Positions 1-64,000 of a DNA stretch of 64,000 nt are shown one piece after another. This stretch comes from Anaerococcus tetradius ATCC 35098 (lineage in GTDB: Bacteria; Bacillota; Clostridia; Tissierellales; Peptoniphilaceae): contig NZ_GG666295.1 in assembly GCF_000159095.1 (NCBI RefSeq), positions 227,022 to 291,021 on the forward strand. Direction: 5' to 3'. The position numbers and the translations under genes were made by a program. The notes beneath the pieces were generated by a model. That model saw only the letters and a program-made list of their open reading frames with translations. It had not been told where the DNA came from and did not search any database. Positions within the stretch are counted from its first letter, which is position 1; each line of letters starts with the position of its first letter.

Positions 1-264
1 TCGGGTAAGGGCATGTTCTTTCCTCTCATCTATCTGCCACATTTACATTTACGTATTCCGTGTAGTTATTGGACTTCAACTTGTTTGGCAGCCTTATCCT
101 ACGTACCTGCCTTATGTGATTTCTGTTCGTCGGACCAAGAGTTTGCCTAGGGCTTCCTTCAGATTCCACCTCACGATGGACACCCTTGCCTTTAGCTATG
201 TGTTTCCCACTACCGGGCACACTTAGGACTTTCACCTGTTAGAATATGCTCATGCCGAGCGCAC
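1..264 (-). mobile_element. Group II intron, 5' part (domain I), runs off left edge
   Basis: Read on the minus strand, the sequence starting at 264 begins GTGCGCTCGGCATGAGC and continues with blocks typical of bacterial group II intron 5' ends, such as GTGAAAGTCC, AAGGGTGTCC, GGAATCTGAAGGAAGC, CAAACTCTTGG and a run ending GCAGATAGATGAGAGGAAAG. The GTGCG start matches the intron boundary consensus GUGYG. Only the first ~264 nt of the ribozyme are here; the rest of domain I, any reverse transcriptase/maturase gene and domains V-VI would lie to the left. The 69-codon reading frame inside it is a by-product of the RNA structure, not a gene. The insertion point is 3 bp past the stem of the trhP terminator, which is the site preference described for class C introns, but I do not assign the class from sequence. 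The identification rests on remembered consensus blocks. Confidence 0.82.
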
Positions 265-267
265 CAT

Positions 268-299
268 AAAAACCCGAGTACTAATGAACTCGGGTTTTT
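268..299. terminator. Bidirectional intrinsic terminator after trhP
   Basis: A 12-bp perfect inverted repeat (268-279 with 288-299; core CCCGAGT/ACTCGGG) surrounds an 8-nt loop, with A and T tracts at the ends of the stem so that either strand could terminate. It lies just after the stop codon of the U32-family gene (307) and immediately before the group II intron boundary at 264. Confidence 0.9.
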
Positions 300-306
300 A
301 TATTAT

Positions 307-1539
307 TTATTCCTCAATTTTTCGCCTTAACATATCGCCCTTAGATAAAGGATAGTCGATTTTAATAAGAATTTCTTCCTTAGGTTGGTTTGCGACATCA
401 ATGTCCTCACCTTTTTTATTTTTCATATTGTCAATTTTAAATTCATAAAAATCTGGAGAGTTAGAAAATATTTCTATCTCATCACCTAGAAAAAATCTAT
501 TTCTTTGCTCTATCGTAGCTATTTTACTATCTTCATCATAAGCAAGCACAACTCCTATGAAATCATAATTTCTTATATATGATGAATTTTCATAAATTTG
601 ATCATTTGCATCAGGTTTCTTATTAAAGAATCCTTTTGTGAAATGTCTGTGACTAGCTTTAGTAATTTCCTTATAATACTTTTTAGCTACATCTTCGTTG
701 AATTTACCATCATAATAAGCGTCTATTGCCTGTCTATAGCTTCTAATTACAGTTGCAACATAGAAAGCCGTCTTCATTCTTCCTTCGATTTTGAAGCTAT
801 CTACGCCTATTTCTATCAACTTATCAATCTCATCTAAAAGACAAAGGTCTTTGGAATTCATGATGAAGGTTCCACCCCTACCATCCTCTTCTATAGGATA
901 ATATTCACCTGGCCTTGTTTCTTCTTGAATAGAATATTTCCATCTGCATGATTGAGCACAATCACCCCTATTCGCATCCCTTCCTGTCATATAATTAGAT
1001 AATAGACACCTTCCAGAATATGATATGCACATAGCCCCATGTATGAAGCATTCAATCTCCATATCCTCAGGAGCATTCTTCTTAACTTCCTTTATTTCCT
1101 CAAAGGAAAGTTCTCTTGCTAGTATTACCCTCTTAGCCCCCATATCATGCCAAAACTTAACAGTAAAAGAGTTAGTTACTGAAGCCTGTGTGCTAATATG
1201 AAGGTCAATATTTGTATGCTCCTTAGATAGTGAAAAAATACCTGGATCAGATATAATTAAAGCATCAACTTTTATAGAGTCCAAATACTCCAGATATTCT
1301 ACTAGGCCCTTCATGTCTTCATCATGAGGTAATATATTCATTGTAACATGAACTCTTACATTGTTTTTGTGAGCTATTTCTACCGCTTTTTTTAATTCTT
1401 CTTTATCGAAATTTTTAGCATTGGCTCTTAATCCAAAGCTATCACCAGCTAGAAATACTGCATCAGCACCAAATTTAATTGCTGCTTCCAATCTTTCCAT
1501 GTCCCCAGCGGGCGCAAGTAATTCAACTTTCTTATTCAT
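307..1539 (-). CDS. trhP: U32 family tRNA hydroxylation protein (TrhP-like)
   Basis: Peptidase U32-family protein, 410 residues. It begins with the family signature (LLAPAGDMERLEAAIKFGAD) and has the cysteine cluster around residues 170-200 (CISYSGRC ... CAQSCRW) that ligates an iron-sulfur cluster in this family. Members next to a YrrM/TrmR methyltransferase are TrhP proteins, which hydroxylate U34 of tRNA to ho5U using prephenate-derived chemistry. The gene overlaps the trmR stop by 8 nt, so the two are translationally coupled. Only one U32 copy is present, whereas B. subtilis has two (yrrN, yrrO). It is the last gene of the alaS-to-trhP run and is followed by a strong terminator. The older label 'collagenase-like protease' is unlikely to be its role. 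Confidence 0.85.
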   Translation of the reverse strand: MNKKVELLAPAGDMERLEAAIKFGADAVFLAGDSFGLRANAKNFDKEELKKAVEIAHKNNVRVHVTMNILPHDEDMKGLVEYLEYLDSIKVDALIISDPGIFSLSKEHTNIDLHISTQASVTNSFTVKFWHDMGAKRVILARELSFEEIKEVKKNAPEDMEIECFIHGAMCISYSGRCLLSNYMTGRDANRGDCAQSCRWKYSIQEETRPGEYYPIEEDGRGGTFIMNSKDLCLLDEIDKLIEIGVDSFKIEGRMKTAFYVATVIRSYRQAIDAYYDGKFNEDVAKKYYKEITKASHRHFTKGFFNKKPDANDQIYENSSYIRNYDFIGVVLAYDEDSKIATIEQRNRFFLGDEIEIFSNSPDFYEFKIDNMKNKKGEDIDVANQPKEEILIKIDYPLSKGDMLRRKIEE

Positions 1540-2173
1540 AATTTTTCCCCTTACAACTTATACTTATTCCATCACCAATAGGAATAATTGATGTTATATA
1601 ATCATTCCTACTAGTAATATAAGCAAGAAATTTCCTTAGTCTTTTGACTATAGTAATCTTTCTTTTTTCAATCAGATCATCATTACAAACTTCACCTCTA
1701 AAGAGTATGTTATCGCAAATTATTACTCCACCATCATTGAGGAGATTCTTATCGACATAATCGAAGTAAAATTTATAATTAGATTTATTAGCATCTATAA
1801 AAACAAAATCAAAGCCTTGATTTAGATTAGTCAAGGCTTTTTTGGCATCATCATTTATTAAATTGATATTTGCATTATATTTTTCAAAATTATCTCTTGC
1901 AATATTTGCCATTTCTTCTGATAACTCAATAGTAGTTATTTTAGCTTGGCTATATTTTTCAAACACTAAAGACGAGTAACCTATTGCAGTTCCCAGCTCT
2001 AGAATAGATGAAGGATTTTTCATTTTGACTAAACTTTTCAAAAATTCTTTTGTTTCTACCTTCATAATAGGAACTGAATTTTCTTCTGCAAACTTTCTTA
2101 GTTCTAAAAAATCCATGTCTTCTAGCAAATCATCAATAAATGACGTAATATATTCTCTATTTATAGGATTCAT
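1532..2173 (-). CDS. trmR: tRNA 5-hydroxyuridine O-methyltransferase (TrmR/YrrM-like)
   Basis: Class I SAM-dependent O-methyltransferase of the caffeoyl-CoA/catechol family, about 213 residues. It shows the SAM-binding loop ILELGTAIGYSSL, the acidic strand-end ITTIELSEEM, and the metal-site motif FIDANKSNYKFYF; a second acidic patch is CDNILFRGEV. In B. subtilis the orthologue converts ho5U34 to mo5U34 in tRNA, and the adjacent trhP supplies ho5U, so the pair forms one short pathway. I chose the ATG at 2173 rather than the TTG at 2182. Neither has a strong ribosome binding site and both lie inside the end of the RNase J gene, which suggests coupling to it. Confidence 0.8.
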   Translation of the reverse strand: MNPINREYITSFIDDLLEDMDFLELRKFAEENSVPIMKVETKEFLKSLVKMKNPSSILELGTAIGYSSLVFEKYSQAKITTIELSEEMANIARDNFEKYNANINLINDDAKKALTNLNQGFDFVFIDANKSNYKFYFDYVDKNLLNDGGVIICDNILFRGEVCNDDLIEKRKITIVKRLRKFLAYITSRNDYITSIIPIGDGISISCKGKNYE

Positions 2174-3839
2174 TGCTTTCAAGCTCAGAAATAACAGGTA
2201 ATATCATTGGATCACGTCCAAGTTCATTATAAATATAAGATTTTAAGTCCTCTCTAATCTTATACTTAATTTGACTTATAGCGCGAATGTCTTTGTCAGA
2301 ACATTTTTTAATTGATCTTAATACAACATCTTTAGCATTTTCAATAATATCTTGATTTTCTTTGACATAGACAAAACCACGAGATACTATTTCAGGACCA
2401 GCTAATAGTTGTTGAGTGTGCTTATCAAATGTTAATGATACAACCATTAGTCCATCTTCAGATAAGTGTTTTCTATCTTTTAGGACAATATTTCCAACAT
2501 CACCAATGCCAGAACCATCTACAAGAATATTTCCTGCTTGAACCCTACCATTGATTGCTCCAGTCTTCTTAGTAAACTCATAAACATCACCATTTTTACC
2601 AATGAGGATATTTTCCTTAGCTTGACCCATATCCTCAGCGATTTCTGCGTGTTTTTGAAGTTGTCTTACTTCACCATGGGCAGGTATTAGATATTTTGGT
2701 GTTGTTAATTGATACATAAGCTTTATTTCTTCTTGACAAGCATGACCTGAAGCATGAACCTTGGCTAATGACGAATAGATTATCTTACATCCAATTTTGG
2801 TTAGGTTGTTAATAGTATTATTAATAGCCATCTCATTTCCAGGTATAGCAGATGAAGATAAGATAACTGTATCTGTTTCGTTTAGATTAATTTGCTTATG
2901 TTCCTTATTGGCCATCCTAGTTAGGGCGGATAGGGGTTCACCTTGAGTTCCAGTTGATAGAACTACTATCTCATCGTCAGCATAATTTTTGATATTCTTC
3001 ATATCTATGATTGTGTTGCTTTTGATTTTTAAATATCCTAATTCACTAGCAATTCTTACGTTATTTAGCATAGATCTACCAGAAAGAGCAACTTTCTTGT
3101 TGTATCTTTCTGCTGCATATATAATTTGTTGTACCCTATGCAAGTTTGACGCAAATGTAGCAACTATTATCCTTGATTTAGCCCTTCCAAATATTTGAAT
3201 AAAGGTGTCACCTACTGTTTTTTCACTTAATGAATAACCTTCTCTTTCAACATTAGTGCTGTCTGCAAATAGAGCTAATACACCCTTTTTACCTAATTCA
3301 GCTAACCTTTGTATATCTGTTGGGTCATTGTCTATTGGGGTAAAATCCATCTTAAAATCACCAGTAAATATTACTGTTCCAATAGGTGACTTTACAGCAA
3401 TAGCACAAGAATCTGGTATAGAGTGACTTACTCTAATGAACTCTGCACTTAATGATCCAGCCTTGACAGTATTATTTACATTAACCATCTTTATCTTATT
3501 AGGATTTAGGCCATGTTCTTTAAATTTATTTTCTAGTAGACCCTTTGTTAGCTTAGAACAATACACATTGGTATCTACATTTTTTAGAAAATATGGGATT
3601 GCACCTATGTGGTCTTCATGACCATGAGTTACAAAAATCCCCCTTAATTTATTTTTATTTTCCTCTACATAGGTAAAATCTGGTATAACTATATCGACAC
3701 CAAGCATTTCCGCATCAGGAAAAGTAAGCCCGCAGTCGATCATAATCATATCATTGCCATATTCTACCAATGTACAGTTTTTTCCCACTTCTTGTAATCC
3801 ACCTAGTGGGATTATCCTTAATTTTTTGTCATTTTGCAT
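2157..3839 (-). CDS. rnj: Ribonuclease J
   Basis: RNase J, about 560 residues: a metallo-beta-lactamase/beta-CASP nuclease with endonuclease and 5'-to-3' exonuclease activity in mRNA decay and rRNA maturation. The zinc motif THGHEDHIGAIPYF is near residue 70; further motifs are FTGDFKMD, ALFADSTNVE, SSSAIPGNE and HASGHACQEE in the beta-CASP half, followed by the C-terminal RNase J domain. The first ATG of the open frame (3872) has no ribosome site, while the ATG at 3839 follows AAGGAGTAAAA, so 3839 is the start. It sits between fur and trmR. With one copy visible, J1 and J2 cannot be told apart. Confidence 0.92.
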   Translation of the reverse strand: MQNDKKLRIIPLGGLQEVGKNCTLVEYGNDMIMIDCGLTFPDAEMLGVDIVIPDFTYVEENKNKLRGIFVTHGHEDHIGAIPYFLKNVDTNVYCSKLTKGLLENKFKEHGLNPNKIKMVNVNNTVKAGSLSAEFIRVSHSIPDSCAIAVKSPIGTVIFTGDFKMDFTPIDNDPTDIQRLAELGKKGVLALFADSTNVEREGYSLSEKTVGDTFIQIFGRAKSRIIVATFASNLHRVQQIIYAAERYNKKVALSGRSMLNNVRIASELGYLKIKSNTIIDMKNIKNYADDEIVVLSTGTQGEPLSALTRMANKEHKQINLNETDTVILSSSAIPGNEMAINNTINNLTKIGCKIIYSSLAKVHASGHACQEEIKLMYQLTTPKYLIPAHGEVRQLQKHAEIAEDMGQAKENILIGKNGDVYEFTKKTGAINGRVQAGNILVDGSGIGDVGNIVLKDRKHLSEDGLMVVSLTFDKHTQQLLAGPEIVSRGFVYVKENQDIIENAKDVVLRSIKKCSDKDIRAISQIKYKIREDLKSYIYNELGRDPMILPVISELESNESYK

Positions 3840-3841
3840 TT

Positions 3842-4279
3842 TTACTCCTTCTTTTTTTGACAATCGGAGCATGTTCCAAAAATCCTCAATGAATAATAAT
3901 CTAAATCAAAATTAAATTCCTTTTTTAAAGATTCTTTCATTTCATCTTTTGACAAAAATTCTTCTTCAATTATTTTTCCACAACTTGTACATATTATATG
4001 ATCATGGTGATCATTTTTAGGATCTATAAGCTCATAAGTATAAGCCTGATCTGTAAATTCTTGCTTGTTTACTATACCTAACTCTTCAAATATATTTAAA
4101 GTTCTATATATAGTAGCAATACCAACTTGTTTATGTTCAAGGTGAACAGTTGAAAAAAGTTCTTCAGGTGTTATGTGTTTTGCCTCAGAATTTTTCATTG
4201 CATTAAAGATAATTTCCCTTTGTTTAGTGAATTTTTGATTATTCTCTTCAAAAATTTTTCTTATTTGATTAGTATTCAT
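3842..4279 (-). CDS. fur: Fur-family metalloregulator
   Basis: Ferric uptake regulator family, 145 residues. The N-terminal winged helix covers residues 1-85 (recognition region GIATIYRTLNIFEELG). The metal-binding dimerisation half has HHDH at 91-94, CTSC at 97-100 and a second CSDC pair at 137-140, which together form the structural zinc site. Length and both CxxC pairs fit Fur, PerR or Zur; the residues visible do not settle which metal is sensed. It overlaps the end of the DUF1292 gene by 11 nt and ends 3 nt before the RNase J start, so it lies inside the alaS operon instead of having its own promoter. Confidence 0.88.
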   Translation of the reverse strand: MNTNQIRKIFEENNQKFTKQREIIFNAMKNSEAKHITPEELFSTVHLEHKQVGIATIYRTLNIFEELGIVNKQEFTDQAYTYELIDPKNDHHDHIICTSCGKIIEEEFLSKDEMKESLKKEFNFDLDYYSLRIFGTCSDCQKKKE

Positions 4280-4511
4280 CTAGATCTTCTTTCATTTCTT
4301 CGTAAATTCCGATGATTTCATCCAATAAATCTTCGTCTTCTATAGTTCTAAATTCAACATCTCCGTTATTTTCAATCACTTCAACTATAAGTATTAAATC
4401 ATCACCTTTTTGTTTTAAGGCAGCATAATTTGCCTCATCAACTCCGAATGTATCTAATATTTCGAATTCGACTTCATTATCTTCTTCATCAAGTAAAATA
4501 ATTTTATCCAT
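4269..4511 (-). CDS. DUF1292 acidic protein (YrzB-like)
   Basis: Small, very acidic protein of 80 residues of the DUF1292 family (MDKIILLDEEDNEVEFEIL start, DEEDN and YAAL motifs). Family members lie with alaS, ireB and ruvX throughout Firmicutes; the molecular role is not established. It overlaps ruvX by 8 nt and fur by 11 nt. A longer DUF1292 relative is encoded at 44199-44555. Confidence 0.85.
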   Translation of the reverse strand: MDKIILLDEEDNEVEFEILDTFGVDEANYAALKQKGDDLILIVEVIENNGDVEFRTIEDEDLLDEIIGIYEEMKEDLDEY

Positions 4512-4923
4512 TTTTTCTCCTATCCAAATATGTTTGTAGTATGAAAGTTGCAGCTATTTTGTCGATGTATTTTTTACGATTTTCACGTCTTACATCCATG
4601 TCAATTAGCACTGCTTCTGATTGAATAGTAGTCATTCTCTCATCTTGATAGACAATTTCTATGTCTACTTGTTTTTTTATAAGATCAACAAAGCTCATGA
4701 CTCTCATTGCTTGAGGGCCAATAGTATTGTTCATATTCTTAGGCAGACCAACTACAATTAATTCAACATCATTATCATTGATTATTTCTCTTAGTCTTTC
4801 TATATCTGAACTGGCATTTTTTCTTTTAATCGTTTCTAGACCATTAGCTAGCAAAAACATAGGGTCACTAAGAGCAACCCCAATTGTTTTATTACCAACA
4901 TCTAGACCCATTATTCTACTCAT
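4504..4923 (-). CDS. ruvX: RuvX/YqgF RNase H-fold nuclease
   Basis: YqgF/RuvX protein, 139 residues, RNase H-fold. The N-terminal IMGLDVGNKTIGVAL carries the first catalytic Asp; VVGLPKNMNNTIGPQA is the family signature; QDERMTTIQSEAVL and KIDKIAATFILQTYL (written here as separate stretches near residues 95 and 125) hold the remaining acidic residues. It is described as a putative Holliday junction resolvase and as the nuclease for 16S rRNA 5' processing. It overlaps ireB upstream and DUF1292 downstream, in the order typical of Firmicutes. Confidence 0.9.
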   Translation of the reverse strand: MSRIMGLDVGNKTIGVALSDPMFLLANGLETIKRKNASSDIERLREIINDNDVELIVVGLPKNMNNTIGPQAMRVMSFVDLIKKQVDIEIVYQDERMTTIQSEAVLIDMDVRRENRKKYIDKIAATFILQTYLDRRKNG

Positions 4924-5176
4924 TAATATATTTCTCTAGTAATTCTTCAAGTATTCTGTCACGGTCTACTGTTCTTATTAACTTTCTAGCACCACCATGG
5001 GCTGTAATGTAAGTTGGATCGCCTGATAATAAATAGCCTACTATTTGACCTGTTGGCTTATAGCCCTTATCTTCTAGTGCTTTATATACTGTTGTCAATA
5101 TCTCTCTAATATCTTTTTCTTGATCTTTATCTGCTTTAAATAGCATGGTCTCATTGAAGTTATTCTTATCAGTCAT
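4916..5176 (-). CDS. ireB: IreB/UPF0297 regulatory protein
   Basis: 86 residues, UPF0297 (YrzL/IreB). The signature GYKPTGQIVGYLLSGDPTYI and the ITAHGGARKLIR stretch are intact. IreB is a small phosphoprotein substrate of the PASTA kinase IreK in Enterococcus, where it affects cephalosporin resistance. The gene follows alaS by about 10 nt and overlaps ruvX, as expected. No kinase gene is in this window. Confidence 0.9.
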   Translation of the reverse strand: MTDKNNFNETMLFKADKDQEKDIREILTTVYKALEDKGYKPTGQIVGYLLSGDPTYITAHGGARKLIRTVDRDRILEELLEKYINE

Positions 5177-5186
5177 AATATCTCCT

Positions 5187-7799
5187 TTAAATTATTTCAC
5201 TGACTTTTTTCAAAGCTTCATCAAGCTTAGAAATATTTTTTCCTCCAGCTTGAGCAAAGTTCTTTTTGCCACCGCCGTTACCACCAGTAATTTGTGCGAT
5301 TTCCCTTACAATTTTGCCAGCATTATACTTATTAGTTAAATTATCATCTACTGAAACTGTAAATACTATTTTATCGCTTACTGACGCAAATACTATAATT
5401 AGATTGTCGAATGAATTTTTGATCCTATTTTCATAATCACGTAATTCATCCATAGGAACATTATCAAACTTCTTGACTAATAAATTTATACCCTTTATTT
5501 CTTTTACATCTGCTTTCAATTCGTTAACAATATCCGAACTGTTGTTAGATTTTAGTCTGCTGATATCTTTCTTATAATTTTCTATTTCATTTTCAAGGCT
5601 TTCTATCCTATTAATTATTGTAGAAACATTTGTATTTAGCTTACTTGCAATTACTTTTAAGCTATTTTCAGATTTTGTTAATAGTTCATAAGCTTTTCTA
5701 CCAGTAACAGCTTCAATTCTTCTAACTCCGGCAGAAACTGATGTTTCTTGGTTAATCTTAAACATTAGAATATCACTTGTATAATTTACATGGCAACCAC
5801 CACATAATTCTTTAGAATAATCTCCCATAGAAACTACCCTAACCTTATCCTTATATTTATCTTCAAATAAACCAATAGCACCCATTTGTTGAGATTGTTT
5901 ATAATCAACAATTTCTTTGGTAACTAATTCTTGTTTAGCTATTTGTCTGTTGACTATATCTTCAACTTCTTTGATTTCTTCCTTGGTCATAGCTTTGTTA
6001 TAAGAGAAGTCAAATCTTAATTTATATTCATCTACTAGAGATCCTGCTTGTTTTATACCTTCTCCCAAAACATCCCTTAAAGCTTGGTCAAGTAAGTGGG
6101 TAGCTGAGTGGTTTCTTTGAATATCAAATCTCCTATCCCTATCCACTTCAAATGTTGCGATTTGGCCCTTAGTAATTTCGCCACTTAAAACTTCTACATA
6201 ATGGAAATATATGTCTTTTTGTTTTTGAACATCTATAACCTTAGCTCTGAAAGAATTGTTAAAAATTATTCCTGTATCAGCGACTTCACCACCAGCTTCA
6301 GCATAAAATGAAGTCTTATCACTTATTATTATACCATTATTTCCTTCACTTATCGAAGAAGCTTCACTATTTTCTTCAAATATATCCAATATTTCTGCCT
6401 CGATAGCAAGCTTATCATATCCAATAAATTCAGTTTTAGCCAATCCATCTGTGTTAATATTATCTAATGACCAACCAGCATCTTTTTTCCTAGCATCCCT
6501 TGCTGTTTGCTTTTGAATTTGCATTTGATCATTAAAGGTTTTTTCATCAACATCTAAATCTTTTTCTTCCAAGATTTCTTTTGTCAAATCCAATGGAAAA
6601 CCATAAGTATCATATAGTTTGAAAGCTTCTTTTCCGTCTAATAGTTTGCCATGCACTCTTTCTATAGCATCAATTAATGAATTGAGTCTTTCAAGTCCTT
6701 GGTCAATAGTCTTTTGGAATCTTTCTTCTTCATCTCTAATTATATCTTTAATCTTATCTCTATTAGTTTCTAGTTCATCATATTCGACTTTGTAAGTATC
6801 TATTACCTTATCTACAATCTTTGTTAAAAACTCTCCATCTATTCCTAGTAGCTTGCCGTGCCTATAAGCTCTTCTAATTAATCTTCTTAGAACGTAGCCT
6901 CTTTTTTCGTTAGATGGAATGACCCCATCGCATACTAGAAATGTCATAGCCTTTGAATGATCGGCAATTACTCTTATTGATACATCGTCTTTCTTATTTT
7001 CTTTGTATTTCTTATTAGCTAGTTTTTCAATTTCTGAGATAATTGCTGCCATTACGTCTACTTCAAAAATATTATCTTTATTTTGAAGTACCATAGCAAT
7101 TCTTTCAAGGCCCATTCCAGTATCAATATTAGGATGAGAAAGTGGTGTGTAGTTTCCTTGAGCATCCTTATTGAATTGTGTGAATACTAAGTTCCAAACC
7201 TCCATAAACCTATCTGAATTATCATTACCTGGTTTATTATCATTCTCATCTATAGCTCTATCAGCTCCCCTGTCAACAAATATTTCTGAACAAGGTCCGC
7301 AAGGTCCAACCTCTAGTTCCCAGAAGTTATCTTCTTTGCCTTCTCTAAGAATTCTTTCACTAGCAATACCTATATGCTCATGCCAAATATTATAGGCTTC
7401 ATCATCTTCCTTAAATACAGTAACCCACAAATCATCCTTAGAAATCTCAAGTTCTTTTGTCAAAAATTCGTAAGCCCAAGAAATTGCTTCCTTTTTAAAA
7501 TAATCTCCAAAAGAAAAGTTACCCAACATTTCAAAGAAAGTCCCATGACGCTCAGTCTTACCAACTCTTTCTATATCTGCAGTTCTAACACACTTTTGAG
7601 AAGATGTAGCTCTATTATTCTTCATTTTCTTCTCACCAGTAAAGTATTTCTTTAGAGGAGCCATTCCTGCATTAATTAACAACAATGAATCATCATCTAT
7701 AGGAATTAATGGAAACGACTTTAAGAGAGTGTGTCCCTTTTTATTTCCAAAAAAATTCAAATATTTGCTTCTTAATTCGTTCATACCTAAGTTTTTCAT
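5187..7799 (-). CDS. alaS: Alanine-tRNA ligase
   Basis: Full-length alanyl-tRNA synthetase, 870 residues, charging tRNA-Ala in the cytoplasm. The class II catalytic domain comes first (RSKYLNFF, INAGMAPLKKYF, RHGTFFEMLGNFSFGDYF, GMGLERIAMVL). The editing domain has the HSATHLL zinc motif and CGGCH. A short coiled coil and DHHA1 domain end with GGNGGGKKNFAQAGG. The ATG at 7799 follows GAGGTAAAAAG. No T-box leader is possible, because the IscR-type gene ends only 9 nt upstream; the two appear co-transcribed. Confidence 0.97.
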   Translation of the reverse strand: MKNLGMNELRSKYLNFFGNKKGHTLLKSFPLIPIDDDSLLLINAGMAPLKKYFTGEKKMKNNRATSSQKCVRTADIERVGKTERHGTFFEMLGNFSFGDYFKKEAISWAYEFLTKELEISKDDLWVTVFKEDDEAYNIWHEHIGIASERILREGKEDNFWELEVGPCGPCSEIFVDRGADRAIDENDNKPGNDNSDRFMEVWNLVFTQFNKDAQGNYTPLSHPNIDTGMGLERIAMVLQNKDNIFEVDVMAAIISEIEKLANKKYKENKKDDVSIRVIADHSKAMTFLVCDGVIPSNEKRGYVLRRLIRRAYRHGKLLGIDGEFLTKIVDKVIDTYKVEYDELETNRDKIKDIIRDEEERFQKTIDQGLERLNSLIDAIERVHGKLLDGKEAFKLYDTYGFPLDLTKEILEEKDLDVDEKTFNDQMQIQKQTARDARKKDAGWSLDNINTDGLAKTEFIGYDKLAIEAEILDIFEENSEASSISEGNNGIIISDKTSFYAEAGGEVADTGIIFNNSFRAKVIDVQKQKDIYFHYVEVLSGEITKGQIATFEVDRDRRFDIQRNHSATHLLDQALRDVLGEGIKQAGSLVDEYKLRFDFSYNKAMTKEEIKEVEDIVNRQIAKQELVTKEIVDYKQSQQMGAIGLFEDKYKDKVRVVSMGDYSKELCGGCHVNYTSDILMFKINQETSVSAGVRRIEAVTGRKAYELLTKSENSLKVIASKLNTNVSTIINRIESLENEIENYKKDISRLKSNNSSDIVNELKADVKEIKGINLLVKKFDNVPMDELRDYENRIKNSFDNLIIVFASVSDKIVFTVSVDDNLTNKYNAGKIVREIAQITGGNGGGKKNFAQAGGKNISKLDEALKKVSEII

Positions 7800-7808
7800 C
7801 TTTTTACC

Positions 7809-8210
7809 TCAAACTTCCTGATTAATTATATTTTTTAAACTTATTGAATCGATTGCTTCATTTAATACTTTATCAATTTTATCGAAGACATAATAAGCAT
7901 CGCACTTATCATCGCAATTAACATCTCCGCTAACACAATCACTTATTGTTATATTGCCTTCTAGCACTCTAAGAATATCACCAACTGTTAGCTCATCAAG
8001 GTCTCTAGTTATCTTATAGCCACCCTTAGGTCCTCTAGCCGATGAAATTAATCCTTCTTTTTTTAAGAGTCTTATTAATTGTTCCAAGTAATTTTCGGAT
8101 AAATTTAATTTATCACTAATTTCTGATACAGAAATATATCCCCTAGAACTGTTACTAGCTAAATAACACATAGCCCTTAAACCATACCTGCCTCTTGTAG
8201 ATAATTTCAT
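7809..8210 (-). CDS. iscR: Rrf2-family regulator, IscR-like
   Basis: Rrf2-family winged-helix transcription factor, 133 residues. The N-terminal DNA-binding half has MKLSTRGRYGLRAM, the helix-turn-helix ISVSEISDKLNLSENYLEQL and the wing SARGPKGGYK. Three cysteines at residues 92, 99 and 103 (DCVSGDVNCDDKC) match the number used by IscR to bind a [2Fe-2S] cluster, with slightly different spacing (x6 and x3), so an iron-sulfur sensor is likely rather than the cysteine regulator CymR. The usual partner iscS is not adjacent: a cysteine desulfurase gene is 6 kb upstream beside thiI. The gene is directly upstream of alaS. Confidence 0.78.
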   Translation of the reverse strand: MKLSTRGRYGLRAMCYLASNSSRGYISVSEISDKLNLSENYLEQLIRLLKKEGLISSARGPKGGYKITRDLDELTVGDILRVLEGNITISDCVSGDVNCDDKCDAYYVFDKIDKVLNEAIDSISLKNIINQEV

Positions 8211-8220
8211 TATATTTCAC

Positions 8221-8865
8221 CTATACTGTAATCAAATCTTTTAAGGCTTCAAAATACTTATCGCCTATACCTCTAATATTTTTAATATCTTCAATTTTTT
8301 CAAATCTATTTTTCTTTCTATACTCAATAATAGATTCAGCTCTTTTGTCACCAATATTTGGCAGAGTCATCAATTCTTCCTTACTAGCAGTATTAATATT
8401 AATTAAGGCAGATTTCACACTAGTTTGTCCACTTTTGACTTGATTAGAATCATTGTTTTCCTCTGAATTGTCTTCATTCTTGTTAGGTATGTAAATTTTC
8501 ATCTGATCTTCTAATCTTTCAGCAAGATTTAGTGTTTTATCATTCGCCTGATCAGTCATACCACCTGCTTTTTTAATCAAATCCTCAAGTCTTTCTCCAT
8601 CTTCAATCTCATAAACTCCAGGATTTTTAATTTCACCTGAAATATAAACTTTCTTATCGAGTTTTTCTTTAGGGACTTTCTCAACAGCTTCGTGCTTTTG
8701 ACTTTTATCATCTGTTTGTTCTAGGTCATTTTGATCTTCTATGTTTATTTGTTCAGACTTATTAAAAAGCCCAGTAACATCTTTAGAATATAAAAAATTT
8801 GCAAGCAATAAAAAAACTGCAATTATTAATCCATATATAATCTTATCTTTTTTATCCTCAGACAT
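8221..8865 (-). CDS. comEA: ComEA-like DNA-binding competence protein
   Basis: 214 residues. One N-terminal membrane anchor (residues about 9-26, IIYGLIIAVFLLLANFLY) is followed by a charged linker, an SLBB domain (VYISGEIKNPGVYEIEDG, about 72-130) and a C-terminal double helix-hairpin-helix domain (ININTASKEELMTLPNIGD ... IRGIGDKYFEAL). This is the architecture of ComEA, the external double-stranded DNA receptor for transformation. No other com gene is in the window. It sits between rsfS and iscR. Confidence 0.85.
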   Translation of the reverse strand: MSEDKKDKIIYGLIIAVFLLLANFLYSKDVTGLFNKSEQINIEDQNDLEQTDDKSQKHEAVEKVPKEKLDKKVYISGEIKNPGVYEIEDGERLEDLIKKAGGMTDQANDKTLNLAERLEDQMKIYIPNKNEDNSEENNDSNQVKSGQTSVKSALININTASKEELMTLPNIGDKRAESIIEYRKKNRFEKIEDIKNIRGIGDKYFEALKDLITV

Positions 8866-8892
8866 AAAATACTCCTAGAAGGATTTGGGAGA

Positions 8893-9201
8893 TTATTTCT
8901 CCCACAAATTATCTAAATCATAGAATTGTCTATTTTTTATCGTGAAGATGTGAACAATAATATCTCCAACATCAAGGAGAATCCATTCACCTTCTCTCAA
9001 GCCTTCTTTAGAAATTAAAGAATATCCTTCTTTTTCTAAATCATCTTCAATATAATCCGCCAAGGCCCTTGTTTGATTAATACTAGCACCACTTGCTAAT
9101 ACAAATGTATCAGCGATTGAAGAGCCTTCAAGATTTATCACCTTTACATCTTCAGCTAATTTATCGTCTAATGTTTTTAATATTATATCTAGCTTATCCA
9201 T
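8893..9201 (-). CDS. rsfS: Ribosome silencing factor RsfS
   Basis: 102 residues, Iojap/RsfS family; binds L14 of the 50S subunit and blocks subunit joining in poor growth conditions. The conserved middle is intact: ADTFVLASG, QTRALADYIEDDLEKEG and EGLREGEWILLDVGDIIVH. It overlaps yqeK by 8 nt, in the nadD-yqeK-rsfS order common to Firmicutes. Confidence 0.93.
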   Translation of the reverse strand: MDKLDIILKTLDDKLAEDVKVINLEGSSIADTFVLASGASINQTRALADYIEDDLEKEGYSLISKEGLREGEWILLDVGDIIVHIFTIKNRQFYDLDNLWEK

Positions 9202-9760
9202 TTTTCTCCCTTATTAAATAATTTCTTGCACTGATAGTTAAAGGATTAATAAAACTATCAATGTCAATTAAGTACTTTATATTATGATTCAAGCACGCTA
9301 AAATACCTTCATCTAAATTTTCAAAAGCTTTTTTTCTAATATCTTCTACGCCAGGATAAGATCGAGCCTCTTCTATCGCATCTGCTATAAATACAATTTT
9401 TTCTAAATCGGTCATATTTTCTTTACCAGTCGTATGATATTTGATAGCTTCAAGTACATCCTTATCTTTTACATTATACACTTTTTTTGCTACTTCTGCT
9501 CCTAAAAAAGAATGAACTACTGGCATAGAATTCCTGATATCCACTTCTTTTGGCAAATCAACATCAAATTCTTTCAGATACTTTTCTTCGTTATATTTCG
9601 CACAATCATGTAGAAAGCAAGCTAATTTAACTTTTTCCTTATCAATTTTCATATTTTTCGATAATTCTAAGGCACATGCTATTACTCTTAAGCTATGTTT
9701 ATATCGTTTTTCTCCAATATCATTAATTAATTTTGCTTTGTATTTATCATAATCAAACAT
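9194..9760 (-). CDS. yqeK: YqeK HD-domain hydrolase (Ap4A hydrolase family)
   Basis: About 188 residues, HD superfamily of the YqeK type; relatives cleave diadenosine tetraphosphate symmetrically. Metal-binding motifs are KHSLRV (first His), CFLHDCAKYN (HD pair), HSFLGAEVAKK, YHTTG and FIADAIEEARSYPGVEDI. The open frame starts earlier, but the ATG at 9760 follows AGAGGTTTAT and gives the normal N terminus; it lies inside the end of nadD, so the two are coupled. Confidence 0.9.
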   Translation of the reverse strand: MFDYDKYKAKLINDIGEKRYKHSLRVIACALELSKNMKIDKEKVKLACFLHDCAKYNEEKYLKEFDVDLPKEVDIRNSMPVVHSFLGAEVAKKVYNVKDKDVLEAIKYHTTGKENMTDLEKIVFIADAIEEARSYPGVEDIRKKAFENLDEGILACLNHNIKYLIDIDSFINPLTISARNYLIREKNG

Positions 9761-10349
9761 ATAAACCTCTTTTTTCGATAATATATTTAACATTATCACT
9801 AACTAGATACTTTATGCTTAGCCTATCCTTGACCAATTGTCTTATAAGAGTTGATGAAATATTAATATTCAAATTATTAATGAGGAAAATATTTGGATTG
9901 TCTTTTCTGATTTCATCTACTTTTCTAACCAATTCACTATCTTTATCTATATTGCTTCTAGTAAAAACTATTATTTTTTCACCTAAAATATCCTTGTAAT
10001 TCTTCCAGGTATCAATAGTTAGGAAAGAATCTTCACCCATGATATAGAAAACATCATCTTTGTTAAATTTTTCCTTAAAGTATCTAATTGTTTCATGGGT
10101 ATATCTTATAGTATCATCTGTTGACTCAAAAGTAGAAAGGACAATTTTATCATTGTCCTTTATAGCTTCACTAACCATTTCTACTCTAATATTAGTATCG
10201 GTCTTTTTCTTGTTTTTCTTGTGTGGAGGATTAGAACTTGGAAGAATAATAACTTTGTCAAGCTTCATAAAGTTAATTGCGTTTTCTATTACAATTAGGT
10301 GTCCTGTATGAATGGGATCGAAAGTCCCTCCATATAGTCCAATTCTCAT
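9753..10349 (-). CDS. nadD: Nicotinate-nucleotide adenylyltransferase
   Basis: 198 residues. It transfers AMP to nicotinate mononucleotide in NAD synthesis. The nucleotidyltransferase motif GGTFDPIHTGHL is at the N terminus, SSNPPHKK and FIMGEDSF-type motifs (here YIMGEDSFLTIDTW) are in the middle, and NISSTLIR is the C-terminal ISSTxIR signature. NAD kinase, two steps later in NADP synthesis, is at 54.8 kb. Start overlaps the yhbY stop codon. Confidence 0.95.
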   Translation of the reverse strand: MRIGLYGGTFDPIHTGHLIVIENAINFMKLDKVIILPSSNPPHKKNKKKTDTNIRVEMVSEAIKDNDKIVLSTFESTDDTIRYTHETIRYFKEKFNKDDVFYIMGEDSFLTIDTWKNYKDILGEKIIVFTRSNIDKDSELVRKVDEIRKDNPNIFLINNLNINISSTLIRQLVKDRLSIKYLVSDNVKYIIEKRGLYV

Positions 10350-10633
10350 TATAGTCCGTACTTATTGTCTTCGTTTTTTCTATATAAGGTAAAAATGGAA
10401 CCTAAATGTGATATAAATTCAGAAGAGGTCTTATCAATTATAGTATCTATAATTTCATCTTGATCATCCATATTATTATTTAGGATTTTGATTTTAATAA
10501 GCTCTCTTGCTTGAAGTGCTTCATCAATAGCTTTAATTAAATCATCAGTTACTGAAAATTTACCTATATTTATAATCGGTTTAAAATCGTGGGCTTCTTG
10601 TTTAAGAAAAGCTCTTTGTTTACCTGTTAACAT
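10349..10633 (-). CDS. yhbY: YhbY-type CRM-domain RNA-binding protein
   Basis: 94 residues, a single CRM domain (LTGKQRAFLKQEAHDFKPII, IGKFSVTDDLIKAIDEAL, HLGSIFTLYRK). Family members associate with pre-50S particles. The usual GxxG loop is represented by NIGKFSV. It is placed between obgE and nadD, the normal order, 8 nt after obgE. Confidence 0.9.
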   Translation of the reverse strand: MLTGKQRAFLKQEAHDFKPIINIGKFSVTDDLIKAIDEALQARELIKIKILNNNMDDQDEIIDTIIDKTSSEFISHLGSIFTLYRKNEDNKYGL

Positions 10634-10641
10634 CTTGCCTC

Positions 10642-11922
10642 CTATTCGTAGTATTCAAATACCAAGTCTCCAAAAGCAACACTGTCGCCCTCTTGGATAC
10701 CCATTTCTTTCAATTTATCAAAAACTTCCATCTCTCTAAGAGTTTTTTCAAAGTACATCTTTCCATCATAATCGTCTAAATCTACTTTTTCTAGAAGTTT
10801 ATCAACTCTCTTGCCATCTACAACGTAAATATCATTTTCTTTTCTAAAGTTTAAATCAAATTCAATTTCTTTGTCGTAATATTGGTTCAAGAAATCATTA
10901 TCTACCTCTTCCATCGGATCAAACTCTTTGATTTTACTATTAGCCAATAGTTCTGATACAGCATCTATCAACTCTTTTATACCTGTTGTTGTTGCTGCCG
11001 ATATTTTATAGATATCATATTTATCAGAAAACTCCTTTATAAATGATGAAGCATTATCATTAAAGTCCAAATCAGACTTATTTAAAGCTATAAGCATTGG
11101 TTTTTCGGCCAATTTTTCATTATATAGTTTTAGCTCCTCATTAATCATATTAAAATCATCTATAGGATTTCTACCCTCAATTCCAGAAATATCTACAAGA
11201 TGAACCAAAACTCGACATCTTTCGATGTGCTTTAAGAAATCATGACCTAAGCCATTTCCTTCATTAGCTCCCTCAATAAGACCTGGTATGTCCGCTACTA
11301 TAAAAGACCTTTCGCTATCTATATTAACAACACCTAGATTAGGATCTATAGTTGTAAAGTGATAGTTAGCAATTTTAGGTTTCGCCTTGCTAATTACAGA
11401 GATCAAGGTAGACTTACCAACATTTGGAAGTCCTACTAAACCAACGTCTGCTAAAATCTTTAGCTCAAATATTAGTTCAATTTCTTGGCCAGCCCTTCCT
11501 TTTTCAGCAAATCTTGGAGCTTGCCTGATAGAGTTTTTAAAATGAACATTACCTCTACCACCTCTGCCTCCTTTAGCTATAATAAATTCCTCACCATCTT
11601 CATTCAAGTCTTTTATTATTACCTTGCTTTCAGCTTCTCTTACTAAAGTCCCTACAGGAACTTTTATTATTAAATCTTCGCCTTTTTTACCAAATTTTTT
11701 GCTTTTACCACCAGCTTCACCATTTTGAGCCTTATATTTAGTTTTATATCTAAACTCATCAAGGGTAGATAGATTTCTAGTAGCTTTTATTATTATTGAA
11801 CCACCATCGCCACCATCGCCACCAGCTGGTCCGCCATTTGGTTCATACTTTTCTCGTCGCCAAGCAACGGCTCCGTTTCCGCCATCACCTGCTTTAAGAC
11901 TTACTCTTGCGTAGTCAATCAT
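10642..11922 (-). CDS. obgE: GTPase Obg/CgtA
   Basis: 426 residues, 50S assembly GTPase. The glycine-rich Obg fold occupies residues 1-158 (RREKYEPNGGPAGGDGGDGG, GKKGEDLIIKVPVGT, KGGRGGRGNVHF). The G domain has GLPNVGKST, TTIDPNLGV, DIPGLIEGA and NKSD. The C-terminal OCT domain (about 345-426) ends with MGIQEGDSVAFGDLVFEY. Its own ribosome site (GAGAGG) lies behind an intrinsic terminator that separates it from rpmA. Confidence 0.97.
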   Translation of the reverse strand: MIDYARVSLKAGDGGNGAVAWRREKYEPNGGPAGGDGGDGGSIIIKATRNLSTLDEFRYKTKYKAQNGEAGGKSKKFGKKGEDLIIKVPVGTLVREAESKVIIKDLNEDGEEFIIAKGGRGGRGNVHFKNSIRQAPRFAEKGRAGQEIELIFELKILADVGLVGLPNVGKSTLISVISKAKPKIANYHFTTIDPNLGVVNIDSERSFIVADIPGLIEGANEGNGLGHDFLKHIERCRVLVHLVDISGIEGRNPIDDFNMINEELKLYNEKLAEKPMLIALNKSDLDFNDNASSFIKEFSDKYDIYKISAATTTGIKELIDAVSELLANSKIKEFDPMEEVDNDFLNQYYDKEIEFDLNFRKENDIYVVDGKRVDKLLEKVDLDDYDGKMYFEKTLREMEVFDKLKEMGIQEGDSVAFGDLVFEYYE

Positions 11923-11938
11923 ATTTATATCCTCTCAT

Positions 11939-11964
11939 AAAAAAAGGCTTGCCAATTGGCAAGC
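11939..11964 (-). terminator. Intrinsic terminator between rpmA and obgE
   Basis: On the minus strand, GCTTGCC-AATT-GGCAAGC is followed by C and seven T residues (A tract 11939-11945 on the plus strand). It lies 8 nt after the rpmA stop and 16 nt before the obgE start, so obgE is expected to receive only read-through or its own transcripts. Confidence 0.88.
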
Positions 11965-11972
11965 TGTGACTT

Positions 11973-12266
11973 CTAAGCGATATCTGCTTTGTCGTAAACA
12001 GAAACTTGTTTTCTGTTTCTTCCTTTTCTTTCGAATTTAACAACACCTTCACATGAAGCATAAAGAGTATCATCAGCACCCTTTTTAACATTGTTACCTG
12101 GGTGGATTTTTGTTCCTCTTTGTCTAACTATGATTGTTCCAGCGTTAACAAATTGTCCATCACTTCTTTTAACACCTAGTCTTTTAGCATTAGAATCTCT
12201 ACCGTTCTTTGAAGAAGAAACTCCTTTTTTGCTTGACAATCTTTGTAAATTTATATTTAATATCAT
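11973..12266 (-). CDS. rpmA: 50S ribosomal protein L27
   Basis: 97 residues. The mature body is well conserved ([55 protein letters not shown]). In Firmicutes L27 is made with an N-terminal extension that Prp removes at a F-F/A site. Here the extension is [10 protein letters not shown] followed by SSKKG: the expected FF/A residues are replaced by RL/S. Prp is nevertheless encoded just upstream and keeps its catalytic His and Cys. Confidence 0.97.
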
Positions 12267-12267
12267 T

Positions 12268-12579
12268 TCATGTCTCCTTATAATTTAATTTTACGTAATC
12301 GCTATAATTACCTAGCAAAGTCTCCACACCCGTTGCGAAATAGTCAAAAACCACATCAATTTCATCATTCTTATCTGGACTAAAAAGTCTTAATAAGTCA
12401 CCATCATCTACAAATTCAACCTCTGTAGCATACTTATCAAGTGTATTGACGCAAGCATAAGCTAATATCGTAACTGCTGAGCAAACTATATCGCTGCCAT
12501 GCTCAGCAAAATCAGCATGGCCTCGTATTTCAAATCCTACTTTTCTTTCTTTATCGACTAACAAACTAACATTAATCAT
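12268..12579 (-). CDS. prp: L27 N-terminal processing protease Prp
   Basis: 103 residues, YsxB/Prp cysteine protease that trims the extension of L27. The catalytic His (21, in [17 protein letters not shown]) and Cys (33) are present. The gene lies between rplU and rpmA as in other Firmicutes; its ATG overlaps the rplU stop (TAATG), showing translational coupling. Its substrate in this genome has an unusual site (see rpmA). Confidence 0.93.
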
Positions 12580-12887
12580 TAAAGATTTATGCTATCAATT
12601 TTTACTAAAGTATAAGGTTGTCTGTGACCGTGTTTTTTTCTGTATTGTTTTTTAGGTTTGTATTTGAATACAACAATCTTCTTATCTTTATTTTGATCTT
12701 CAACTGTTGCTGTAACCTTTGCGTTTTCAATTACTGGAGAACCTACTTTAACTTCGTCTCCTGAAACTAAAAGTACTTGGTCAAATTCAACGGTGTCGCC
12801 AACTTCGTATGGGAGTTTTTCAACTCTTACTAAGTCACCTTCTGATACTTTGTATTGTTTTCCACCTGTTTTAATTATTGCGTACAT
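12579..12887 (-). CDS. rplU: 50S ribosomal protein L21
   Basis: 102 residues, complete. It starts [20 protein letters not shown] and ends with the basic [17 protein letters not shown] stretch that contacts 23S rRNA. It is the first gene of rplU-prp-rpmA, preceded by AGGAGG and a structured leader that is the expected autoregulatory site. Confidence 0.98.
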
Positions 12888-12904
12888 GGAAACCTCCTAT
12901 TACT

Positions 12905-12952
12905 AAAATTCTCGCCAGTGTTGGGGATCAGTACCCGGACTGAGCGGTTTAC
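12905..12952 (-). promoter_or_regulatory. Ribosomal L21 leader RNA
   Basis: Between the promoter and rplU the transcript reads AAACCGCTCAGTCCGGGTAC, then TGATCCCCAACACTGGCGAG. These blocks match what I recall of the L21 leader motif found upstream of rplU in Firmicutes, thought to bind L21 and lower its own synthesis. The GGGTAC/ATCCCC half-sites could pair. Only remembered consensus supports the name; a covariance-model search would settle it. Confidence 0.78.
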
Positions 12953-12958
12953 TGATTC

Positions 12959-12987
12959 ATAATACTATTAAAAGCTGTTTTTGTCAA
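12959..12987 (-). promoter_or_regulatory. SigA-type promoter of rplU-prp-rpmA
   Basis: Minus strand TTGACA (12982-12987), 17-nt spacer, TATTAT (12959-12964). The -35 is a perfect consensus and overlaps the last codons of thiI. Transcription would begin near 12951, just before the L21 leader. Confidence 0.85.
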
Positions 12988-14147
12988 GCTATTTCTATAA
13001 TTTCCATACTATCTATGGCTTCATTTTCTAATTTTTCTATATCAAGATTTTCTTCTGATTTTTGTATATATTTTAGCTTTGGTTTTGTAACTGGTAAATC
13101 TGGAGCGAAAATTGAACAACAATCGTCGAAAGGCTCAATAGCTTTTTCATATGCTTCAATTTTTTCACAAATTTCAATTATGTCTTTCTTATCCATAGCA
13201 ATCAATGGCCTTAGTATTGGTAGGCTGCTTGATTCATTAATAACTGAGACTGATTCTATAGTTTGACTTGCTACTTGGCCAAGACTCTCACCTGTAATTA
13301 AAGCTTGATATTCATATTTTTCTGATATCTTGTTGGCTATTCTCATCATAAACCTACGAGATAAGATTGTCGTTTCTCTTCTTGGGCAATTTTTACTTAT
13401 AGCCTTATAGATTTCTGCAAGATTTACAGAATAAACTGTCATCTTTCCTGTATAAGCTGATAAGATTTTTGCAAGATCCATTGCCTTCTGATGAGCTCTT
13501 TTTGATGTAAAAGGATAGGAGTGAAAATGTATAGCATTTATATTCATACCTCTTTTTGCCATCAAGTATCCCGCTACTGGTGAATCAATTCCTCCTGATA
13601 AGAGTAGTAAACCTTCACCACTAGAGCCTAATGGTAGGCCTCCAAGTCCCTTAATTCTTCTAATATAAATGTAGGCAGATGATTTTATATCAATAAAAAC
13701 TGTAAAATCCGGCTTATGAATATCAACTTTCAAATCTTTAAACTCTGCCAAGATATCTCCACCTATTTCTGCACTAAGTTTAGGAGAAGTTAGACTAAAG
13801 GATTTATCTGTTCTTTTGCTTTCTACCTTAAAAGTTAAACCCTGATCCATCTTATAGTATTTGATTAATTGTATGCTTGTTCTGCTAATATCTTCAATTG
13901 TCTTCTCGCATTTGACAACTTCTGAAATATATGCTATTCCAAATACTTTTTTAATCTCTTTTATTAGACTATCAAACTTATCTTTATCTGCCTTAATATA
14001 TAGCTTTGAAGATTCGGTATACATATCATAATAGCCAATCTCTCTTATATTTCTTTTAATATTATTTGTAGCTGTCTTGTAAAAAACATTCCTATTCTTA
14101 CCCTTTAGAAATATTTCTCCAAAACTTATTGCTAATAAGTGCTCCAT
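12984..14147 (-). CDS. thiI: tRNA 4-thiouridine synthase ThiI
   Basis: About 387 residues. An N-terminal ferredoxin-like/THUMP part (residues 1-165) is followed by the PP-loop ATPase domain, with LLLLSGGIDSPVAGYLMAKR near 180 and the family motif FDDCCSIFAPDLPVTKP near 340. It adenylates U8 of tRNA for sulfur insertion. There is no C-terminal rhodanese domain, the usual short Firmicutes form, so sulfur should come from the cysteine desulfurase encoded immediately upstream. I use the ATG at 14147, which overlaps the upstream TGA and follows GGGAG, instead of the GTG at 14150. Confidence 0.94.
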   Translation of the reverse strand: MEHLLAISFGEIFLKGKNRNVFYKTATNNIKRNIREIGYYDMYTESSKLYIKADKDKFDSLIKEIKKVFGIAYISEVVKCEKTIEDISRTSIQLIKYYKMDQGLTFKVESKRTDKSFSLTSPKLSAEIGGDILAEFKDLKVDIHKPDFTVFIDIKSSAYIYIRRIKGLGGLPLGSSGEGLLLLSGGIDSPVAGYLMAKRGMNINAIHFHSYPFTSKRAHQKAMDLAKILSAYTGKMTVYSVNLAEIYKAISKNCPRRETTILSRRFMMRIANKISEKYEYQALITGESLGQVASQTIESVSVINESSSLPILRPLIAMDKKDIIEICEKIEAYEKAIEPFDDCCSIFAPDLPVTKPKLKYIQKSEENLDIEKLENEAIDSMEIIEIA

Positions 14148-15265
14148 CACATAAACTCCCTTATCATTTCAATTCCACTTTTTAGAACATCTGCTGTTTT
14201 ATCCAAGTCTTCAAAACTTATGTATGAAGAAAAAGAAAACCTAATAGCTCCATCAATATATGCCTTATCAAGATCAATAGCCCTTAAAATTCTATTATCT
14301 TCTCCCTTAGAGCATGCCGAGCCAGATGATACATAAATCTCAGAATCCTCCAAATAATGAACTAAGACTTCTGCCTTTATATTTTTAAAAGCAACATCTA
14401 GAATATATGGCGAGCTATCATTTTCTGGACTTATAATATAAGAATCGCTTATATGACTATTAATCTTTTCTCTAAGATAGGAATTAAGTTTTTGGATATA
14501 AGCATATTCCTTATCAACTGTTTGTTTTTTAATGGCAACTCCAGCCGCATATATAGCCTGGTGATTATCAGTTCCGGAAGAGATAACTTGTTGTCTTCCG
14601 CCATAGATAATAGGTTTAATTTTTGCTATGAATTTATTACTAATATAAAGACCACCAACTCCCTTAGGCCCATGGAACTTATGGGCACTAAAACTCATTA
14701 TGTCACAAGATAATTTAGCGACATTGCAATCAATTTTGCCAAGAGCTTGGGTCGCATCTATATGTAGACAAATATTTTCGTCATAGTCTTTAATAATTTT
14801 ACTAATTTTTTCAATATCCTGTATTGTTCCTATTTCGTTATTAACATAAATTATTGAAACTAGTTTTATATTATCATTTAACTTATTCTTTAAATCTTCT
14901 AGGTCTATAAAGCCATACTTATCATTTTTTAAATAGATAACTTTTTTATATTTATAATTATTGAAAGCATCAAAAACTGAGGAATGTTCGATACTAGTTG
15001 TTATAGCCGTATTTTCCAAAGAAGCAAAAGAAGAGATTACTATATTATTTGATTCGCTAGCACCCTTGGTAAAATATATCTCATTTTCCTTAGCATTAAT
15101 GACTTTAGCGAATATTTTCTTAGTCTCTTTTATTAAATTTTCCGATTCCATTCCGAAGGAATGAATAGAAGATGAATTAGCATAGAAATTCTCTGCCACA
15201 TCTATTTCCGCTTCTATAGCCTCTTTGTACATTTTAGTTGTTGCTGCATTATCTAAGTATATCAT
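14147..15265 (-). CDS. Cysteine desulfurase (ThiI partner, NifZ/IscS type)
   Basis: 372 residues, PLP-dependent class V aminotransferase. The N-terminal MIYLDNAATTKMYKEA, the PLP lysine K196 in SFSAHKFHGPKG, and the active-site C318 in SSGSACSKG are all present. In many Firmicutes such a gene (NifZ in B. subtilis) is paired with thiI and passes persulfide to it; the TGATG overlap with thiI supports that. A role in iron-sulfur assembly cannot be excluded, but no scaffold gene is adjacent. Confidence 0.92.
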   Translation of the reverse strand: MIYLDNAATTKMYKEAIEAEIDVAENFYANSSSIHSFGMESENLIKETKKIFAKVINAKENEIYFTKGASESNNIVISSFASLENTAITTSIEHSSVFDAFNNYKYKKVIYLKNDKYGFIDLEDLKNKLNDNIKLVSIIYVNNEIGTIQDIEKISKIIKDYDENICLHIDATQALGKIDCNVAKLSCDIMSFSAHKFHGPKGVGGLYISNKFIAKIKPIIYGGRQQVISSGTDNHQAIYAAGVAIKKQTVDKEYAYIQKLNSYLREKINSHISDSYIISPENDSSPYILDVAFKNIKAEVLVHYLEDSEIYVSSGSACSKGEDNRILRAIDLDKAYIDGAIRFSFSSYISFEDLDKTADVLKSGIEMIREFM

Positions 15266-15321
15266 GACTTACTCCTTAACTTCTATATTATATTATAACC
15301 CCTGACAATTACAAATAATAG

Positions 15322-15327
15322 TATAAT
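15322..15327 (+). promoter_or_regulatory. -10 box of yprB, probable leaderless start
   Basis: TATAAT on the plus strand ends 6 nt before the yprB ATG, so the expected transcription start falls on or next to the initiation codon. No Shine-Dalgarno is visible. The best -35 candidate, CTGACA (15302-15307), is only 14 nt away, so promoter strength is uncertain. The same 68-nt gap must hold the minus-strand promoter of the cysteine desulfurase gene; a TTGTAA/TATAAT pair with a 16-nt spacer is one candidate. Confidence 0.5.
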
Positions 15328-15333
15328 AATAAC

Positions 15334-16239
15334 ATGATTACCTTTAAGAAAAGATATTATAGTAAAAATTTAAAAGAAAACGAAATGATTTTAGATATTG
15401 AAACGACTGGTCTAGATTCTAGAGTAGATAAATTAGTCCTTCTCGGTCTTATAGAAAAAAATTATGACAAGACATATATAGTCCAATACTTTGCCCAAAA
15501 TGACGACGAAGAAGAAAGGCTTCTTAAAATATATCTTAAAAAAATCAAAAATAATACACTAGTTACCTATAATGGAGATACTTTTGACCTTGCTTTCTTA
15601 AACAATAGACTTATAGATCATAAGTTATTCCCAGTCTTAGTAGATTGTGTAGACCTGTTGAAAGTTGTAAAAAAATATAGGAAATTTTTCGACTTTGATT
15701 CTTTAAAATTAACAGATATAGAAAAACTCGTAAATTTTCATAGAGACGACCCTTCAAGATACAAGAGTATAAGTAAGTTAATTAATGATACTGATAAGAG
15801 AGATAGACCATATCCAATTATGAAACACAATGAAAATGATTTAATAGCTACAGAGCTTATAAGAAATATTGAATCCTACTTTATTGAAAAATTAAGTATA
15901 GAAACAAAATACTCAACAATATCCTTGCTGGATTCCTATATTAATAATGACATAGCAAATCTCAAATTCAAAAGCGACAAGACCATGGATTCGGCTTACT
16001 TTTATGGTGATAATTACGAACTTGTTATAGACGGGCAAGAAATTATAATTAATCTTCAAGTTTTATACGGACGTTTTAATAGTAAATCGACAGGTTATGT
16101 TTCTATCAATAATTTTAATATTGTAAATTCTTCGATGACAAAGGTCGATGAACATTTCCTTATCATTAAAGAAAAATATACTTACACTTATTTAAACATC
16201 CTAAAATTAGCTAAAAAAATAATTGAGAATCACTTATGA
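15334..16239 (+). CDS. YprB-like RNase H-fold exonuclease
   Basis: 301 residues, DnaQ-like 3'-5' exonuclease fold of the YprB type. The acidic motifs are [10 protein letters not shown] near residue 20, [12 protein letters not shown] near 90 (Exo II-like) and [12 protein letters not shown] near 170 (Exo III-like). The C-terminal third has no motif I recognise. It lacks the long N-terminal region of B. subtilis YprB. It is one of two plus-strand genes in the window, divergent from the cysteine desulfurase gene and convergent with ung. The substrate is unknown. Confidence 0.78.
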
Positions 16240-16247
16240 TTCTCAAT
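16222..16247. terminator. Hairpin shared by the convergent ends of yprB and ung
   Basis: Perfect 11-bp inverted repeat ATTGAGAATCA (16222-16232) and TGATTCTCAAT (16237-16247) with loop CTTA. On the minus strand it is followed by a U-rich run (seven A at 16213-16219 on plus), a good terminator for the sepF-side operon ending in ung. It encodes the last residues of both proteins and contains both stop codons. On the plus strand the U tract is poor. Confidence 0.82.
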
Positions 16248-16910
16248 TTGCCAATCAATTTCTTTCATATTATTATCTCTCAAGAATTTATTTGTCTTAG
16301 AAAACACCTTAGATCCAAAGAATCCCCTATAAGCTGAAAGCGGAGAGGGATGGGCTGAAGTTAGAATTAAATGCCTTCGATTATTTATAAGTTTTGTCTT
16401 TGATCGTGCATTCGCTCCCCAAAGGATAAATACTATTGGTTTTTCTCTTTGATTTAGAAGGGCTATAATCCTGTCCGTAAGTTTTTCCCACCCCCTATCC
16501 TTATGAGAATTAGGTGATTTTTCTCTAACCGTAAGGACAGTATTCAAAAGTAGAACACCTTGCTTAGCCCATTTTGTAAGATTACCATTATCTGGTATGA
16601 AAAGACCCAAGTCATCACGCAATTCCTTGTATATATTTAAAAGTGATGGTGGTATTGGGACATCCTTCTTTACCGAAAAAGAAAAACCATGAGCTTGACC
16701 CCTTCCGTGGTAAGGGTCTTGGCCTAGGATTACAACCTTTACATCTTCATAAGCCACATATTTTAGAGCATTAAATATATCATACATATCTGGATAGATA
16801 TTATAATTTCTATACTCTCTAATCAAAAATTTTCTTAAATCTTGATAATAAGGCTTATCCCATTCATCTTTTAGAAGCTTATCCCAATCATTACCTATCT
16901 TTACGGTCAT
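16230..16910 (-). CDS. ung: Uracil-DNA glycosylase
   Basis: About 226 residues, family 1 UDG removing uracil from DNA. The catalytic water-activating motif [20 protein letters not shown] is near residue 60, [11 protein letters not shown] in the middle, and the His loop [17 protein letters not shown] near the end. Of two possible ATGs, 16910 follows GGAGAAAAATCA and is preferred over 16925, which has no ribosome site. It overlaps the end of lspA by 20 nt. Confidence 0.96.
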
Positions 16911-17349
16911 TTGATTTTTCTCCATGAAGCATAATATAAATGATCATAAGTCCACATCCGACAGTTACAAATATATCTGCTACATTAAAAACTGGGAAAT
17001 TCACAAAAGAAAATTCTATAAAATCAACAACGTAAGCTTGGAAAAGTCTATCATAAAAATTCCCAATTGCTCCAGAAATAATCATAGCCATGGCTATATT
17101 TAAGATAGGTGGATTTTTTTTAATATTCTTTACGAAATAATAAATCAAATAAAGAACAATGCTTATGGTTAAGATTACAAACAAGATTCTTTTATCTTGT
17201 AATATACCAAAAGCTGCTCCCCTATTTTCTAAGTATGTGAGATTAATCAATTTACTTTCTATTGGATTAACCATTAAATTCTTGACTGCATAAATTTTCG
17301 TGAGTCGGTCAAGCACTATACCCACAACAATAATTAAAAAATATATCAT
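16891..17349 (-). CDS. lspA: Signal peptidase II (lipoprotein)
   Basis: 152 residues with four membrane segments. The catalytic aspartates are in [15 protein letters not shown] and [23 protein letters not shown] is also conserved. It cleaves prolipoproteins after diacylglyceryl transfer; the window encodes one clear lipoprotein substrate (near 38.2 kb). It overlaps ylmH by 4 nt and ung by 20 nt. Confidence 0.95.
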
Positions 17350-18113
17350 AATAATTTCCTATACACTATGTGATAGTTACCCTTCTTACTTAGGCCAGTA
17401 ACCTCATCAAATATAAAACGACCTTCTTTTCTTACAGATATAAGACTAGCTTCACTAACCTGATAAGAAGGGTCAACAATAATTTGATGGTCGACTTTAA
17501 CCATCCTACCAGTTATTAAGACTTTAGCCCTAGATCTTGAGCAATTAAGAATTTGCGAAATAATATTATCCAACCTTAATGAAGATACGAATCCACTTGA
17601 AGATGAGAATTCGGATTCTTTTAGGAGCAATCGTCCATCTTCCTTAATATGTATATCAATACTTTCATTTTTGATTTTCGATAGATTATATTTAACAAAA
17701 TTCGCTTCGCTAGCAAGGAGGGCGAACTCTACTTTTCCATCTAAAACGGAAATATCTCCAATACTTTCTCTATCCAGACCCAGACTAATAAGAGCTCCTA
17801 ACACATCTGGATGCTTTATATCTTTGCAATTAAAGCTTAAAATTTCTATATAATCATGAAGATTTAGTGGCAGATAGTAATAATTCGCCACAAATATCTT
17901 TCGCTCTGCTTCTGAGTGTCCCCCAATAAAAGTAAGGTCGATATTGTTTTTTTTAGCAATACTTTCAATCACTTCCCTTTCGTAAGGATCTAAGAAAAAG
18001 CTTGAAAGCTCGTTTCTACTATAAAAAGCTCTTTCTAGTATAGAGATAGCTTTTTTAATTGTAGATTTTTTTGACTTATCTTTAATAAAATTTAAGTTAT
18101 ATTCTAAACTCAT
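17346..18113 (-). CDS. ylmH: YlmH-type S4-domain RNA-binding protein
   Basis: 255 residues. The N-terminal two thirds match the YlmH/photosystem II S4 protein family (FLDPYEREVIESIAKKNNID, FIGGHSEAERKIF, HPDVLGALISLGLDRESIGD), and the C-terminal S4 domain has LRLDNIISQILNCSRSRAKV. It acts on ribosomes/translation quality control in Bacillus and is usually downstream of sepF. There is no Shine-Dalgarno before the ATG: the U tract of the sepF terminator runs directly into the start codon. Confidence 0.88.
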   Translation of the reverse strand: MSLEYNLNFIKDKSKKSTIKKAISILERAFYSRNELSSFFLDPYEREVIESIAKKNNIDLTFIGGHSEAERKIFVANYYYLPLNLHDYIEILSFNCKDIKHPDVLGALISLGLDRESIGDISVLDGKVEFALLASEANFVKYNLSKIKNESIDIHIKEDGRLLLKESEFSSSSGFVSSLRLDNIISQILNCSRSRAKVLITGRMVKVDHQIIVDPSYQVSEASLISVRKEGRFIFDEVTGLSKKGNYHIVYRKLL

Positions 18114-18122
18114 AAAAAAGAA

Positions 18123-18145
18123 AGATCGATTTTTTAGATCGATCT
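18123..18145 (-). terminator. Intrinsic terminator between sepF and ylmH
   Basis: Minus strand AGATCGAT-CTAAAAA-ATCGATCT followed by TTCTTTTTT. The 5' side of the stem overlaps the sepF stop codon and the U tract abuts the ylmH ATG at 18113. It should limit co-transcription of sepF with ylmH. Confidence 0.82.
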
Positions 18146-18743
18146 ATAGTTGATTATAGTTTCCTTCAGATATTTGATCAGTCACAGCTGGATCTATTTC
18201 TACACCATTAGGACTGATAACAAATATTCCTTTTGTAACTTTTTCAACAGTTCCATTTAATGCATAAATAGCACCGCTAACAAAATCAAATATTTGTCTT
18301 CTCATGTCTGCTTCAACCATCTCTAGGTTTAAAACCACAACTTTTTTGTTTAAGATATCATCAATAACTTTTGGGGCATCTGTTTCATAATCTAGTGGTT
18401 CTTGAATTGAAATCCTAACAGAGCCTGTTGCTTGAAAATTCTTATCTGTCATATTAACTATATTATCTCCTCTTCTTGATGATCTTGTATTTCTAAATGA
18501 TGATGTAGTACTCTTAAAACTATCTGTAAATGATGGCTTGTAGGTACTTATATTATCATCAGCTTTGTAATCACTGTCTGAGAAGAATGAACCATAAGTT
18601 TCTTTCTTTTCGGATTTTTCTTCCTTCTCAGATTTTCCGCTATCTTGCTTAGATTCCTCTAAATCATCGTAGTATAATTGATCTTCATCATAATCATCAT
18701 ACTTATCATCAATACCTATAAATTCCTTAAACCTTTCTAGCAT
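18144..18743 (-). CDS. sepF: Cell division protein SepF
   Basis: 199 residues. The N-terminal amphipathic MLERFKEFIGI is the membrane anchor, followed by a long acidic/serine-rich linker (residues 12-100) and the globular domain (NKKVVVLNLEMVEADMRRQI, DFVSGAIYALNGTVEKV, FVISPNGVEI). SepF bundles FtsZ filaments and tethers them to the membrane. It stands alone with ylmH, without the pyridoxal-protein and YggT genes often found between them. Confidence 0.93.
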   Translation of the reverse strand: MLERFKEFIGIDDKYDDYDEDQLYYDDLEESKQDSGKSEKEEKSEKKETYGSFFSDSDYKADDNISTYKPSFTDSFKSTTSSFRNTRSSRRGDNIVNMTDKNFQATGSVRISIQEPLDYETDAPKVIDDILNKKVVVLNLEMVEADMRRQIFDFVSGAIYALNGTVEKVTKGIFVISPNGVEIDPAVTDQISEGNYNQL

Positions 18744-18811
18744 AATTACTTCCTTTGCATTTTTTCATATTTCTACTTATATTATAACTTATATTAGAAA
18801 ATTTTTCGAAT

Positions 18812-19795
18812 TTAATATTCATTTTTTAAATCTCTACCCATTAAATCTTTGACTGATTCATTAGGAGATTTTCCATTAAATAGAACTTCATAGATTTCTT
18901 TGGTTATTGGCATATCAATATTATGTTTTTTAGAAATTTCATATACCACTTTAGTAGTAGGAATTCCTTCCACAACCATTTTTATCTTACAAGCTACATC
19001 CTCTAGGCTATATCCCTCACCGATTAGCCTTCCAGCCCTATTATTTCTAGAATGCTTGCTTGTAGCTGTAACAATAAGATCTCCTATTCCAGAAAGGCCA
19101 TTAACAGTTTTATCTTTAGCTCCAAAATACTTAGCAAATCTTTCCATCTCGTGGATACCCCTTGTTATTAAAGCAGCCTTTGCATTATCCCCATAGGACA
19201 AGCCATCAGCCATTCCTATACCAAAAGCTAATATGTTTTTGATACTAGAAGCAATCTCAACACCGATAAGGTCTGTTGAAGTATAAACCCTGAAGTAATC
19301 CCTATTAAATATTTCTTGTATATCTTTAGCTAAATTAATATCATCAGATGCACAAACCACTGTAGTAGGCATCTTCTTAATCACTTCTTCTGCATGAGAT
19401 GGCCCACTAACAATCGCATAAGCAAGGTTTCCAAAAATTTCTTTAAATATTTCTGAAATCCTCAAATGACTATCCATCTCTAGCCCTTTTGAAAGATTAA
19501 TGATAACTTTCTCATCAGTTATAAAATCACTTAAACTTTCATATACTGATCTAATGTTTTGAGTTGGTATAGCATTGATTATATACTTATTCCTAAATAC
19601 ATCTTTAATATTATTGCTTGCTTTTACATTTTTATTTAATTGTACCTCTGGAAAATACTTCAAGTTACAATGATTATGATTAATAGATTCGACTACATCT
19701 CTATCCCTTGCAAAAATTAAGACATCTTCTTTATCGCTTAATAAGTTTGCAATAGCTGTTGCCCAAGATCCTCCACCTACTATAGAAATTTCCAT
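18812..19795 (-). CDS. gpsA: Glycerol-3-phosphate dehydrogenase [NAD(P)+]
   Basis: 327 residues from the ATG at 19795, which follows TTAGGAGTGAT; the longer open frame upstream overlaps plsY and lacks a ribosome site. The N-terminal Rossmann motif is ISIVGGGSWATAIANLL; NLSKGLEMD, SGPSHAEEV, SIKNILAFGIGMADGL and GLSGIGDLIVTATS carry substrate and catalytic residues. It makes sn-glycerol 3-phosphate, the substrate of PlsY encoded just upstream. Confidence 0.96.
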   Translation of the reverse strand: MEISIVGGGSWATAIANLLSDKEDVLIFARDRDVVESINHNHCNLKYFPEVQLNKNVKASNNIKDVFRNKYIINAIPTQNIRSVYESLSDFITDEKVIINLSKGLEMDSHLRISEIFKEIFGNLAYAIVSGPSHAEEVIKKMPTTVVCASDDINLAKDIQEIFNRDYFRVYTSTDLIGVEIASSIKNILAFGIGMADGLSYGDNAKAALITRGIHEMERFAKYFGAKDKTVNGLSGIGDLIVTATSKHSRNNRAGRLIGEGYSLEDVACKIKMVVEGIPTTKVVYEISKKHNIDMPITKEIYEVLFNGKSPNESVKDLMGRDLKNEY

Positions 19796-19802
19796 ATCAC
19801 TC

Positions 19803-20378
19803 CTAAAATATCTTTTTCTCTTCACCAAGTTTAAGTCTTTTAATATTATCTTTGTGTTTGTAAACAACCAACATTGCAATCAGTGATACAGCAAGAGATA
19901 AATAAGCATACCTATAATTAAACAATACAAGGATCGCTGCAATTATAGCTGTAATTATAGATGCTAAAGAAACTATCCTAAATACCAAAACTATGGCTAT
20001 GAAAATGACCAATAGCATTAAGGCTAGTTTAAAATCTATAGCAAGTATGGCACCGAAGGATGTTGCAACACCCTTACCAGATTTAAAATGAAGGAATATG
20101 CTATACATATGACCTATAACAACAAAAAATAAGCTAACTGCTTGACCTAAGTCAGCACCTAATTTTTTTCCTATTATACAGGCTATGGTTCCCTTCAAGA
20201 AATCAAACAAAAATGTTAGAAATCCTGCTCTTCTACCAAAATTCCTCAAGGCATTTGTTGCTCCTACATTACCTGATCCAAGTTTTCTAATATCAGTCTT
20301 AAAGAATATTTTCCCTACAATATAACCAAATGGCAAGGAGCCTAGCAAGTACGAAATTATAGCTATTATAATAATCAT
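19803..20378 (-). CDS. plsY: Glycerol-3-phosphate acyltransferase PlsY
   Basis: About 191 residues, integral membrane enzyme that uses acyl-phosphate to acylate glycerol 3-phosphate. Conserved loops are GSLPFGYIVGK, KLGSGNVGATNALRNFG, FLFDFLKGT, HMYSIFLHFKSGKGVATS. The ATG at 20378 comes 2 nt after the der stop and follows AGGTGAG; the upstream in-frame methionine lies inside der. Order der-plsY-gpsA is typical of Firmicutes. Confidence 0.95.
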   Translation of the reverse strand: MIIIIAIISYLLGSLPFGYIVGKIFFKTDIRKLGSGNVGATNALRNFGRRAGFLTFLFDFLKGTIACIIGKKLGADLGQAVSLFFVVIGHMYSIFLHFKSGKGVATSFGAILAIDFKLALMLLVIFIAIVLVFRIVSLASIITAIIAAILVLFNYRYAYLSLAVSLIAMLVVYKHKDNIKRLKLGEEKKIF

Positions 20379-20379
20379 A

Positions 20380-21693
20380 TCACTCACCTTTTTGTTTAAA
20401 TACAAAACTAAATGGAACACCTACAAGGCTGTAGTTTTGTCTGATTTGATTCTCCAAATATCTATTGTATGAAAAATGAACTAGTTCTCTATCGTTAATT
20501 GAAAGCATAAACTTTGGTGGAGCTGTTGATACTTGTGATATATAGTAAATTTTAAGTCTCTTGCCCTTATCTTGTGGTGGTGGATTTAGTAAAATTGCAT
20601 CTTGAAGAATGTTATTTAAAACTCCTGTTTTTATTCTAGTATGGTAATTATTTGAAACAATCTCAAACAATTCTAGAAGCCTATCAATCCTGTTATTTTC
20701 TAAAACTGATATAAAGACAATCGGTGCATATGGAGCAAAAGATAGTTTTTCTCTTATATCTTTTTCCATGTTTTTCATCGTATTAGTGTCTTTGTCAACC
20801 AAATCCCACTTATTTACTGCTATAATTATCGCCTTTTTGTTGTTGTGAGCATAACCGGCAATCTTTGCGTCTTGTTCAGTTACTCCGACATTTGCATCAA
20901 TTAAGAACAAACAAATTTCTGCACTATCAACTGCATCGAAGGTCCTCTGGTTGGCATAATACTCTACGCTTTCTTTAACCTTGGACTTTCTTCTTAGGCC
21001 TGCAGTATCTATAAGTACATAATTATTTCCATTATAGGTCCAGTAGCTATCAACAGCATCCCTGGTCGTCCCAGCAATATCAGTAACTATCATTCTTTCT
21101 TCATTCAAAAGCAAATTCACCAAAGATGATTTTCCTGCATTTGGTTTCCCAATTATTGCAATTCTTGTTTCATCTTCGATTTTTTCATAGGCTTCAAAAT
21201 CTATATATGAAACTATTTTATCAAGCAAATCTCCCAAGCCCTTACTTTGTTCAGCTGAAATCATAAGCAAATCATCAAAACCAAATTGATAAAAATCATA
21301 TATCTCATCTGGCATTTTGAAAGAATCTATTTTGTTTGCAACTATAATTACAGGCTTGTTGTACTTTCTAACTTCATTTGCTATATCAACATCATGAGGG
21401 TTTGGACCTTCTCTTCCGTCAACTACAAATAAAACTAAATCAGTTTCTAGCAAGGCTTTTTCAACTTGTGACTTGACTTCAGCATTCATTATTTCCTTAT
21501 TAGAAATATCAAGGCCACCAGTATCTACTAAAAGAAACTCCTTGTTTTGCCATTCAACTTTATCTACTATTCTATCTCTAGTCACTCCTGAAATGTCTTC
21601 AGTGATGGACTTTCTCTTTCCAACTAATCTGTTGAAGAGAGTACTTTTCCCTACGTTAGTCCTACCAACCAGGGTTACAATCGGCATAGCCAT
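20380..21693 (-). CDS. der: Ribosome biogenesis GTPase Der/EngA
   Basis: 437 residues with two G domains in tandem: GRTNVGKST (G1), DTGGLD and NKID; then GKPNAGKSS, DTAGLRRKSKV and NKWD; a C-terminal KH-like domain follows (residues about 350-437). It acts in 50S assembly. GGAGG precedes the ATG. The 145-nt gap upstream contains a small hairpin (ATCTAC/GTAGAT near 21790-21808) and no gene I can support; a der promoter must lie there, but no convincing -35/-10 pair stands out. Confidence 0.96.
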   Translation of the reverse strand: MAMPIVTLVGRTNVGKSTLFNRLVGKRKSITEDISGVTRDRIVDKVEWQNKEFLLVDTGGLDISNKEIMNAEVKSQVEKALLETDLVLFVVDGREGPNPHDVDIANEVRKYNKPVIIVANKIDSFKMPDEIYDFYQFGFDDLLMISAEQSKGLGDLLDKIVSYIDFEAYEKIEDETRIAIIGKPNAGKSSLVNLLLNEERMIVTDIAGTTRDAVDSYWTYNGNNYVLIDTAGLRRKSKVKESVEYYANQRTFDAVDSAEICLFLIDANVGVTEQDAKIAGYAHNNKKAIIIAVNKWDLVDKDTNTMKNMEKDIREKLSFAPYAPIVFISVLENNRIDRLLELFEIVSNNYHTRIKTGVLNNILQDAILLNPPPQDKGKRLKIYYISQVSTAPPKFMLSINDRELVHFSYNRYLENQIRQNYSLVGVPFSFVFKQKGE

Positions 21694-21838
21694 AATTAAC
21701 CTCCATAAACTGGAAACTACTAGTTAAATTAAAGTTTTTTCCTAGTAAAAACAAAATCCCAGTAAATTTAATTTTAGCTTGTATCTACATATTAATAGTA
21801 GATGTGTCTTAGCTTTTTAAATCCTTTAGAATTAAGAA

Positions 21839-22255
21839 TTAGATTTTTCTAACTCTCATTAGCTTTTTATCTTTAACTTTTTTGTCTAATTTCTTTATGA
21901 AGAACACAGATATTGTTAAAAATATCAATACAAATATTAAAGTCAACAAGTTAGAATCCATTCCTGTATTTTTAAGAAAAACATTTGGAATAATAGCTCC
22001 TACTAACATCATGACAACAGGAAATATATAAACAAAGGCTGTTAATTTTGTAACCTCGCTTGAGGAACCTTCGATTATAACTTTATCCCCTTTTTTGATA
22101 TCTTCATAAGAAAATACTTGTATCTCCGTAGTTTTCTTCTCGGCACATGTCCCTCTCGCAGCACATGCACCGCAGGCACCATTCCTAAATATTTGTACAG
22201 TCAAATTTCCATTATCATTTTCTAGAACGATTCCTTCTTTTCGAACTGTATCCAT
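21839..22255 (-). CDS. RseC/SoxR-reducing-system family membrane protein
   Basis: 138 residues, RseC/MucC family. The N-terminal cytoplasmic part has four-cysteine pattern ACGACAARGTCAEKK (C-x2-C-x5-C), followed by an acidic beta region (KGDKVIIEGSS) and two membrane helices (about 70-92 and 100-118). Members accompany Rnf-type complexes and reduce SoxR or modulate sigma-E in Proteobacteria; in Firmicutes the role is unknown. It is last in the aspS run, 5 nt after aspS. Confidence 0.85.
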   Translation of the reverse strand: MDTVRKEGIVLENDNGNLTVQIFRNGACGACAARGTCAEKKTTEIQVFSYEDIKKGDKVIIEGSSSEVTKLTAFVYIFPVVMMLVGAIIPNVFLKNTGMDSNLLTLIFVLIFLTISVFFIKKLDKKVKDKKLMRVRKI

Positions 22256-22260
22256 ATGAA

Positions 22261-24009
22261 TTACCTTAATTTTATATTAAGTTCTTTTAGGGCTTTCTCG
22301 TCAACAATACTTGGTGCTTCTGTTAAAGGACAAGTAGCAGATTGTGTCTTTGGGAAAGCTATTATATCTTTAATATTTTCTGTCTTAGCAAAAAGCATTA
22401 CAAGTCTATCTAGTCCATAAGCTAGTCCAGCATGTGGTGGTGTTCCATATTGAAGGGCTTCAATAAAGAATCCAAATTTATTCTTTATATCTTCTTCAGA
22501 TAGCTTTAAAGCTTCAAAAACTTTTTCCTGGAGATCTGAGTTGTTGATTCTTACAGAACCGCCACCCATTTCATCACCATTTATTACTATATCGTAGGCT
22601 TGAGTTCTAACCTTTTCAGGCTCTGTCAACAATAGATCTATATCTTCTTCGTTAGGCATAGTGAATGGATGGTGTTGAGCAACATACCTGTCTTCCTCTT
22701 CGCTATATTCAAACATTGGGAAATTTACTACCCAACAAAGGGCAAATTCTTTTTCTATTAAGTTATTGTCTTTTGCAACTTTACGTCTTAGTGCTCCCAT
22801 GGCATCTAATACTACTTTGTTTTTATCTGCTGCCAAAAGAATTAAATCTCCATCTTCGATAGCAAGTTTTTCTTTAAGATTTGCTAACACTTCATCAGTT
22901 AAGAATTTTTTAATAGATGATTGAACTTCATCTGAATACTTAATATATGATAAACCCTTCAAACCATAATCCTTGACAAAATCTGTTAACTTGTCAAGTT
23001 GTTTTCTTGAATAGTTATCGGCAATAGCCTTAAAATTAATAGCTCTTACAGACTTACCATCGCTTGTATTATCGGCAAAGACCTTAAAATCAGAATCTTT
23101 GAAAATCTCGCTTACATCTTGGATTTTATATCCATATCTTAAATCAGGTTTATCTGATCCATATGAATTAATAGCTTCTGAGTAATCCATCCTATCAATA
23201 GGTAATTTTAGGTCATAATCAGTGTACTTATCGAATAATTCTTTTAGTAAACCTTCATTCATAGCTATAACATCATCTTGGTCTGAAAAGCTCATTTCCA
23301 TATCTAGTTGGGTAAATTCTGGTTGTCTATTTGCTCTCAAGTCTTCATCCCTAAAACATTTAACAACTTGGAAATATCTATCTAAAGATCCTATCATTAG
23401 TATTTGTTTTAGTAATTGAGGAGATTGAGGAAGGGCATAGAACTTTCCTTCGTTAATTCTTGAAGGTACAAGATAATCTCTAGCTCCCTCAGGAGTTGGC
23501 TTTGTCAAAAATGGAGTCTCAACCTCTGTAAACTCATTATTGTACATATACTCTCTTATAGTTCTTACTATATCACTTCTTAACTTTAAGTTTCTTTGTA
23601 CTGAAGCTTTTCTAAGATCAAGATATCTATACTTTAATCTTAAATTCTCGCTAACATCATCATCGTCTTTGATATAGATTGGTGGTGTTTTAGCCCTATC
23701 TAAGATATTAATCTTATCAGCTATTATTTCTATTTCTCCAGTTGCTATATCTGGATTCTTAGACTCCCTTTCATGTACTGTTCCCTTTACTTCAAGTACA
23801 TATTCTTGTGCTAGGGAACGTGCCTTTTCGTAATTGTCCTTATCTTCATCTCTTACTACAATTTGAGTAATACCTGTCTTATCCCTTAAATCTATAAATA
23901 CAAGAGATCCTAGATTCCTTTTTTTGGCAACCCAACCCATTAATACAACAGAATCACCAACATTTTCTACTCTAAGATCTCCACACATATTTGTTCTTTT
24001 AAATTCCAT
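22261..24009 (-). CDS. aspS: Aspartate-tRNA ligase
   Basis: 582 residues, bacterial-type AspRS. Order: OB-fold anticodon domain (residues 1-110, FIDLRDKTGITQIVVRDED), class II catalytic core (YRYLDLRKASVQRNLKLRSD, TPEGARDYLVPSR, CFRDEDLRANRQPEFTQLD), the GAD insertion (about 300-410) and motif 3 (GLAYGLDRLVMLF). No upstream T-box: the MBL gene stops 8 nt before. A frame ending in LNIKLR closes it normally. Confidence 0.96.
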   Translation of the reverse strand: MEFKRTNMCGDLRVENVGDSVVLMGWVAKKRNLGSLVFIDLRDKTGITQIVVRDEDKDNYEKARSLAQEYVLEVKGTVHERESKNPDIATGEIEIIADKINILDRAKTPPIYIKDDDDVSENLRLKYRYLDLRKASVQRNLKLRSDIVRTIREYMYNNEFTEVETPFLTKPTPEGARDYLVPSRINEGKFYALPQSPQLLKQILMIGSLDRYFQVVKCFRDEDLRANRQPEFTQLDMEMSFSDQDDVIAMNEGLLKELFDKYTDYDLKLPIDRMDYSEAINSYGSDKPDLRYGYKIQDVSEIFKDSDFKVFADNTSDGKSVRAINFKAIADNYSRKQLDKLTDFVKDYGLKGLSYIKYSDEVQSSIKKFLTDEVLANLKEKLAIEDGDLILLAADKNKVVLDAMGALRRKVAKDNNLIEKEFALCWVVNFPMFEYSEEEDRYVAQHHPFTMPNEEDIDLLLTEPEKVRTQAYDIVINGDEMGGGSVRINNSDLQEKVFEALKLSEEDIKNKFGFFIEALQYGTPPHAGLAYGLDRLVMLFAKTENIKDIIAFPKTQSATCPLTEAPSIVDEKALKELNIKLR

Positions 24010-24017
24010 ACTACCTC

Positions 24018-24620
24018 CTATACTAAAAACGGATTATTATCTAGTTCAAAAGCTAGACTTGTTTCTTCACCATGGCCAGGATAAATTTTTGTATCCGGTT
24101 TAAAGCCAGCTAACTTGTTTTTTATCGAATCAATTATTTGAGGATAACTTCCTCCTGGAAAGTCAGTCCTTCCAATTGAAAGCCTAAATAGGGTATCCCC
24201 GGAAAATATTATATCACCAATTTTATAAGACATCGAGTCAAGGGTATGGCCCGGAGTTTTTATTGCCATTATATTATACTCACTAAATATTTCTCCATCT
24301 TTTAAATATTTATCAATCGGAACATGCAAGTCAAAAGAATATGCCAAATTATAGTCTTTATCATTCGCTATTTCCTTAGCATCTTCTGATGCATAGACAT
24401 CCACCTTATAAAGATTTTTAAAATATTCAAGACCTAATACGTGATCAAAATGAGTATGGGTTTGAATTATAAATTTGATATTAATCTTATTTTCCTTAAT
24501 ATACTCTTCTACCCTCTTACTTGGATATGCACAATCGACAAGAAATCCATCATTATCATCATCGCTTACAACATACATATTAGTCATAACAGGACCTTCT
24601 ACAAATTTTCTAATTTTCAT
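24018..24620 (-). CDS. Glyoxalase II-like metallo-beta-lactamase hydrolase
   Basis: About 200 residues. The metal motif THTHFDHVLG is near residue 55, with KTPGHTLDSMSYKIGD, FSGDTLFRLSIGRTDFPGG and KIYPGHGEETSLAFELDNNPF as further metal-binding and substrate motifs. These are the marks of the small YqgX/YcbL glyoxalase II-like group (hydroxyacylglutathione hydrolase-like); the thiol substrate in this organism is unknown. I use the ATG at 24620, which overlaps the dtd stop (TGATG) and follows AAAGGA. Confidence 0.87.
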   Translation of the reverse strand: MKIRKFVEGPVMTNMYVVSDDDNDGFLVDCAYPSKRVEEYIKENKINIKFIIQTHTHFDHVLGLEYFKNLYKVDVYASEDAKEIANDKDYNLAYSFDLHVPIDKYLKDGEIFSEYNIMAIKTPGHTLDSMSYKIGDIIFSGDTLFRLSIGRTDFPGGSYPQIIDSIKNKLAGFKPDTKIYPGHGEETSLAFELDNNPFLV

Positions 24621-25069
24621 CAAACAATCCTTTCGCTATCCAAAATAATGGTTACAGGTCCATCATTAACTAGGCTAACTTCCATGTGGGTTTGAAAAAT
24701 TCCAGTCTTTACTTCAAATCCTTCTTCTTTAAGCTGATTTATTAGTATTTCATAATATTTTTCAGCCTTATCTGCCTTGGCAGATTGACTAAATGATGGT
24801 CTGTTACCTTTTCTTGCGTCCCCATAGAGGGTGAATTGAGAAACCATTAGTATTTCTCCACCAACATCTTTCAATGAAAGATTCATTTTCCCTTCATTAT
24901 CTTCAAATATCCTCAACTTAGATATTTTCTTTTTTATATATTCTATATCTTCTTCTTTGTCAGTATCTTTGACTCCTAAAAGTATCATAAAGCCATATCC
25001 TATTTCAGATACAAGCTTATTATCAACACTAACACTCGCTTTTTTTACTTTTTGTATTACTGCTCTCAT
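24620..25069 (-). CDS. dtd: D-aminoacyl-tRNA deacylase
   Basis: 149 residues. It frees tRNA from D-amino acids and from glycine mischarged on tRNA-Ala. The N-terminal MRAVIQKVKKASVSVD, the SQFTLYGD motif and the GPVTIILDS (NxGPVT) motif, which form the cross-subunit active site, are intact. It overlaps the relA stop and the next gene's start, in the relA-dtd order common in Firmicutes. Confidence 0.95.
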   Translation of the reverse strand: MRAVIQKVKKASVSVDNKLVSEIGYGFMILLGVKDTDKEEDIEYIKKKISKLRIFEDNEGKMNLSLKDVGGEILMVSQFTLYGDARKGNRPSFSQSAKADKAEKYYEILINQLKEEGFEVKTGIFQTHMEVSLVNDGPVTIILDSERIV

Positions 25070-27249
25070 TAATTTTTAACCCTATATACATTGTCAACTG
25101 TCTTTAAAGCCTTCAATTTAGTTATCAAGTCTGACAGTTGATCCATATTATTCACTTCAAGTATTAAATCTATAATTCCCTCGTCTTGATCAGTTCTAGC
25201 ATTTATTGCTAAAATATTTATATTTACAGTAGACATCATCTTTGTAATATCATAAAGAATAGATGGCGCATTTGATGTTAAAATCTGAATCTTAACTGGA
25301 AATTTATCTTCTCTAGTATTTTGCCAGTAGACATCAATTAGTCTTTCTGGGGACTTCAAATTGATTATATTAGGGCAAGTCTTGACATGAACAGATATTC
25401 CATTTCCCTTTGTTATAAAGCCTATAATAGGATCCCCAGGAACTGGTGTACAACACTTAGCAAGTTTAACCTCGATATTTTCTTCCAAATCGCTTACCCT
25501 AATTTCACTAGAGCCACTATTTTTTATTTTCCTATCTGTAAACTCAATTGCTTTTGTTTCATCATTTATCTTTTTCTCATCTGCTTCAAACTTTAATAAT
25601 TTTTGTGTTATTTGTTCAACGTTTGTTTTGCCGTAACCAACAGATGCATACATCTCATCTTCTGTTGGATAGCCCAAATCATTTGCAATCTTTTTAATCC
25701 ACTCATCTTTTAGTAAGGATTTATAGGCTTGCCTATTCTTTTTAATTTCCTTAATAACAGAGTTTTTACCTATTTCTATATTTTCTTCTTTATCGTTTCG
25801 CTTGAAGAATTGTTTGATTTTATTTTTAGCTTGATTGCTTTTTACAATATTTAGCCAGTCCCTTGATGGGCCATGAGAATTTTTAGATGTTATGATTTCA
25901 ACCAAATCTCCAGTTTTAAGTTTATATGTTATTGGAACCATCCTGCCATTAACTTTTGCTCCAACACATTTGTTACCGACTTCTGTATGAATCTTGTAGG
26001 CAAAATCAATAGAACATGCATCCATAGGTAGGGAATAGACTTCTCCAGCAGGAGAGTAGACATATATTTCTCTAGAGAAAAAGTCGTTTTTGAGGGTTTC
26101 CATAAACTCTTGATTATTTTCGTCTTTTCCACCCTCTTGTTGCCATTCGACTATTCTTCTAAGAAAACTCATAGCATCGTCAAAGTCAGATTTTGTATTA
26201 TTATTTTCTTTGTATCTCCAATGGGCTGCGACTCCATATTCACATTCTTTGTGCATTTTACGAGTTCTAATTTGAACTTCAAAAGGCCTCGAATCTTCAC
26301 CAAAAACTGTTGTGTGCAAAGACCTATATCCATTAGGCTTTGGTTGGCCGATATAATCTTTTATCCTATTTGGAATTGGCCTCCACAGTGAATGAACCTT
26401 ACCTAAGACAGCATAACATTCTGCTATAGTATCTACAATTACCCTTATAGCTGTTAAATCATATATTTCATCAAAGGCTATGCCGTTTCTTTCCATTTTT
26501 TTGTTTATTGAATACAAGGATTTAGGTCTGCCAGATATTTCAAAATTTATATTTGTACCAGATAAAGACTTACTAAGAGTATCGATTATTTCATTGATAT
26601 AGGCTTCTCTTTCTCGTCTTTTAACGTTAACCATCTCTGCTAATTCATAATATTTTTCTGGCTCTTGATATCTGAAACACAAGTCCTCAAGTTCCCATTT
26701 CAAAGAATAAATTCCTAGTCTATGGGCAAGAGGAACATATATTTCCAAGGTTTCATCGGCTATTTGTATCTGCTTTTTCCTAGTCATATATTCTAGAGTT
26801 TTCATATTATGAAGCCTATCAGATAGCTTTATAAGGACGACCCTAACATCATTAGACATCGCCATTACCATTTTTCTGATATTTTCAGCTTGTTTTTCTT
26901 CCCTTGAAGTATAATTTAAATTTTTAAGTTTAGTAACGCCATCCACAAGAAAAGTTATCTCTTCTCCGAAAACTTCAGCCATTTGTTCTCTACTTACATC
27001 TGTATCTTCTAGTACATCATGCATAAGTCCAGCACATATGGTTTCATCATCGAGTTTCATCTCTGATAATTTTCTAGCAACGGCTATAGGATGAATAAAA
27101 TAATCTTCACCAGAATTTCTCTTCTGTCCCCTATGATGTAATTCAGCAAAGTCATAGGCCTTTTTTATTAAATTAATATCAGACTTAGGATTATTCTTTA
27201 GAATATCTTTTTCAAATAATTTATATTCTTTATTAAAATCAGTTGCCAT
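25069..27249 (-). CDS. relA: Bifunctional (p)ppGpp synthetase/hydrolase RelA/SpoT (Rel)
   Basis: 726 residues, long RSH. The HD hydrolase domain (residues about 45-150) keeps HRGQKRNSGEDYFIHP, GLMHDVLEDTD and LIKLSDRLHNM. The synthetase domain has AFDEIYDLTAIRVIV and GYRSLHTTVFG. TGS (VYSPAGEVYSLPMDACSIDFAY), a helical/zinc-finger region (AKCCTPVPGDPIIGF) and a C-terminal ACT domain follow. The HD residues suggest hydrolase activity is retained, so this is the housekeeping Rel. Confidence 0.96.
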   Translation of the reverse strand: MATDFNKEYKLFEKDILKNNPKSDINLIKKAYDFAELHHRGQKRNSGEDYFIHPIAVARKLSEMKLDDETICAGLMHDVLEDTDVSREQMAEVFGEEITFLVDGVTKLKNLNYTSREEKQAENIRKMVMAMSNDVRVVLIKLSDRLHNMKTLEYMTRKKQIQIADETLEIYVPLAHRLGIYSLKWELEDLCFRYQEPEKYYELAEMVNVKRREREAYINEIIDTLSKSLSGTNINFEISGRPKSLYSINKKMERNGIAFDEIYDLTAIRVIVDTIAECYAVLGKVHSLWRPIPNRIKDYIGQPKPNGYRSLHTTVFGEDSRPFEVQIRTRKMHKECEYGVAAHWRYKENNNTKSDFDDAMSFLRRIVEWQQEGGKDENNQEFMETLKNDFFSREIYVYSPAGEVYSLPMDACSIDFAYKIHTEVGNKCVGAKVNGRMVPITYKLKTGDLVEIITSKNSHGPSRDWLNIVKSNQAKNKIKQFFKRNDKEENIEIGKNSVIKEIKKNRQAYKSLLKDEWIKKIANDLGYPTEDEMYASVGYGKTNVEQITQKLLKFEADEKKINDETKAIEFTDRKIKNSGSSEIRVSDLEENIEVKLAKCCTPVPGDPIIGFITKGNGISVHVKTCPNIINLKSPERLIDVYWQNTREDKFPVKIQILTSNAPSILYDITKMMSTVNINILAINARTDQDEGIIDLILEVNNMDQLSDLITKLKALKTVDNVYRVKN

Positions 27250-27253
27250 ATTA

Positions 27254-28984
27254 TCACCTTATGTCTATCAATTTAATCTGTAGACTTCTATTTCCTTTAT
27301 ATTCGTTGATATCAGGATAATAAACAATATCAATCTTATTAGCCTTAATTTTTCCATTAAACTTTAAAGATAAATACTCATAATCATCAAGAGCGTTGAA
27401 CTTGATTGCATTAAAATATCTTCCATTTTGAAAAAGGCTTAGCCTCATAGTCTTTTTATCTTTACCAATCATAGCTATATCTGCTATATCTACTCCCTTA
27501 TTAGCAAAAACCGGTCTTGGATTATCCTTACCAAAGGGCCTAAGTTTTTCTATACTTTCAGCAAATTCAAGTGATAGATTGCTAATCTTAATCTGAGCAT
27601 CAATATTAATTATTTCCTCTAAATCCTTATTAGATAAATTAGCATTATCATTTAGAAATTTTCTAAAGTCGTCTAGTAAATCTTTTTCTATGGATAGTCC
27701 ACAAGCCATAGGATGGCCACCAAAGGATTGAAGTTTATCAGCAAATGGAACAATCGACTCATGCATATCGTAAGTTTCTATAGACCTAGCTGAGCCTTTC
27801 AAGATATTTTCAGTTGAAGAGTCTGTAAATACAATAGTTGGTCTATAATATTTTTCTTTGATCCTGCCAGCTACGATTCCACATATACTTTCATCAATTG
27901 ACGGCTCGTATATTACAAGCACTTGGTCTTTGTCATAAGAATTTTCTTTAACTATCTTATCACACTTATTTAGTCCATCTTCTGTTAAGCTTTTTCTTGT
28001 ATTGTTAAGATCAACCAGCTCTTTTGCAAGTTCATGAATTTTATCAATATCCTCTTGCATCAGCAAGTCTATTGCAAGCTTTGCTGTAGCTAGCCTTCCT
28101 GTCGCATTCATTAAGGGGCCAATAATAAAACCAAGAGTATATTCAGTTACTTCTTTATCCCATCCAGCTTCTTCTAGTAGAGCCTTTATGGCATACTTTT
28201 TGGTACAATTTATTCTCTTTAGTCCTTCAATTACAAATATTCTATTTTCATCTGTAAGAGAGACTATGTCACATACCGTGCCCATTGCTACATATTCAAG
28301 AAGAGAGTTTAAGTATTCACTATCACCCTCAAGCCTTTGGTAGAGAGCCTGCATTAGCTTAAAGGCGACCCCGGCTCCACACAGGTCTTTAAAGGGATAA
28401 CTACTATCAAGCCTATGGGGATTAATAACACAATCGGCATCTGGTAAAATTTGATTTACCCATCCTTCATTATCTTCCTTCTCAATTTGGTGGTGATCTG
28501 TAACTATTACTTTTATATTGTTTTCTTTGAGCTTTTTAATTTGCTCAAATCCTGTTATTCCATTATCACAAGTTATTACTAGAGAAACCTTATCTGAAAT
28601 TGCTTTTTCACTCATACCATTTGATATGCCATATCCATCTTCTACCCTATGGGGTATGTCATAACTTATATTATCATAATAAAAAAGCAAGCCATCCAAA
28701 AGGGTCATTACTGAAGCAATTCCGTCTTGGTCATAATCACCAAAAATACGAATTTCTCCATTATTTTGGATAGTTTCTATTATTAAATCAACGGACTTTT
28801 GCATATCTGGTAAAAGTAGAGGGTCATGAAGTTTATCGAGGCTTGGTTTTATATACATATCAACGACTTTAGGATCTACTATATCCCTATTCGCTAATAC
28901 TAATGCCTGTAACTTAGTTATGTCCTTATTTTTTAAATTATTTATGTAATTTTCTTTCTTATTGTATATATACCAATTAGCCAT
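27254..28984 (-). CDS. recJ: Single-stranded-DNA exonuclease RecJ
   Basis: 576 residues, 5'-3' ssDNA exonuclease. DHH motifs are RIFGDYDQDGIASV (residues about 80-93), VTDHHQIEKED, NPHRLDSSYPFKDLCGAGVA; the DHHA1 part has SARSIETYDMHESI and FGGHPMACGLSIE, followed by the OB-like C-terminal domain. It is shorter than B. subtilis RecJ, lacking the extra C-terminal region. It is 4 nt upstream of relA. Confidence 0.94.
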   Translation of the reverse strand: MANWYIYNKKENYINNLKNKDITKLQALVLANRDIVDPKVVDMYIKPSLDKLHDPLLLPDMQKSVDLIIETIQNNGEIRIFGDYDQDGIASVMTLLDGLLFYYDNISYDIPHRVEDGYGISNGMSEKAISDKVSLVITCDNGITGFEQIKKLKENNIKVIVTDHHQIEKEDNEGWVNQILPDADCVINPHRLDSSYPFKDLCGAGVAFKLMQALYQRLEGDSEYLNSLLEYVAMGTVCDIVSLTDENRIFVIEGLKRINCTKKYAIKALLEEAGWDKEVTEYTLGFIIGPLMNATGRLATAKLAIDLLMQEDIDKIHELAKELVDLNNTRKSLTEDGLNKCDKIVKENSYDKDQVLVIYEPSIDESICGIVAGRIKEKYYRPTIVFTDSSTENILKGSARSIETYDMHESIVPFADKLQSFGGHPMACGLSIEKDLLDDFRKFLNDNANLSNKDLEEIINIDAQIKISNLSLEFAESIEKLRPFGKDNPRPVFANKGVDIADIAMIGKDKKTMRLSLFQNGRYFNAIKFNALDDYEYLSLKFNGKIKANKIDIVYYPDINEYKGNRSLQIKLIDIR

Positions 28985-29040
28985 TTTGCCCCCTACTTAT
29001 CATATAAACTATACTACATTAATTTATCTTATAAAGAAGA

Positions 29041-29054
29041 GAGGCTAAAGCCTC
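29041..29054 (-). terminator. Weak terminator-like hairpin between yajC and recJ
   Basis: GAGGC-TTTA-GCCTC on the minus strand, 5 nt after the yajC stop, followed by TCTTCTTTAT. The stem is short and the U tract is interrupted, so this is a possible but not strong end for the ruvCAB-queA-tgt-yajC transcript. Confidence 0.45.
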
Positions 29055-29059
29055 CCTAA

Positions 29060-29322
29060 TCACATATCTATTATCGCCCTTACAGAATCTACTTCTATCT
29101 TAAGGTATGATTGGTTCATATTATTTCCAGTAACTACAAGCAAATAAGGATTATCTATTTCTATAACTTCAGCAATTATACCTGATTTTGTAATAATCTT
29201 TGAACCCAGCTTTAGATTCTCCTTGATAAACTTTTTGTTTTTGTCATCTGAAAGCTTATCTTTTATGCTTGTCTTATAATAATATATTAATAAAATTATT
29301 AGGATTAAATATTCTAATTTCA

Positions 29323-29323
<1 letters not shown>
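29060..29323 (-). CDS. yajC: Preprotein translocase subunit YajC
   Basis: 87 residues. One N-terminal membrane helix (residues 3-16) is followed by the small cytoplasmic domain with LKLGSKIITKSGIIAEVIEID and NQSYLKIEVDSV. YajC accompanies the SecDF translocase. The position right after tgt is the common one. It overlaps the tgt stop. Confidence 0.88.
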
Positions 29324-31472
<2,149 letters not shown>

Positions 31473-31473
31473 C

Positions 31474-32481
31474 TTACTCCTCTATTTTTAGACCATAGTG
31501 CTCATAGGCTTTCCTAGTCAAAACTCTTCCCCTAGGTGTCCTGCTTATAAAACCTATTTGCAAAAGATATGGTTCGTATACATCTTCTATAGTAACATTC
31601 TCAATTCCAGTTGAGGCCGCAATAGTATCAACTCCAACTGGGCCTCCTGCAAAATTATCATACATAGTCATAATTATTTTCTTATCCATAGTGTCAAGGC
31701 CCATAGGATCTATTTCAAGTAGTTCAAGGCCTTTTTTACTAGTTTCGTAGTCTATTTGATCGTTTGCCCTTACTATAGCAAAATCCCTGACCCTTTTTAA
31801 TAGTCTATTAGCTATTCTTGGAGTCCCTCTAGAACGTCTAGCAATTTCTACTGCCCCCTTTTCATCAATAGCTATACCTAAAATTTGGGCAGATCTTTTA
31901 ACTATAGTAGTCAAATCTTTTGTATCATATAAATTTAAGGCTAAGAGTACCCCGAACCTATCTCTAAGTGGAGCTGATAACATTCCTGCCCTAGTCGTTG
32001 CTCCAATAAGGGTAAACCTATCAAGGTCAATTCTAATCGACTGTGCATTGGGTCCCTTGCCTACAATTATATCTAAAACAAAATCTTCCATAGCAGAATA
32101 TAAGATTTCTTCTACAGACCTATTAATCCTATGAATCTCATCTATGAATAAAACATCACCATCTGACAGGTTGGTTAGGATACTTGCAAGGTCAGATGGC
32201 CTTTCTATGGCTGGTCCGCTAGTAACTCTAAGATTAACTCCTAACTCGTTAGCGATAATTGTAGATAGGGTAGTTTTTCCTAAACCAGGTGGCCCTTGCA
32301 ATAGTACATGATCAAGAGGTTCATTTCTTGAAAGTGAAGATTTGATAAATATATCGAGCTTTTCTTTAACCTTGTCTTGGCCTATATAATCTTTAAGCCA
32401 CTTAGGTCTTATGCTATTTTCAGATTGAAGGTCTTCTATTTGCTCATTACTTCCTACTATTCTTTTATTTTCATCATACAT
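31474..32481 (-). CDS. ruvB: Holliday junction branch migration helicase RuvB
   Basis: 335 residues, AAA+ motor. Walker [10 protein letters not shown] near 66, Walker [10 protein letters not shown], sensor 1 IGATTRAG, arginine finger region PLRDRFG, and the C-terminal winged helix ([20 protein letters not shown]). The contiguous ruvC-ruvA-ruvB order gives a complete resolvasome. Confidence 0.98.
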
Positions 32482-32489
32482 TTAATCAC

Positions 32490-33077
32490 CTAAATCAACC
32501 TTTTAAGGCTCTCTTTAACCAGGCCTTCAAGACTTAAATCTGTATCCTTTAATTCAGATAAAACCCTGTCGACATCATTTTTCTGATATCCAAGATTAAG
32601 AAGAGCTTCTTTGGCAACTTCAAAATCTTCATTTAGCATATCATCTTGTTTTATATTCTCTACTGGAACAAAACTCATCTTCTTAACTTTATCTACAAGC
32701 TCTAATATTATTCTAGAAGCAGATTTTTTGCCAATCCCCTTAGCTAGGGTTAACTTGTCTATATCATTATTAACAACCGCAGTCTTTATTTCATTTACAG
32801 ATATGGATGATAGGATTCCCATAGCTGTTTTGGGCCCTATTGTAGAAACTGAAGTTAGCAGACTAAACATCTCCAACTCATCTTTAGTAAAAAATCCAAA
32901 CAAGGATATGTCATCCTCCCTAACTTGCATAGAAGTATAAATCTTGTATTCGCTATTTATTTCTAGATTGCTGAGGGTAGCTAAAGAAGAATAAATCAAA
33001 TATCCAATATTATTATTTTCAATTATAAAACTTTCTTCATCAATATTTCTTACATGACCTATAATATATGAAATCAT
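32490..33077 (-). CDS. ruvA: Holliday junction DNA-binding protein RuvA
   Basis: 195 residues. The OB-fold domain (IGHVRNIDEESFIIENNN) is followed by helix-hairpin-helix pairs (LLTSVSTIGPKTAMGILSS; LTLAKGIGKKSASRIILEL) and the C-terminal domain III that contacts RuvB (EALLNLGYQKNDVDRVL). The ATG overlaps the ruvC stop (TAATG). Confidence 0.97.
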   Translation of the reverse strand: MISYIIGHVRNIDEESFIIENNNIGYLIYSSLATLSNLEINSEYKIYTSMQVREDDISLFGFFTKDELEMFSLLTSVSTIGPKTAMGILSSISVNEIKTAVVNNDIDKLTLAKGIGKKSASRIILELVDKVKKMSFVPVENIKQDDMLNEDFEVAKEALLNLGYQKNDVDRVLSELKDTDLSLEGLVKESLKRLI

Positions 33078-33571
33078 TAATTTAACCTAAATCTTTCTTT
33101 AAATCTTTGGCTTAAAGCATGGCATAAGGCTACAGATAAAGCATCTGCTGCATCATCTGGCTTGGGCATTTCTTTAAGATTTAGAAGCCTAGTAACCGTT
33201 AATTGCATCTGACTTTTACTTGCCCTTCCATAACCAGTGATAGCCTGCTTGATCTGTAAGGGTGTATATTCATAAATTGGGAGCATGTTTTGTTGAGCAC
33301 AAAGCACCTGAACTCCCCTAGCATGACCAACTGTTATAGCCGTTTTTACGTTAGAATTGAAAAATAACTCTTCAATAGCAAACTCATCAGGTTTGAACTC
33401 CTTTATTATCTGATGCAAATTATCATACAAAAGTTCCAATCTCCTTCCTGTTTTTGTTTTAGAGGAAGTAGTTACAACACCATTTTCTAATACTTTAACC
33501 TTGTTTTCTTTAAATTCAATTATCCCATAGCCCATTATTGCTATTCCAGGATCTATCCCTAATATAATCAT
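33077..33571 (-). CDS. ruvC: Holliday junction resolvase RuvC
   Basis: About 164 residues. Catalytic acidic residues are in ILGIDPGIAIMGYG, FAIEELFFN and KPDDAADALSVALCH. I place the start at the ATG at 33571, which follows TTGGAG; the earlier TTG at 33580 would overlap that ribosome site. A terminator hairpin sits just before it, so the ruv operon probably has little read-through from the gene upstream. Confidence 0.96.
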   Translation of the reverse strand: MIILGIDPGIAIMGYGIIEFKENKVKVLENGVVTTSSKTKTGRRLELLYDNLHQIIKEFKPDEFAIEELFFNSNVKTAITVGHARGVQVLCAQQNMLPIYEYTPLQIKQAITGYGRASKSQMQLTVTRLLNLKEMPKPDDAADALSVALCHALSQRFKERFRLN

Positions 33572-33587
33572 AATCTCCAAAATAAAA

Positions 33588-33602
33588 AGGGCTCTAAGCC
33601 CT
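33588..33602 (-). terminator. Intrinsic terminator before ruvC
   Basis: Minus strand AGGGCT-TAG-AGCCCT followed by TTTTATTTT. The stem begins in the stop codon of the unknown gene upstream and ends about 16 nt before the ruvC start. Confidence 0.8.
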
Positions 33603-34314
33603 ATTGATATCTTTTAAACACCTCTCTAATCAAACCTCTAAAATAATACTCCGCATATGTATCTACTATAGACTTATAAAGATAAGTAAGGGTTTTTTCA
33701 TACATTTTCTTTGATTGTTGACTGGTTATATCTTCAGTATAAATTGAATCAGTATCAAAACTTAATTGTTTATGAGTTGTTGTATCAATATTATAAATTT
33801 TCTTCATCAACATCTTGTCAGCATAAACCCTGATATCTTTGTTTAGTTCCTTAACCAAAGACCTATCTTCGTATATTTTGTTTTTAAAATTCTTAGATAT
33901 TTCAATGATTTTAGGATCAAATCTATTGTAGTTGAAATTTGTGCTTTCTATAAGATAGTCAACTCCAAGTTGGTCTAGAATCACATATTCTAGCTGGTCA
34001 ACCATTTTCTTTTCCCTAAAGGCCCTATATTGAGCTTTAATAGATATTATATATTCATACCTATAAATAGCTGAAGAAATCAATCTATCTAGAGAGTCTA
34101 TAACTTGATCAATATCTCTCAAATTCCAAAAATATTTTTTTAAATTTTTTAAAACATAGTCTTTAACATAGTAATTATTTTTAGAAAAATAGATGAAATT
34201 TTTATCATGCAATAAAGACATAAGGGTGTTCAATGAGTATATATCTTCATTTACTAAATAATTATATTCAAGTTTTTCAATTATAGGATATTGTTCACTT
34301 AAATTTGCCTTCAT
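33601..34314 (-). CDS. Unrecognised helical protein
   Basis: 237 residues, not recognised. It is lysine-, tyrosine- and isoleucine-rich, has no signal peptide, membrane segment or cysteine, and looks mostly alpha-helical (for example DIDQVIDSLDRLISSAIYR and VKELNKDIRVYADKMLMK). A ribosome site AGAGG and a plausible promoter precede it, and its own terminator overlaps its stop codon, so it appears to be a single-gene transcript between a HAD phosphatase gene and ruvC. Codon use looks like its neighbours. I infer no function. Confidence 0.75.
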   Translation of the reverse strand: MKANLSEQYPIIEKLEYNYLVNEDIYSLNTLMSLLHDKNFIYFSKNNYYVKDYVLKNLKKYFWNLRDIDQVIDSLDRLISSAIYRYEYIISIKAQYRAFREKKMVDQLEYVILDQLGVDYLIESTNFNYNRFDPKIIEISKNFKNKIYEDRSLVKELNKDIRVYADKMLMKKIYNIDTTTHKQLSFDTDSIYTEDITSQQSKKMYEKTLTYLYKSIVDTYAEYYFRGLIREVFKRYQ

Positions 34315-34330
34315 TACATTCTTACCTCTT

Positions 34331-34359
34331 ATACTATTTTACCATAAAATAATCTTCAA
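34331..34359 (-). promoter_or_regulatory. Candidate promoter of the unknown gene at 33601-34314
   Basis: TTGAAG (34354-34359), 17-nt spacer, TAGTAT (34331-34336) on the minus strand, about 17 nt before the ATG. Match to consensus is moderate in AT-rich sequence. Confidence 0.4.
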
Positions 34360-34410
34360 TAATCAATTATTTTTTGAAGTCGGAAGAAAAATAGCTAAAC
34401 AAAAGAAATA

Positions 34411-34439
34411 ATATTCAAGAAAAAATTATTTTTGAATAT
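34411..34439 (-). terminator. AT-rich hairpin after the HAD gene
   Basis: ATATTCAA (34411-34418) pairs with TTGAATAT (34432-34439); on the minus strand it is followed by TATTTCTTTTG. It lies about 58 nt after the HAD stop. AT-rich, so only weakly supported. The rest of the 182-nt gap shows nothing else I can name. Confidence 0.35.
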
Positions 34440-34496
34440 TTTTCTTTAAATTTAGCTACTATGAATTTTACAATAAAATATTATACAAGAAAATTT

Positions 34497-35240
34497 TTAA
34501 AACTTTTTAAAATCAACTTGCATGTCACTTAATTTGAAATTATAATTAACATCTTTTCTTTCGATATTAATTGTCGCTTTTTGTCTTAATTCAGGATCAG
34601 AGAAAAGTTTCTCTATGAGTTCAAAGCTTGGATTAATAGCATGGGGATTACCAACCATTTCAAACATAGTTATGTCTCCATTAGTATCACCATAAGCAAA
34701 AGAATTATCTAAATCTATCTTATATTTCTCGTCTAATTCTCTAATCGCCGTAAGCTTACTCTTGCCATCCCACATAGGTATTACTTTACCCGTAAATTTA
34801 TCATTTTCATCAAAAACATAATCAGTAGATATAGATTCTGTAGCTCCATAGAATTTTGCAAAATTATCAACAAGAAAGTTAGGTGATCCAGAAATAAAGA
34901 ATATAAGATCACCATTTTCAATGTGCATCTCTACAGCTTTTCTCGTAATCATATAAACTTTATTTTTATTTTCCTCAATAACTAAATTGGAATAATCATC
35001 TATTAACTTACGATCTAATCCTATCATACTCTTTTGGTAAACTAGAGCTGCCTTATCTAGATAGTCTTCATAGGCTCCAAGTCTATTTTGGTATTTATAA
35101 TAAATTGGACCTATTTCATTTGTCCATATATCCTTAGATAGGATTCCATCTTCACATAGTTTTAAGAAATGCTCTATTAGTAATGAATTTCTAAAAAGTG
35201 TACCGTCTATATCGAAAAAAGCCGCCCTTTTTTTATTCAT
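34497..35240 (-). CDS. HAD-IB family phosphatase (SerB-like)
   Basis: About 247 residues. HAD motif I is AFFDIDGTLFRN (both Asp present), motif II SGSPNFL, and motif III/IV KLTAIRELDEKYK with FAYGDTNGDITMFEMVGN. This layout, with an all-helical cap after motif I, is the HAD subfamily IB that includes phosphoserine phosphatase and the HAD-SF-IB hydrolases acting on lipid or sugar phosphates. The substrate cannot be told. The ATG at 35240 follows AAGGAAGTTTAAG and comes right after the stop of the membrane protein gene upstream. Confidence 0.85.
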   Translation of the reverse strand: MNKKRAAFFDIDGTLFRNSLLIEHFLKLCEDGILSKDIWTNEIGPIYYKYQNRLGAYEDYLDKAALVYQKSMIGLDRKLIDDYSNLVIEENKNKVYMITRKAVEMHIENGDLIFFISGSPNFLVDNFAKFYGATESISTDYVFDENDKFTGKVIPMWDGKSKLTAIRELDEKYKIDLDNSFAYGDTNGDITMFEMVGNPHAINPSFELIEKLFSDPELRQKATINIERKDVNYNFKLSDMQVDFKKF

Positions 35241-35241
35241 C

Positions 35242-35649
35242 TTAAACTTCCTTATCGTTAACTTTGTTGGCTTTTCTTTTTTTTGCTGATCTTTCTGAAT
35301 TCCTAGCATTAGCTCTAGCCACAGAATTATTCAAAAACTCCGTTTTAGCTCTAATATCTTCTACTAATTCTATCATATAGCAAGTTATAATTCCTACTAG
35401 TGAAGCTGCTCCTAAGAATATTGCTATCCACGCAATATTTAGGCCTGATTTGCTTGTAAAAGTAGAAATAGAGATAATAGCAAGAATTATTGAAATTATA
35501 CCTGTAATTATAGAAGGAATAAATTTAACTATTCTTTTCTTATTTATTAAATATATTATTACTGAAATAGCTCCCATTATAAAAGAAACTATAGGCAAAA
35601 TTGCCAAGCTTGATGAATATTGGGATACTAGATTGATTAAGCCAGTCAT
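35242..35649 (-). CDS. Small membrane protein, unknown
   Basis: 135 residues with three predicted membrane helices (about 14-35, 41-63, 72-92), then a basic, arginine/lysine-rich cytoplasmic tail from residue 100 (RANARNSERSAKKRK). I do not recognise the family. It sits between the phosphodiesterase and HAD genes with short gaps, so all belong to the rdgB operon. The basic tail could bind nucleic acid or phospholipid headgroups; that is only a guess. Confidence 0.75.
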   Translation of the reverse strand: MTGLINLVSQYSSSLAILPIVSFIMGAISVIIYLINKKRIVKFIPSIITGIISIILAIISISTFTSKSGLNIAWIAIFLGAASLVGIITCYMIELVEDIRAKTEFLNNSVARANARNSERSAKKRKANKVNDKEV

Positions 35650-35659
35650 TAGTCCTCCA

Positions 35660-36133
35660 CTAGTTTGCTTCTACCCTTTTAACCTTGATATCTTCACCTA
35701 TCTCTAAAATTGCAAAACCATATAAACCATCCCTAGCTAGAGATGGAGAGCCAGGATTTAATAAGAGAATTCCATTTCTATATTCATTTACAAACCTATG
35801 TATATGACCAAATATTACTATATCACAAGATGAGTCTTTTGCCTTTTCTAATATCTTTTCGTAGGTGAAATCGACATCATACCTGTGACCATGGCTAAGA
35901 AAAATCTTTTTATCCTCTATATCAATAATTTTATCATATTCATCATTGACAAAGTAATCGTTGTTTCCCTTAACCGCATAGTAATCTATGCCAGTCTCGT
36001 AATTTATTTTTTTTGCATCTTCCAGGCAATCTCCAGCATGTATCAATAAATCTATATCATTGTGAAGTAATATATAATCACTTATAGCATCATACATGCC
36101 ATGAGTATCGCTTGTTACAAGTATTTTTTTCAT
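35660..36133 (-). CDS. YfcE/MJ0936-family metallophosphodiesterase
   Basis: 157 residues, calcineurin-like fold. Metal ligands are in ILVTSDTHGMYDAI, IHAGDCLED, VKGNNDYFVNDE, FLSHGHRYDV and IVIFGHIHRF; LLNPGSPS closes the site. Members hydrolyse phosphodiester bonds (often assayed on bis-pNPP); the real substrate is unknown. It overlaps rdgB by 4 nt, a pairing common in Firmicutes (rdgB-ysnB). Confidence 0.92.
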   Translation of the reverse strand: MKKILVTSDTHGMYDAISDYILLHNDIDLLIHAGDCLEDAKKINYETGIDYYAVKGNNDYFVNDEYDKIIDIEDKKIFLSHGHRYDVDFTYEKILEKAKDSSCDIVIFGHIHRFVNEYRNGILLLNPGSPSLARDGLYGFAILEIGEDIKVKRVEAN

Positions 36134-36705
36134 AAATTAAGAAACTCTTTGAATTTTTGCATAGCTCTTGCCCTATGTGAGATTTGATTTTTTTCTTCGG
36201 TAGTCATCTGAGCAAGACTTAGGTCAGTATCAGTAGGTATAAATATCTTATCGTAACCAAATTCCCCACTGCCTTTTTCAATCTCGCTAATGCTTCCCTC
36301 CAAGATGCCTTCAAAATAACTATCGTAACCATTTTCATCTATATAGGCAATAACAGTTTTAAAACATGCACTTCTATCATCTTTATCTTTTAATTCTCTT
36401 AAAAGTTTATCCCTATTATCTTGGTATGAACAGTTTTCTCCAGCGTACCTATGTGAATAAACACCCGGTCTATTATCAAGAGCTTTGACAAATAATCCAG
36501 TATCATCGGAGAATACCGGCTTTCCAGTCAATTTGTACAAAGCATAGGCTTTCTTATAGGCATTTTCTTTTAGAGTTTCTCCATCTTCTACAACTTCAAA
36601 ATTAGTAATACCTAGATCTTGCGGCATTTTTATATCTTCGCTAGATAATAGTTTTCTTACCTCTATTAATTTATCTTTATTGCCACTTGCAAATAATAGT
36701 TCCAT
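36130..36705 (-). CDS. rdgB: dITP/XTP pyrophosphatase RdgB
   Basis: 191 residues, Ham1 family. It removes ITP and XTP from the nucleotide pool. Motifs: LLFASGNKDKLIEVRKLL, SDDTGLFVKAL, GVYSHRYAGENC, GEFGYDKIFIP, LAQMTTEEKNQISHRARA. AGAGGAG precedes the ATG and a recognisable promoter lies in the gap upstream, starting the rdgB-yfcE-membrane protein-HAD unit. Confidence 0.96.
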   Translation of the reverse strand: MELLFASGNKDKLIEVRKLLSSEDIKMPQDLGITNFEVVEDGETLKENAYKKAYALYKLTGKPVFSDDTGLFVKALDNRPGVYSHRYAGENCSYQDNRDKLLRELKDKDDRSACFKTVIAYIDENGYDSYFEGILEGSISEIEKGSGEFGYDKIFIPTDTDLSLAQMTTEEKNQISHRARAMQKFKEFLNL

Positions 36706-36721
36706 AAAATCTCCTCTTAAA

Positions 36722-36751
36722 ATTTTAACAGAAATATAAAGACTTAGTCAA
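36722..36751 (-). promoter_or_regulatory. Promoter of the rdgB operon
   Basis: Minus strand TTGACT (36746-36751), 18-nt spacer, TAAAAT (36722-36727), immediately after the stop of the lipoprotein gene and about 16 nt before the rdgB ATG. Confidence 0.65.
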
Positions 36752-36755
36752 GTTA

Positions 36756-38252
36756 TTAATTTTGTTGCTCTACTATTTCATTGTTATTGTCAAAAGCTGA
36801 TTCTAGATTCTCCGCACCGCTTCCAGATTGTTCAGCCAGGCTTACTATGCTTGTCGAATTTATTGTTGGTATTGAATAAATAGGTTTTTTCTCTATTAGT
36901 TTATCTTTTATTCTATGGACTAGTAGTTCATCAGGTGTTTGGATTACTATATAGTTACCATTTGATAGAATGTAGTAATCTTTAAACTGACCATTAATAT
37001 TTCTAACTTGATCTCTAGTTATAGTATTTTTATCAGAATTTTTGTTAAGCATCTGATTGCCGATAGCAATTTCCATAGGGAAAAAGTTTTGTACAAAATT
37101 CTTTCCATCACCTGTGAAAATAGAAGATTGGAAAATCCATTGACCTTGATTTCTTATTATTCCGAAATTAGTATTATCAAAGGAAAGATTTTTCTCATCG
37201 AAACCCTTAAAGTTTATATTTGCTTCTTCTAGAACTCTTTCTCTAAAGATTAGATCCGAGTCTTCCTCGCCTGTAAATTCTTGAAGTGATAGGAATGCTC
37301 CATTATTTACTGCATTAGTCTCTAAGATTGCATACTTTCTAATAGGATTGTCATTGGCAATACTAGTATAATCAATTGATATGAAATCATTAGATACATA
37401 ATTCAATCTAATGTTCAAATTGATATCTTTAAATGAATATTTTGCTCTTAGAGATGGATCTGACATTTTAGATTTTAGTCTTATAGGATAGGCTAAAAGC
37501 TCATCATAGTTATTGGTTATGTTATTGTTTTTTGTATTTACCAACCAATACTCTTCCTTATTCTTTAAGAAAATTCCATAGGCTTTTTTATAGGAAATAT
37601 TTCCGTCATCTTTTATTCTAATAAGATATGTGTAATAGTTATTTAACGAATCATCAAGGCTATTATCGACTCTTTCTCTTACACCAACAAGTAAGGCTGT
37701 ATCTTCAGCTATCTCTTGACCCTCAGCTGTAGTTGTCCTTTCTTTGCTTGCCCTTTTCGAATAGACATTTAAAATTTTCGTATCAACCTTATTAGATATT
37801 TTTTCAAGTTTAATAAAGTTATCATTTGATATTATTGCCATTTCAGTATCACTAAACTTTATAAAATCCTTCGAGAATAGTTGTCCCTGGGAGGCATTTA
37901 TCACAACTACATTTTTATCTTTATCGATTTTATTTTCTTCGATTCCCCTGTTTTTCAGATACTTAGACAAATTTACGTATTTTGAAGAAAAGCTAGGAGG
38001 GAAGGCATAACTATCGCCAATAGCAAGCAAGTTCTTGTCAATATATATTAAATCACCTTTTTGTGGAACGTCCTTTTCATCTATGTTTTTCTTGCCTCTA
38101 ACTTCTTTTACTTCCCATGTTCCATTAATTGATAGTTGCCCTTGTTTAGGGGTTTGAATTAGGTTATTTAATTCTTCAGGATTATTATTAGAACATGATG
38201 AAAGTATTATAAATGAGAGTATAAATAATAAAAATTTACTTATCTTTTTCAT
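36756..38252 (-). CDS. Lipoprotein linked to a two-component system, unknown
   Basis: About 498 residues. Lipoprotein signal peptide: basic MKKISK, hydrophobic stretch, lipobox LSSC with Cys 20. The mature part is mixed, rich in Asn, Lys and Asp, with no domain I recognise; it resembles a repeated beta-propeller-like or YycH-like extracellular sensor only in a general way (recurrent short strands such as DKNLLAIGDSYAFP and GDGKNFVQNF). The start (38252, after GAGG) lies inside the end of the histidine kinase gene, so expression is tightly coupled. It could modulate the kinase, as YycH/YycI do for WalK, but sequence similarity to those is not visible. Confidence 0.75.
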   Translation of the reverse strand: MKKISKFLLFILSFIILSSCSNNNPEELNNLIQTPKQGQLSINGTWEVKEVRGKKNIDEKDVPQKGDLIYIDKNLLAIGDSYAFPPSFSSKYVNLSKYLKNRGIEENKIDKDKNVVVINASQGQLFSKDFIKFSDTEMAIISNDNFIKLEKISNKVDTKILNVYSKRASKERTTTAEGQEIAEDTALLVGVRERVDNSLDDSLNNYYTYLIRIKDDGNISYKKAYGIFLKNKEEYWLVNTKNNNITNNYDELLAYPIRLKSKMSDPSLRAKYSFKDINLNIRLNYVSNDFISIDYTSIANDNPIRKYAILETNAVNNGAFLSLQEFTGEEDSDLIFRERVLEEANINFKGFDEKNLSFDNTNFGIIRNQGQWIFQSSIFTGDGKNFVQNFFPMEIAIGNQMLNKNSDKNTITRDQVRNINGQFKDYYILSNGNYIVIQTPDELLVHRIKDKLIEKKPIYSIPTINSTSIVSLAEQSGSGAENLESAFDNNNEIVEQQN

Positions 38253-39711
38253 CATTAAACCTCGGAATTTCAACAGTGACGGAAGTTCCACTTCCGTACT
38301 GGCTCTTTATAACTAATTTACCACCATGGGCTTTTGCTATTTCTTCACATATAGAAAGACCTAAACCAGTTTGGGACTTAGAGGATGAGCCCTTATAGAA
38401 TTTACTAGCAACAAATGCTATTTCATCTTCTTTTATACCTTCCCCATTATCCTTTATAGTTATGAGGACCTTGTCATTTTCTTGATCAATTATTAAATCA
38501 ATCTGTCCCCCTTCATCAGTAAACTTTATAGCATTATCAATTATATTTATCAGAACCTCTTTAATCCTATTCTTATCAGCAAATACGGGTATTGACTTAT
38601 ATACTGTAACAAAATTAAATTCAATTTTCTGATTCTCAGTTCTAGGATAAAGTTGCCTGTAAACTTGTAGGGAAAGTGCAACTATATCTAATTTTTCCTT
38701 ATCATATTTAAAACTTGAAGAGGATAACCTTGAAAAATCTAGAAGGTCTTCAACCATCATTGATAGCCTATCTCCCTCATCTTCTATAATCTTTAAACCC
38801 TGACTCATCATGTCTTCATTTTTTTGAATTTCTGGAGCTTGTAAAGTAATAGCCCAGCCCTTTATTGATGTTAATGGTGTTCTAAGTTCATGGGATACAG
38901 AAGATATAAACTCATTTTTCATATCTTCCCTTTTGATTATATTTTCGCTTAAATTATTTAGAGTATTTGCAAGCTCTGTAATCTCATTGTTTCCTTTAAC
39001 TTCGGCTTTTGCGGAATAATCGCCACTAGCAAGTTTTTCTGATACCTTTATTAAACCGTTAATTGGTTTAATAAAGCTTGAAGCAGCGAAAAATGAAACA
39101 ACTAAGGCAGCAAGCGTTACAATTGTACCAAAAAGAATATACCAAAAGGCATCATCATTTACCCTCTTGTTTACCTTATCCATAGAACTTGTAAGTCTAA
39201 TTATCCCTACTTGCTGATTTGCTGATAACAAGGGATAAGACAAAGATAATACATTTTCTCCTGTGCTTTCAATCTTGTTTTTAGAAAAATCTTGCTTACC
39301 TTCGATAGCAGCACTAACATCAGGACTTACTAAATTAGTGCCAACATTATCAGATGCCATCGAATCAAACAAAACAACACCAGAATTATCAAGAATTTGA
39401 ACCTGCGTATCGCTTTGCCTATAGAATATATTTTTATCACCAATGATTATGTCATTAAGATCGTATCTGTTCATATAATTGCTATATTGTAGCTGGCTAA
39501 TTCTTGCTTGATTTCTCATAGAATCAGTTAAGGCTGATTCATAGTAAGACCTAATACTATTGTATGCAAAAATCTCAAAACCTATAACTATGGTTACTAC
39601 AAAAAGCATGATAATCTTTATAACCGTAAATTTAATACTATCGTTTGGATTTTGATTATTATATGACCTTATTTCCTTATCAATAAACTCTTCACTATTT
39701 ATTATTTCCAT
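38236..39711 (-). CDS. Sensor histidine kinase (WalK/PhoR type)
   Basis: 491 residues. A cytoplasmic N terminus is followed by membrane helix 1 (about 31-50), an extracellular sensor domain (about 51-187, Cache-like: ILDNSGVVLFDSMASDNVGT), helix 2 (about 190-212), HAMP (FIKPINGLIKVSEKLASGDY), HisKA with SHELRTPLTSIKGW and HATPase (NIIDNAIKFTDEGG, DNGEGIKEDE, GLGLSICEEIAKAHGG). No PAS domain, so it is simpler than WalK. It forms an operon with the OmpR-type regulator and lipoprotein. Confidence 0.9.
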   Translation of the reverse strand: MEIINSEEFIDKEIRSYNNQNPNDSIKFTVIKIIMLFVVTIVIGFEIFAYNSIRSYYESALTDSMRNQARISQLQYSNYMNRYDLNDIIIGDKNIFYRQSDTQVQILDNSGVVLFDSMASDNVGTNLVSPDVSAAIEGKQDFSKNKIESTGENVLSLSYPLLSANQQVGIIRLTSSMDKVNKRVNDDAFWYILFGTIVTLAALVVSFFAASSFIKPINGLIKVSEKLASGDYSAKAEVKGNNEITELANTLNNLSENIIKREDMKNEFISSVSHELRTPLTSIKGWAITLQAPEIQKNEDMMSQGLKIIEDEGDRLSMMVEDLLDFSRLSSSSFKYDKEKLDIVALSLQVYRQLYPRTENQKIEFNFVTVYKSIPVFADKNRIKEVLINIIDNAIKFTDEGGQIDLIIDQENDKVLITIKDNGEGIKEDEIAFVASKFYKGSSSKSQTGLGLSICEEIAKAHGGKLVIKSQYGSGTSVTVEIPRFNDEKDK

Positions 39712-40400
39712 CTATAACCTGTACCCCATACTGTTTCTATATATTCAGGTTTTGCAGGGTTATCCTCAATCTTAGCTCTTATCCTTCTAATATTCACATC
39801 GACGATTTTCGTATCGTTACTATAATTTTCACCCCATGTCTTTGTCATTATTTCATCACGAGTCATGGCCTTTCCTTTATTCTGAATAAAGTATTGGAGA
39901 ATTGTAAATTCAGTAGGTGTGACGTCTATTTCTCTTTCATTTTTGTAGAAACTTTTTGCGTATAAATCCAGAGTAAATGGACCATCGCTAATACTTTCTT
40001 TAATCTTGTTGTTTGCCTTGTCTTGACTAAAGTTAACCCTTCTCATAAGAGATCTTACTCTAAGTATTAACTCTTGTGGATTGAAAGGCTTAATTATATA
40101 ATCATCCGCTCCTTTTTCTAGACCAAGGATTTTATCAATATCTTGAGATTTTGCTGAAACCATAATGATTCCAGTCATAGGAGCTTCAGTCCTTATTTTT
40201 TCGCAAACTTCATAGCCACTCATACCAGGAAGCATTATATCAAGAATTGCTAAGGCTGGCCTTTCTTTTTCAAAAACTTTAATAGCTTCTTCTCCGCTAG
40301 CAGCTTCTACAGTTTGATAACCCTGATAATCAAGATTAATCTTCATAAACTGTCTTATTGGATCTTCATCATCCACTATTAAAATCTTTTTATTCTCCAT
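39702..40400 (-). CDS. OmpR/PhoB-family response regulator
   Basis: About 232 residues. Receiver domain with D9/D10-type acid pocket (ILIVDDEDPIRQ), phospho-acceptor Asp 54 in LAILDIMLPGMSGYEV, VSAKSQD and KPF; C-terminal winged helix with VTPTEFTILQYFIQNKG and VDVNIRRIRAKIE, YIETVWGTGYRWK. I start at the ATG at 40400, which follows AAAGGAATGATA within the end of the glucokinase gene. It overlaps the kinase gene by 10 nt. Confidence 0.92.
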   Translation of the reverse strand: MENKKILIVDDEDPIRQFMKINLDYQGYQTVEAASGEEAIKVFEKERPALAILDIMLPGMSGYEVCEKIRTEAPMTGIIMVSAKSQDIDKILGLEKGADDYIIKPFNPQELILRVRSLMRRVNFSQDKANNKIKESISDGPFTLDLYAKSFYKNEREIDVTPTEFTILQYFIQNKGKAMTRDEIMTKTWGENYSNDTKIVDVNIRRIRAKIEDNPAKPEYIETVWGTGYRWK

Positions 40401-41292
40401 TATCATTCCTTTCGAAGGCAATCTTTGCTGCACCTATAACTCCGGCATTATTCAAAAACATTGCAGGAATAATGTCCACTTCACTAGGTTTATTGCAATA
40501 CTCTTGATATTTTGAAATCATACCATCCCAAAATACATCCTTGGCATGAATTACTCCGCCACCAACTACTATGACATCTGGGTCAAAAATGTTTCTTAAA
40601 GATGTTAAAAGATATCCTAGATTTGATTGATAGTTTTCAAGCACCTTTCTAGCAGCATCATCTGTATCTACTAGGTCAAAAATAGCTTGTCCACTTAGCT
40701 CTTTTCCTGTCAATTTCTTATAATCCTTAGTTAGAGCACTGCCTGCACAATAACTTTCAGCACAACCATTTTGCCCACATGTGCAAGGATCTCCTCCTGC
40801 ATGAAGAATCATATGACCTAATTCAGCTCCTTGGAAATGAGAACCTGTTAGTAAGCCCCCTTCTTTTGTATAGATAGCTCCACCAAGTCCAGTGCCCAAG
40901 GTAATCATTACAACATTGTCATAATCTTTGCAAGATCCTATCCATTTTTCAGCTACAAGGGCAATATTAGCATCATTTTCCACAAAAACTGGTAGATCTA
41001 CAAATTTCTCAACGGCTTCTTTAAGATTTAAGCCTGTCCATCCTTTTATATTACCCGCAAAGGTAACAATTCCATTTTTAGAATCTATAAATCCTGGTGT
41101 TCCAATTCCAATTGCGCTAGCATCCTTATAAGATAGTGAGTAAATTGCGTTTTTGATGTTATCAAGAACAACATCACGTCCCCTATTTGCATTAGTAGGA
41201 ACTTCTTTTCTTTCTAAAATATTTCCACTATCATCAACAAGACATGCATTAATTTTAGTTCCACCAATATCTATTCCTATTACTTTAGCCAT
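40390..41292 (-). CDS. glcK: ROK-family glucokinase
   Basis: 300 residues. Phosphate-binding IGIDIGGTKINACLVD, catalytic region PVFVENDANIALVAEKW, LGTGLGGAIY, the ROK signature GAELGHMILHAGGDPCTCGQNGCAESYCAG with its zinc cysteines (quoted in part), and VVGGGVIHA. It phosphorylates glucose with ATP; its product feeds phosphoglucomutase and glycolysis. The start at 41292 overlaps the upstream stop (TGATG) and follows AAGGAG. Being first before the two-component genes may link the system to sugar status, which is inference. Confidence 0.9.
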   Translation of the reverse strand: MAKVIGIDIGGTKINACLVDDSGNILERKEVPTNANRGRDVVLDNIKNAIYSLSYKDASAIGIGTPGFIDSKNGIVTFAGNIKGWTGLNLKEAVEKFVDLPVFVENDANIALVAEKWIGSCKDYDNVVMITLGTGLGGAIYTKEGGLLTGSHFQGAELGHMILHAGGDPCTCGQNGCAESYCAGSALTKDYKKLTGKELSGQAIFDLVDTDDAARKVLENYQSNLGYLLTSLRNIFDPDVIVVGGGVIHAKDVFWDGMISKYQEYCNKPSEVDIIPAMFLNNAGVIGAAKIAFERNDNGE

Positions 41293-42248
41293 CATATCTC
41301 CTTAAAAATTCTATCTTTTAATTCTAAAATCGAATTCTTTCTACTTGAATAAAATTCCTTGTTCTCTAAATATTCTAAGCCATCAAATTTTTTAAAGCTA
41401 AGCTTATAAGCTAATAAAACTTGGTTATGAATGCCAAATTTTTCTAACTTTCTATTACTATTGACACTTCCATATTTTCTATCGCCAATAATAGGAGTCC
41501 TGTTTTCCTTTAATGAAAACCTAATCTGATGAGTTTTGCCCGTCTCTAATTTACATTCCAAAAGAGTGAATTTCTTGTTAGAGTCTAAAGGCCTAAAATG
41601 AGTGATTATCTCCTTGCCATCTTCTGATTTTCGGATCCTATTCTTATTTTCATTTTTAGCTATAGTTGTTCTTATAGAAAAATCTTTATCTATATGACCA
41701 TTAACAATAGTCATATAATACTTATCTATATACTTATTTCTTATTGCCCTATTTAAAGACCTGAGAGCCTTGGCATTTTTCGCCCCTATAACAAGACCTG
41801 CAGTATTTCTATCTAGTCTATTTACAACTGCTGGCTTAAATGTTTTGTCAGTCATATCAATTGACTTTGTCTTATAAAGATAAGCTAACATATTATCGAC
41901 AAGATTATTTCCATAATCTTTTCTTGATGAGCTGTGGGTTAGAAGTCCCTCTCTCTTATCCATAATGATAATATTATCATCCTCATAAACAATATCCAAA
42001 TTAAAGTCTTGAGCTTTAAAGTCAGTCCTAGTGAGCCATTTGTCATAATCACTATCATTTATATACATTTTTACTGAATCACCAGGATAGACGAAATCAT
42101 CTTTCTTAGCTCTTTTATCGTTTATCTTAAAATTTTTCTTTCTTATATTCTTTTGAATTAATGATAAGGGAGCATTTTCGAAATATTTCCTCAAAAATCT
42201 GTCAAATCTTTGACCCCCATCATTTTCATTTATTACTATTTCTATCAT
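41292..42248 (-). CDS. RluA/RluC-family pseudouridine synthase
   Basis: About 318 residues. N-terminal S4 domain (GGQRFDRFLRKYFENAPLSL, IRKKNFKINDKRAKKDDFV) and the synthase domain with YEDDNIIIMDKREGLLTH, the catalytic NRLDRNTAGLVIGAKN, LETGKTHQIRFSL and IIGDRKYG. The S4 domain suggests RluC/RluD-like action on 23S rRNA. The ATG at 42248 directly follows the upstream stop without a clear ribosome site. A second family member is at 53890. Confidence 0.9.
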   Translation of the reverse strand: MIEIVINENDGGQRFDRFLRKYFENAPLSLIQKNIRKKNFKINDKRAKKDDFVYPGDSVKMYINDSDYDKWLTRTDFKAQDFNLDIVYEDDNIIIMDKREGLLTHSSSRKDYGNNLVDNMLAYLYKTKSIDMTDKTFKPAVVNRLDRNTAGLVIGAKNAKALRSLNRAIRNKYIDKYYMTIVNGHIDKDFSIRTTIAKNENKNRIRKSEDGKEIITHFRPLDSNKKFTLLECKLETGKTHQIRFSLKENRTPIIGDRKYGSVNSNRKLEKFGIHNQVLLAYKLSFKKFDGLEYLENKEFYSSRKNSILELKDRIFKEI

Positions 42249-42249
42249 A

Positions 42250-42795
42250 TTAATAAGATTTATTAACGTAAGAGTCAATAAGAGACTGCCTTGCTAAGTC
42301 GCTGAAAACACCTTTTTCTTTTAAGTTATCTAAAATCGTCTTGTTTTTTGAATGAAGGATAAGTTTTTCTCTATCCAGTATATGAATTTCATAAATACTA
42401 CCCTTTAGTCTTTTAGATTGCAATTTTATGTAATAGCACTCTAAATTTTTGTAATCAATAATCTCTAGTAATCTTTGTGTAGCCAAGTCCTTGAGATAAT
42501 AGTAGTTTTCCCTATCATTTATCAGTTTATTATATAACTTTTTCTTTTTTTTCAAATTTTGGTATAAACTAGCCTCGAAGTTAGATTTCTTTGCCATGAC
42601 ATTATAATATTGATAATTATATATCGCTTTAAGTGGTGTATCTATTTGAGCGAAGGGTTTAAGTTCTAATTTTCTAAAAAAATTGTAATTCAAATCCAAA
42701 AACTCATCTTTCTCAATCTTAGCTTTCTCTAATAAATCAATGGATTCCTTTCTCCAATTTTCAAATATAGTTAATTTTTTGTCTTCTATGTTCAT
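42250..42795 (-). CDS. Unknown helical protein
   Basis: About 181 residues, not recognised. Highly charged and tyrosine-rich, without cysteine, signal peptide or membrane helix (EKAKIEKDEFLDLNYNFFRK; KKKKKLYNKLINDRENYYYL). The longer open frame begins with a TTG inside the preceding terminator; the first ATG is at 42795, and it follows the terminator U tract with no Shine-Dalgarno. It is translationally adjacent to the pseudouridine synthase gene. Confidence 0.72.
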   Translation of the reverse strand: MNIEDKKLTIFENWRKESIDLLEKAKIEKDEFLDLNYNFFRKLELKPFAQIDTPLKAIYNYQYYNVMAKKSNFEASLYQNLKKKKKLYNKLINDRENYYYLKDLATQRLLEIIDYKNLECYYIKLQSKRLKGSIYEIHILDREKLILHSKNKTILDNLKEKGVFSDLARQSLIDSYVNKSY

Positions 42796-42803
42796 AATAA
42801 AAA

Positions 42804-42823
42804 ACCGTCTCAACTGAGACGGT
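42804..42823 (-). terminator. Intrinsic terminator after the P-loop gene
   Basis: Minus strand ACCGTCTC-AGTT-GAGACGGT followed by TTTTTT-ATT-ATG. It lies 5 nt after the stop of the P-loop gene; the U tract runs up to the start codon of the next gene at 42795. Confidence 0.88.
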
Positions 42824-42828
42824 CATAA

Positions 42829-43257
42829 CTAATCTTCTAGTTTCAATTCAATAATCTCTGCATCTAGAGAGCTAGGAACGTCTTCTTTTTTCCAATCTAA
42901 TCCTAGGTATATGTCAGATTTTGAATACTCAGATAAATTTTTAAGTCTTTCACTAACTTCTTTTATATTATCTTTGTTAATATCAATAATATCATATATT
43001 CCATCAAGATAAATTTTTCCAATGTCATAATCACGGGCAAGGATACCGCCAACAAAGCCCAAAAGTCCGTCTATATTTGAAACTTTGTAGCTTTTTGCGT
43101 TAATCAATCTTACTTTATGATCTAAGGTATTGATTTGACTATCGTCAGTATCGACAAAAACTATATTGTTATTACCTTTTTCCTTTTCTTTGTTAGCTTG
43201 CTCTACTAAATATTTTGTTTTGCCAACACCTTGTTCACCTAATACTAAATAAATCAT
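42829..43257 (-). CDS. Small P-loop ATP-binding protein, unknown
   Basis: About 142 residues. It begins MIYLVLGEQGVGKTKYLVEQ, a Walker A motif, and has a Walker B-like strand IGKIYLDGIYDII near residue 95. I recall similar short clostridial proteins, sometimes labelled 'twitching motility protein PilT' on weak grounds; no motility genes are near. The ATG at 43257 follows GGGGGAAGAAA and lies inside the end of the radical SAM gene. Function unknown; a P-loop ATPase or GTPase partner role is possible. Confidence 0.75.
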   Translation of the reverse strand: MIYLVLGEQGVGKTKYLVEQANKEKEKGNNNIVFVDTDDSQINTLDHKVRLINAKSYKVSNIDGLLGFVGGILARDYDIGKIYLDGIYDIIDINKDNIKEVSERLKNLSEYSKSDIYLGLDWKKEDVPSSLDAEIIELKLED

Positions 43258-44206
43258 TTTCTTCCCCCTTAATTTTGTCAAAAATTATTTTTTTGCTTTT
43301 GTCGCCTTGAACAATTCCATTTTTCTTCATATATTCAACTATTTCATCTCTAATAAGCCACCAAGATGTATCCCAATTACAAAAAATTGTATCTTCTTGA
43401 GGAGCCCTTCCTACAAGTCTCGAAACAGCTATATTTTCGCCTATATACCTTAGAAATTCAATCACATTTCTTTGATATTCTTCTTTTGAAATCATACTCA
43501 CTTCGCCATTTTCATACATCTTAGAAAGTTTTGTATTTTTCACCACGAATAAAGAATGAATCTTAATTTCATTAACTCCTAATGCAGTAATTATCCTTGC
43601 AGTTTCAATGACATCTCTCAAATTATCCCACGGAAGGGATAAAATAACATGGGTACAAATCCTAATCTTATACTCCTTTAGAAGAATACAAGCAGCTATA
43701 AAGTCAGCTAAGGACTCTCCCCTATTTAAGACGTCTAGTGTTTTATAATTAGCTGTTTGCAGACCCAACTCGAATGTAATATCAATTCCAGTTTTTTGTC
43801 TGAATTCTTTCAAAAAATCAAGTTTATCCCTGCTAAGGCAATCACTTCTAGTAGAAATAGAAATTGCTACTATATAGTCTTTATTACAAGCTCTAATTAC
43901 TTCTTTGAATTCTTTTAGTGACATGTAAGTGTTTGAGAAATTTTGAAAATATGCTATGAATTTGTTCGCTTTATATCTACTACCTATATAGGCTTTGTTT
44001 TTTTCTAGTTGCTCTTCTACTGTCATAAAACTCGGCAAATTCTCAAATGATCCACCAGCATCTGAACAAAATATACAACCACCCCTCGAACAAGCCCCAT
44101 CTCTGTTGGGACATGTAAGGGAAAGCTTTATAGGTAATTTATATACTTTAGTTTTGTAAGTATCTTTGTAATACTCACTTACTGAATAATAAACTCCATT
44201 ATTCAT
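43235..44206 (-). CDS. Radical SAM protein, TIGR01212/YhcC family
   Basis: About 323 residues. The iron-sulfur cysteines are in SLTCPNRDGACSRGGCIFCS near residues 30-50; SISTRSDCLSRDKLDFL and ELGLQTANYKTLDVLNRGE are family stretches, and HVILSLPWDN (usually LPGE) follows. The reaction is unknown for the family; relatives resemble Elp3-like enzymes without acetyltransferase. The ATG at 44206 overlaps the end of the DUF1292 gene. Confidence 0.88.
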   Translation of the reverse strand: MNNGVYYSVSEYYKDTYKTKVYKLPIKLSLTCPNRDGACSRGGCIFCSDAGGSFENLPSFMTVEEQLEKNKAYIGSRYKANKFIAYFQNFSNTYMSLKEFKEVIRACNKDYIVAISISTRSDCLSRDKLDFLKEFRQKTGIDITFELGLQTANYKTLDVLNRGESLADFIAACILLKEYKIRICTHVILSLPWDNLRDVIETARIITALGVNEIKIHSLFVVKNTKLSKMYENGEVSMISKEEYQRNVIEFLRYIGENIAVSRLVGRAPQEDTIFCNWDTSWWLIRDEIVEYMKKNGIVQGDKSKKIIFDKIKGEENDLFSIR

Positions 44207-44555
44207 CAATCATATCTTCATCATCCATATCGCTTTCATAATCCTCAACTAGATTATCTAAAGCTTCCTCATCCCAATAATGGGAGAATAGATGAAAAAC
44301 TTCGTCCATTTCTTCTTCGTCTTCTATAATCTCTAAATTAATTTCGTCATTGTCAAATGAATCGTTATAGTAGAATAAGTAAACCTGTGAGCTTTCACTT
44401 AATAATAAGGCTACATAATCAGTCTCATCAACAGTGAAAATATCAATAAGGTAACATTGGTCAGTGTTATCATCAAAGCCTATCTCAATAATAGCCTTGC
44501 CTTCATTTTTTCCGAATTCTACCTCATGACCATGTAGATTAAATTTCTCAGCCAT
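44199..44555 (-). CDS. DUF1292 acidic protein, second copy
   Basis: 118 residues, strongly acidic, with a DUF1292 core (AIIEIGFDDNTDQCYLIDIF, YVALLLSESSQVYLFYY) and a highly acidic C-terminal tail (NLVEDYESDMDDEDMIDE). It is a longer relative of the 80-residue protein at 4269-4511. Its neighbours (PepD-like protein, radical SAM enzyme) give no functional hint. Confidence 0.78.
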   Translation of the reverse strand: MAEKFNLHGHEVEFGKNEGKAIIEIGFDDNTDQCYLIDIFTVDETDYVALLLSESSQVYLFYYNDSFDNDEINLEIIEDEEEMDEVFHLFSHYWDEEALDNLVEDYESDMDDEDMIDE

Positions 44556-44573
44556 AGTCTCTCCTATCTTTTA

Positions 44574-45941
44574 CTAAATTTTTTTAAGTACATATTCAAG
44601 CAAGGCAATTAGCTCAACTAGCCATCCAATACTCGAATAATATATCTTATCACCTTGTTTATATTTTACCCCAAGTGATAAGATTTTCACATTTATATCT
44701 TTAAATATAATACTAGAATCTAGGGAAAATTGTGTTTTAATCGACTTTAAATCTCTATTGAATAATTCTATATAAGACTTTATAAAAACGTCAGTCATTA
44801 AATTATCATCATTTTTCCACTTATCAATGTTGAATCTTTCGGTAATGACCGAAGAAGATATTTTTGAAGAAAGTTTTATCTTATCAACCATAGTCGTCAT
44901 ACTTTCATCTGAAAGAGATCTTAAGACGATTATCATATTTATATAATTCTTAAGGCTTCTTGCAGTTGCAAGATTAGTTGAACTTACGATTTGCTCATCA
45001 ACTGAGTTTACAAAATAACTTCCCGTGGGAGTAAGTTCAATGAATGAAGCTAGATGGTTAAAAGATTCATTATCTATTGGTAAGTATTTTCTTTCCTCAA
45101 GCTTAGCCAATTCTAGGTTCATGTCTGGTTCATATTTTAGATTTTTTTCTATACTTTCGCTTTTTACAATATCAAATATATTTAAAAGTTCACCTTCAAA
45201 ATCGTCCTTAACTATAAAATCTACTTGGGCTTGTGATGGTATATAATCATATCTCTCACCAGCTGTTAAAGAGATTATATCAATGTCTACCTTGGCTTTT
45301 ATCTTTCTTATAATGCCAATAATAAGTTTGATTGAATTTAGTTTTACCTTATCAGCCTCTTCACCAGCATGGCCTCCACTTAGACCATTTAAGGAAACTC
45401 TATATGTTTTGAAGGGAAATTCTGGTTGAAACCTTCTGACTTTTACTTGATTCAAAAACAATTTAAGAGCTGAAAATTCATTTGCTATGCAATCAGCCTG
45501 TCTTAAATTCAAGTTTACTACATTATCGCATCTAATAATATTTTTAAGATTGATAAAATTATCATTTTCTATATGTATATTATTATTAGTTAATAGTATA
45601 TCAAAGCTTTCATCACTATATTCGATTAGATAGTTGATTAGTAAGGCTGATGTAATAAGATTTATATTATTATTCGATCTTATTAGGTCAACGTTTTCGA
45701 TGTTATCAAAAAAAACAGAGCTTTTTTCTTTTCTATCGTCAATATTTAGATGAAGTAAAATTTTGGGACTTTGACCCTTTTTAATATACCAAAAGTTAGA
45801 AAACCCAATAATTTCAAGATTTTTTTCTTTTGCTTTTTTTATAATAAACTCTTCTAAAGGACCCAAAAGGAGCTGATTATCGTCTCCTTTTAGGCTATTT
45901 ATATAATTATCGAGATTCTCTTTGACTGACCTACAATCCAT
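44574..45941 (-). CDS. Degenerate PepD-like (M20/Xaa-His dipeptidase) protein
   Basis: 455 residues. The overall layout follows PepD aminoacyl-histidine dipeptidases, and the dimerisation-domain signature NGLSGGHAGEEADKVKLNS (residues 185-203) is well kept. The zinc-site motifs are lost: the place of GHMDMV reads HLNIDD (64-69, no His-x-Asp), no GADNG motif follows, the DEETG stretch is replaced by LLTNNNIHIEN near 117-126, and the C-terminal SFGP-x-H motif reads LSLGVKYKQGD. I therefore call it a non-catalytic homologue, not a pseudogene: the frame is intact, has normal codon use and sits in a compact operon. Its partner or ligand is unknown. Confidence 0.75.
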   Translation of the reverse strand: MDCRSVKENLDNYINSLKGDDNQLLLGPLEEFIIKKAKEKNLEIIGFSNFWYIKKGQSPKILLHLNIDDRKEKSSVFFDNIENVDLIRSNNNINLITSALLINYLIEYSDESFDILLTNNNIHIENDNFINLKNIIRCDNVVNLNLRQADCIANEFSALKLFLNQVKVRRFQPEFPFKTYRVSLNGLSGGHAGEEADKVKLNSIKLIIGIIRKIKAKVDIDIISLTAGERYDYIPSQAQVDFIVKDDFEGELLNIFDIVKSESIEKNLKYEPDMNLELAKLEERKYLPIDNESFNHLASFIELTPTGSYFVNSVDEQIVSSTNLATARSLKNYINMIIVLRSLSDESMTTMVDKIKLSSKISSSVITERFNIDKWKNDDNLMTDVFIKSYIELFNRDLKSIKTQFSLDSSIIFKDINVKILSLGVKYKQGDKIYYSSIGWLVELIALLEYVLKKI

Positions 45942-45950
45942 ATTTATTTC

Positions 45951-46700
45951 CTAGTAATATTTCTTTATATCCAAGTCCTTTTTTATTTTTGATAGTTTAT
46001 CCAAGTAAGCTTCTTGTCTTTTCACCATCAATAATCTTTGATAAACTTGATCCTTTATTTTGTCAAAACTTGGTGTATCAACATTTTCTTTGTTTTCCAG
46101 TTTTATTAAATGATAGCCAAATTGAGATTTAATTGGTTTTGATACTTCGCCAATATTTATAGAATCTAATCCATCTTGAAATTCTTTTACCATTACACCC
46201 TTAGGAAATTTTCCCAAAGAGCCACCATTAGCTTTAGATGGGTCAATAGAATATTTTTTTGCAGCTACAGCAAATTCTAAGCCCTTATCTATTTCTTCCT
46301 TGATTTTTTGAGCTTCTGCCAAATCATTAACCAGAATATGAGAAGCTTCATACAAAACAGGTGGATTTAAAGTTTCTTTGTTGGCTTCATAATATTGTTT
46401 AACTTCAGCTTCATCAAGTTTTACCTGCTCAAAAATCTTATGCATAGCATAATTTTTTAGCATATTATTTTTTACAAGCTCAAGTTCGTCAACAAATTCC
46501 TTATCCTTATCATAGCCCTCATTGTAGGCATCTGCTAATAAAATTTCTTGATTAATCATTTCATCTGCAAGAATATGAAGTCCTTCTTCGCTATTGAATC
46601 TCTGATTATCCTCTATATTTTGCATTAATTGATAAACATCTTCTTGATAAATCTTTTTGCCATTTACTTCAGCTAAAAGTTTATTAGTATCTTCTTTCAT
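45951..46700 (-). CDS. Cytoplasmic parvulin-type peptidyl-prolyl isomerase
   Basis: 249 residues. An N-terminal SurA/trigger-like helical region (MKEDTNKLLAEVNGKKIYQE) is followed by a PpiC rotamase domain (residues about 112-205: YEASHILVNDLAEAQKIKEE, ANGGSLGKFPKGVMVKEF, KPIKSQFGYHLIKL). Unlike PrsA it has no signal peptide or lipobox, so it should work in the cytoplasm. Its start lies 17 nt inside the end of cvfB, which couples translation of the two. Confidence 0.88.
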   Translation of the reverse strand: MKEDTNKLLAEVNGKKIYQEDVYQLMQNIEDNQRFNSEEGLHILADEMINQEILLADAYNEGYDKDKEFVDELELVKNNMLKNYAMHKIFEQVKLDEAEVKQYYEANKETLNPPVLYEASHILVNDLAEAQKIKEEIDKGLEFAVAAKKYSIDPSKANGGSLGKFPKGVMVKEFQDGLDSINIGEVSKPIKSQFGYHLIKLENKENVDTPSFDKIKDQVYQRLLMVKRQEAYLDKLSKIKKDLDIKKYY

Positions 46701-47508
46701 TCTTACCTTCCTTTAGTTCAATTCTATCATTATAGATTGCTATGTCATTATTCTTATAGAGTCTGCCTATGGCTCTTTTGAAAGCAGATTTACTCATATT
46801 AAATATTCTATAAATCTTATCTGGTGAAGATTTGTCTGATAAATTTACCCTTCCATCATTTTCATATAGATAATCAAGTATCCTATCGCTATCACTATCC
46901 ATCTGTAAGTATGCTCTTTGTCTTAAAGATAGCTCAATCTTACCATCATCCTTTACTTCTTTTACTCTAGCATTTATAAGTTCACCTTCTGTATGCACTC
47001 CCCTTAGCTCATTAATCCTTAAGAGAGAATCATACTTGTTGTCAACTGCTATAAATGCACCTATAGACTTATTAATAGAATAAATCCTTCCTGATACTTC
47101 ATCATTTTCTCCATAAGGATGTTCATTAGTCAATAAATCTCGAATCTTAGAAGTAAGATATACATATCCATACCTATCTTCTTTGAATGCAACAGGATAG
47201 GTCATGTCCACTAAGACTTTATAGGTTCTTTCAGCAAAGGGCATGAAAATATTTTGCCTATCATTAATTTCAAAATATACACCCTTTTTATCAACATCCT
47301 TAGCCTTGAGCGAATAAATCTTTCCTATATGGAAAGGGAAAGATACCGATGCCCTAAGTACTTGATTTATGTCATGAAAAATAATTGCATCAACTTGATC
47401 ACCAAGCTTTGTCCCTTTTAGTTCTTTTTTGTCTATTACAGCTTCACCCAATTTACTTTTAAGGTAAGCCTTGTTTTTGCTAAATCTTTTAATTGTAAAT
47501 TTGTTAAT
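46684..47508 (-). CDS. cvfB: CvfB-family S1-domain RNA-binding protein, AUU start
   Basis: About 274 residues, CvfB/YitL family: S1-like domains followed by a C-terminal winged helix (SDKSSPDKIYRIFNMSKSAF, KRAIGRLYKNNDIAIYND). CvfB affects virulence gene expression in staphylococci. The frame has no ATG, GTG or CTG near its 5' end; the first TTG (47451) would remove half of the first S1 domain. Upstream codons stay open and align with the family N terminus (NKFTIKRFSKNKAYLKSKLG) as far as two tandem ATT codons at 47511 and 47508. AGGAG (47515-47519) lies 6 nt before the second, and an in-frame TAG is 3 codons further up. Initiation at AUU 47508 is therefore the best reading. Confidence 0.8.
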   Translation of the reverse strand: MNKFTIKRFSKNKAYLKSKLGEAVIDKKELKGTKLGDQVDAIIFHDINQVLRASVSFPFHIGKIYSLKAKDVDKKGVYFEINDRQNIFMPFAERTYKVLVDMTYPVAFKEDRYGYVYLTSKIRDLLTNEHPYGENDEVSGRIYSINKSIGAFIAVDNKYDSLLRINELRGVHTEGELINARVKEVKDDGKIELSLRQRAYLQMDSDSDRILDYLYENDGRVNLSDKSSPDKIYRIFNMSKSAFKRAIGRLYKNNDIAIYNDRIELKEGKNERRY

Positions 47509-47528
47509 AATATTCTCCTAATAATAAG

Positions 47529-48362
47529 TTAGTTACTAAATGTAAAGCCTTCACCTAATACTTCTGAAACTTGATATGTGAAAATAAAGGCCCTATCATC
47601 AATTTTCATAACTTCTTGTCTAATTCTTGGGTAATTTCTAATTGTAGTTACCGTCATTACTACATTCTTTTCTTTTTGAGAGTAGCCTCCTTCAGCCTTT
47701 AGCAAGGTAACTCCCCTCTTATGCTTTTCTAATATAGCTGTATTTACCTCTTTATACTTATCCGATATGATCAAAATAGCAATCTTCCTTCCAAAACCTT
47801 GGATAAAATAATCAATACCAATTGATTGAATCATTATAGTTAAAACTGCATATAGGGAAAGCTCTATTCCGAATACAAAAACAGAAAGACTAACTACTAC
47901 AAAATCTGCTAAAAACATGCAAATATGTATAGGTAGATTTGTTAATTTGTTTACAATTGATGCAATCAAATCAGTTCCACCAGTAGAAGCCCCATGGTAA
48001 AAAACTATAGCAAGTCCAAGACTCATTGTTATAGCGCCAAATATAATATTTATAATCTTATCATGACTTAATATAAGATGCGGAAATAACCTTTCAAATA
48101 TAATAATAAAGCCTGATAGAGCAAAGGATGCAAGCAAAGATTTTTTTGCAAAATCATAACCCATAATCCAAATTCCTAGTCCTAAAACAAATATATTTAA
48201 AACCAGGGTATATATTCCGACACTTAAAGCTGGAAAAATTGTTGATAATACTAGTGAAAATCCAGATATACCGCCAGCTGCAATATCATGTTGTATTAAG
48301 AAAAAATAGAGGCCAAATGAAATTAAAAAGGTCCCAAAAAATATCCACATATATTTTTTCAT
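47529..48362 (-). CDS. YitT-family membrane protein
   Basis: 277 residues. Six hydrophobic helices (DUF161, residues 5-190, HGASTGGTDLIASIVNKL) precede a C-terminal DUF2179 domain (KRGVTLLKAEGGYSQKEKNV, IDDRAFIFTYQVSEVLGEGF). Function is unknown; a transporter role is often supposed. It starts a short operon with cvfB. Confidence 0.9.
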   Translation of the reverse strand: MKKYMWIFFGTFLISFGLYFFLIQHDIAAGGISGFSLVLSTIFPALSVGIYTLVLNIFVLGLGIWIMGYDFAKKSLLASFALSGFIIIFERLFPHLILSHDKIINIIFGAITMSLGLAIVFYHGASTGGTDLIASIVNKLTNLPIHICMFLADFVVVSLSVFVFGIELSLYAVLTIMIQSIGIDYFIQGFGRKIAILIISDKYKEVNTAILEKHKRGVTLLKAEGGYSQKEKNVVMTVTTIRNYPRIRQEVMKIDDRAFIFTYQVSEVLGEGFTFSN

Positions 48363-48388
48363 ATGCTTCCTCCGTTATGTATAATAAA

Positions 48389-48417
48389 ATGTTATCATAA
48401 AATCATCATATATTCAA
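48389..48417 (-). promoter_or_regulatory. Candidate promoter of yitT-cvfB
   Basis: Minus strand TTGAAT (48412-48417), 17-nt spacer, TAACAT (48389-48394), about 26 nt before the yitT ATG and downstream of the terminator of the pts unit. Confidence 0.55.
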
Positions 48418-48443
48418 TCTTAATTAAATTTTATTATTTAAAA

Positions 48444-48476
48444 AGGATGCTGTATTAAGATTATATACAACATCCT
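48444..48476 (-). terminator. Terminator of the ptsI transcript
   Basis: 12-bp stem AGGATGTTGTAT / ATACAGCATCCT on the minus strand (one mismatch, 9-nt loop), then TTTTT. It lies 5 nt after the stop of the kinase-like gene. Confidence 0.85.
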
Positions 48477-48481
48477 CCATT

Positions 48482-49375
48482 TCACTTTGCCCAGCTTGGG
48501 AGTAAACGATTAAAATCATCGTACATTTTCATCAAATCATCAATTTGATTTTCGTCTAAATTATGATCTTTATCAATGTTCTTATCGACCTTGTTATATA
48601 AAATCACATAAGCTTGGTATAAGCTTAATAGCCTAAAAAACTTTCTAGAAGGTCTCTTGCCATTAAAATATCCATCCAAAACTCCCTGAGCAAATTTTGG
48701 ATAATCTATTGCAATTTTATTTATATCAACGAAGTCAAAAACTCCATCGCCATATTCTATTTCTTTCAATCCCCTAAAGTCTAGTTTGTCACCATCGTAG
48801 ACCCTAATGTTTTTATCATTAATTTTTCCATGCAAGAGATTGATAGGAGTATTCTTTGTCAGGTGAATATTGTCTTGAATATAATCAATCAATATATAGT
48901 CCCTATCTCCTATGTCTTCAGATAATCCATGAATATAGAATAGATAATTAGATTTAGTTAAGAATTTTTTCTCCCAATCAATATTTTCTGTTATTTTGCT
49001 TTTGTGAAACTTTTCCAAAAGAAAACCAAATTTTTTACCAATAGAAAACTGCTTTTCTTCATCACTTTTTGCCAAAAATTCCTTTAGAGATTTTTCTTTC
49101 CTATATTCGAAAATTTTATAGGCTTTATTTTTGTCTGGCATAATGCCTTCTTCATAAATCTCAAGTGGCTCCAAACCAATATTTTTAAGAATATCTTGTA
49201 AATATCCTTCATTAGCTATTGATTCATGATAATCCATATCATACAAGGCAAAAACATATGACTTGTCATCGGCATTAATTTTAAATTTGTTTTCAGAAAT
49301 TTTAACAACTGATTGTATCTTTTTTTTATTTTCAAAAAGTTTGCTACGTTTCAAAAAATCATAATTATTAGTCAT
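48482..49375 (-). CDS. Aminoglycoside/choline kinase-fold protein lacking catalytic residues
   Basis: 297 residues. The outline is that of APH/choline kinase-fold proteins: an N-lobe (KSYVFALYDMDYHESIANEG), a linker, and the Brenner-like motif at 182-190. However, the motif reads LLHGKINDKNIRV, where the catalytic Asp of HGD is Lys 184; the metal-binding Asp of the usual (I/V)DW/F-E-D-A stretch before YGDGVFDF (208-215) appears as RGLKEIE; and the N-lobe ATP lysine position reads FAL. It is probably a pseudokinase. It is encoded 3 nt after ptsI and ends at a strong terminator, so it is co-expressed with enzyme I. Function unknown. Confidence 0.72.
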   Translation of the reverse strand: MTNNYDFLKRSKLFENKKKIQSVVKISENKFKINADDKSYVFALYDMDYHESIANEGYLQDILKNIGLEPLEIYEEGIMPDKNKAYKIFEYRKEKSLKEFLAKSDEEKQFSIGKKFGFLLEKFHKSKITENIDWEKKFLTKSNYLFYIHGLSEDIGDRDYILIDYIQDNIHLTKNTPINLLHGKINDKNIRVYDGDKLDFRGLKEIEYGDGVFDFVDINKIAIDYPKFAQGVLDGYFNGKRPSRKFFRLLSLYQAYVILYNKVDKNIDKDHNLDENQIDDLMKMYDDFNRLLPSWAK

Positions 49376-49378
49376 TTT

Positions 49379-51082
49379 TTATTTGTGCTCTTTTACTAAT
49401 TTTTCTACTTCCTCTGTTAGTTCGCAATCCAGAATTTTTTCTGCAAATATTGCTTCTTCTTGTTGGCTTGAATTAATAATTGTATCCTTAATTTCAGCTA
49501 TTTTTGCAGATGAACCTGAAAATTCATCAAGACCCAAACCTAACAAAAGTTTTACTGCATCTGTATCAGAAGCGAAAGCCCCGCACATTCCTGTCCATTT
49601 TCCAGCTTCGTGAGAAACATCTATTACATGTTTAATAGCTCTTAATACAGCTGGATTGTAGTTTGAGTAAAGGTTGGCTATATTTTCATTTCCTCTATCT
49701 ACAGCTAAGGTATATTGGGTTAAATCATTGGTTCCTATAGAGAAGAAATCAGCATATTTAATAAATTTATCTGCCATAATTACTGATGAAGATGTTTCTA
49801 CCATGATTCCAACATCAAGGTCTTTGTTATAAGCAATTCCTTCTTTATCTAGTTCAACTTTTATTTCATCTACCATTCTTCTTGCTTCTTTTAGCTCATC
49901 AATATTTACTACAAAAGGTATCATTATTTTAAGATTTCCAAAAGCTGAAGCTCTTACCAAGGCCCTCAATTGCTTTTTAAACATATCCTTTTTATCTAAA
50001 CATAACCTTATTGCTCTATAACCTAAGAATGGGTTTTCTTCTTTAGGGAAATCATAATAATCTAAACCCTTGTCCCCGCCAATATCGAGTGTTCTTATAA
50101 TAAGTGGCTTATCTCCAAGCATTTGTGTAGCTTCTTTATAAACTTCAAATTGACTTTCTTCTGTTGGAAAATCAGAGCTTTGCATATATAAAAACTCTGT
50201 TCTAAATAGACCAACACCATCGCATCCGTTTTCTATAGCTAACCTTAAATCATCAAGATTTCCAATATTTGCTGAAACTTCAACTTTCTTACCATCTTTG
50301 CTTATTGCAACTTTATCTTTAATTTCTCTAAGTCTTATCTTCTTTTCTTTTTGCTCTTTAATTAGAACTTCATACTTAGCTATTTCTTCTTCTGATGGAT
50401 TAACAATTAATAATCCCTCATTGCCATCAAGTATAGCTTTTTCTCCACCCTTAATCTTAGTTGAAATATCTCCCATACCCACTAGGGCTGGCATATCAAG
50501 AGTTTGGGCAATGATTGAAGTATGGCTAGTCTTACCACCAAGATCTGTAGCGAAACCAACTACAGCTTCCTTATTCATATTTGATGTGTCTGAAGGGGTA
50601 AGCTCCTTAGAAATTACAATACTTCCCTTAGCAAGATTTGATAAATCCTTTGCTTTTATTCCCTTCAATTTATACATAACTTGAAAACCTATGTCTTTAT
50701 AGTCACTTGCGCGCTCTCTTAGATAATCATCATCAAGTTGACTCATTATTTCAACCATTTCTTTAATGGTCTCATCTAAGGCAAGCTCTGCATTTTTAAG
50801 TTCGTTTGTGATCTTAGACTCAATTGTATCAGTAAAATATGGATCAGATAACAACTCAGTGTGGGCAGCTGCAATATTAGCTTGTGCTTCGCTTGCTCCA
50901 TCAAGATTTGATAATTCTTTCACATATTCATCAATAGCATTCTTTACCTTAGCAAATTCAGCCTTGGTTTCTGCTTCGCTAATTTTTCTATCATCAACTA
51001 CAATTTCGTCTCTGGTGAATAGGTATAATTCTCCAATGGCTAAACCACCGCTAGCTTTTAAACCTTTATATCTTTCGGCCAT
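49379..51082 (-). CDS. ptsI: PTS enzyme I (phosphoenolpyruvate-protein phosphotransferase)
   Basis: 567 residues. It takes phosphate from PEP and gives it to HPr. The phospho-acceptor His 187 is in GFATDLGGKTSHTSIIAQ; the PEP-binding domain has EFLYMQSSDFPTEESQ, IIRTLDIGGDK, NPFLGYRAIRLCL, MVETSSSVIMAD and MCGAFASDTDAV. A clear AAGGAG precedes the ATG. It is separated from ptsH by a terminator hairpin rather than overlapping it as in Bacillus. Confidence 0.97.
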   Translation of the reverse strand: MAERYKGLKASGGLAIGELYLFTRDEIVVDDRKISEAETKAEFAKVKNAIDEYVKELSNLDGASEAQANIAAAHTELLSDPYFTDTIESKITNELKNAELALDETIKEMVEIMSQLDDDYLRERASDYKDIGFQVMYKLKGIKAKDLSNLAKGSIVISKELTPSDTSNMNKEAVVGFATDLGGKTSHTSIIAQTLDMPALVGMGDISTKIKGGEKAILDGNEGLLIVNPSEEEIAKYEVLIKEQKEKKIRLREIKDKVAISKDGKKVEVSANIGNLDDLRLAIENGCDGVGLFRTEFLYMQSSDFPTEESQFEVYKEATQMLGDKPLIIRTLDIGGDKGLDYYDFPKEENPFLGYRAIRLCLDKKDMFKKQLRALVRASAFGNLKIMIPFVVNIDELKEARRMVDEIKVELDKEGIAYNKDLDVGIMVETSSSVIMADKFIKYADFFSIGTNDLTQYTLAVDRGNENIANLYSNYNPAVLRAIKHVIDVSHEAGKWTGMCGAFASDTDAVKLLLGLGLDEFSGSSAKIAEIKDTIINSSQQEEAIFAEKILDCELTEEVEKLVKEHK

Positions 51083-51107
51083 TATTAATTTCTCCTTATT
51101 TTAAAAA

Positions 51108-51129
51108 AAGGATACTTAACAGTATCCTT
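51108..51129 (-). terminator. Intrinsic terminator between ptsH and ptsI
   Basis: Minus strand AAGGATAC-TGTTAA-GTATCCTT followed by five further T. It lies 14 nt after the ptsH stop and 25 nt before the ptsI ATG. Partial read-through would give more HPr than enzyme I. Confidence 0.88.
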
Positions 51130-51142
51130 CTATACATTAGTA

Positions 51143-51403
51143 TTATTCAGATAAGTTATTGATAAATTCAACTAATTCATCTGCAAATTTTTCTTCATCT
51201 TCACCTTCTACTACTAAGGTAATTTCTGTTCCTTTAGCAATTCCAAGGCTCATAACGTTGAAGATTGATTTAGCATTTGCTTCTTTGTTTTCTTTAATTA
51301 TCTTAACTTCACCTGGGTAATTTTTAACAAATTGAACTAATGATGCTGCTGGTCTAGCGTGTAGGCCAGTTTCATTAGCTACTACGACTTTTCTTTCTGC
51401 CAT
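51143..51403 (-). CDS. ptsH: Phosphocarrier protein HPr
   Basis: 86 residues. Active-site His 15 in NETGLHARPAASLVQF and regulatory Ser 46 in ANAKSIFNVMSLGI are both present, so it can act in sugar transport and, if phosphorylated on Ser 46 by HPr kinase (not in this window), as CcpA co-repressor. AGGAGG precedes the ATG. Confidence 0.97.
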   Translation of the reverse strand: MAERKVVVANETGLHARPAASLVQFVKNYPGEVKIIKENKEANAKSIFNVMSLGIAKGTEITLVVEGEDEEKFADELVEFINNLSE

Positions 51404-51437
51404 AATTGCATGCCTCCTAAATTTATATTACATTATT

Positions 51438-51465
51438 ATTTTACTATATTTTTTGGATTTAACAA
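51438..51465 (-). promoter_or_regulatory. Candidate ptsH promoter
   Basis: Minus strand TTGTTA (51460-51465), 16-nt spacer, TAAAAT (51438-51443). An imperfect pair in AT-rich sequence; a small inverted repeat (GGATTTA/TAAATCC) overlaps the -35 and could be an operator. Confidence 0.42.
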
Positions 51466-51480
51466 TAAATCCATTTATCA

Positions 51481-52491
51481 TTAATTTATAGCCTTGGTAG
51501 ATTCTCTCTTTATGATTTGACCATCTATAATCCAATCTTCTTCTAGAATATCTTCTTCTTCCTTGATTCTTTTAATCAAAGCACGTATAGATATAGCTCC
51601 AATATCATAATATGGAATAGCTACTGTACTTACCTTTGGTCTATAGATACTTGCTATATTTGAATCGCCAAAACCGGTTACAGATAAATCATCAGGAACA
51701 GATATATTGTTATCAACGCAATAGTTTATAAAACCTATAGCTACCTCATCATTTACACAAGAAACCGCTGTAATATTTTTTTCTTTGACTAATTTAATTA
51801 CATCTTCTCCGATATTGTAGCCATCGTCTGATTTTATACCTTTTGTATCATAAACATATGCTTTCTTGCCACAAGATTCAACTGCTTCTTTATAACCTCT
51901 TAGCATATTTTCATTAAGTATATTATTATCATCATGATTGATATATAAAATATTATCATGACCAGCTTTTATAAGATTTTCCACAAGTTTCTTTTCCTCT
52001 TGGGCGTAGTCAATCTTTACTGACTTAACATTTTTATAAGTATGATACTTATCTAATAGTACAAAAGGTATCCTTCTATCTCTTAATTTTACCAAAACTT
52101 CTGGTGATATGTTTTCTGTTATAATAACAAGACCTTCTACTTGTTTGGTAGCCAAAAAATCTATTGAGTTTTCTAAGGCTTCCTCATCACCATAAGAACT
52201 TGAAAGTAAAATATCGTATTTATATACCCTACCTATTTCCTCTATGCCTCTAATAAGTTGAGCCATATATTCAATGCCAATATCTTCAACTATGACACCA
52301 ACCAAATTTGACTTTCTCATAACTAATGATCTAGCAAGCTCATTTGGTTTAAAATCAAGTTTATTTATAGCATCAAGAACTTTTTTTCTTGCTTCAGGAC
52401 TTACAGGCTTAGAATTATTCATCACTCTGGATACAGTAGAGATTGATACGCCAGCAAGTTTAGCTACATCTTTAATTGTTGGTTGACCCAT
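51481..52491 (-). CDS. LacI-family regulator, CcpA-like
   Basis: 336 residues. The N-terminal DNA-binding domain TIKDVAKLAGVSISTVSRVM with the hinge region (residues about 45-60, PNELARSL) is followed by a periplasmic-binding-like domain (GVIVEDIGIEYMAQLIRGIE; VTGFGDSNIASIYRPKVSTV). Its position immediately upstream of ptsH suggests a CcpA-type catabolite regulator using HPr-Ser-P, but the HPr contact residues cannot be assigned with certainty by eye. Confidence 0.82.
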   Translation of the reverse strand: MGQPTIKDVAKLAGVSISTVSRVMNNSKPVSPEARKKVLDAINKLDFKPNELARSLVMRKSNLVGVIVEDIGIEYMAQLIRGIEEIGRVYKYDILLSSSYGDEEALENSIDFLATKQVEGLVIITENISPEVLVKLRDRRIPFVLLDKYHTYKNVKSVKIDYAQEEKKLVENLIKAGHDNILYINHDDNNILNENMLRGYKEAVESCGKKAYVYDTKGIKSDDGYNIGEDVIKLVKEKNITAVSCVNDEVAIGFINYCVDNNISVPDDLSVTGFGDSNIASIYRPKVSTVAIPYYDIGAISIRALIKRIKEEEDILEEDWIIDGQIIKRESTKAIN

Positions 52492-52518
52492 TTTCCCTCC
52501 TTAAATTATGAAATAATA

Positions 52519-52539
52519 AAGGCCATCGTCGATGACCTT
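52519..52539 (-). terminator. Terminator after the DUF948 gene
   Basis: Minus strand AAGGTCATC-GAC-GATGGCCTT (one G-U pair) followed by TATTATTT, 5 nt after the DUF948 stop and about 28 nt before the LacI-type gene start. Confidence 0.72.
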
Positions 52540-52543
52540 AACT

Positions 52544-52987
52544 TTATCTACCTGATATTACATTTCTCGCTATATCAATTACATCCATAATTAATGTCGA
52601 ATAGTCTGTAATAGAGGCAACTCCAGCACCTAATGTATCAACACTGTCAACAGCAGTAACTCCTACATAACTTACAGTATCTCTTATGTCGTCGGTGATG
52701 CTATTTACATTTGTCATAGTATCATTAGCTTTAGCTATTGCCATCTTTAGATTAGGATCAGCTACGATTGAATTAACATTTTCTACAAGAGTATTAGCTT
52801 CAGCAGCTAATCTAGGTAATTTATCTATCACTTGATCAAGATTATCAGAATTCTTGTCAAGAACTCCTTGGATTTTTTGGATTAATGAATTGATATTTTT
52901 TAATAACAATATCAAAAACACCAAGGCAATAATTCCCAAGACTGTTAGTATTATGTTACCAAGAAGATTTACATTAATTGTTAGCAT
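52544..52987 (-). CDS. DUF948 membrane protein
   Basis: 147 residues. One N-terminal membrane helix (about 8-28, GNIILTVLGIIALVFLILLL) then a predicted coiled coil (QKIQGVLDKNSDNLDQVIDK; LVENVNSIVADPN). DUF948 proteins commonly pair with YtxH; both are envelope or general-stress proteins of unknown function. Confidence 0.8.
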   Translation of the reverse strand: MLTINVNLLGNIILTVLGIIALVFLILLLKNINSLIQKIQGVLDKNSDNLDQVIDKLPRLAAEANTLVENVNSIVADPNLKMAIAKANDTMTNVNSITDDIRDTVSYVGVTAVDSVDTLGAGVASITDYSTLIMDVIDIARNVISGR

Positions 52988-52997
52988 CTAATTCTCC

Positions 52998-53612
52998 TTA
53001 GTTTTTACTGGTTTCTTTCTTTGCCTTCTTATCTTCTTCTTTAACTTCTTTTGCTGTATTTTCCGCTTCTTTTTTCACATCTTTAGCAGCATCTTTTGCT
53101 TGATCTTTTGCTTTTTCAGCATCTTTCTTAACTTCTTTTCCAGTTTCTTTAGCAACATCCTTTGCCTCTTTGGCACCTTCTTTTACTATATCCTTAACTT
53201 CTCTAGCTCCGTCTTTGATATTTTCAAGTGCATCTATTGAAGCTTCTTTGATTTTGCTACCTGATTCTTTTACAATTTCACTTCCATGTTCAAAACCATC
53301 TTTGATTGGCTTCAAATCAGTATAAGCTCTGAATCTTAAATCTTCATAACCATCTTTAGCATTATCTACTGCTGTCTTAGCGCTATCTCTTACTGTATCA
53401 ACAGTATCATTAAAGGCATCAACTATATCTGCCCTAGTTTCTCTTCCAGATTTTGGAGCCAATAGTAGACCTGCAGCAGCCCCAAGTAATGTTCCCAAAA
53501 TAGCTCCTTGTGCTCTCATTCTGCTATCATGATTTTTAGCTTTCCAAATTTCGTATTTTAATTCTCTCTTTTTAGCTAGTGCTTTTTGTTCGATATAATC
53601 TGATATTGACAT
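52998..53612 (-). CDS. YtxH-like protein with LEA-type 11-mer repeats
   Basis: 204 residues. The YtxH signature, a glycine-rich hydrophobic helix followed by LLLAPKSGRETR, lies at 36-60. From residue 129 to 194 the chain is six consecutive 11-residue units of the type KDIVKEGAKEA, KDVAKETGKEV, KKDAEKAKDQA, KDAAKDVKKEA, ENTAKEVKEED: the group 3 LEA pattern of amphipathic helices. Such repeats protect membranes or proteins in dry or osmotic stress in other organisms; here this is inference. It is translated just before DUF948. Confidence 0.82.
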   Translation of the reverse strand: MSISDYIEQKALAKKRELKYEIWKAKNHDSRMRAQGAILGTLLGAAAGLLLAPKSGRETRADIVDAFNDTVDTVRDSAKTAVDNAKDGYEDLRFRAYTDLKPIKDGFEHGSEIVKESGSKIKEASIDALENIKDGAREVKDIVKEGAKEAKDVAKETGKEVKKDAEKAKDQAKDAAKDVKKEAENTAKEVKEEDKKAKKETSKN

Positions 53613-53682
53613 ATTATCTCCTTTTATTTAATTCTACTATATTCATACCCTTATAGGTCAAATTATAACCAATTTAATTAAA

Positions 53683-53841
53683 TCCCAAGGGGGCCCTATC
53701 TTTAAGACCTTCGCGTAAGTGAAGGTGGGCAAGCTGTCTAAAATCTCTGACGTCCTCTCGAAGGAGGCTTGCCATCAAAGTTAGAACTCCGCAATCCCTT
53801 ATAAAAGTTGTAGGTTTAAATTTGGACCAAACACCTTAGGA
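53683..53841 (-). ncRNA. ssrS: Probable 6S RNA
   Basis: About 159 nt. The ends CCUAAGG and CCUUGGG pair, as do GGUCC and GGGCC just inside, forming the closing stem. A GGCAAGC/GCUUGCC stem with an inner CCUC/GAGG hairpin forms the apical arm, and the 3' strand of the central bubble contains a small ACCUUC/GAAGGU hairpin. This long-rod-with-bubble shape, with 5' GGUGUUUGG, matches 6S RNA, which traps sigma-A RNA polymerase by imitating an open promoter. A strong promoter precedes it and no protein frame fits. RNase P, SRP RNA and tmRNA signatures are absent. Confidence 0.72.
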
Positions 53842-53848
53842 TATATTA

Positions 53849-53877
53849 ATTATATAATATGAAAAGGATTTTTGCAA
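53849..53877 (-). promoter_or_regulatory. SigA-type promoter of the 6S RNA candidate
   Basis: TTGCAA (53872-53877), 17-nt spacer, TATAAT (53849-53854) on the minus strand; start predicted near 53841, directly at the CCTAAGG closing stem. The spacing to the first stem base supports both promoter and RNA. Confidence 0.85.
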
Positions 53878-53889
53878 ATCAAATTGTTT

Positions 53890-54732
53890 TCACTTTTCAC
53901 AAAGAAATGTCATGAAATTCGGCCAATCTTCTAATTTGATGTTTTCCTCATCTATAAAAGTTTTGAATTCTAACTTGTATGAATGTAGTAAAAATCTATC
54001 TAAATCCTTATCTGAGCCGTACAACTTATCTCCGTAAATTGGGTGACCTAGACTTTGTAGACTCACCCTAATTTGATGAGTTTTTCCTGTAAAAATTTCA
54101 CATTCTATGAGGGAATAACTATCATTCTTATCAATTGTTTTGAAATAAGTCCTAGCTAATTTCCCATTATTACTAGCTATATACTTTTTATTCTCCTCAT
54201 CATAAGAGATTCTTGCTTCATAGAGTAAATCTAAGTCAGTATTAGGATCAACAACTGCCAAATATTTTTTCTTAATCAAATTATTTTCTACTTGCCTTTG
54301 GTAATAAGCATGAGCATATTTATTTTTTGCGACAAGCATTAAGCCTGAAGTATTCATGTCAAGTCTATTTACTAATCTAATCTTATTCCTTATATCATTT
54401 TCTTTAAAATAATAGGCCAGATAGTTGGATAAATTCACTTGATTTTTGGAATTGACTGTTAAATTTGAAGTTTTACTTACTACAAGGCTATTAGCATCCT
54501 CAAAAAGTACTTTTAATTTTCCTTCTATTGGCTCATAGTCTAAATCTTCATCCTCAATAATAATTTTAAACTCGTCGCCTTTTTTTAAATCAAAGCTTTT
54601 ATTTTTAAGCTTTCCATTTAGAAGATAAGCAGAATTCAAAATTTCATCTATACTTCTCTTAGAATAATCTTTAGCTTCCAAAAACTTTCGGACAGTAATA
54701 TTATTATTAATTTTATATTTTATGTATTTCAT
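53890..54732 (-). CDS. RluA-family pseudouridine synthase
   Basis: 280 residues. A divergent S4-like N terminus (ITVRKFLEAKDYSKRSIDEI) precedes the synthase core LVNRLDMNTSGLMLVAKNKY with its catalytic Asp, IFTGKTHQIRVSL and PIYGDKLYGS. The target cannot be assigned. It is divergently oriented from nadK; the shared 49-nt gap holds overlapping TATAAT-like boxes. Confidence 0.9.
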   Translation of the reverse strand: MKYIKYKINNNITVRKFLEAKDYSKRSIDEILNSAYLLNGKLKNKSFDLKKGDEFKIIIEDEDLDYEPIEGKLKVLFEDANSLVVSKTSNLTVNSKNQVNLSNYLAYYFKENDIRNKIRLVNRLDMNTSGLMLVAKNKYAHAYYQRQVENNLIKKKYLAVVDPNTDLDLLYEARISYDEENKKYIASNNGKLARTYFKTIDKNDSYSLIECEIFTGKTHQIRVSLQSLGHPIYGDKLYGSDKDLDRFLLHSYKLEFKTFIDEENIKLEDWPNFMTFLCEK

Positions 54733-54781
54733 ATGCCATCCTTATGATATAATATATTATACTATATGAGAGGTGAAGGAA

Positions 54782-55567
54782 ATGACAAACAAGGTTAATG
54801 TATTTAAGAATAAATCAAAATTTTCAAAATCAATATATCAAAAGTGCAAGAATATTTTCAACAATTATGGCTATATTTTAACAAGTAGTTATGAACATGA
54901 TGCTATATTAAATCTAGTTATCGGTGGCGATGGCACCTTCCTTAACGCTGTTCATCAATCAGAATTTTCTGATATACCCTTTATCGGTATAAATACAGGT
55001 CATCTAGGTTTTTATCAAGAAGTTGAAACAAATATGATAGAAAGTTTTATAAGATCCTTCGATCAAAAAGATTATAGGGTAGAAAATTTATCAGTCCTAG
55101 AGTCACACCTTGCAGGAAAAAAGATTAATTCTATAAATGAAGTAGTAATAAAAAGCAATCGAAATCAAATTGTTAGATTAAAAGTTTTTATAGACGGTAA
55201 TTTTATTGAGTATTATTCAGGTGATGGCCTTATTATTTCTACACCTCATGGATCTACTGCTTACAACTTATCTGCAGGAGGCGCCATTCTTCATCAATCT
55301 TTAAATGGTTTTCAATTAACACCCATCGCACCAATTTATTCTAACATGAATAAGGCCTTAAGGTCTCCTGTCGTGCTTCCGAATGATGCCACAATTGATA
55401 TTTCTATTTCTAAAAGAGACAATTTTCATACAGTCTTCATTTTTGATGGCAGAGAATATTCTGCTAAGGATTATAAAATTAGAATCAATGTTTCTGATAC
55501 TAAAATAAAAAAACTTATTCTCAATAGAAACCATTACTGGAATAATATCAAGAATAAGTTAATGTGA
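54782..55567 (+). CDS. nadK: NAD kinase
   Basis: 261 residues. It phosphorylates NAD to NADP. The diacylglycerol-kinase-like motif LVIGGDGTFLNAVH is at 46-60, then INTGHLGFYQE, INEVVIKSNRN and the SGDGLIISTPHGSTAYNLSAGG signature (quoted across residues near 145-165). I chose the ATG at 54782, about 8 nt after GAGAGG, in place of the GTG at 54773. One of only two plus-strand genes in the window. Confidence 0.95.
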   Translation: MTNKVNVFKNKSKFSKSIYQKCKNIFNNYGYILTSSYEHDAILNLVIGGDGTFLNAVHQSEFSDIPFIGINTGHLGFYQEVETNMIESFIRSFDQKDYRVENLSVLESHLAGKKINSINEVVIKSNRNQIVRLKVFIDGNFIEYYSGDGLIISTPHGSTAYNLSAGGAILHQSLNGFQLTPIAPIYSNMNKALRSPVVLPNDATIDISISKRDNFHTVFIFDGREYSAKDYKIRINVSDTKIKKLILNRNHYWNNIKNKLM

Positions 55568-57091
55568 TTAGTTAATATTTACATTTTGATAGATTTCTCT
55601 TATAATGTCCCTCGCTATAGGAGCAGCGGCTACTCCTCCAGTATCCTCGCTGTCTTCGACTACTAGGGCAATTGCCAAATTAGGATCATAGGCTGGAGCA
55701 AAACCAACAAACCAAGCATCAAGTAATCCATTTTCTTTATCAGCTGTTCCAGTTTTTCCTGCAATTTGAACAGAATCTAGATAAGCACTAGTTCCTGTTC
55801 CATAGTTTACAACTGCCACCATCATATCTCTTATAATATTTGCAGTATCAGGACTTGTCACTTCAGATAGGACTTTTGCTTTTCTTTCAGAAACAACCTT
55901 TCCATCCTTATCGACAATCTTCTTTACAAGCCTTGGTTGCATCATCTTTCCATTATTAGCAATGGCTGAGGTTATCATAGCCATGTGTAGGGGAGTAATT
56001 TGACTCTTACCATAACCAAAACCAGTCATAGCTAAGTCGACATCATTTAAATCTTTAAAAGGTATTATAGATTTATTTTTTTCCAAATCAAAATCATAAT
56101 CCTTATTTATCATAAATTTTCCGGCTAATTTTTCATATTTTTCATGACCAATCAAATTAGTTTTTGCTGCAAAATAAGTATTAACTGAATTTACGAATGC
56201 AGACCTTAAATTAAGTTGACCAAAGGTTTGGTCAGAGAAGTTTTTGATGTTATATCCTTGAACTTTCTCTACCCCATCATCAAAGTAACTTGTATCTATG
56301 TTATAGTCTAGAATACCTGTAGCAGTTACAATTTTAAAGGTAGATCCTGGTCTATATGATCCAGAAGTTGCCCTATTTACTAAAGGTCCGTAGGTGTTTT
56401 GGATTAGTTCATCCCAATTCTCATCTACATTATTTGGATCATAGGTCGGATTGGATACTAGGGCTAAAATTTCTCCAGTAGTTGGATTCATAACCACACA
56501 AGCTCCTACAATCCCCTTCATATTCTCATAAACTATATTTTGAATATTCTGATCCATTGTCAAATGAACATCATTACCTACTTCGTTTTTTATGACCATC
56601 TTTCTAAAGTTGGATAGATTTTCATCGCTTATAGCTAAAAGTTCTTTGTTGTATGTTTTTTCAATACCAGATTTACCATAAGTTTTTGATGAGTATCCAG
56701 TTATTGAAGATGCACTTGCTCCGTAATTGTACACCCTATATTGGCTACCATCGCTATTTTCTTCGCTATGGGCTAGGACATTTCCATTGCGGTCATAAAT
56801 ATCGCCTCTTTTTATGTTATCTTCATTAACCCATAGTCTTCTATTATGAGAGTTGTTTTCAATTTCACTTCTCTTAAAAAGTTGAAAATAGACCAAGTAT
56901 AAAGCTAGAGTCAAAAATAAGGCTATAAAAAATATCATTGCATATACAAGCCTCTTATTCAAAGTGGTTTTTGATAGAATATTTAGCTTTTCATTATCTT
57001 CTAATCTTTTTTCTTCTTCAAACTTTAGAATTTTATCTATCAAAGATTGAAAATTGTTCCTTTTTTTATCTAAATTATTATCCTTATTCAT
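55568..57091 (-). CDS. Class B penicillin-binding protein (PBP2/PbpA type)
   Basis: 507 residues. A cytoplasmic head and one membrane helix (about 49-70) precede the dimerisation region and the transpeptidase domain: SxxK at S250-T-F-K, SVN at 302-304, KTG at 446-448 (AGKTGTAD). Length and the cassette FHA / FtsW-RodA / PBP resemble the PbpA-RodA pair of actinobacteria and clostridia, which makes septal or side-wall peptidoglycan. No PASTA domain. Its ATG overlaps the FtsW-like gene stop. Confidence 0.93.
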   Translation of the reverse strand: MNKDNNLDKKRNNFQSLIDKILKFEEEKRLEDNEKLNILSKTTLNKRLVYAMIFFIALFLTLALYLVYFQLFKRSEIENNSHNRRLWVNEDNIKRGDIYDRNGNVLAHSEENSDGSQYRVYNYGASASSITGYSSKTYGKSGIEKTYNKELLAISDENLSNFRKMVIKNEVGNDVHLTMDQNIQNIVYENMKGIVGACVVMNPTTGEILALVSNPTYDPNNVDENWDELIQNTYGPLVNRATSGSYRPGSTFKIVTATGILDYNIDTSYFDDGVEKVQGYNIKNFSDQTFGQLNLRSAFVNSVNTYFAAKTNLIGHEKYEKLAGKFMINKDYDFDLEKNKSIIPFKDLNDVDLAMTGFGYGKSQITPLHMAMITSAIANNGKMMQPRLVKKIVDKDGKVVSERKAKVLSEVTSPDTANIIRDMMVAVVNYGTGTSAYLDSVQIAGKTGTADKENGLLDAWFVGFAPAYDPNLAIALVVEDSEDTGGVAAAPIARDIIREIYQNVNIN

Positions 57092-58343
57092 TTATTTCAT
57101 CACCATATTTAATTTCCTCTCCACAATATTGAAGGCAAGCTAATAAAATGAAGCCAGCAATCATGGAAGAACCTCCTTGACTGATGAAGGGAAGTGTTAC
57201 ACCTGTTAGGGGTATAAGCTTTAATACTCCACCCAGTATAATAAAAGTCTGGAAGGCAAAAAGTATCCCTATACAGAAGGCTAATATAGAATAAAACTTA
57301 TCTTTTTGTATCAAAGAAATCTTTATAGCCCTATATACGAGAATCATAAACAATAATACTACAGCTATGCCCATGAAAATACCCATTTCTTCGCAGATAG
57401 CAGAAAAAATAAAGTCTGACTCTGCAACAGGTATAAAATCAGGTCTTCCTAGACCAATACCACTTCCGAATAATCCTCCACTCGCCATAGCAAACAGGGC
57501 CTGGGTTATTTGGTAGCCTGTAGCATCAATATCTGACCAAGGATCTTTCCATGTAGCAACCCTTATTTGTACGTGACTGAACAGATGATAGGCAATTATT
57601 GAGCCTAAAATCATAGCTAATAGATTAGCGACAATTAGCTTTCTATCCCTGTCATATACAAATTGGCTAAGTATCATAGTTGAAAAGAATATTAGTGCTG
57701 TTCCTAGGTCTTTTTGTAAAAATAAAAATCCTATAAAGACAAATATTATCAAGTTCATATAATACTTTCCAAAAGGCTTCTTGCATATCTCATTATAATG
57801 AGTGTAAAAACTTGCTATGAAAAAGGCCAATGGTACCTTGATAAATTCTGAAGGCTGTATAGTTATTGGTCCTAAATATATCCAGTTTTTAGCTCCGCTA
57901 ATATTAGAGCCGAAAATCAAAGTGAAAATAAATAGGACTATTGATATAGCTACATAAAATTTCGACAAATTATGCCAAGCGTTATATGATTTCATAATTC
58001 TATATGTTACAAAGAACATAAACAAACCGACTAGATAATATTGTAACTGCTTTCTTCCAAGTGAAGGGTCTAACCTATATATAACAGCTACACCTATAGA
58101 AAAAAGCATGTTGACTATCATAAGAAGGATGCCGTCCGATTTAATGACTTTATTTATCAAAAATGTAGATAAAAAAGTCGCCAAAAGAATGGCTAGGTAT
58201 GTTATAAAATCCACGTTTTTGATGTGCTCAATATTATAAATTAATGACATTGATAAAGATAAGAACTCAAAAATCATAAGCAAGAATACTGCCTTCCTCT
58301 GAGCCCTTTCTTTATTAAGGGTGAGATTTTTAATTCTATTCAT
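57084..58343 (-). CDS. FtsW/RodA/SpoVE-family SEDS glycosyltransferase
   Basis: About 419 residues with around ten membrane helices. SEDS signatures: NISGAKNWIYLGPITIQPSE (with the GAxxWI and PSE motifs), FLQKDLGTALIFFST (catalytic Asp in KDLG), VAESDFIFSAICEEMG and TGVTLPFISQGGSSM. It polymerises lipid II with the class B PBP encoded next. The ATG at 58343 follows AAGGTGATGGAA inside the end of the FHA gene. Confidence 0.94.
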   Translation of the reverse strand: MNRIKNLTLNKERAQRKAVFLLMIFEFLSLSMSLIYNIEHIKNVDFITYLAILLATFLSTFLINKVIKSDGILLMIVNMLFSIGVAVIYRLDPSLGRKQLQYYLVGLFMFFVTYRIMKSYNAWHNLSKFYVAISIVLFIFTLIFGSNISGAKNWIYLGPITIQPSEFIKVPLAFFIASFYTHYNEICKKPFGKYYMNLIIFVFIGFLFLQKDLGTALIFFSTMILSQFVYDRDRKLIVANLLAMILGSIIAYHLFSHVQIRVATWKDPWSDIDATGYQITQALFAMASGGLFGSGIGLGRPDFIPVAESDFIFSAICEEMGIFMGIAVVLLFMILVYRAIKISLIQKDKFYSILAFCIGILFAFQTFIILGGVLKLIPLTGVTLPFISQGGSSMIAGFILLACLQYCGEEIKYGDEINE

Positions 58344-58839
58344 TTCCATCACCTTGGACAAACAAAAATTGTAATTTACCAATATTAATCAAATCATTAG
58401 ACTTTAATTCAATAGCATCAGTGATTTTCTCGCTATTTAGATAAGTTCCATTAGCTGATTTTAGGTCTTCTATAAAGTAAATTCCATCGTCCTCAACAAT
58501 CCTAGCATGAAACTTTGATAGAAACTTATCCTTTATACAAATGCTATTTCTATCATCTCGACCTATAGTATTATCAGATGCCAGAAAATAAAATTCTTGA
58601 ACTGTAAAAGAAAATTTTTCATTTAAGTTTAAAAGTTTTAAATATGTATCTGATTTTGATTCCTTTTTTAGAGTGGTCCTTACATCGTAATATATAATCC
58701 TGATAATAGAATATATAAAATAAAAAACTATAAATACAAAAATGTATTTCAATATAGTTGATATTAATTGGTATAATGTTAAACTTCCAAAAACATTTAC
58801 TGAAAATATTTTATCTATTACATTAAAAAAACTTTCCAT
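58336..58839 (-). CDS. Membrane-anchored FHA-domain protein
   Basis: 167 residues. An N-terminal membrane helix (about 30-50) is followed by an FHA domain (DNTIGRDDRNSICIKDKFLS; SKFHARIVEDDG; DLKSANGTYLNSEKI) with the conserved Gly-Arg, Ser-x-x-His and Asn-Gly residues that read phosphothreonine. In actinobacteria FhaB next to RodA/PbpA is a substrate of PASTA kinases; an analogous link here to cell-wall control is inference. Confidence 0.9.
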   Translation of the reverse strand: MESFFNVIDKIFSVNVFGSLTLYQLISTILKYIFVFIVFYFIYSIIRIIYYDVRTTLKKESKSDTYLKLLNLNEKFSFTVQEFYFLASDNTIGRDDRNSICIKDKFLSKFHARIVEDDGIYFIEDLKSANGTYLNSEKITDAIELKSNDLINIGKLQFLFVQGDGNE

Positions 58840-58858
58840 TTTTATCTCCTTTTGATAT

Positions 58859-58887
58859 ATAATATTTCAGTTTGATGGAAAGTTCAA
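58859..58887 (-). promoter_or_regulatory. Promoter of the FHA-ftsW-PBP operon
   Basis: Minus strand TTGAAC (58882-58887), 17-nt spacer, TATTAT (58859-58864), about 19 nt before the FHA gene ATG and AAGGAG, giving a very short leader. Confidence 0.72.
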
Positions 58888-58905
58888 GTATTTTGTAAAA
58901 TAAAA

Positions 58906-58943
58906 AGCAACCCAAAGCTAGTTAGACCTAGCTAAGGGTAGCT
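58906..58943 (-). terminator. Terminator after phosphoglucomutase
   Basis: 16-bp imperfect stem (58906-58921 with 58928-58943, three mismatches, 6-nt loop) followed on the minus strand by TTTTTATTTT. It ends the phosphorylase-pulA-pgm transcript, 8 nt after the pgm stop. Confidence 0.8.
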
Positions 58944-58951
58944 ACTTTAAC

Positions 58952-60646
58952 TTATTCGATTGAATTAATTACCTCTTGCATGAAGTCATTAATTCCCTTT
59001 AATTTTTCTTGAGATTTACCTGAACTTTCTCCTATTGCATTAATGTATAGCTTGATTTTAGGCTCTGTTCCAGAAGGTCTTAGAGCAAACCATGAATTAT
59101 CTTCTAGATAATATTTCAAAACATTAGATTTTGGTAGACCTGTTTCATCCTTTTGATAGTCGACTATTGTTTTAACTTTAAGTCCGCAAAGTTCTTTTAT
59201 TGGATTATTCCTAACTTTGCTCATAATTCTAGATATTCTCTCTTGACCGTCAAGACCTTCAAGAACTATAGATATAACATCATTAGAATAATATCCAAAT
59301 TCTTTAAACAAATCTTCTATTACATCAAGTAAGCTCTTATTTCTTTCTTTGTAATATGCAGCCATCTCTGTTATCATCATTGCTGAATTTACTGCATCCT
59401 TATCCCTTACAAAGTCCTTATAGTTGTAACCAATACTTTCTTCAAAGCCAAAGATGAATTTACCACTTTCATTTTCATCCAATTCATTTGCAACGGCATA
59501 AATATTTTTAAAGCCTGTTAGAACGTCATATACCCTTACGCCATATTTGTTAGCTATTGGCTTAACTAGATCAGTTGATACTAGTGATTTTACAACTGCA
59601 CCATTTTCTGGTAGTTGACCCTTGGCTGCTAGGGCTTCTAGAATATAATTTGCCAACAAAGAACCAATTAAGTTACCAGTTAGGAATTTATATTCGCCAT
59701 CTTTATCCCTAATTTCAACAGCACATCTATCTGAATCAGGATCAGTTGCTAGTAGTAGGTCAGCCCCAACTTCTTTTCCTAAAGTTTCTGAATATTTGAA
59801 AGCTTTTGGGTCTTCTGGATTTGGATAGCCTACTGTAGTAAAGTCAGGATCTGGATTTTCTTGTTCTTTAACAATATGGACATTCTTAAATCCTCTTTCA
59901 TCAAGAATCCTTCTTACCAATTTGTTTCCACATCCGTTAAGAGGTGTATATACTACATTGATATTTTTATCTATAGCTTCATCATTAATTGTGCATGCCT
60001 TTACTTCCTTGATGTAATCTTCGATTAATTGGTCATCAACATATTCAACTATGCCTTCCTCTAAGGCTTTATCAAAATCCATTCTTGGAATCTCGAAAAA
60101 GTCTGGATGTTCAGCTATATGACCTAAAATTTTATCAGCAGTTTCATCAAGAATTTGACTACCTTCATGGTTATAAGCCTTATAGCCGTTGTATTCCCTT
60201 GGATTGTGGCTGGCTGTTACCATAACTCCAGCAACATTTCCTAATTTCCTAATTGTATATGAACAAACTGGTGTAGGTTGAATTTCCTTGTGGATATATA
60301 CCTTGATGCCATTTGCAGCGAAAACTTCGGCGGTAACTTTTGCGAATTCTTCAGATTTATGTCTCACATCATAGGCAATTGCCACGCCCTTTTTCTTAGC
60401 TTCATCGCCAGCTTCGGCTATGGTATCAGCAAAGCCTTGAGTAGCTTGAGCAACATTATAAACATTCATCCTGTTTGTACCAGCACCTAATTTACCACGA
60501 AGACCTGCTGTTCCAAACTTTAGTGATTGGTGGAACCTATCTTTTATTTCTTCATCATCATCCTTTATACTTAAAAGATCTTTTTTTGTTTCATCATCAA
60601 ATCTATCGTCTTCTAACCATTTTTTGTAAATTTCTTTATAATCCAT
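58952..60646 (-). CDS. Phosphoglucomutase/phosphomannomutase
   Basis: 564 residues. Motifs: FGTAGLRGKLGAGTNRMN, the phosphoserine site VTASHNPREYNGYK (Ser 146), the metal loop LLATDPDSDRCAVE, GFEESIGY and the phosphate-binding RPSGTEPKIKLY. The PgcA/YbbT-like length suggests glucose 1-P/6-P interconversion, linking glucan breakdown by the upstream genes to glycolysis. Overlaps pulA by 11 nt. Confidence 0.94.
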   Translation of the reverse strand: MDYKEIYKKWLEDDRFDDETKKDLLSIKDDDEEIKDRFHQSLKFGTAGLRGKLGAGTNRMNVYNVAQATQGFADTIAEAGDEAKKKGVAIAYDVRHKSEEFAKVTAEVFAANGIKVYIHKEIQPTPVCSYTIRKLGNVAGVMVTASHNPREYNGYKAYNHEGSQILDETADKILGHIAEHPDFFEIPRMDFDKALEEGIVEYVDDQLIEDYIKEVKACTINDEAIDKNINVVYTPLNGCGNKLVRRILDERGFKNVHIVKEQENPDPDFTTVGYPNPEDPKAFKYSETLGKEVGADLLLATDPDSDRCAVEIRDKDGEYKFLTGNLIGSLLANYILEALAAKGQLPENGAVVKSLVSTDLVKPIANKYGVRVYDVLTGFKNIYAVANELDENESGKFIFGFEESIGYNYKDFVRDKDAVNSAMMITEMAAYYKERNKSLLDVIEDLFKEFGYYSNDVISIVLEGLDGQERISRIMSKVRNNPIKELCGLKVKTIVDYQKDETGLPKSNVLKYYLEDNSWFALRPSGTEPKIKLYINAIGESSGKSQEKLKGINDFMQEVINSIE

Positions 60647-62564
60647 TTTCTACTCCTAACTTAAATACATTAACTGATTTACCTTCAATAATTAAAGCTT
60701 CGCTAATATCTTCATCTGTCTTATTTATACCCTCTTTAGAAAAGATTTTTCTAATTTTGTAAGTAGGATAGCCTATAAAGCTGTTCAAACTTTCTTTATC
60801 AAGGAAAAATCTATCATCTAAAGCATTAATTGCAATTAAATAAGTATCATCTTCATTTTTAATTTTATATATTATTGAAGAATCTGGAACATTTTCCATA
60901 AAACTTAAATTATCCCTAATAAATTGAGCATCCGTATGGCTAAATACTTCCATCGATTTCCTTATTTCGATTAGAGCTTTAAGGTAGTTAAATATATCCA
61001 TATTGTCAAGCTTATCTTGCCATTTAACCGAATTATTCCTAAGGGGTGATCTATAAGAGTTAGCATCGTTATTTTTACTATGATTAAACTCATTGCCTTC
61101 ATAGATAAAAGGCTTACCGAAAGACAAAAAGATAATTCCTAAAGCCAACTTTACATAATCATCTATATTATTATATTCATTCAAAGATATAGCAAGCTTA
61201 TCATATAAAATCAGATTATCATGACAGTTAAAATAGTTTATTGTCTCACTAGCCTTATCAGTAAAGCCAATTCTCTTCTCATCATAGGCAATTGATCCTG
61301 CTATACCAGTTTCTACAGCCAACTTATTAGAGAAAATCCCCTGTATATATCCTTTTTCGTAACCATTTGCATCTCCCTTTATAGCATCTCTGAAATCATC
61401 ATTAAAAACCGCAAAGGATTTTGATCTTTGAGATCCCTTAAGAATTTGTTTATCAAAAGCTAATGGAGAATAAAAAGCCATCCAAGGTTCACCATATATA
61501 ATTATATTAGGATTTATTCTTCTAAGTTTTTTGAGGGCGAGCTGTATCGTATCTATATCAATTAGGGCCATCAAATCAAATCTAAAACCGTCAATTTTGT
61601 ATTCCCTAGCCCAATGGCAGAGCGAATCAATTATAAGCTTTCTAACAAAAGGATTTTGACTGTTAATTTCATTGCCAACTCCTGAGCCGTTAGAAAAACT
61701 TCCATCATCATTCATCCTATGATAATACCCTTTAGCTAAAGTTTCTAAATTAGAATCGTAGGATTTGAAGGTGTGATTGTAAACAACATCCATAACAACC
61801 GAAATATTATTTTTATGAAAGGCCTGAACCATCTTTTTTAATTCTTTTATTTTAGAAATCGGGTCGTAGGGATCTGTCGCATAGGAGCCTTCGGGAGCAA
61901 AATATAATTCTGGATCATAACCCCAGTTATAATTATCATCATCAAAAAACTTGGCATCATCTTCGTCAACTGATATGAAGTCATATATAGGAAGAAGTTG
62001 GACATGGCTTATACCTAATTCCTTAATATTGTCAATCCCAGTCTTAACACCCTTAAATTTTGTATCTTCTTCACTAAGACCGAGATACTTGCCCATATTT
62101 TTTACACCACTACTAATATCTGCTGTATAATCTTTGACACTCATTTCATAGATTATGGCATCTTCTTCTTTATTATCAGGAGATTTTTGCTCTCTAAAAC
62201 CACAAGGGTCGCTATCTTTTAAATCTATTACTGCAGAAGCCAAACTGTTAATTGATGATGAAAAAGAATAAGGATCTGTAACTTCGTATTTTCCATCGAC
62301 TAAATAATTATAGAAATATCCTTTTAAGTCACCTTCTAGAGAAATTTCACATATGCCCAGTTCGTTTCTTTTCATAGGATATTTATCTTTTCTAGTTTTT
62401 CTATAATCATCACTTATGAGAAGTTCTACCGACTCACTAGTGGGTGAAAATACTCTAAAGATAGTTTTCTCTTTGCTATAGATTGCCCCAAGCTTTTCAT
62501 CTTCTATTTTCTCGTAAGTAAGATTTTTAATTTTTTCTTCAAATGCGGTTGTTTTGTCTACCAT
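60636..62564 (-). CDS. pulA: Type I pullulanase / glycogen debranching enzyme
   Basis: About 642 residues, GH13 subfamily 14. N-terminal CBM48-like domain (IFRVFSPTSESVELLISDD), YNWGYDPELYFAPEGSYATD (the pullulanase YNWGYDP motif), VVMDVVYNHTF, DGFRFDLMALIDID (nucleophile Asp), IIYGEPWMAF (acid Glu) and NYFNCHDNLILYD. No signal peptide, so it is intracellular and acts on glycogen or imported branched maltodextrins. The ATG at 62564 overlaps the phosphorylase-like gene by 26 nt. Confidence 0.94.
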   Translation of the reverse strand: MVDKTTAFEEKIKNLTYEKIEDEKLGAIYSKEKTIFRVFSPTSESVELLISDDYRKTRKDKYPMKRNELGICEISLEGDLKGYFYNYLVDGKYEVTDPYSFSSSINSLASAVIDLKDSDPCGFREQKSPDNKEEDAIIYEMSVKDYTADISSGVKNMGKYLGLSEEDTKFKGVKTGIDNIKELGISHVQLLPIYDFISVDEDDAKFFDDDNYNWGYDPELYFAPEGSYATDPYDPISKIKELKKMVQAFHKNNISVVMDVVYNHTFKSYDSNLETLAKGYYHRMNDDGSFSNGSGVGNEINSQNPFVRKLIIDSLCHWAREYKIDGFRFDLMALIDIDTIQLALKKLRRINPNIIIYGEPWMAFYSPLAFDKQILKGSQRSKSFAVFNDDFRDAIKGDANGYEKGYIQGIFSNKLAVETGIAGSIAYDEKRIGFTDKASETINYFNCHDNLILYDKLAISLNEYNNIDDYVKLALGIIFLSFGKPFIYEGNEFNHSKNNDANSYRSPLRNNSVKWQDKLDNMDIFNYLKALIEIRKSMEVFSHTDAQFIRDNLSFMENVPDSSIIYKIKNEDDTYLIAINALDDRFFLDKESLNSFIGYPTYKIRKIFSKEGINKTDEDISEALIIEGKSVNVFKLGVENGL

Positions 62565-64000
62565 CAATACCGTTCCTTATAATTTTATTATCTAATTTAA
62601 AATTATTTGCCCATAGTATATTGTCTATTTCGTTGTTGACCCACTTATCCTTATCTAAATATTCAGTTTCAATCTGTCTTCTCTTATCGACTAAATCGCT
62701 CAAATCCTTAAAAACTCTAAAAGAGTCATTGTACATCATGATTTGGTCATACATCACTTTAAAATCATATGGGAAATTTTCATAACTTTCTCTTATTAGA
62801 TTATCTACCGTATATTTTACCATATCATTATTGTAGTAGAAATTATTTGCATCATATCTAGCAAAAAGACCATCATCAATTATTATCTTGTAAGTATCTC
62901 CTAATTTATAGAAGGAATTCTTCTCGGAGATATTCTTGCTAATTCCACCTTGGCTAGTTAAAATATTTGACATATTGAAGGCTGAGTTTAACATATGAAA
63001 ATCTTGGTTATCGAGAGTTGCGAGGGTCATGTTATTGTAAATATCACCAGCCCTTAAAATAATCTTTGACTTAAATACATTTACGTCTTCAACAAAAATA
63101 ATTTTTATCTTTTCTCTTATGAACTTATCCTTATCAATCATCTTTTTTAGGGCAAGTATAAATTTAATAGTTTCCTTGGCCATAAAATATCCCACATTTG
63201 CCTTACCTGCAAAAACGTAAGTACAAGGAGTAACTCTCAAATTGGTATTTTGTTTAATTAAATAATACTTATAAGCAATAGCCAAAGCATTAAGGATTTG
63301 TCTTTTACTTTCATGAACTATGGATAAATGTACATCAAATATAGAATAAGGATTGAGTTTTTCACCAGATAATTTTATTAAGTCGAGCTTATTTCTATAT
63401 TTAACTTCTTCTAAATCATCAATAAAACTTCCCTTATTTCTTAGTTTGTCAATTTTTAAAATCTCCCCTACAGATAAATCTGATATTCCATTTTTTTGGA
63501 AGATTTCCATTAATCTATAATTATTTTGTTCTGCATACATAAGCCTATCTGTACCAAAATTAGTGTATGATAGCTTCCTAATAGCAGTTTTCTCTTCTTT
63601 TAATATTTTTGATAGGAATATATAATCGTTAGATAGAGCAAGGTTGATATTTTTAAACAAAACATATCCATTCTTAATCAAATAATAACTTGGATCTTCT
63701 TTAATTAACACATCCTGAATTAGTATTATCGTATCAAGAATTTCTGGATTTACTCTTTTAATCATATCTACCGGATAAGTTTCAAGGCTATCACCAGTAA
63801 TAGAAAAAGCCATATGTTCAAAAACTCTCCTCGCTATAAAAATAGCCTCTTTTATACTTATATGAAAACGACTATTTAGGATTCTGATAAACTCAGCTAG
63901 AGCAATAGTAGGATGGATATCATGAGCAAAGATTTTCACTCTCTCATCTATTCCATCAATACTCTCATATCTGTTCATATATCTTTTGATAATATCCCTT
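62539..64000 (-). CDS. Glycogen phosphorylase-like protein, PLP lysine lost (5' end outside window)
   Basis: Partial at the right edge: codons upstream of the first ATG (63978) stay open to the edge and read ...RDIIKRY, matching phosphorylase sequence before the AHDIHPTIALAEF motif. Further matching blocks include ALETYPVDM-like DSLETYPVDMIKRVNPEI, VHESKRQILNAL (family KRIHEYKRQ), AGKANVGYFMAKETIKFI and IKIIFVEDVNV. The PLP-binding GTGNMKFMLNGAL segment is instead TLDNQDFHMLNSAF, with no lysine between residues 306 and 347 from the ATG. The TNGVTPRRW block is also degraded. Probably a non-catalytic phosphorylase homologue in an operon with pulA and pgm. The frame is intact. Confidence 0.8.
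   Translation of the reverse strand, partial: RDIIKRYMNRYESIDGIDERVKIFAHDIHPTIALAEFIRILNSRFHISIKEAIFIARRVFEHMAFSITGDSLETYPVDMIKRVNPEILDTIILIQDVLIKEDPSYYLIKNGYVLFKNINLALSNDYIFLSKILKEEKTAIRKLSYTNFGTDRLMYAEQNNYRLMEIFQKNGISDLSVGEILKIDKLRNKGSFIDDLEEVKYRNKLDLIKLSGEKLNPYSIFDVHLSIVHESKRQILNALAIAYKYYLIKQNTNLRVTPCTYVFAGKANVGYFMAKETIKFILALKKMIDKDKFIREKIKIIFVEDVNVFKSKIILRAGDIYNNMTLATLDNQDFHMLNSAFNMSNILTSQGGISKNISEKNSFYKLGDTYKIIIDDGLFARYDANNFYYNNDMVKYTVDNLIRESYENFPYDFKVMYDQIMMYNDSFRVFKDLSDLVDKRRQIETEYLDKDKWVNNEIDNILWANNFKLDNKIIRNGIDGRQNNRI

Follow-up and report, generated by a model that had tools for sequence, protein, structure and literature searches.

A putative pseudokinase of the choline-aminoglycoside kinase fold encoded directly behind enzyme I of the phosphotransferase system in Anaerococcus and related genera

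Proteins of the APH/choline-aminoglycoside kinase (CAK) fold that have lost catalytic residues have been described previously. According to the available parts of one report, the spore kinases (BSKs: YtaA/CotI, CotS, YutH and YsxE) include five members without the catalytic Asp that are predicted pseudokinases, as well as BSKC6, which lacks the whole N-lobe, and they keep a structural His/Asp pair (PMC2860764). In CcrZ (YtmP), an APH-fold cell-cycle regulator, five active-site residues (H, D, N, D, D) are conserved in over 80–95% of the family, and mutation of three of these residues causes growth defects, as stated in the accessible sections of PMC8387234. HprK has a P-loop fold unrelated to APH (PMC12189002, available portion), and bacterial Ser/Thr pseudokinases form conserved families of mostly unknown function (PMC12599244, likewise in part).

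Here, we analyzed a 64,000-nt stretch of the Anaerococcus tetradius ATCC 35098 genome (the window), the minus strand of which carries, in this order, a CcpA-like regulator, ptsH, ptsI, a gene for a degenerate kinase-like protein (hereafter, the pseudokinase) and a YitT-type gene:

51481..52491, (−) strand: LacI/CcpA-like regulator (TIGR01481, 258 bits, under its cut-off of 442)
51143..51403, (−) strand: ptsH, encoding HPr (PF00381, 3e-30)
49379..51082, (−) strand: ptsI, encoding PTS enzyme I (TIGR01417, 4e-189)
48482..49375, (−) strand: pseudokinase gene, encoding an APH/CAK-fold protein of 297 aa (open reading frame with an ATG start)
48442..48478, (−) strand: hairpin, a probable terminator with a T-rich 3′ side (from folding energy)
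47529..48362, (−) strand: YitT-family membrane protein, the next gene past the hairpin

The first-pass annotation of this DNA had the kinase-like gene beginning 3 nt past ptsI and sharing its terminator. The open reading frame coordinates bear out the 3-nt gap, and the hairpin lies directly 3′ of the pseudokinase stop codon, with a folding energy of −16.7 kcal/mol (z = −5.3) that none of 200 shuffled sequences equaled; it was not listed by a consensus terminator scan, the loop limit of which is 8, the hairpin loop being 9. Because the gap is too short to hold a terminator and a strong hairpin follows the second gene, one terminator probably serves both, and the layout indicates that the pseudokinase is probably co-transcribed with ptsI. 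Promoter-like matches were uninformative (32 versus 28.6 in shuffles). The CcpA-like regulator found directly upstream of ptsH-ptsI (window positions 51143–52491) has the same place in many of the loci read from other genera (e.g., L032, L066, L067, L068, L071, L074, L085, L088 and L089).

Searched by itself, the window protein gave no match to Pfam or NCBIfam at E ≤ 1, and its homology to PF01636 and to intact APH members was found through its homologues and a family profile: 10 of 15 close homologues matched PF01636 at the loose limit of E ≤ 1 (best 4.7e-6), and hhalign joined the pseudokinase profile to intact APH-like relatives of the same order end to end (100%, E = 2e-39, 290 columns). 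NCBIfam contains CotS, YutH and YsxE models, none of which was listed for the window protein or 10 further proteins scanned, and a sequence search of the PDB gave chance-like matches only (E = 0.38 for the window protein and 0.31 for the profile). An AlphaFold2 model of the window protein, built with 26 relatives in the alignment, reached a pLDDT of 89.3 and a pTM of 0.85 and displayed a two-lobed APH/CAK fold with a helical insertion. Its top structural match was APH(9)-Ia (Z = 18.7, rmsd 4.1 over 269 residues), and the best 50 structures listed (Z = 15.4–18.7) were all APH-like kinases, namely aminoglycoside, macrolide, spectinomycin, hygromycin and corramycin phosphotransferases as well as homoserine, N-acetylhexosamine and fructosamine kinases, CcrZ and similar proteins; Foldseek TM-scores, by query length, were 0.48–0.63 among the 50 matches listed. 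The predicted model and the profile alignment therefore agree on the APH/choline kinase fold that had been proposed from the letters of the sequence, the prediction gave no sign of a different fold, and we regard the CAK assignment as confirmed at the level of a structural model.

Four positions in the alignment describe the fate of the active site:

49247..49249, (−) strand: Ala43, at the N-lobe Arg position of the 13 intact-motif relatives (alignment)
48824..48832, (−) strand: His182-Gly183-Lys184, replacing HGD, with the catalytic Asp lost (alignment)
48770..48772, (−) strand: Gly202, replacing the metal-binding Asp of IDF (alignment)
48746..48748, (−) strand: Asp210, kept in 54/54 degenerate rows and, together with His124, a probable fold-stabilising pair (alignment; role inferred from the available part of PMC2860764)

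The catalytic HxD Asp and the metal-binding IDF Asp, together the hallmark of active APH-type phosphotransferases, are occupied by K184 and G202 in the window protein, the active-site positions of which read A43, H182, K184, N189 and G202. All 13 intact-motif relatives have Arg (N-lobe), His and Asp (HGD), Asn (GN) and Asp (IDF) in every row, although these rows were chosen as intact by motif, so that their 13/13 figures hold partly by definition. Profile alignment placed residues 182–184 onto HGD, and the alignment of the individual rows placed G202 at the metal-binding Asp, which upholds both replacements that had been read from the sequence; the HGD of the intact relatives thus does not align elsewhere in the protein. 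A frameshift or mis-annotation behind the missing motif was ruled out, since the frame is open, the alignment runs from end to end and HGK sits on HGD. The missing N-lobe Lys, which had also been cited as a sign of inactivity, is indeed absent (A43) but carries little weight alone because the intact relatives have Arg there (13/13). Across the 54 degenerate homologues, the HGD Asp is found in 5, the IDF Asp in 4 and both in none, so the claimed loss of the phosphotransfer residues is supported, and Asn189 is retained in 32. Just four of the 54 have HGK, as the third position varies (N, K, I, D, G, F and others), so the idea of HGK as a conserved motif failed; the signature of the family is the loss of catalytic residues and not a new HGK motif. 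Asp210 is the later Asp of the GD motif, and His124 is invariant in an alignment of 23 diverse members.

A 65-row tree that left out the catalytic columns and was rooted by choice on the intact rows separated 52 degenerate rows from the 13 intact ones by a 100/100 branch (two split genes, L022 and L093, were left out of the tree, and L055 was left out of alignment A2). The first degenerate branch (99/89) consists of genes directly behind ptsI, with 30 Anaerococcus rows, seven from neighboring genera and G120, the branch of which is very long, and the second (98/95) holds g6, g47, g50, g52 and g56. At the level of sequence, the tree shows common descent of the degenerate forms, with a single origin. 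Outside the family, 28 genomes of the same order contained a match, and 25 of these were examined (5 + 20; G059, G175 and G178 left out). Among the 20 further order members, HGD is intact in 19 and reads HGN in one (L152), DYIxxD (a signature described below) occurs in none, and no ptsI was found within the 4.7- to 7-kb stretches around them. The HGN of L152 (genome G195) lies in a 525-codon open frame with no ptsI nearby and possibly marks a separate loss of activity. In a class-level sample of 391 genomes, the 26 non-family matches all scored ≤143 bits, while family pseudokinases scored ≥184 bits except for G120 at 102 (the two pieces of G112 scored 194 and 100); class matches were judged by bit score only, a criterion that would overlook a pseudokinase diverged as far as G120.

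To describe the distribution, we used 130 genomes of the family (31 Anaerococcus, the window's own genome included) and counted as true ptsI those scoring >300 bits, except for G003, the ptsI of which is split into pieces scoring 574 and 241 bits; the best ptsI-search score among genomes without a true ptsI was 118. In genome counts added up by hand, a kinase-like homologue was present in 58 of the 130 and a true ptsI in 77. Four of the 58 (G083, G086, G090 and G116) contain intact kinases only and no degenerate form. The pseudokinase occurred in 54 of the 77 genomes with a true ptsI versus 0 of the 53 without, and it immediately followed ptsI in 42 of the 54, i.e., in all 31 Anaerococcus and in 11 genomes of other genera (G033, G035, G082, G084, G085, G092, G094, G095, G096, G108 and G120). 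The suggested check for a conserved ptsI link thus came out positive, through the genus Anaerococcus and beyond. A separate set of 27 named loci (24 Anaerococcus) overlaps the 130-genome sample and is not independent of it.

In six further genomes (G102, G107, G109 and G112–G114), the pseudokinase lies 1.7–3.1 kb downstream of ptsI, separated from it, in the five other than G112, by a radical-SAM gene (family shown for G109, and G107 by likeness) or by two opposite-strand PLP-enzyme genes (shown for G113, and G102 and G114 by likeness). The remaining six, all g56 (G124–G129), carry it unlinked to ptsI: four have a divergent ptsI 52–59 kb away, and in two the pseudokinase and ptsI are on different contigs. 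A mazF-like gene, named from its first residues only, precedes the pseudokinase in the three g56 loci read, with a gap of 16 nt in L080:3717-4944(+) and L073:4045-5275(−), L090 being the third locus. Where ptsI is linked, the ptsI side is constant while the downstream neighbors differ between genera (YitT, sugar-epimerase-like, ModE-like winged-helix, Fur plus zinc-transporter-like, purC-like or carbamate-kinase-like; names read off the first residues except for the window YitT and the winged-helix protein).

The pseudokinase is missing from 23 of the 77 ptsI genomes, including G083, the two congeners of which carry it. In the g53 genomes G115 and G117–G119 and in G093, a YitT-like gene follows straight after ptsI and the slot is empty. 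A hidden divergent copy was rejected for the ptsI surroundings of 20 of these 23 genomes (G074, G081 and G116 left out), in which a profile of 23 pseudokinases gave a best E-value of 0.055, to an HPr. Among the 54 carriers, the gene is open in 51 and split by a frameshift in G030, G112 and G127, the short copy of G127 (L090) being a frameshift and not a deletion. At L055/L095 (A. obesiensis), a frameshift breaks the pseudokinase gene, and at L050 (A. vaginalis PH9), ptsI; sequencing error is possible. The loci L109 and L110 of genus g31 stand apart, with an enzyme I only ~40% identical, HPr after it (the reverse order) and no HprK match.

Next, we considered selection on the gene. Nei-Gojobori dN/dS for the pseudokinase ranged from 0.03 to 0.22 in the 11 closest Anaerococcus pairs (0.45 in the 12th), and from 0.01 to 0.09 for ptsI in its 12 closest pairs. 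Across the 402 of 465 pseudokinase pairs with dS <2, the median was 0.37 and the maximum 0.79 (0.13 for ptsI and 0.27 for YitT), figures from pairs that are not independent and that saturate at larger distances. The low values in the closest pairs show that the pseudokinase is under purifying selection and not simply decaying. It nevertheless diverges faster than its neighbors (mean distance of 0.98 versus 0.35 for enzyme I and 0.71 for YitT), and eight residues are invariant across 23 diverse members. Pooled over 13 close pairs, dN/dS was lowest in the catalytic region 177–208 (0.07), followed by the C-terminal helices (0.11), the insertion (0.13), the N-lobe (0.19) and the long helix (0.22); the catalytic region is thus constrained within Anaerococcus subgroups though different between them.

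Conservation across the whole family has a different center, located in two further features:

48848..48997, (−) strand: helical insertion, residues 127–176, the best conserved region of the pseudokinase (conservation shares)
48884..48901, (−) strand: DYILID, residues 159–164, the pseudokinase signature, present in 0/13 intact relatives (alignment)

The mean share of the commonest residue in clade A, clade B and the intact relatives, respectively, was 0.61, 0.60 and 0.47 in the insertion; 0.37, 0.38 and 0.55 in the N-lobe; 0.49, 0.47 and 0.63 in the long helix; 0.45, 0.42 and 0.61 from the catalytic loop to IDF; and 0.57, 0.57 and 0.55 in the C-terminal helices (23 pseudokinase and 10 intact representatives, with a gap counted as no match). 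Six N-lobe-less rows depress the N-lobe share of clade A, yet clade B, which has none, scores 0.38. The insertion carries a GxxDYIxxD signature, with DY[ILV]xxD in 50 of 54 degenerate rows and in none of the 13 intact ones; the four exceptions are DYMxxD (two), EYVxxD (one) and a similar EYV stretch in G120. Since the signature is nearly unchanged in the unlinked g56 proteins, it is not tied to ptsI adjacency.

The N-lobe is missing altogether from six ptsI-linked homologues of 202–211 aa (two Anaerococcus, G033, G084, G085 and G094). Their genes start between ~20 nt past the end of ptsI and 23 nt inside it, which indicates that the N-lobe was deleted and not lost to a frameshift, and the tree requires at least two such events. 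The 202-aa protein of A. nagyae is predicted to fold alone (pLDDT 90.9, pTM 0.89), and its model matched the same APH families in Foldseek, with weak E-values of 0.002 and above.

Taken with the loss of the catalytic and metal-binding Asp in a lineage of APH/CAK-type small-molecule kinases, these patterns suggest a protein retained for a non-catalytic role. Binding would occur through the C-lobe, above all through the two-helix insertion with GxxDYIxxD; the partner would be a PTS protein, enzyme I being the first candidate and HPr the second; and the pseudokinase, probably co-produced with enzyme I given a gene start that coincides with or lies close to the ptsI end, may adjust phosphate flow through the bound protein and hence PTS flux. 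We hold this reading tentatively, at somewhat under an even chance. In a more pointed form, to which we give slightly less credence, a former antibiotic-type kinase has become a dedicated binding regulator of enzyme I or HPr, with its recognition site in the CAK insertion and not in the old active site. Nucleotide sensing would be a weaker version of the regulator idea, for which the first-pass annotation had named a sugar phosphate, a nucleotide or a PTS protein as candidate ligands, because the N-lobe is weakly conserved and absent from the six ptsI-linked homologues. The strongest counter-result, and the reason for staying below one half, is a distance-matrix test on 22 of 25 loci plus the window (L046, L050 and L055 left out), in which enzyme I displayed no excess correlation with the pseudokinase (partial r = −0.15, 23 sequences). 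The corresponding values were 0.47 for the CcpA-like regulator, 0.32 for YitT, 0.09 for a PpiC-like and −0.47 for a CvfB-like protein; with six genes, each r given the other four and no significance test, this is a crude measure that is compatible with binding. Further points that weigh against PTS binding are the unlinked copies of the six g56 genomes, the 23 ptsI genomes that lack the pseudokinase, its fast divergence, the three frameshifted copies and the persistence of the signature in g56.

The lack of an enzyme I signal would equally suit a conserved pseudokinase with a partner outside the PTS, such as a metabolite, a transcription factor or another protein, that stands behind ptsI merely to be expressed during sugar uptake. 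We consider an unrelated partner of this kind nearly as likely as PTS binding: in g56, the pseudokinase has persisted away from ptsI with its signature almost intact, and a ModE-like winged-helix gene (112–117 aa) is the next gene in g6, g47 and g52, but the pseudokinase is found in 0 of the 53 genomes without ptsI, and a winged-helix homologue occurs in only 4 of 31 Anaerococcus, the copy of the window's genome lying on another contig. As a general partner, the ModE-like gene is thereby ruled out for Anaerococcus. In g6, g47 and g52, these genes trail the pseudokinase by ≤20 nt or overlap it and may encode a second partner (L032:6550-6888(+), L069:3678-4016(−), L071:3627-3971(−), L072:4877-5215(+) and L076:1664-2017(−)); the L069 protein matches TIGR00637 (1e-19, 70 bits, under the cut-off of 98.5).

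The other explanations leave less room. Some pseudokinases of other families retain activity by an unusual route, and the remodelled stretch 177–208, with the lowest dN/dS of the five regions in close Anaerococcus pairs, together with Asn189 in 32 of 54 rows, could be taken to point that way; we judge persisting enzymatic activity unlikely, given that the same stretch is poorly conserved family-wide (0.45 and 0.42), that the catalytic and metal Asp never occur together and that six linked homologues have no N-lobe. A decaying remnant carried along with ptsI would account for the fast divergence, the N-lobe losses, the absence from 23 of 77 ptsI genomes and the three frameshifted copies, yet it is very improbable for a gene that is open in 51 of 54 genomes, evolves under purifying selection (already disfavored by dN/dS) and keeps eight invariant residues in 23 diverse members along with the insertion signature. 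Just as far-fetched, in our estimate, is a folding or assembly helper for enzyme I in place of a regulator: a co-translational helper would fit the 42 adjacent cases, most of which have their start codon right at or close to the ptsI end, but the 77 ptsI genomes of this family include 23 whose enzyme I does without the pseudokinase.

Anaerococcus is non-sporing. As far as the available text of PMC2860764 goes, the BSKs share with the pseudokinase family described here the CAK fold, the loss of the catalytic Asp (in five BSK members), the loss of the whole N-lobe in some members (BSKC6 there) and a structural His/Asp pair (here, the invariant H124 and D210 in 54/54 rows, a correspondence that we infer for a pair that is not BSK-specific), but they form a spore-coat family, whereas the window protein is ptsI-linked and has its own DYIxxD signature. 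CcrZ resembles it in its APH fold and offers a regulatory role with a protein partner (the model matches 7s3l, Z = 16.3), but going by the accessible part of PMC8387234, CcrZ retains its active-site residues, whereas the window protein has lost the Asp pair and with it the H, D, N, D set. The intact APH-like kinases of the same order (e.g., L033, L035 and L070), matched by the profile at 100% and placed on the other side of the 100/100 branch, are putative kinases with HGDYHxGN...IDF...GDP intact, no ptsI link and no DYIxxD; among solved structures, L035 comes closest in sequence to APH(2'')-IIa and -Ib. HprK regulates the PTS pathway, the pathway proposed here, but replacement of a missing HprK by the pseudokinase was ruled out, since 117 of the 130 family genomes, every one of the 31 Anaerococcus among them, encode an HprK; in the window's genome, it is a separate gene (G000:C100:109571-110074). 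The pseudokinases of PMC12599244 are Ser/Thr-kinase-like and ours is APH-like; the available text of that 2025 review makes no mention of the phosphotransferase system, CAK or Anaerococcus, and that of a 2025 phosphorelay review (PMC12189002) names one pseudokinase, SpkE, with no link to enzyme I. The first-pass annotation knew of no described example, and in agreement with this, no PTS-linked pseudokinase was described among the best matches listed in the open-access literature, the scope of which leaves out subscription papers. CAK-fold pseudokinases are already known, and one linked to ptsI, here with a DYIxxD signature, had no counterpart among those matches.

If the preferred reading is correct, a conserved, co-expressed, non-enzymatic partner of enzyme I would represent a new control point of the PTS, a layer of control not described before. 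The PTS is among the best-studied bacterial systems for sugar uptake and regulation, and enzyme I is its point of entry. A single bacterial family also records the change from kinase to pseudokinase, with intact cousins, two degenerate branches and members reduced to the C-lobe, and this set makes a shift of function from the active site to the insertion directly testable.
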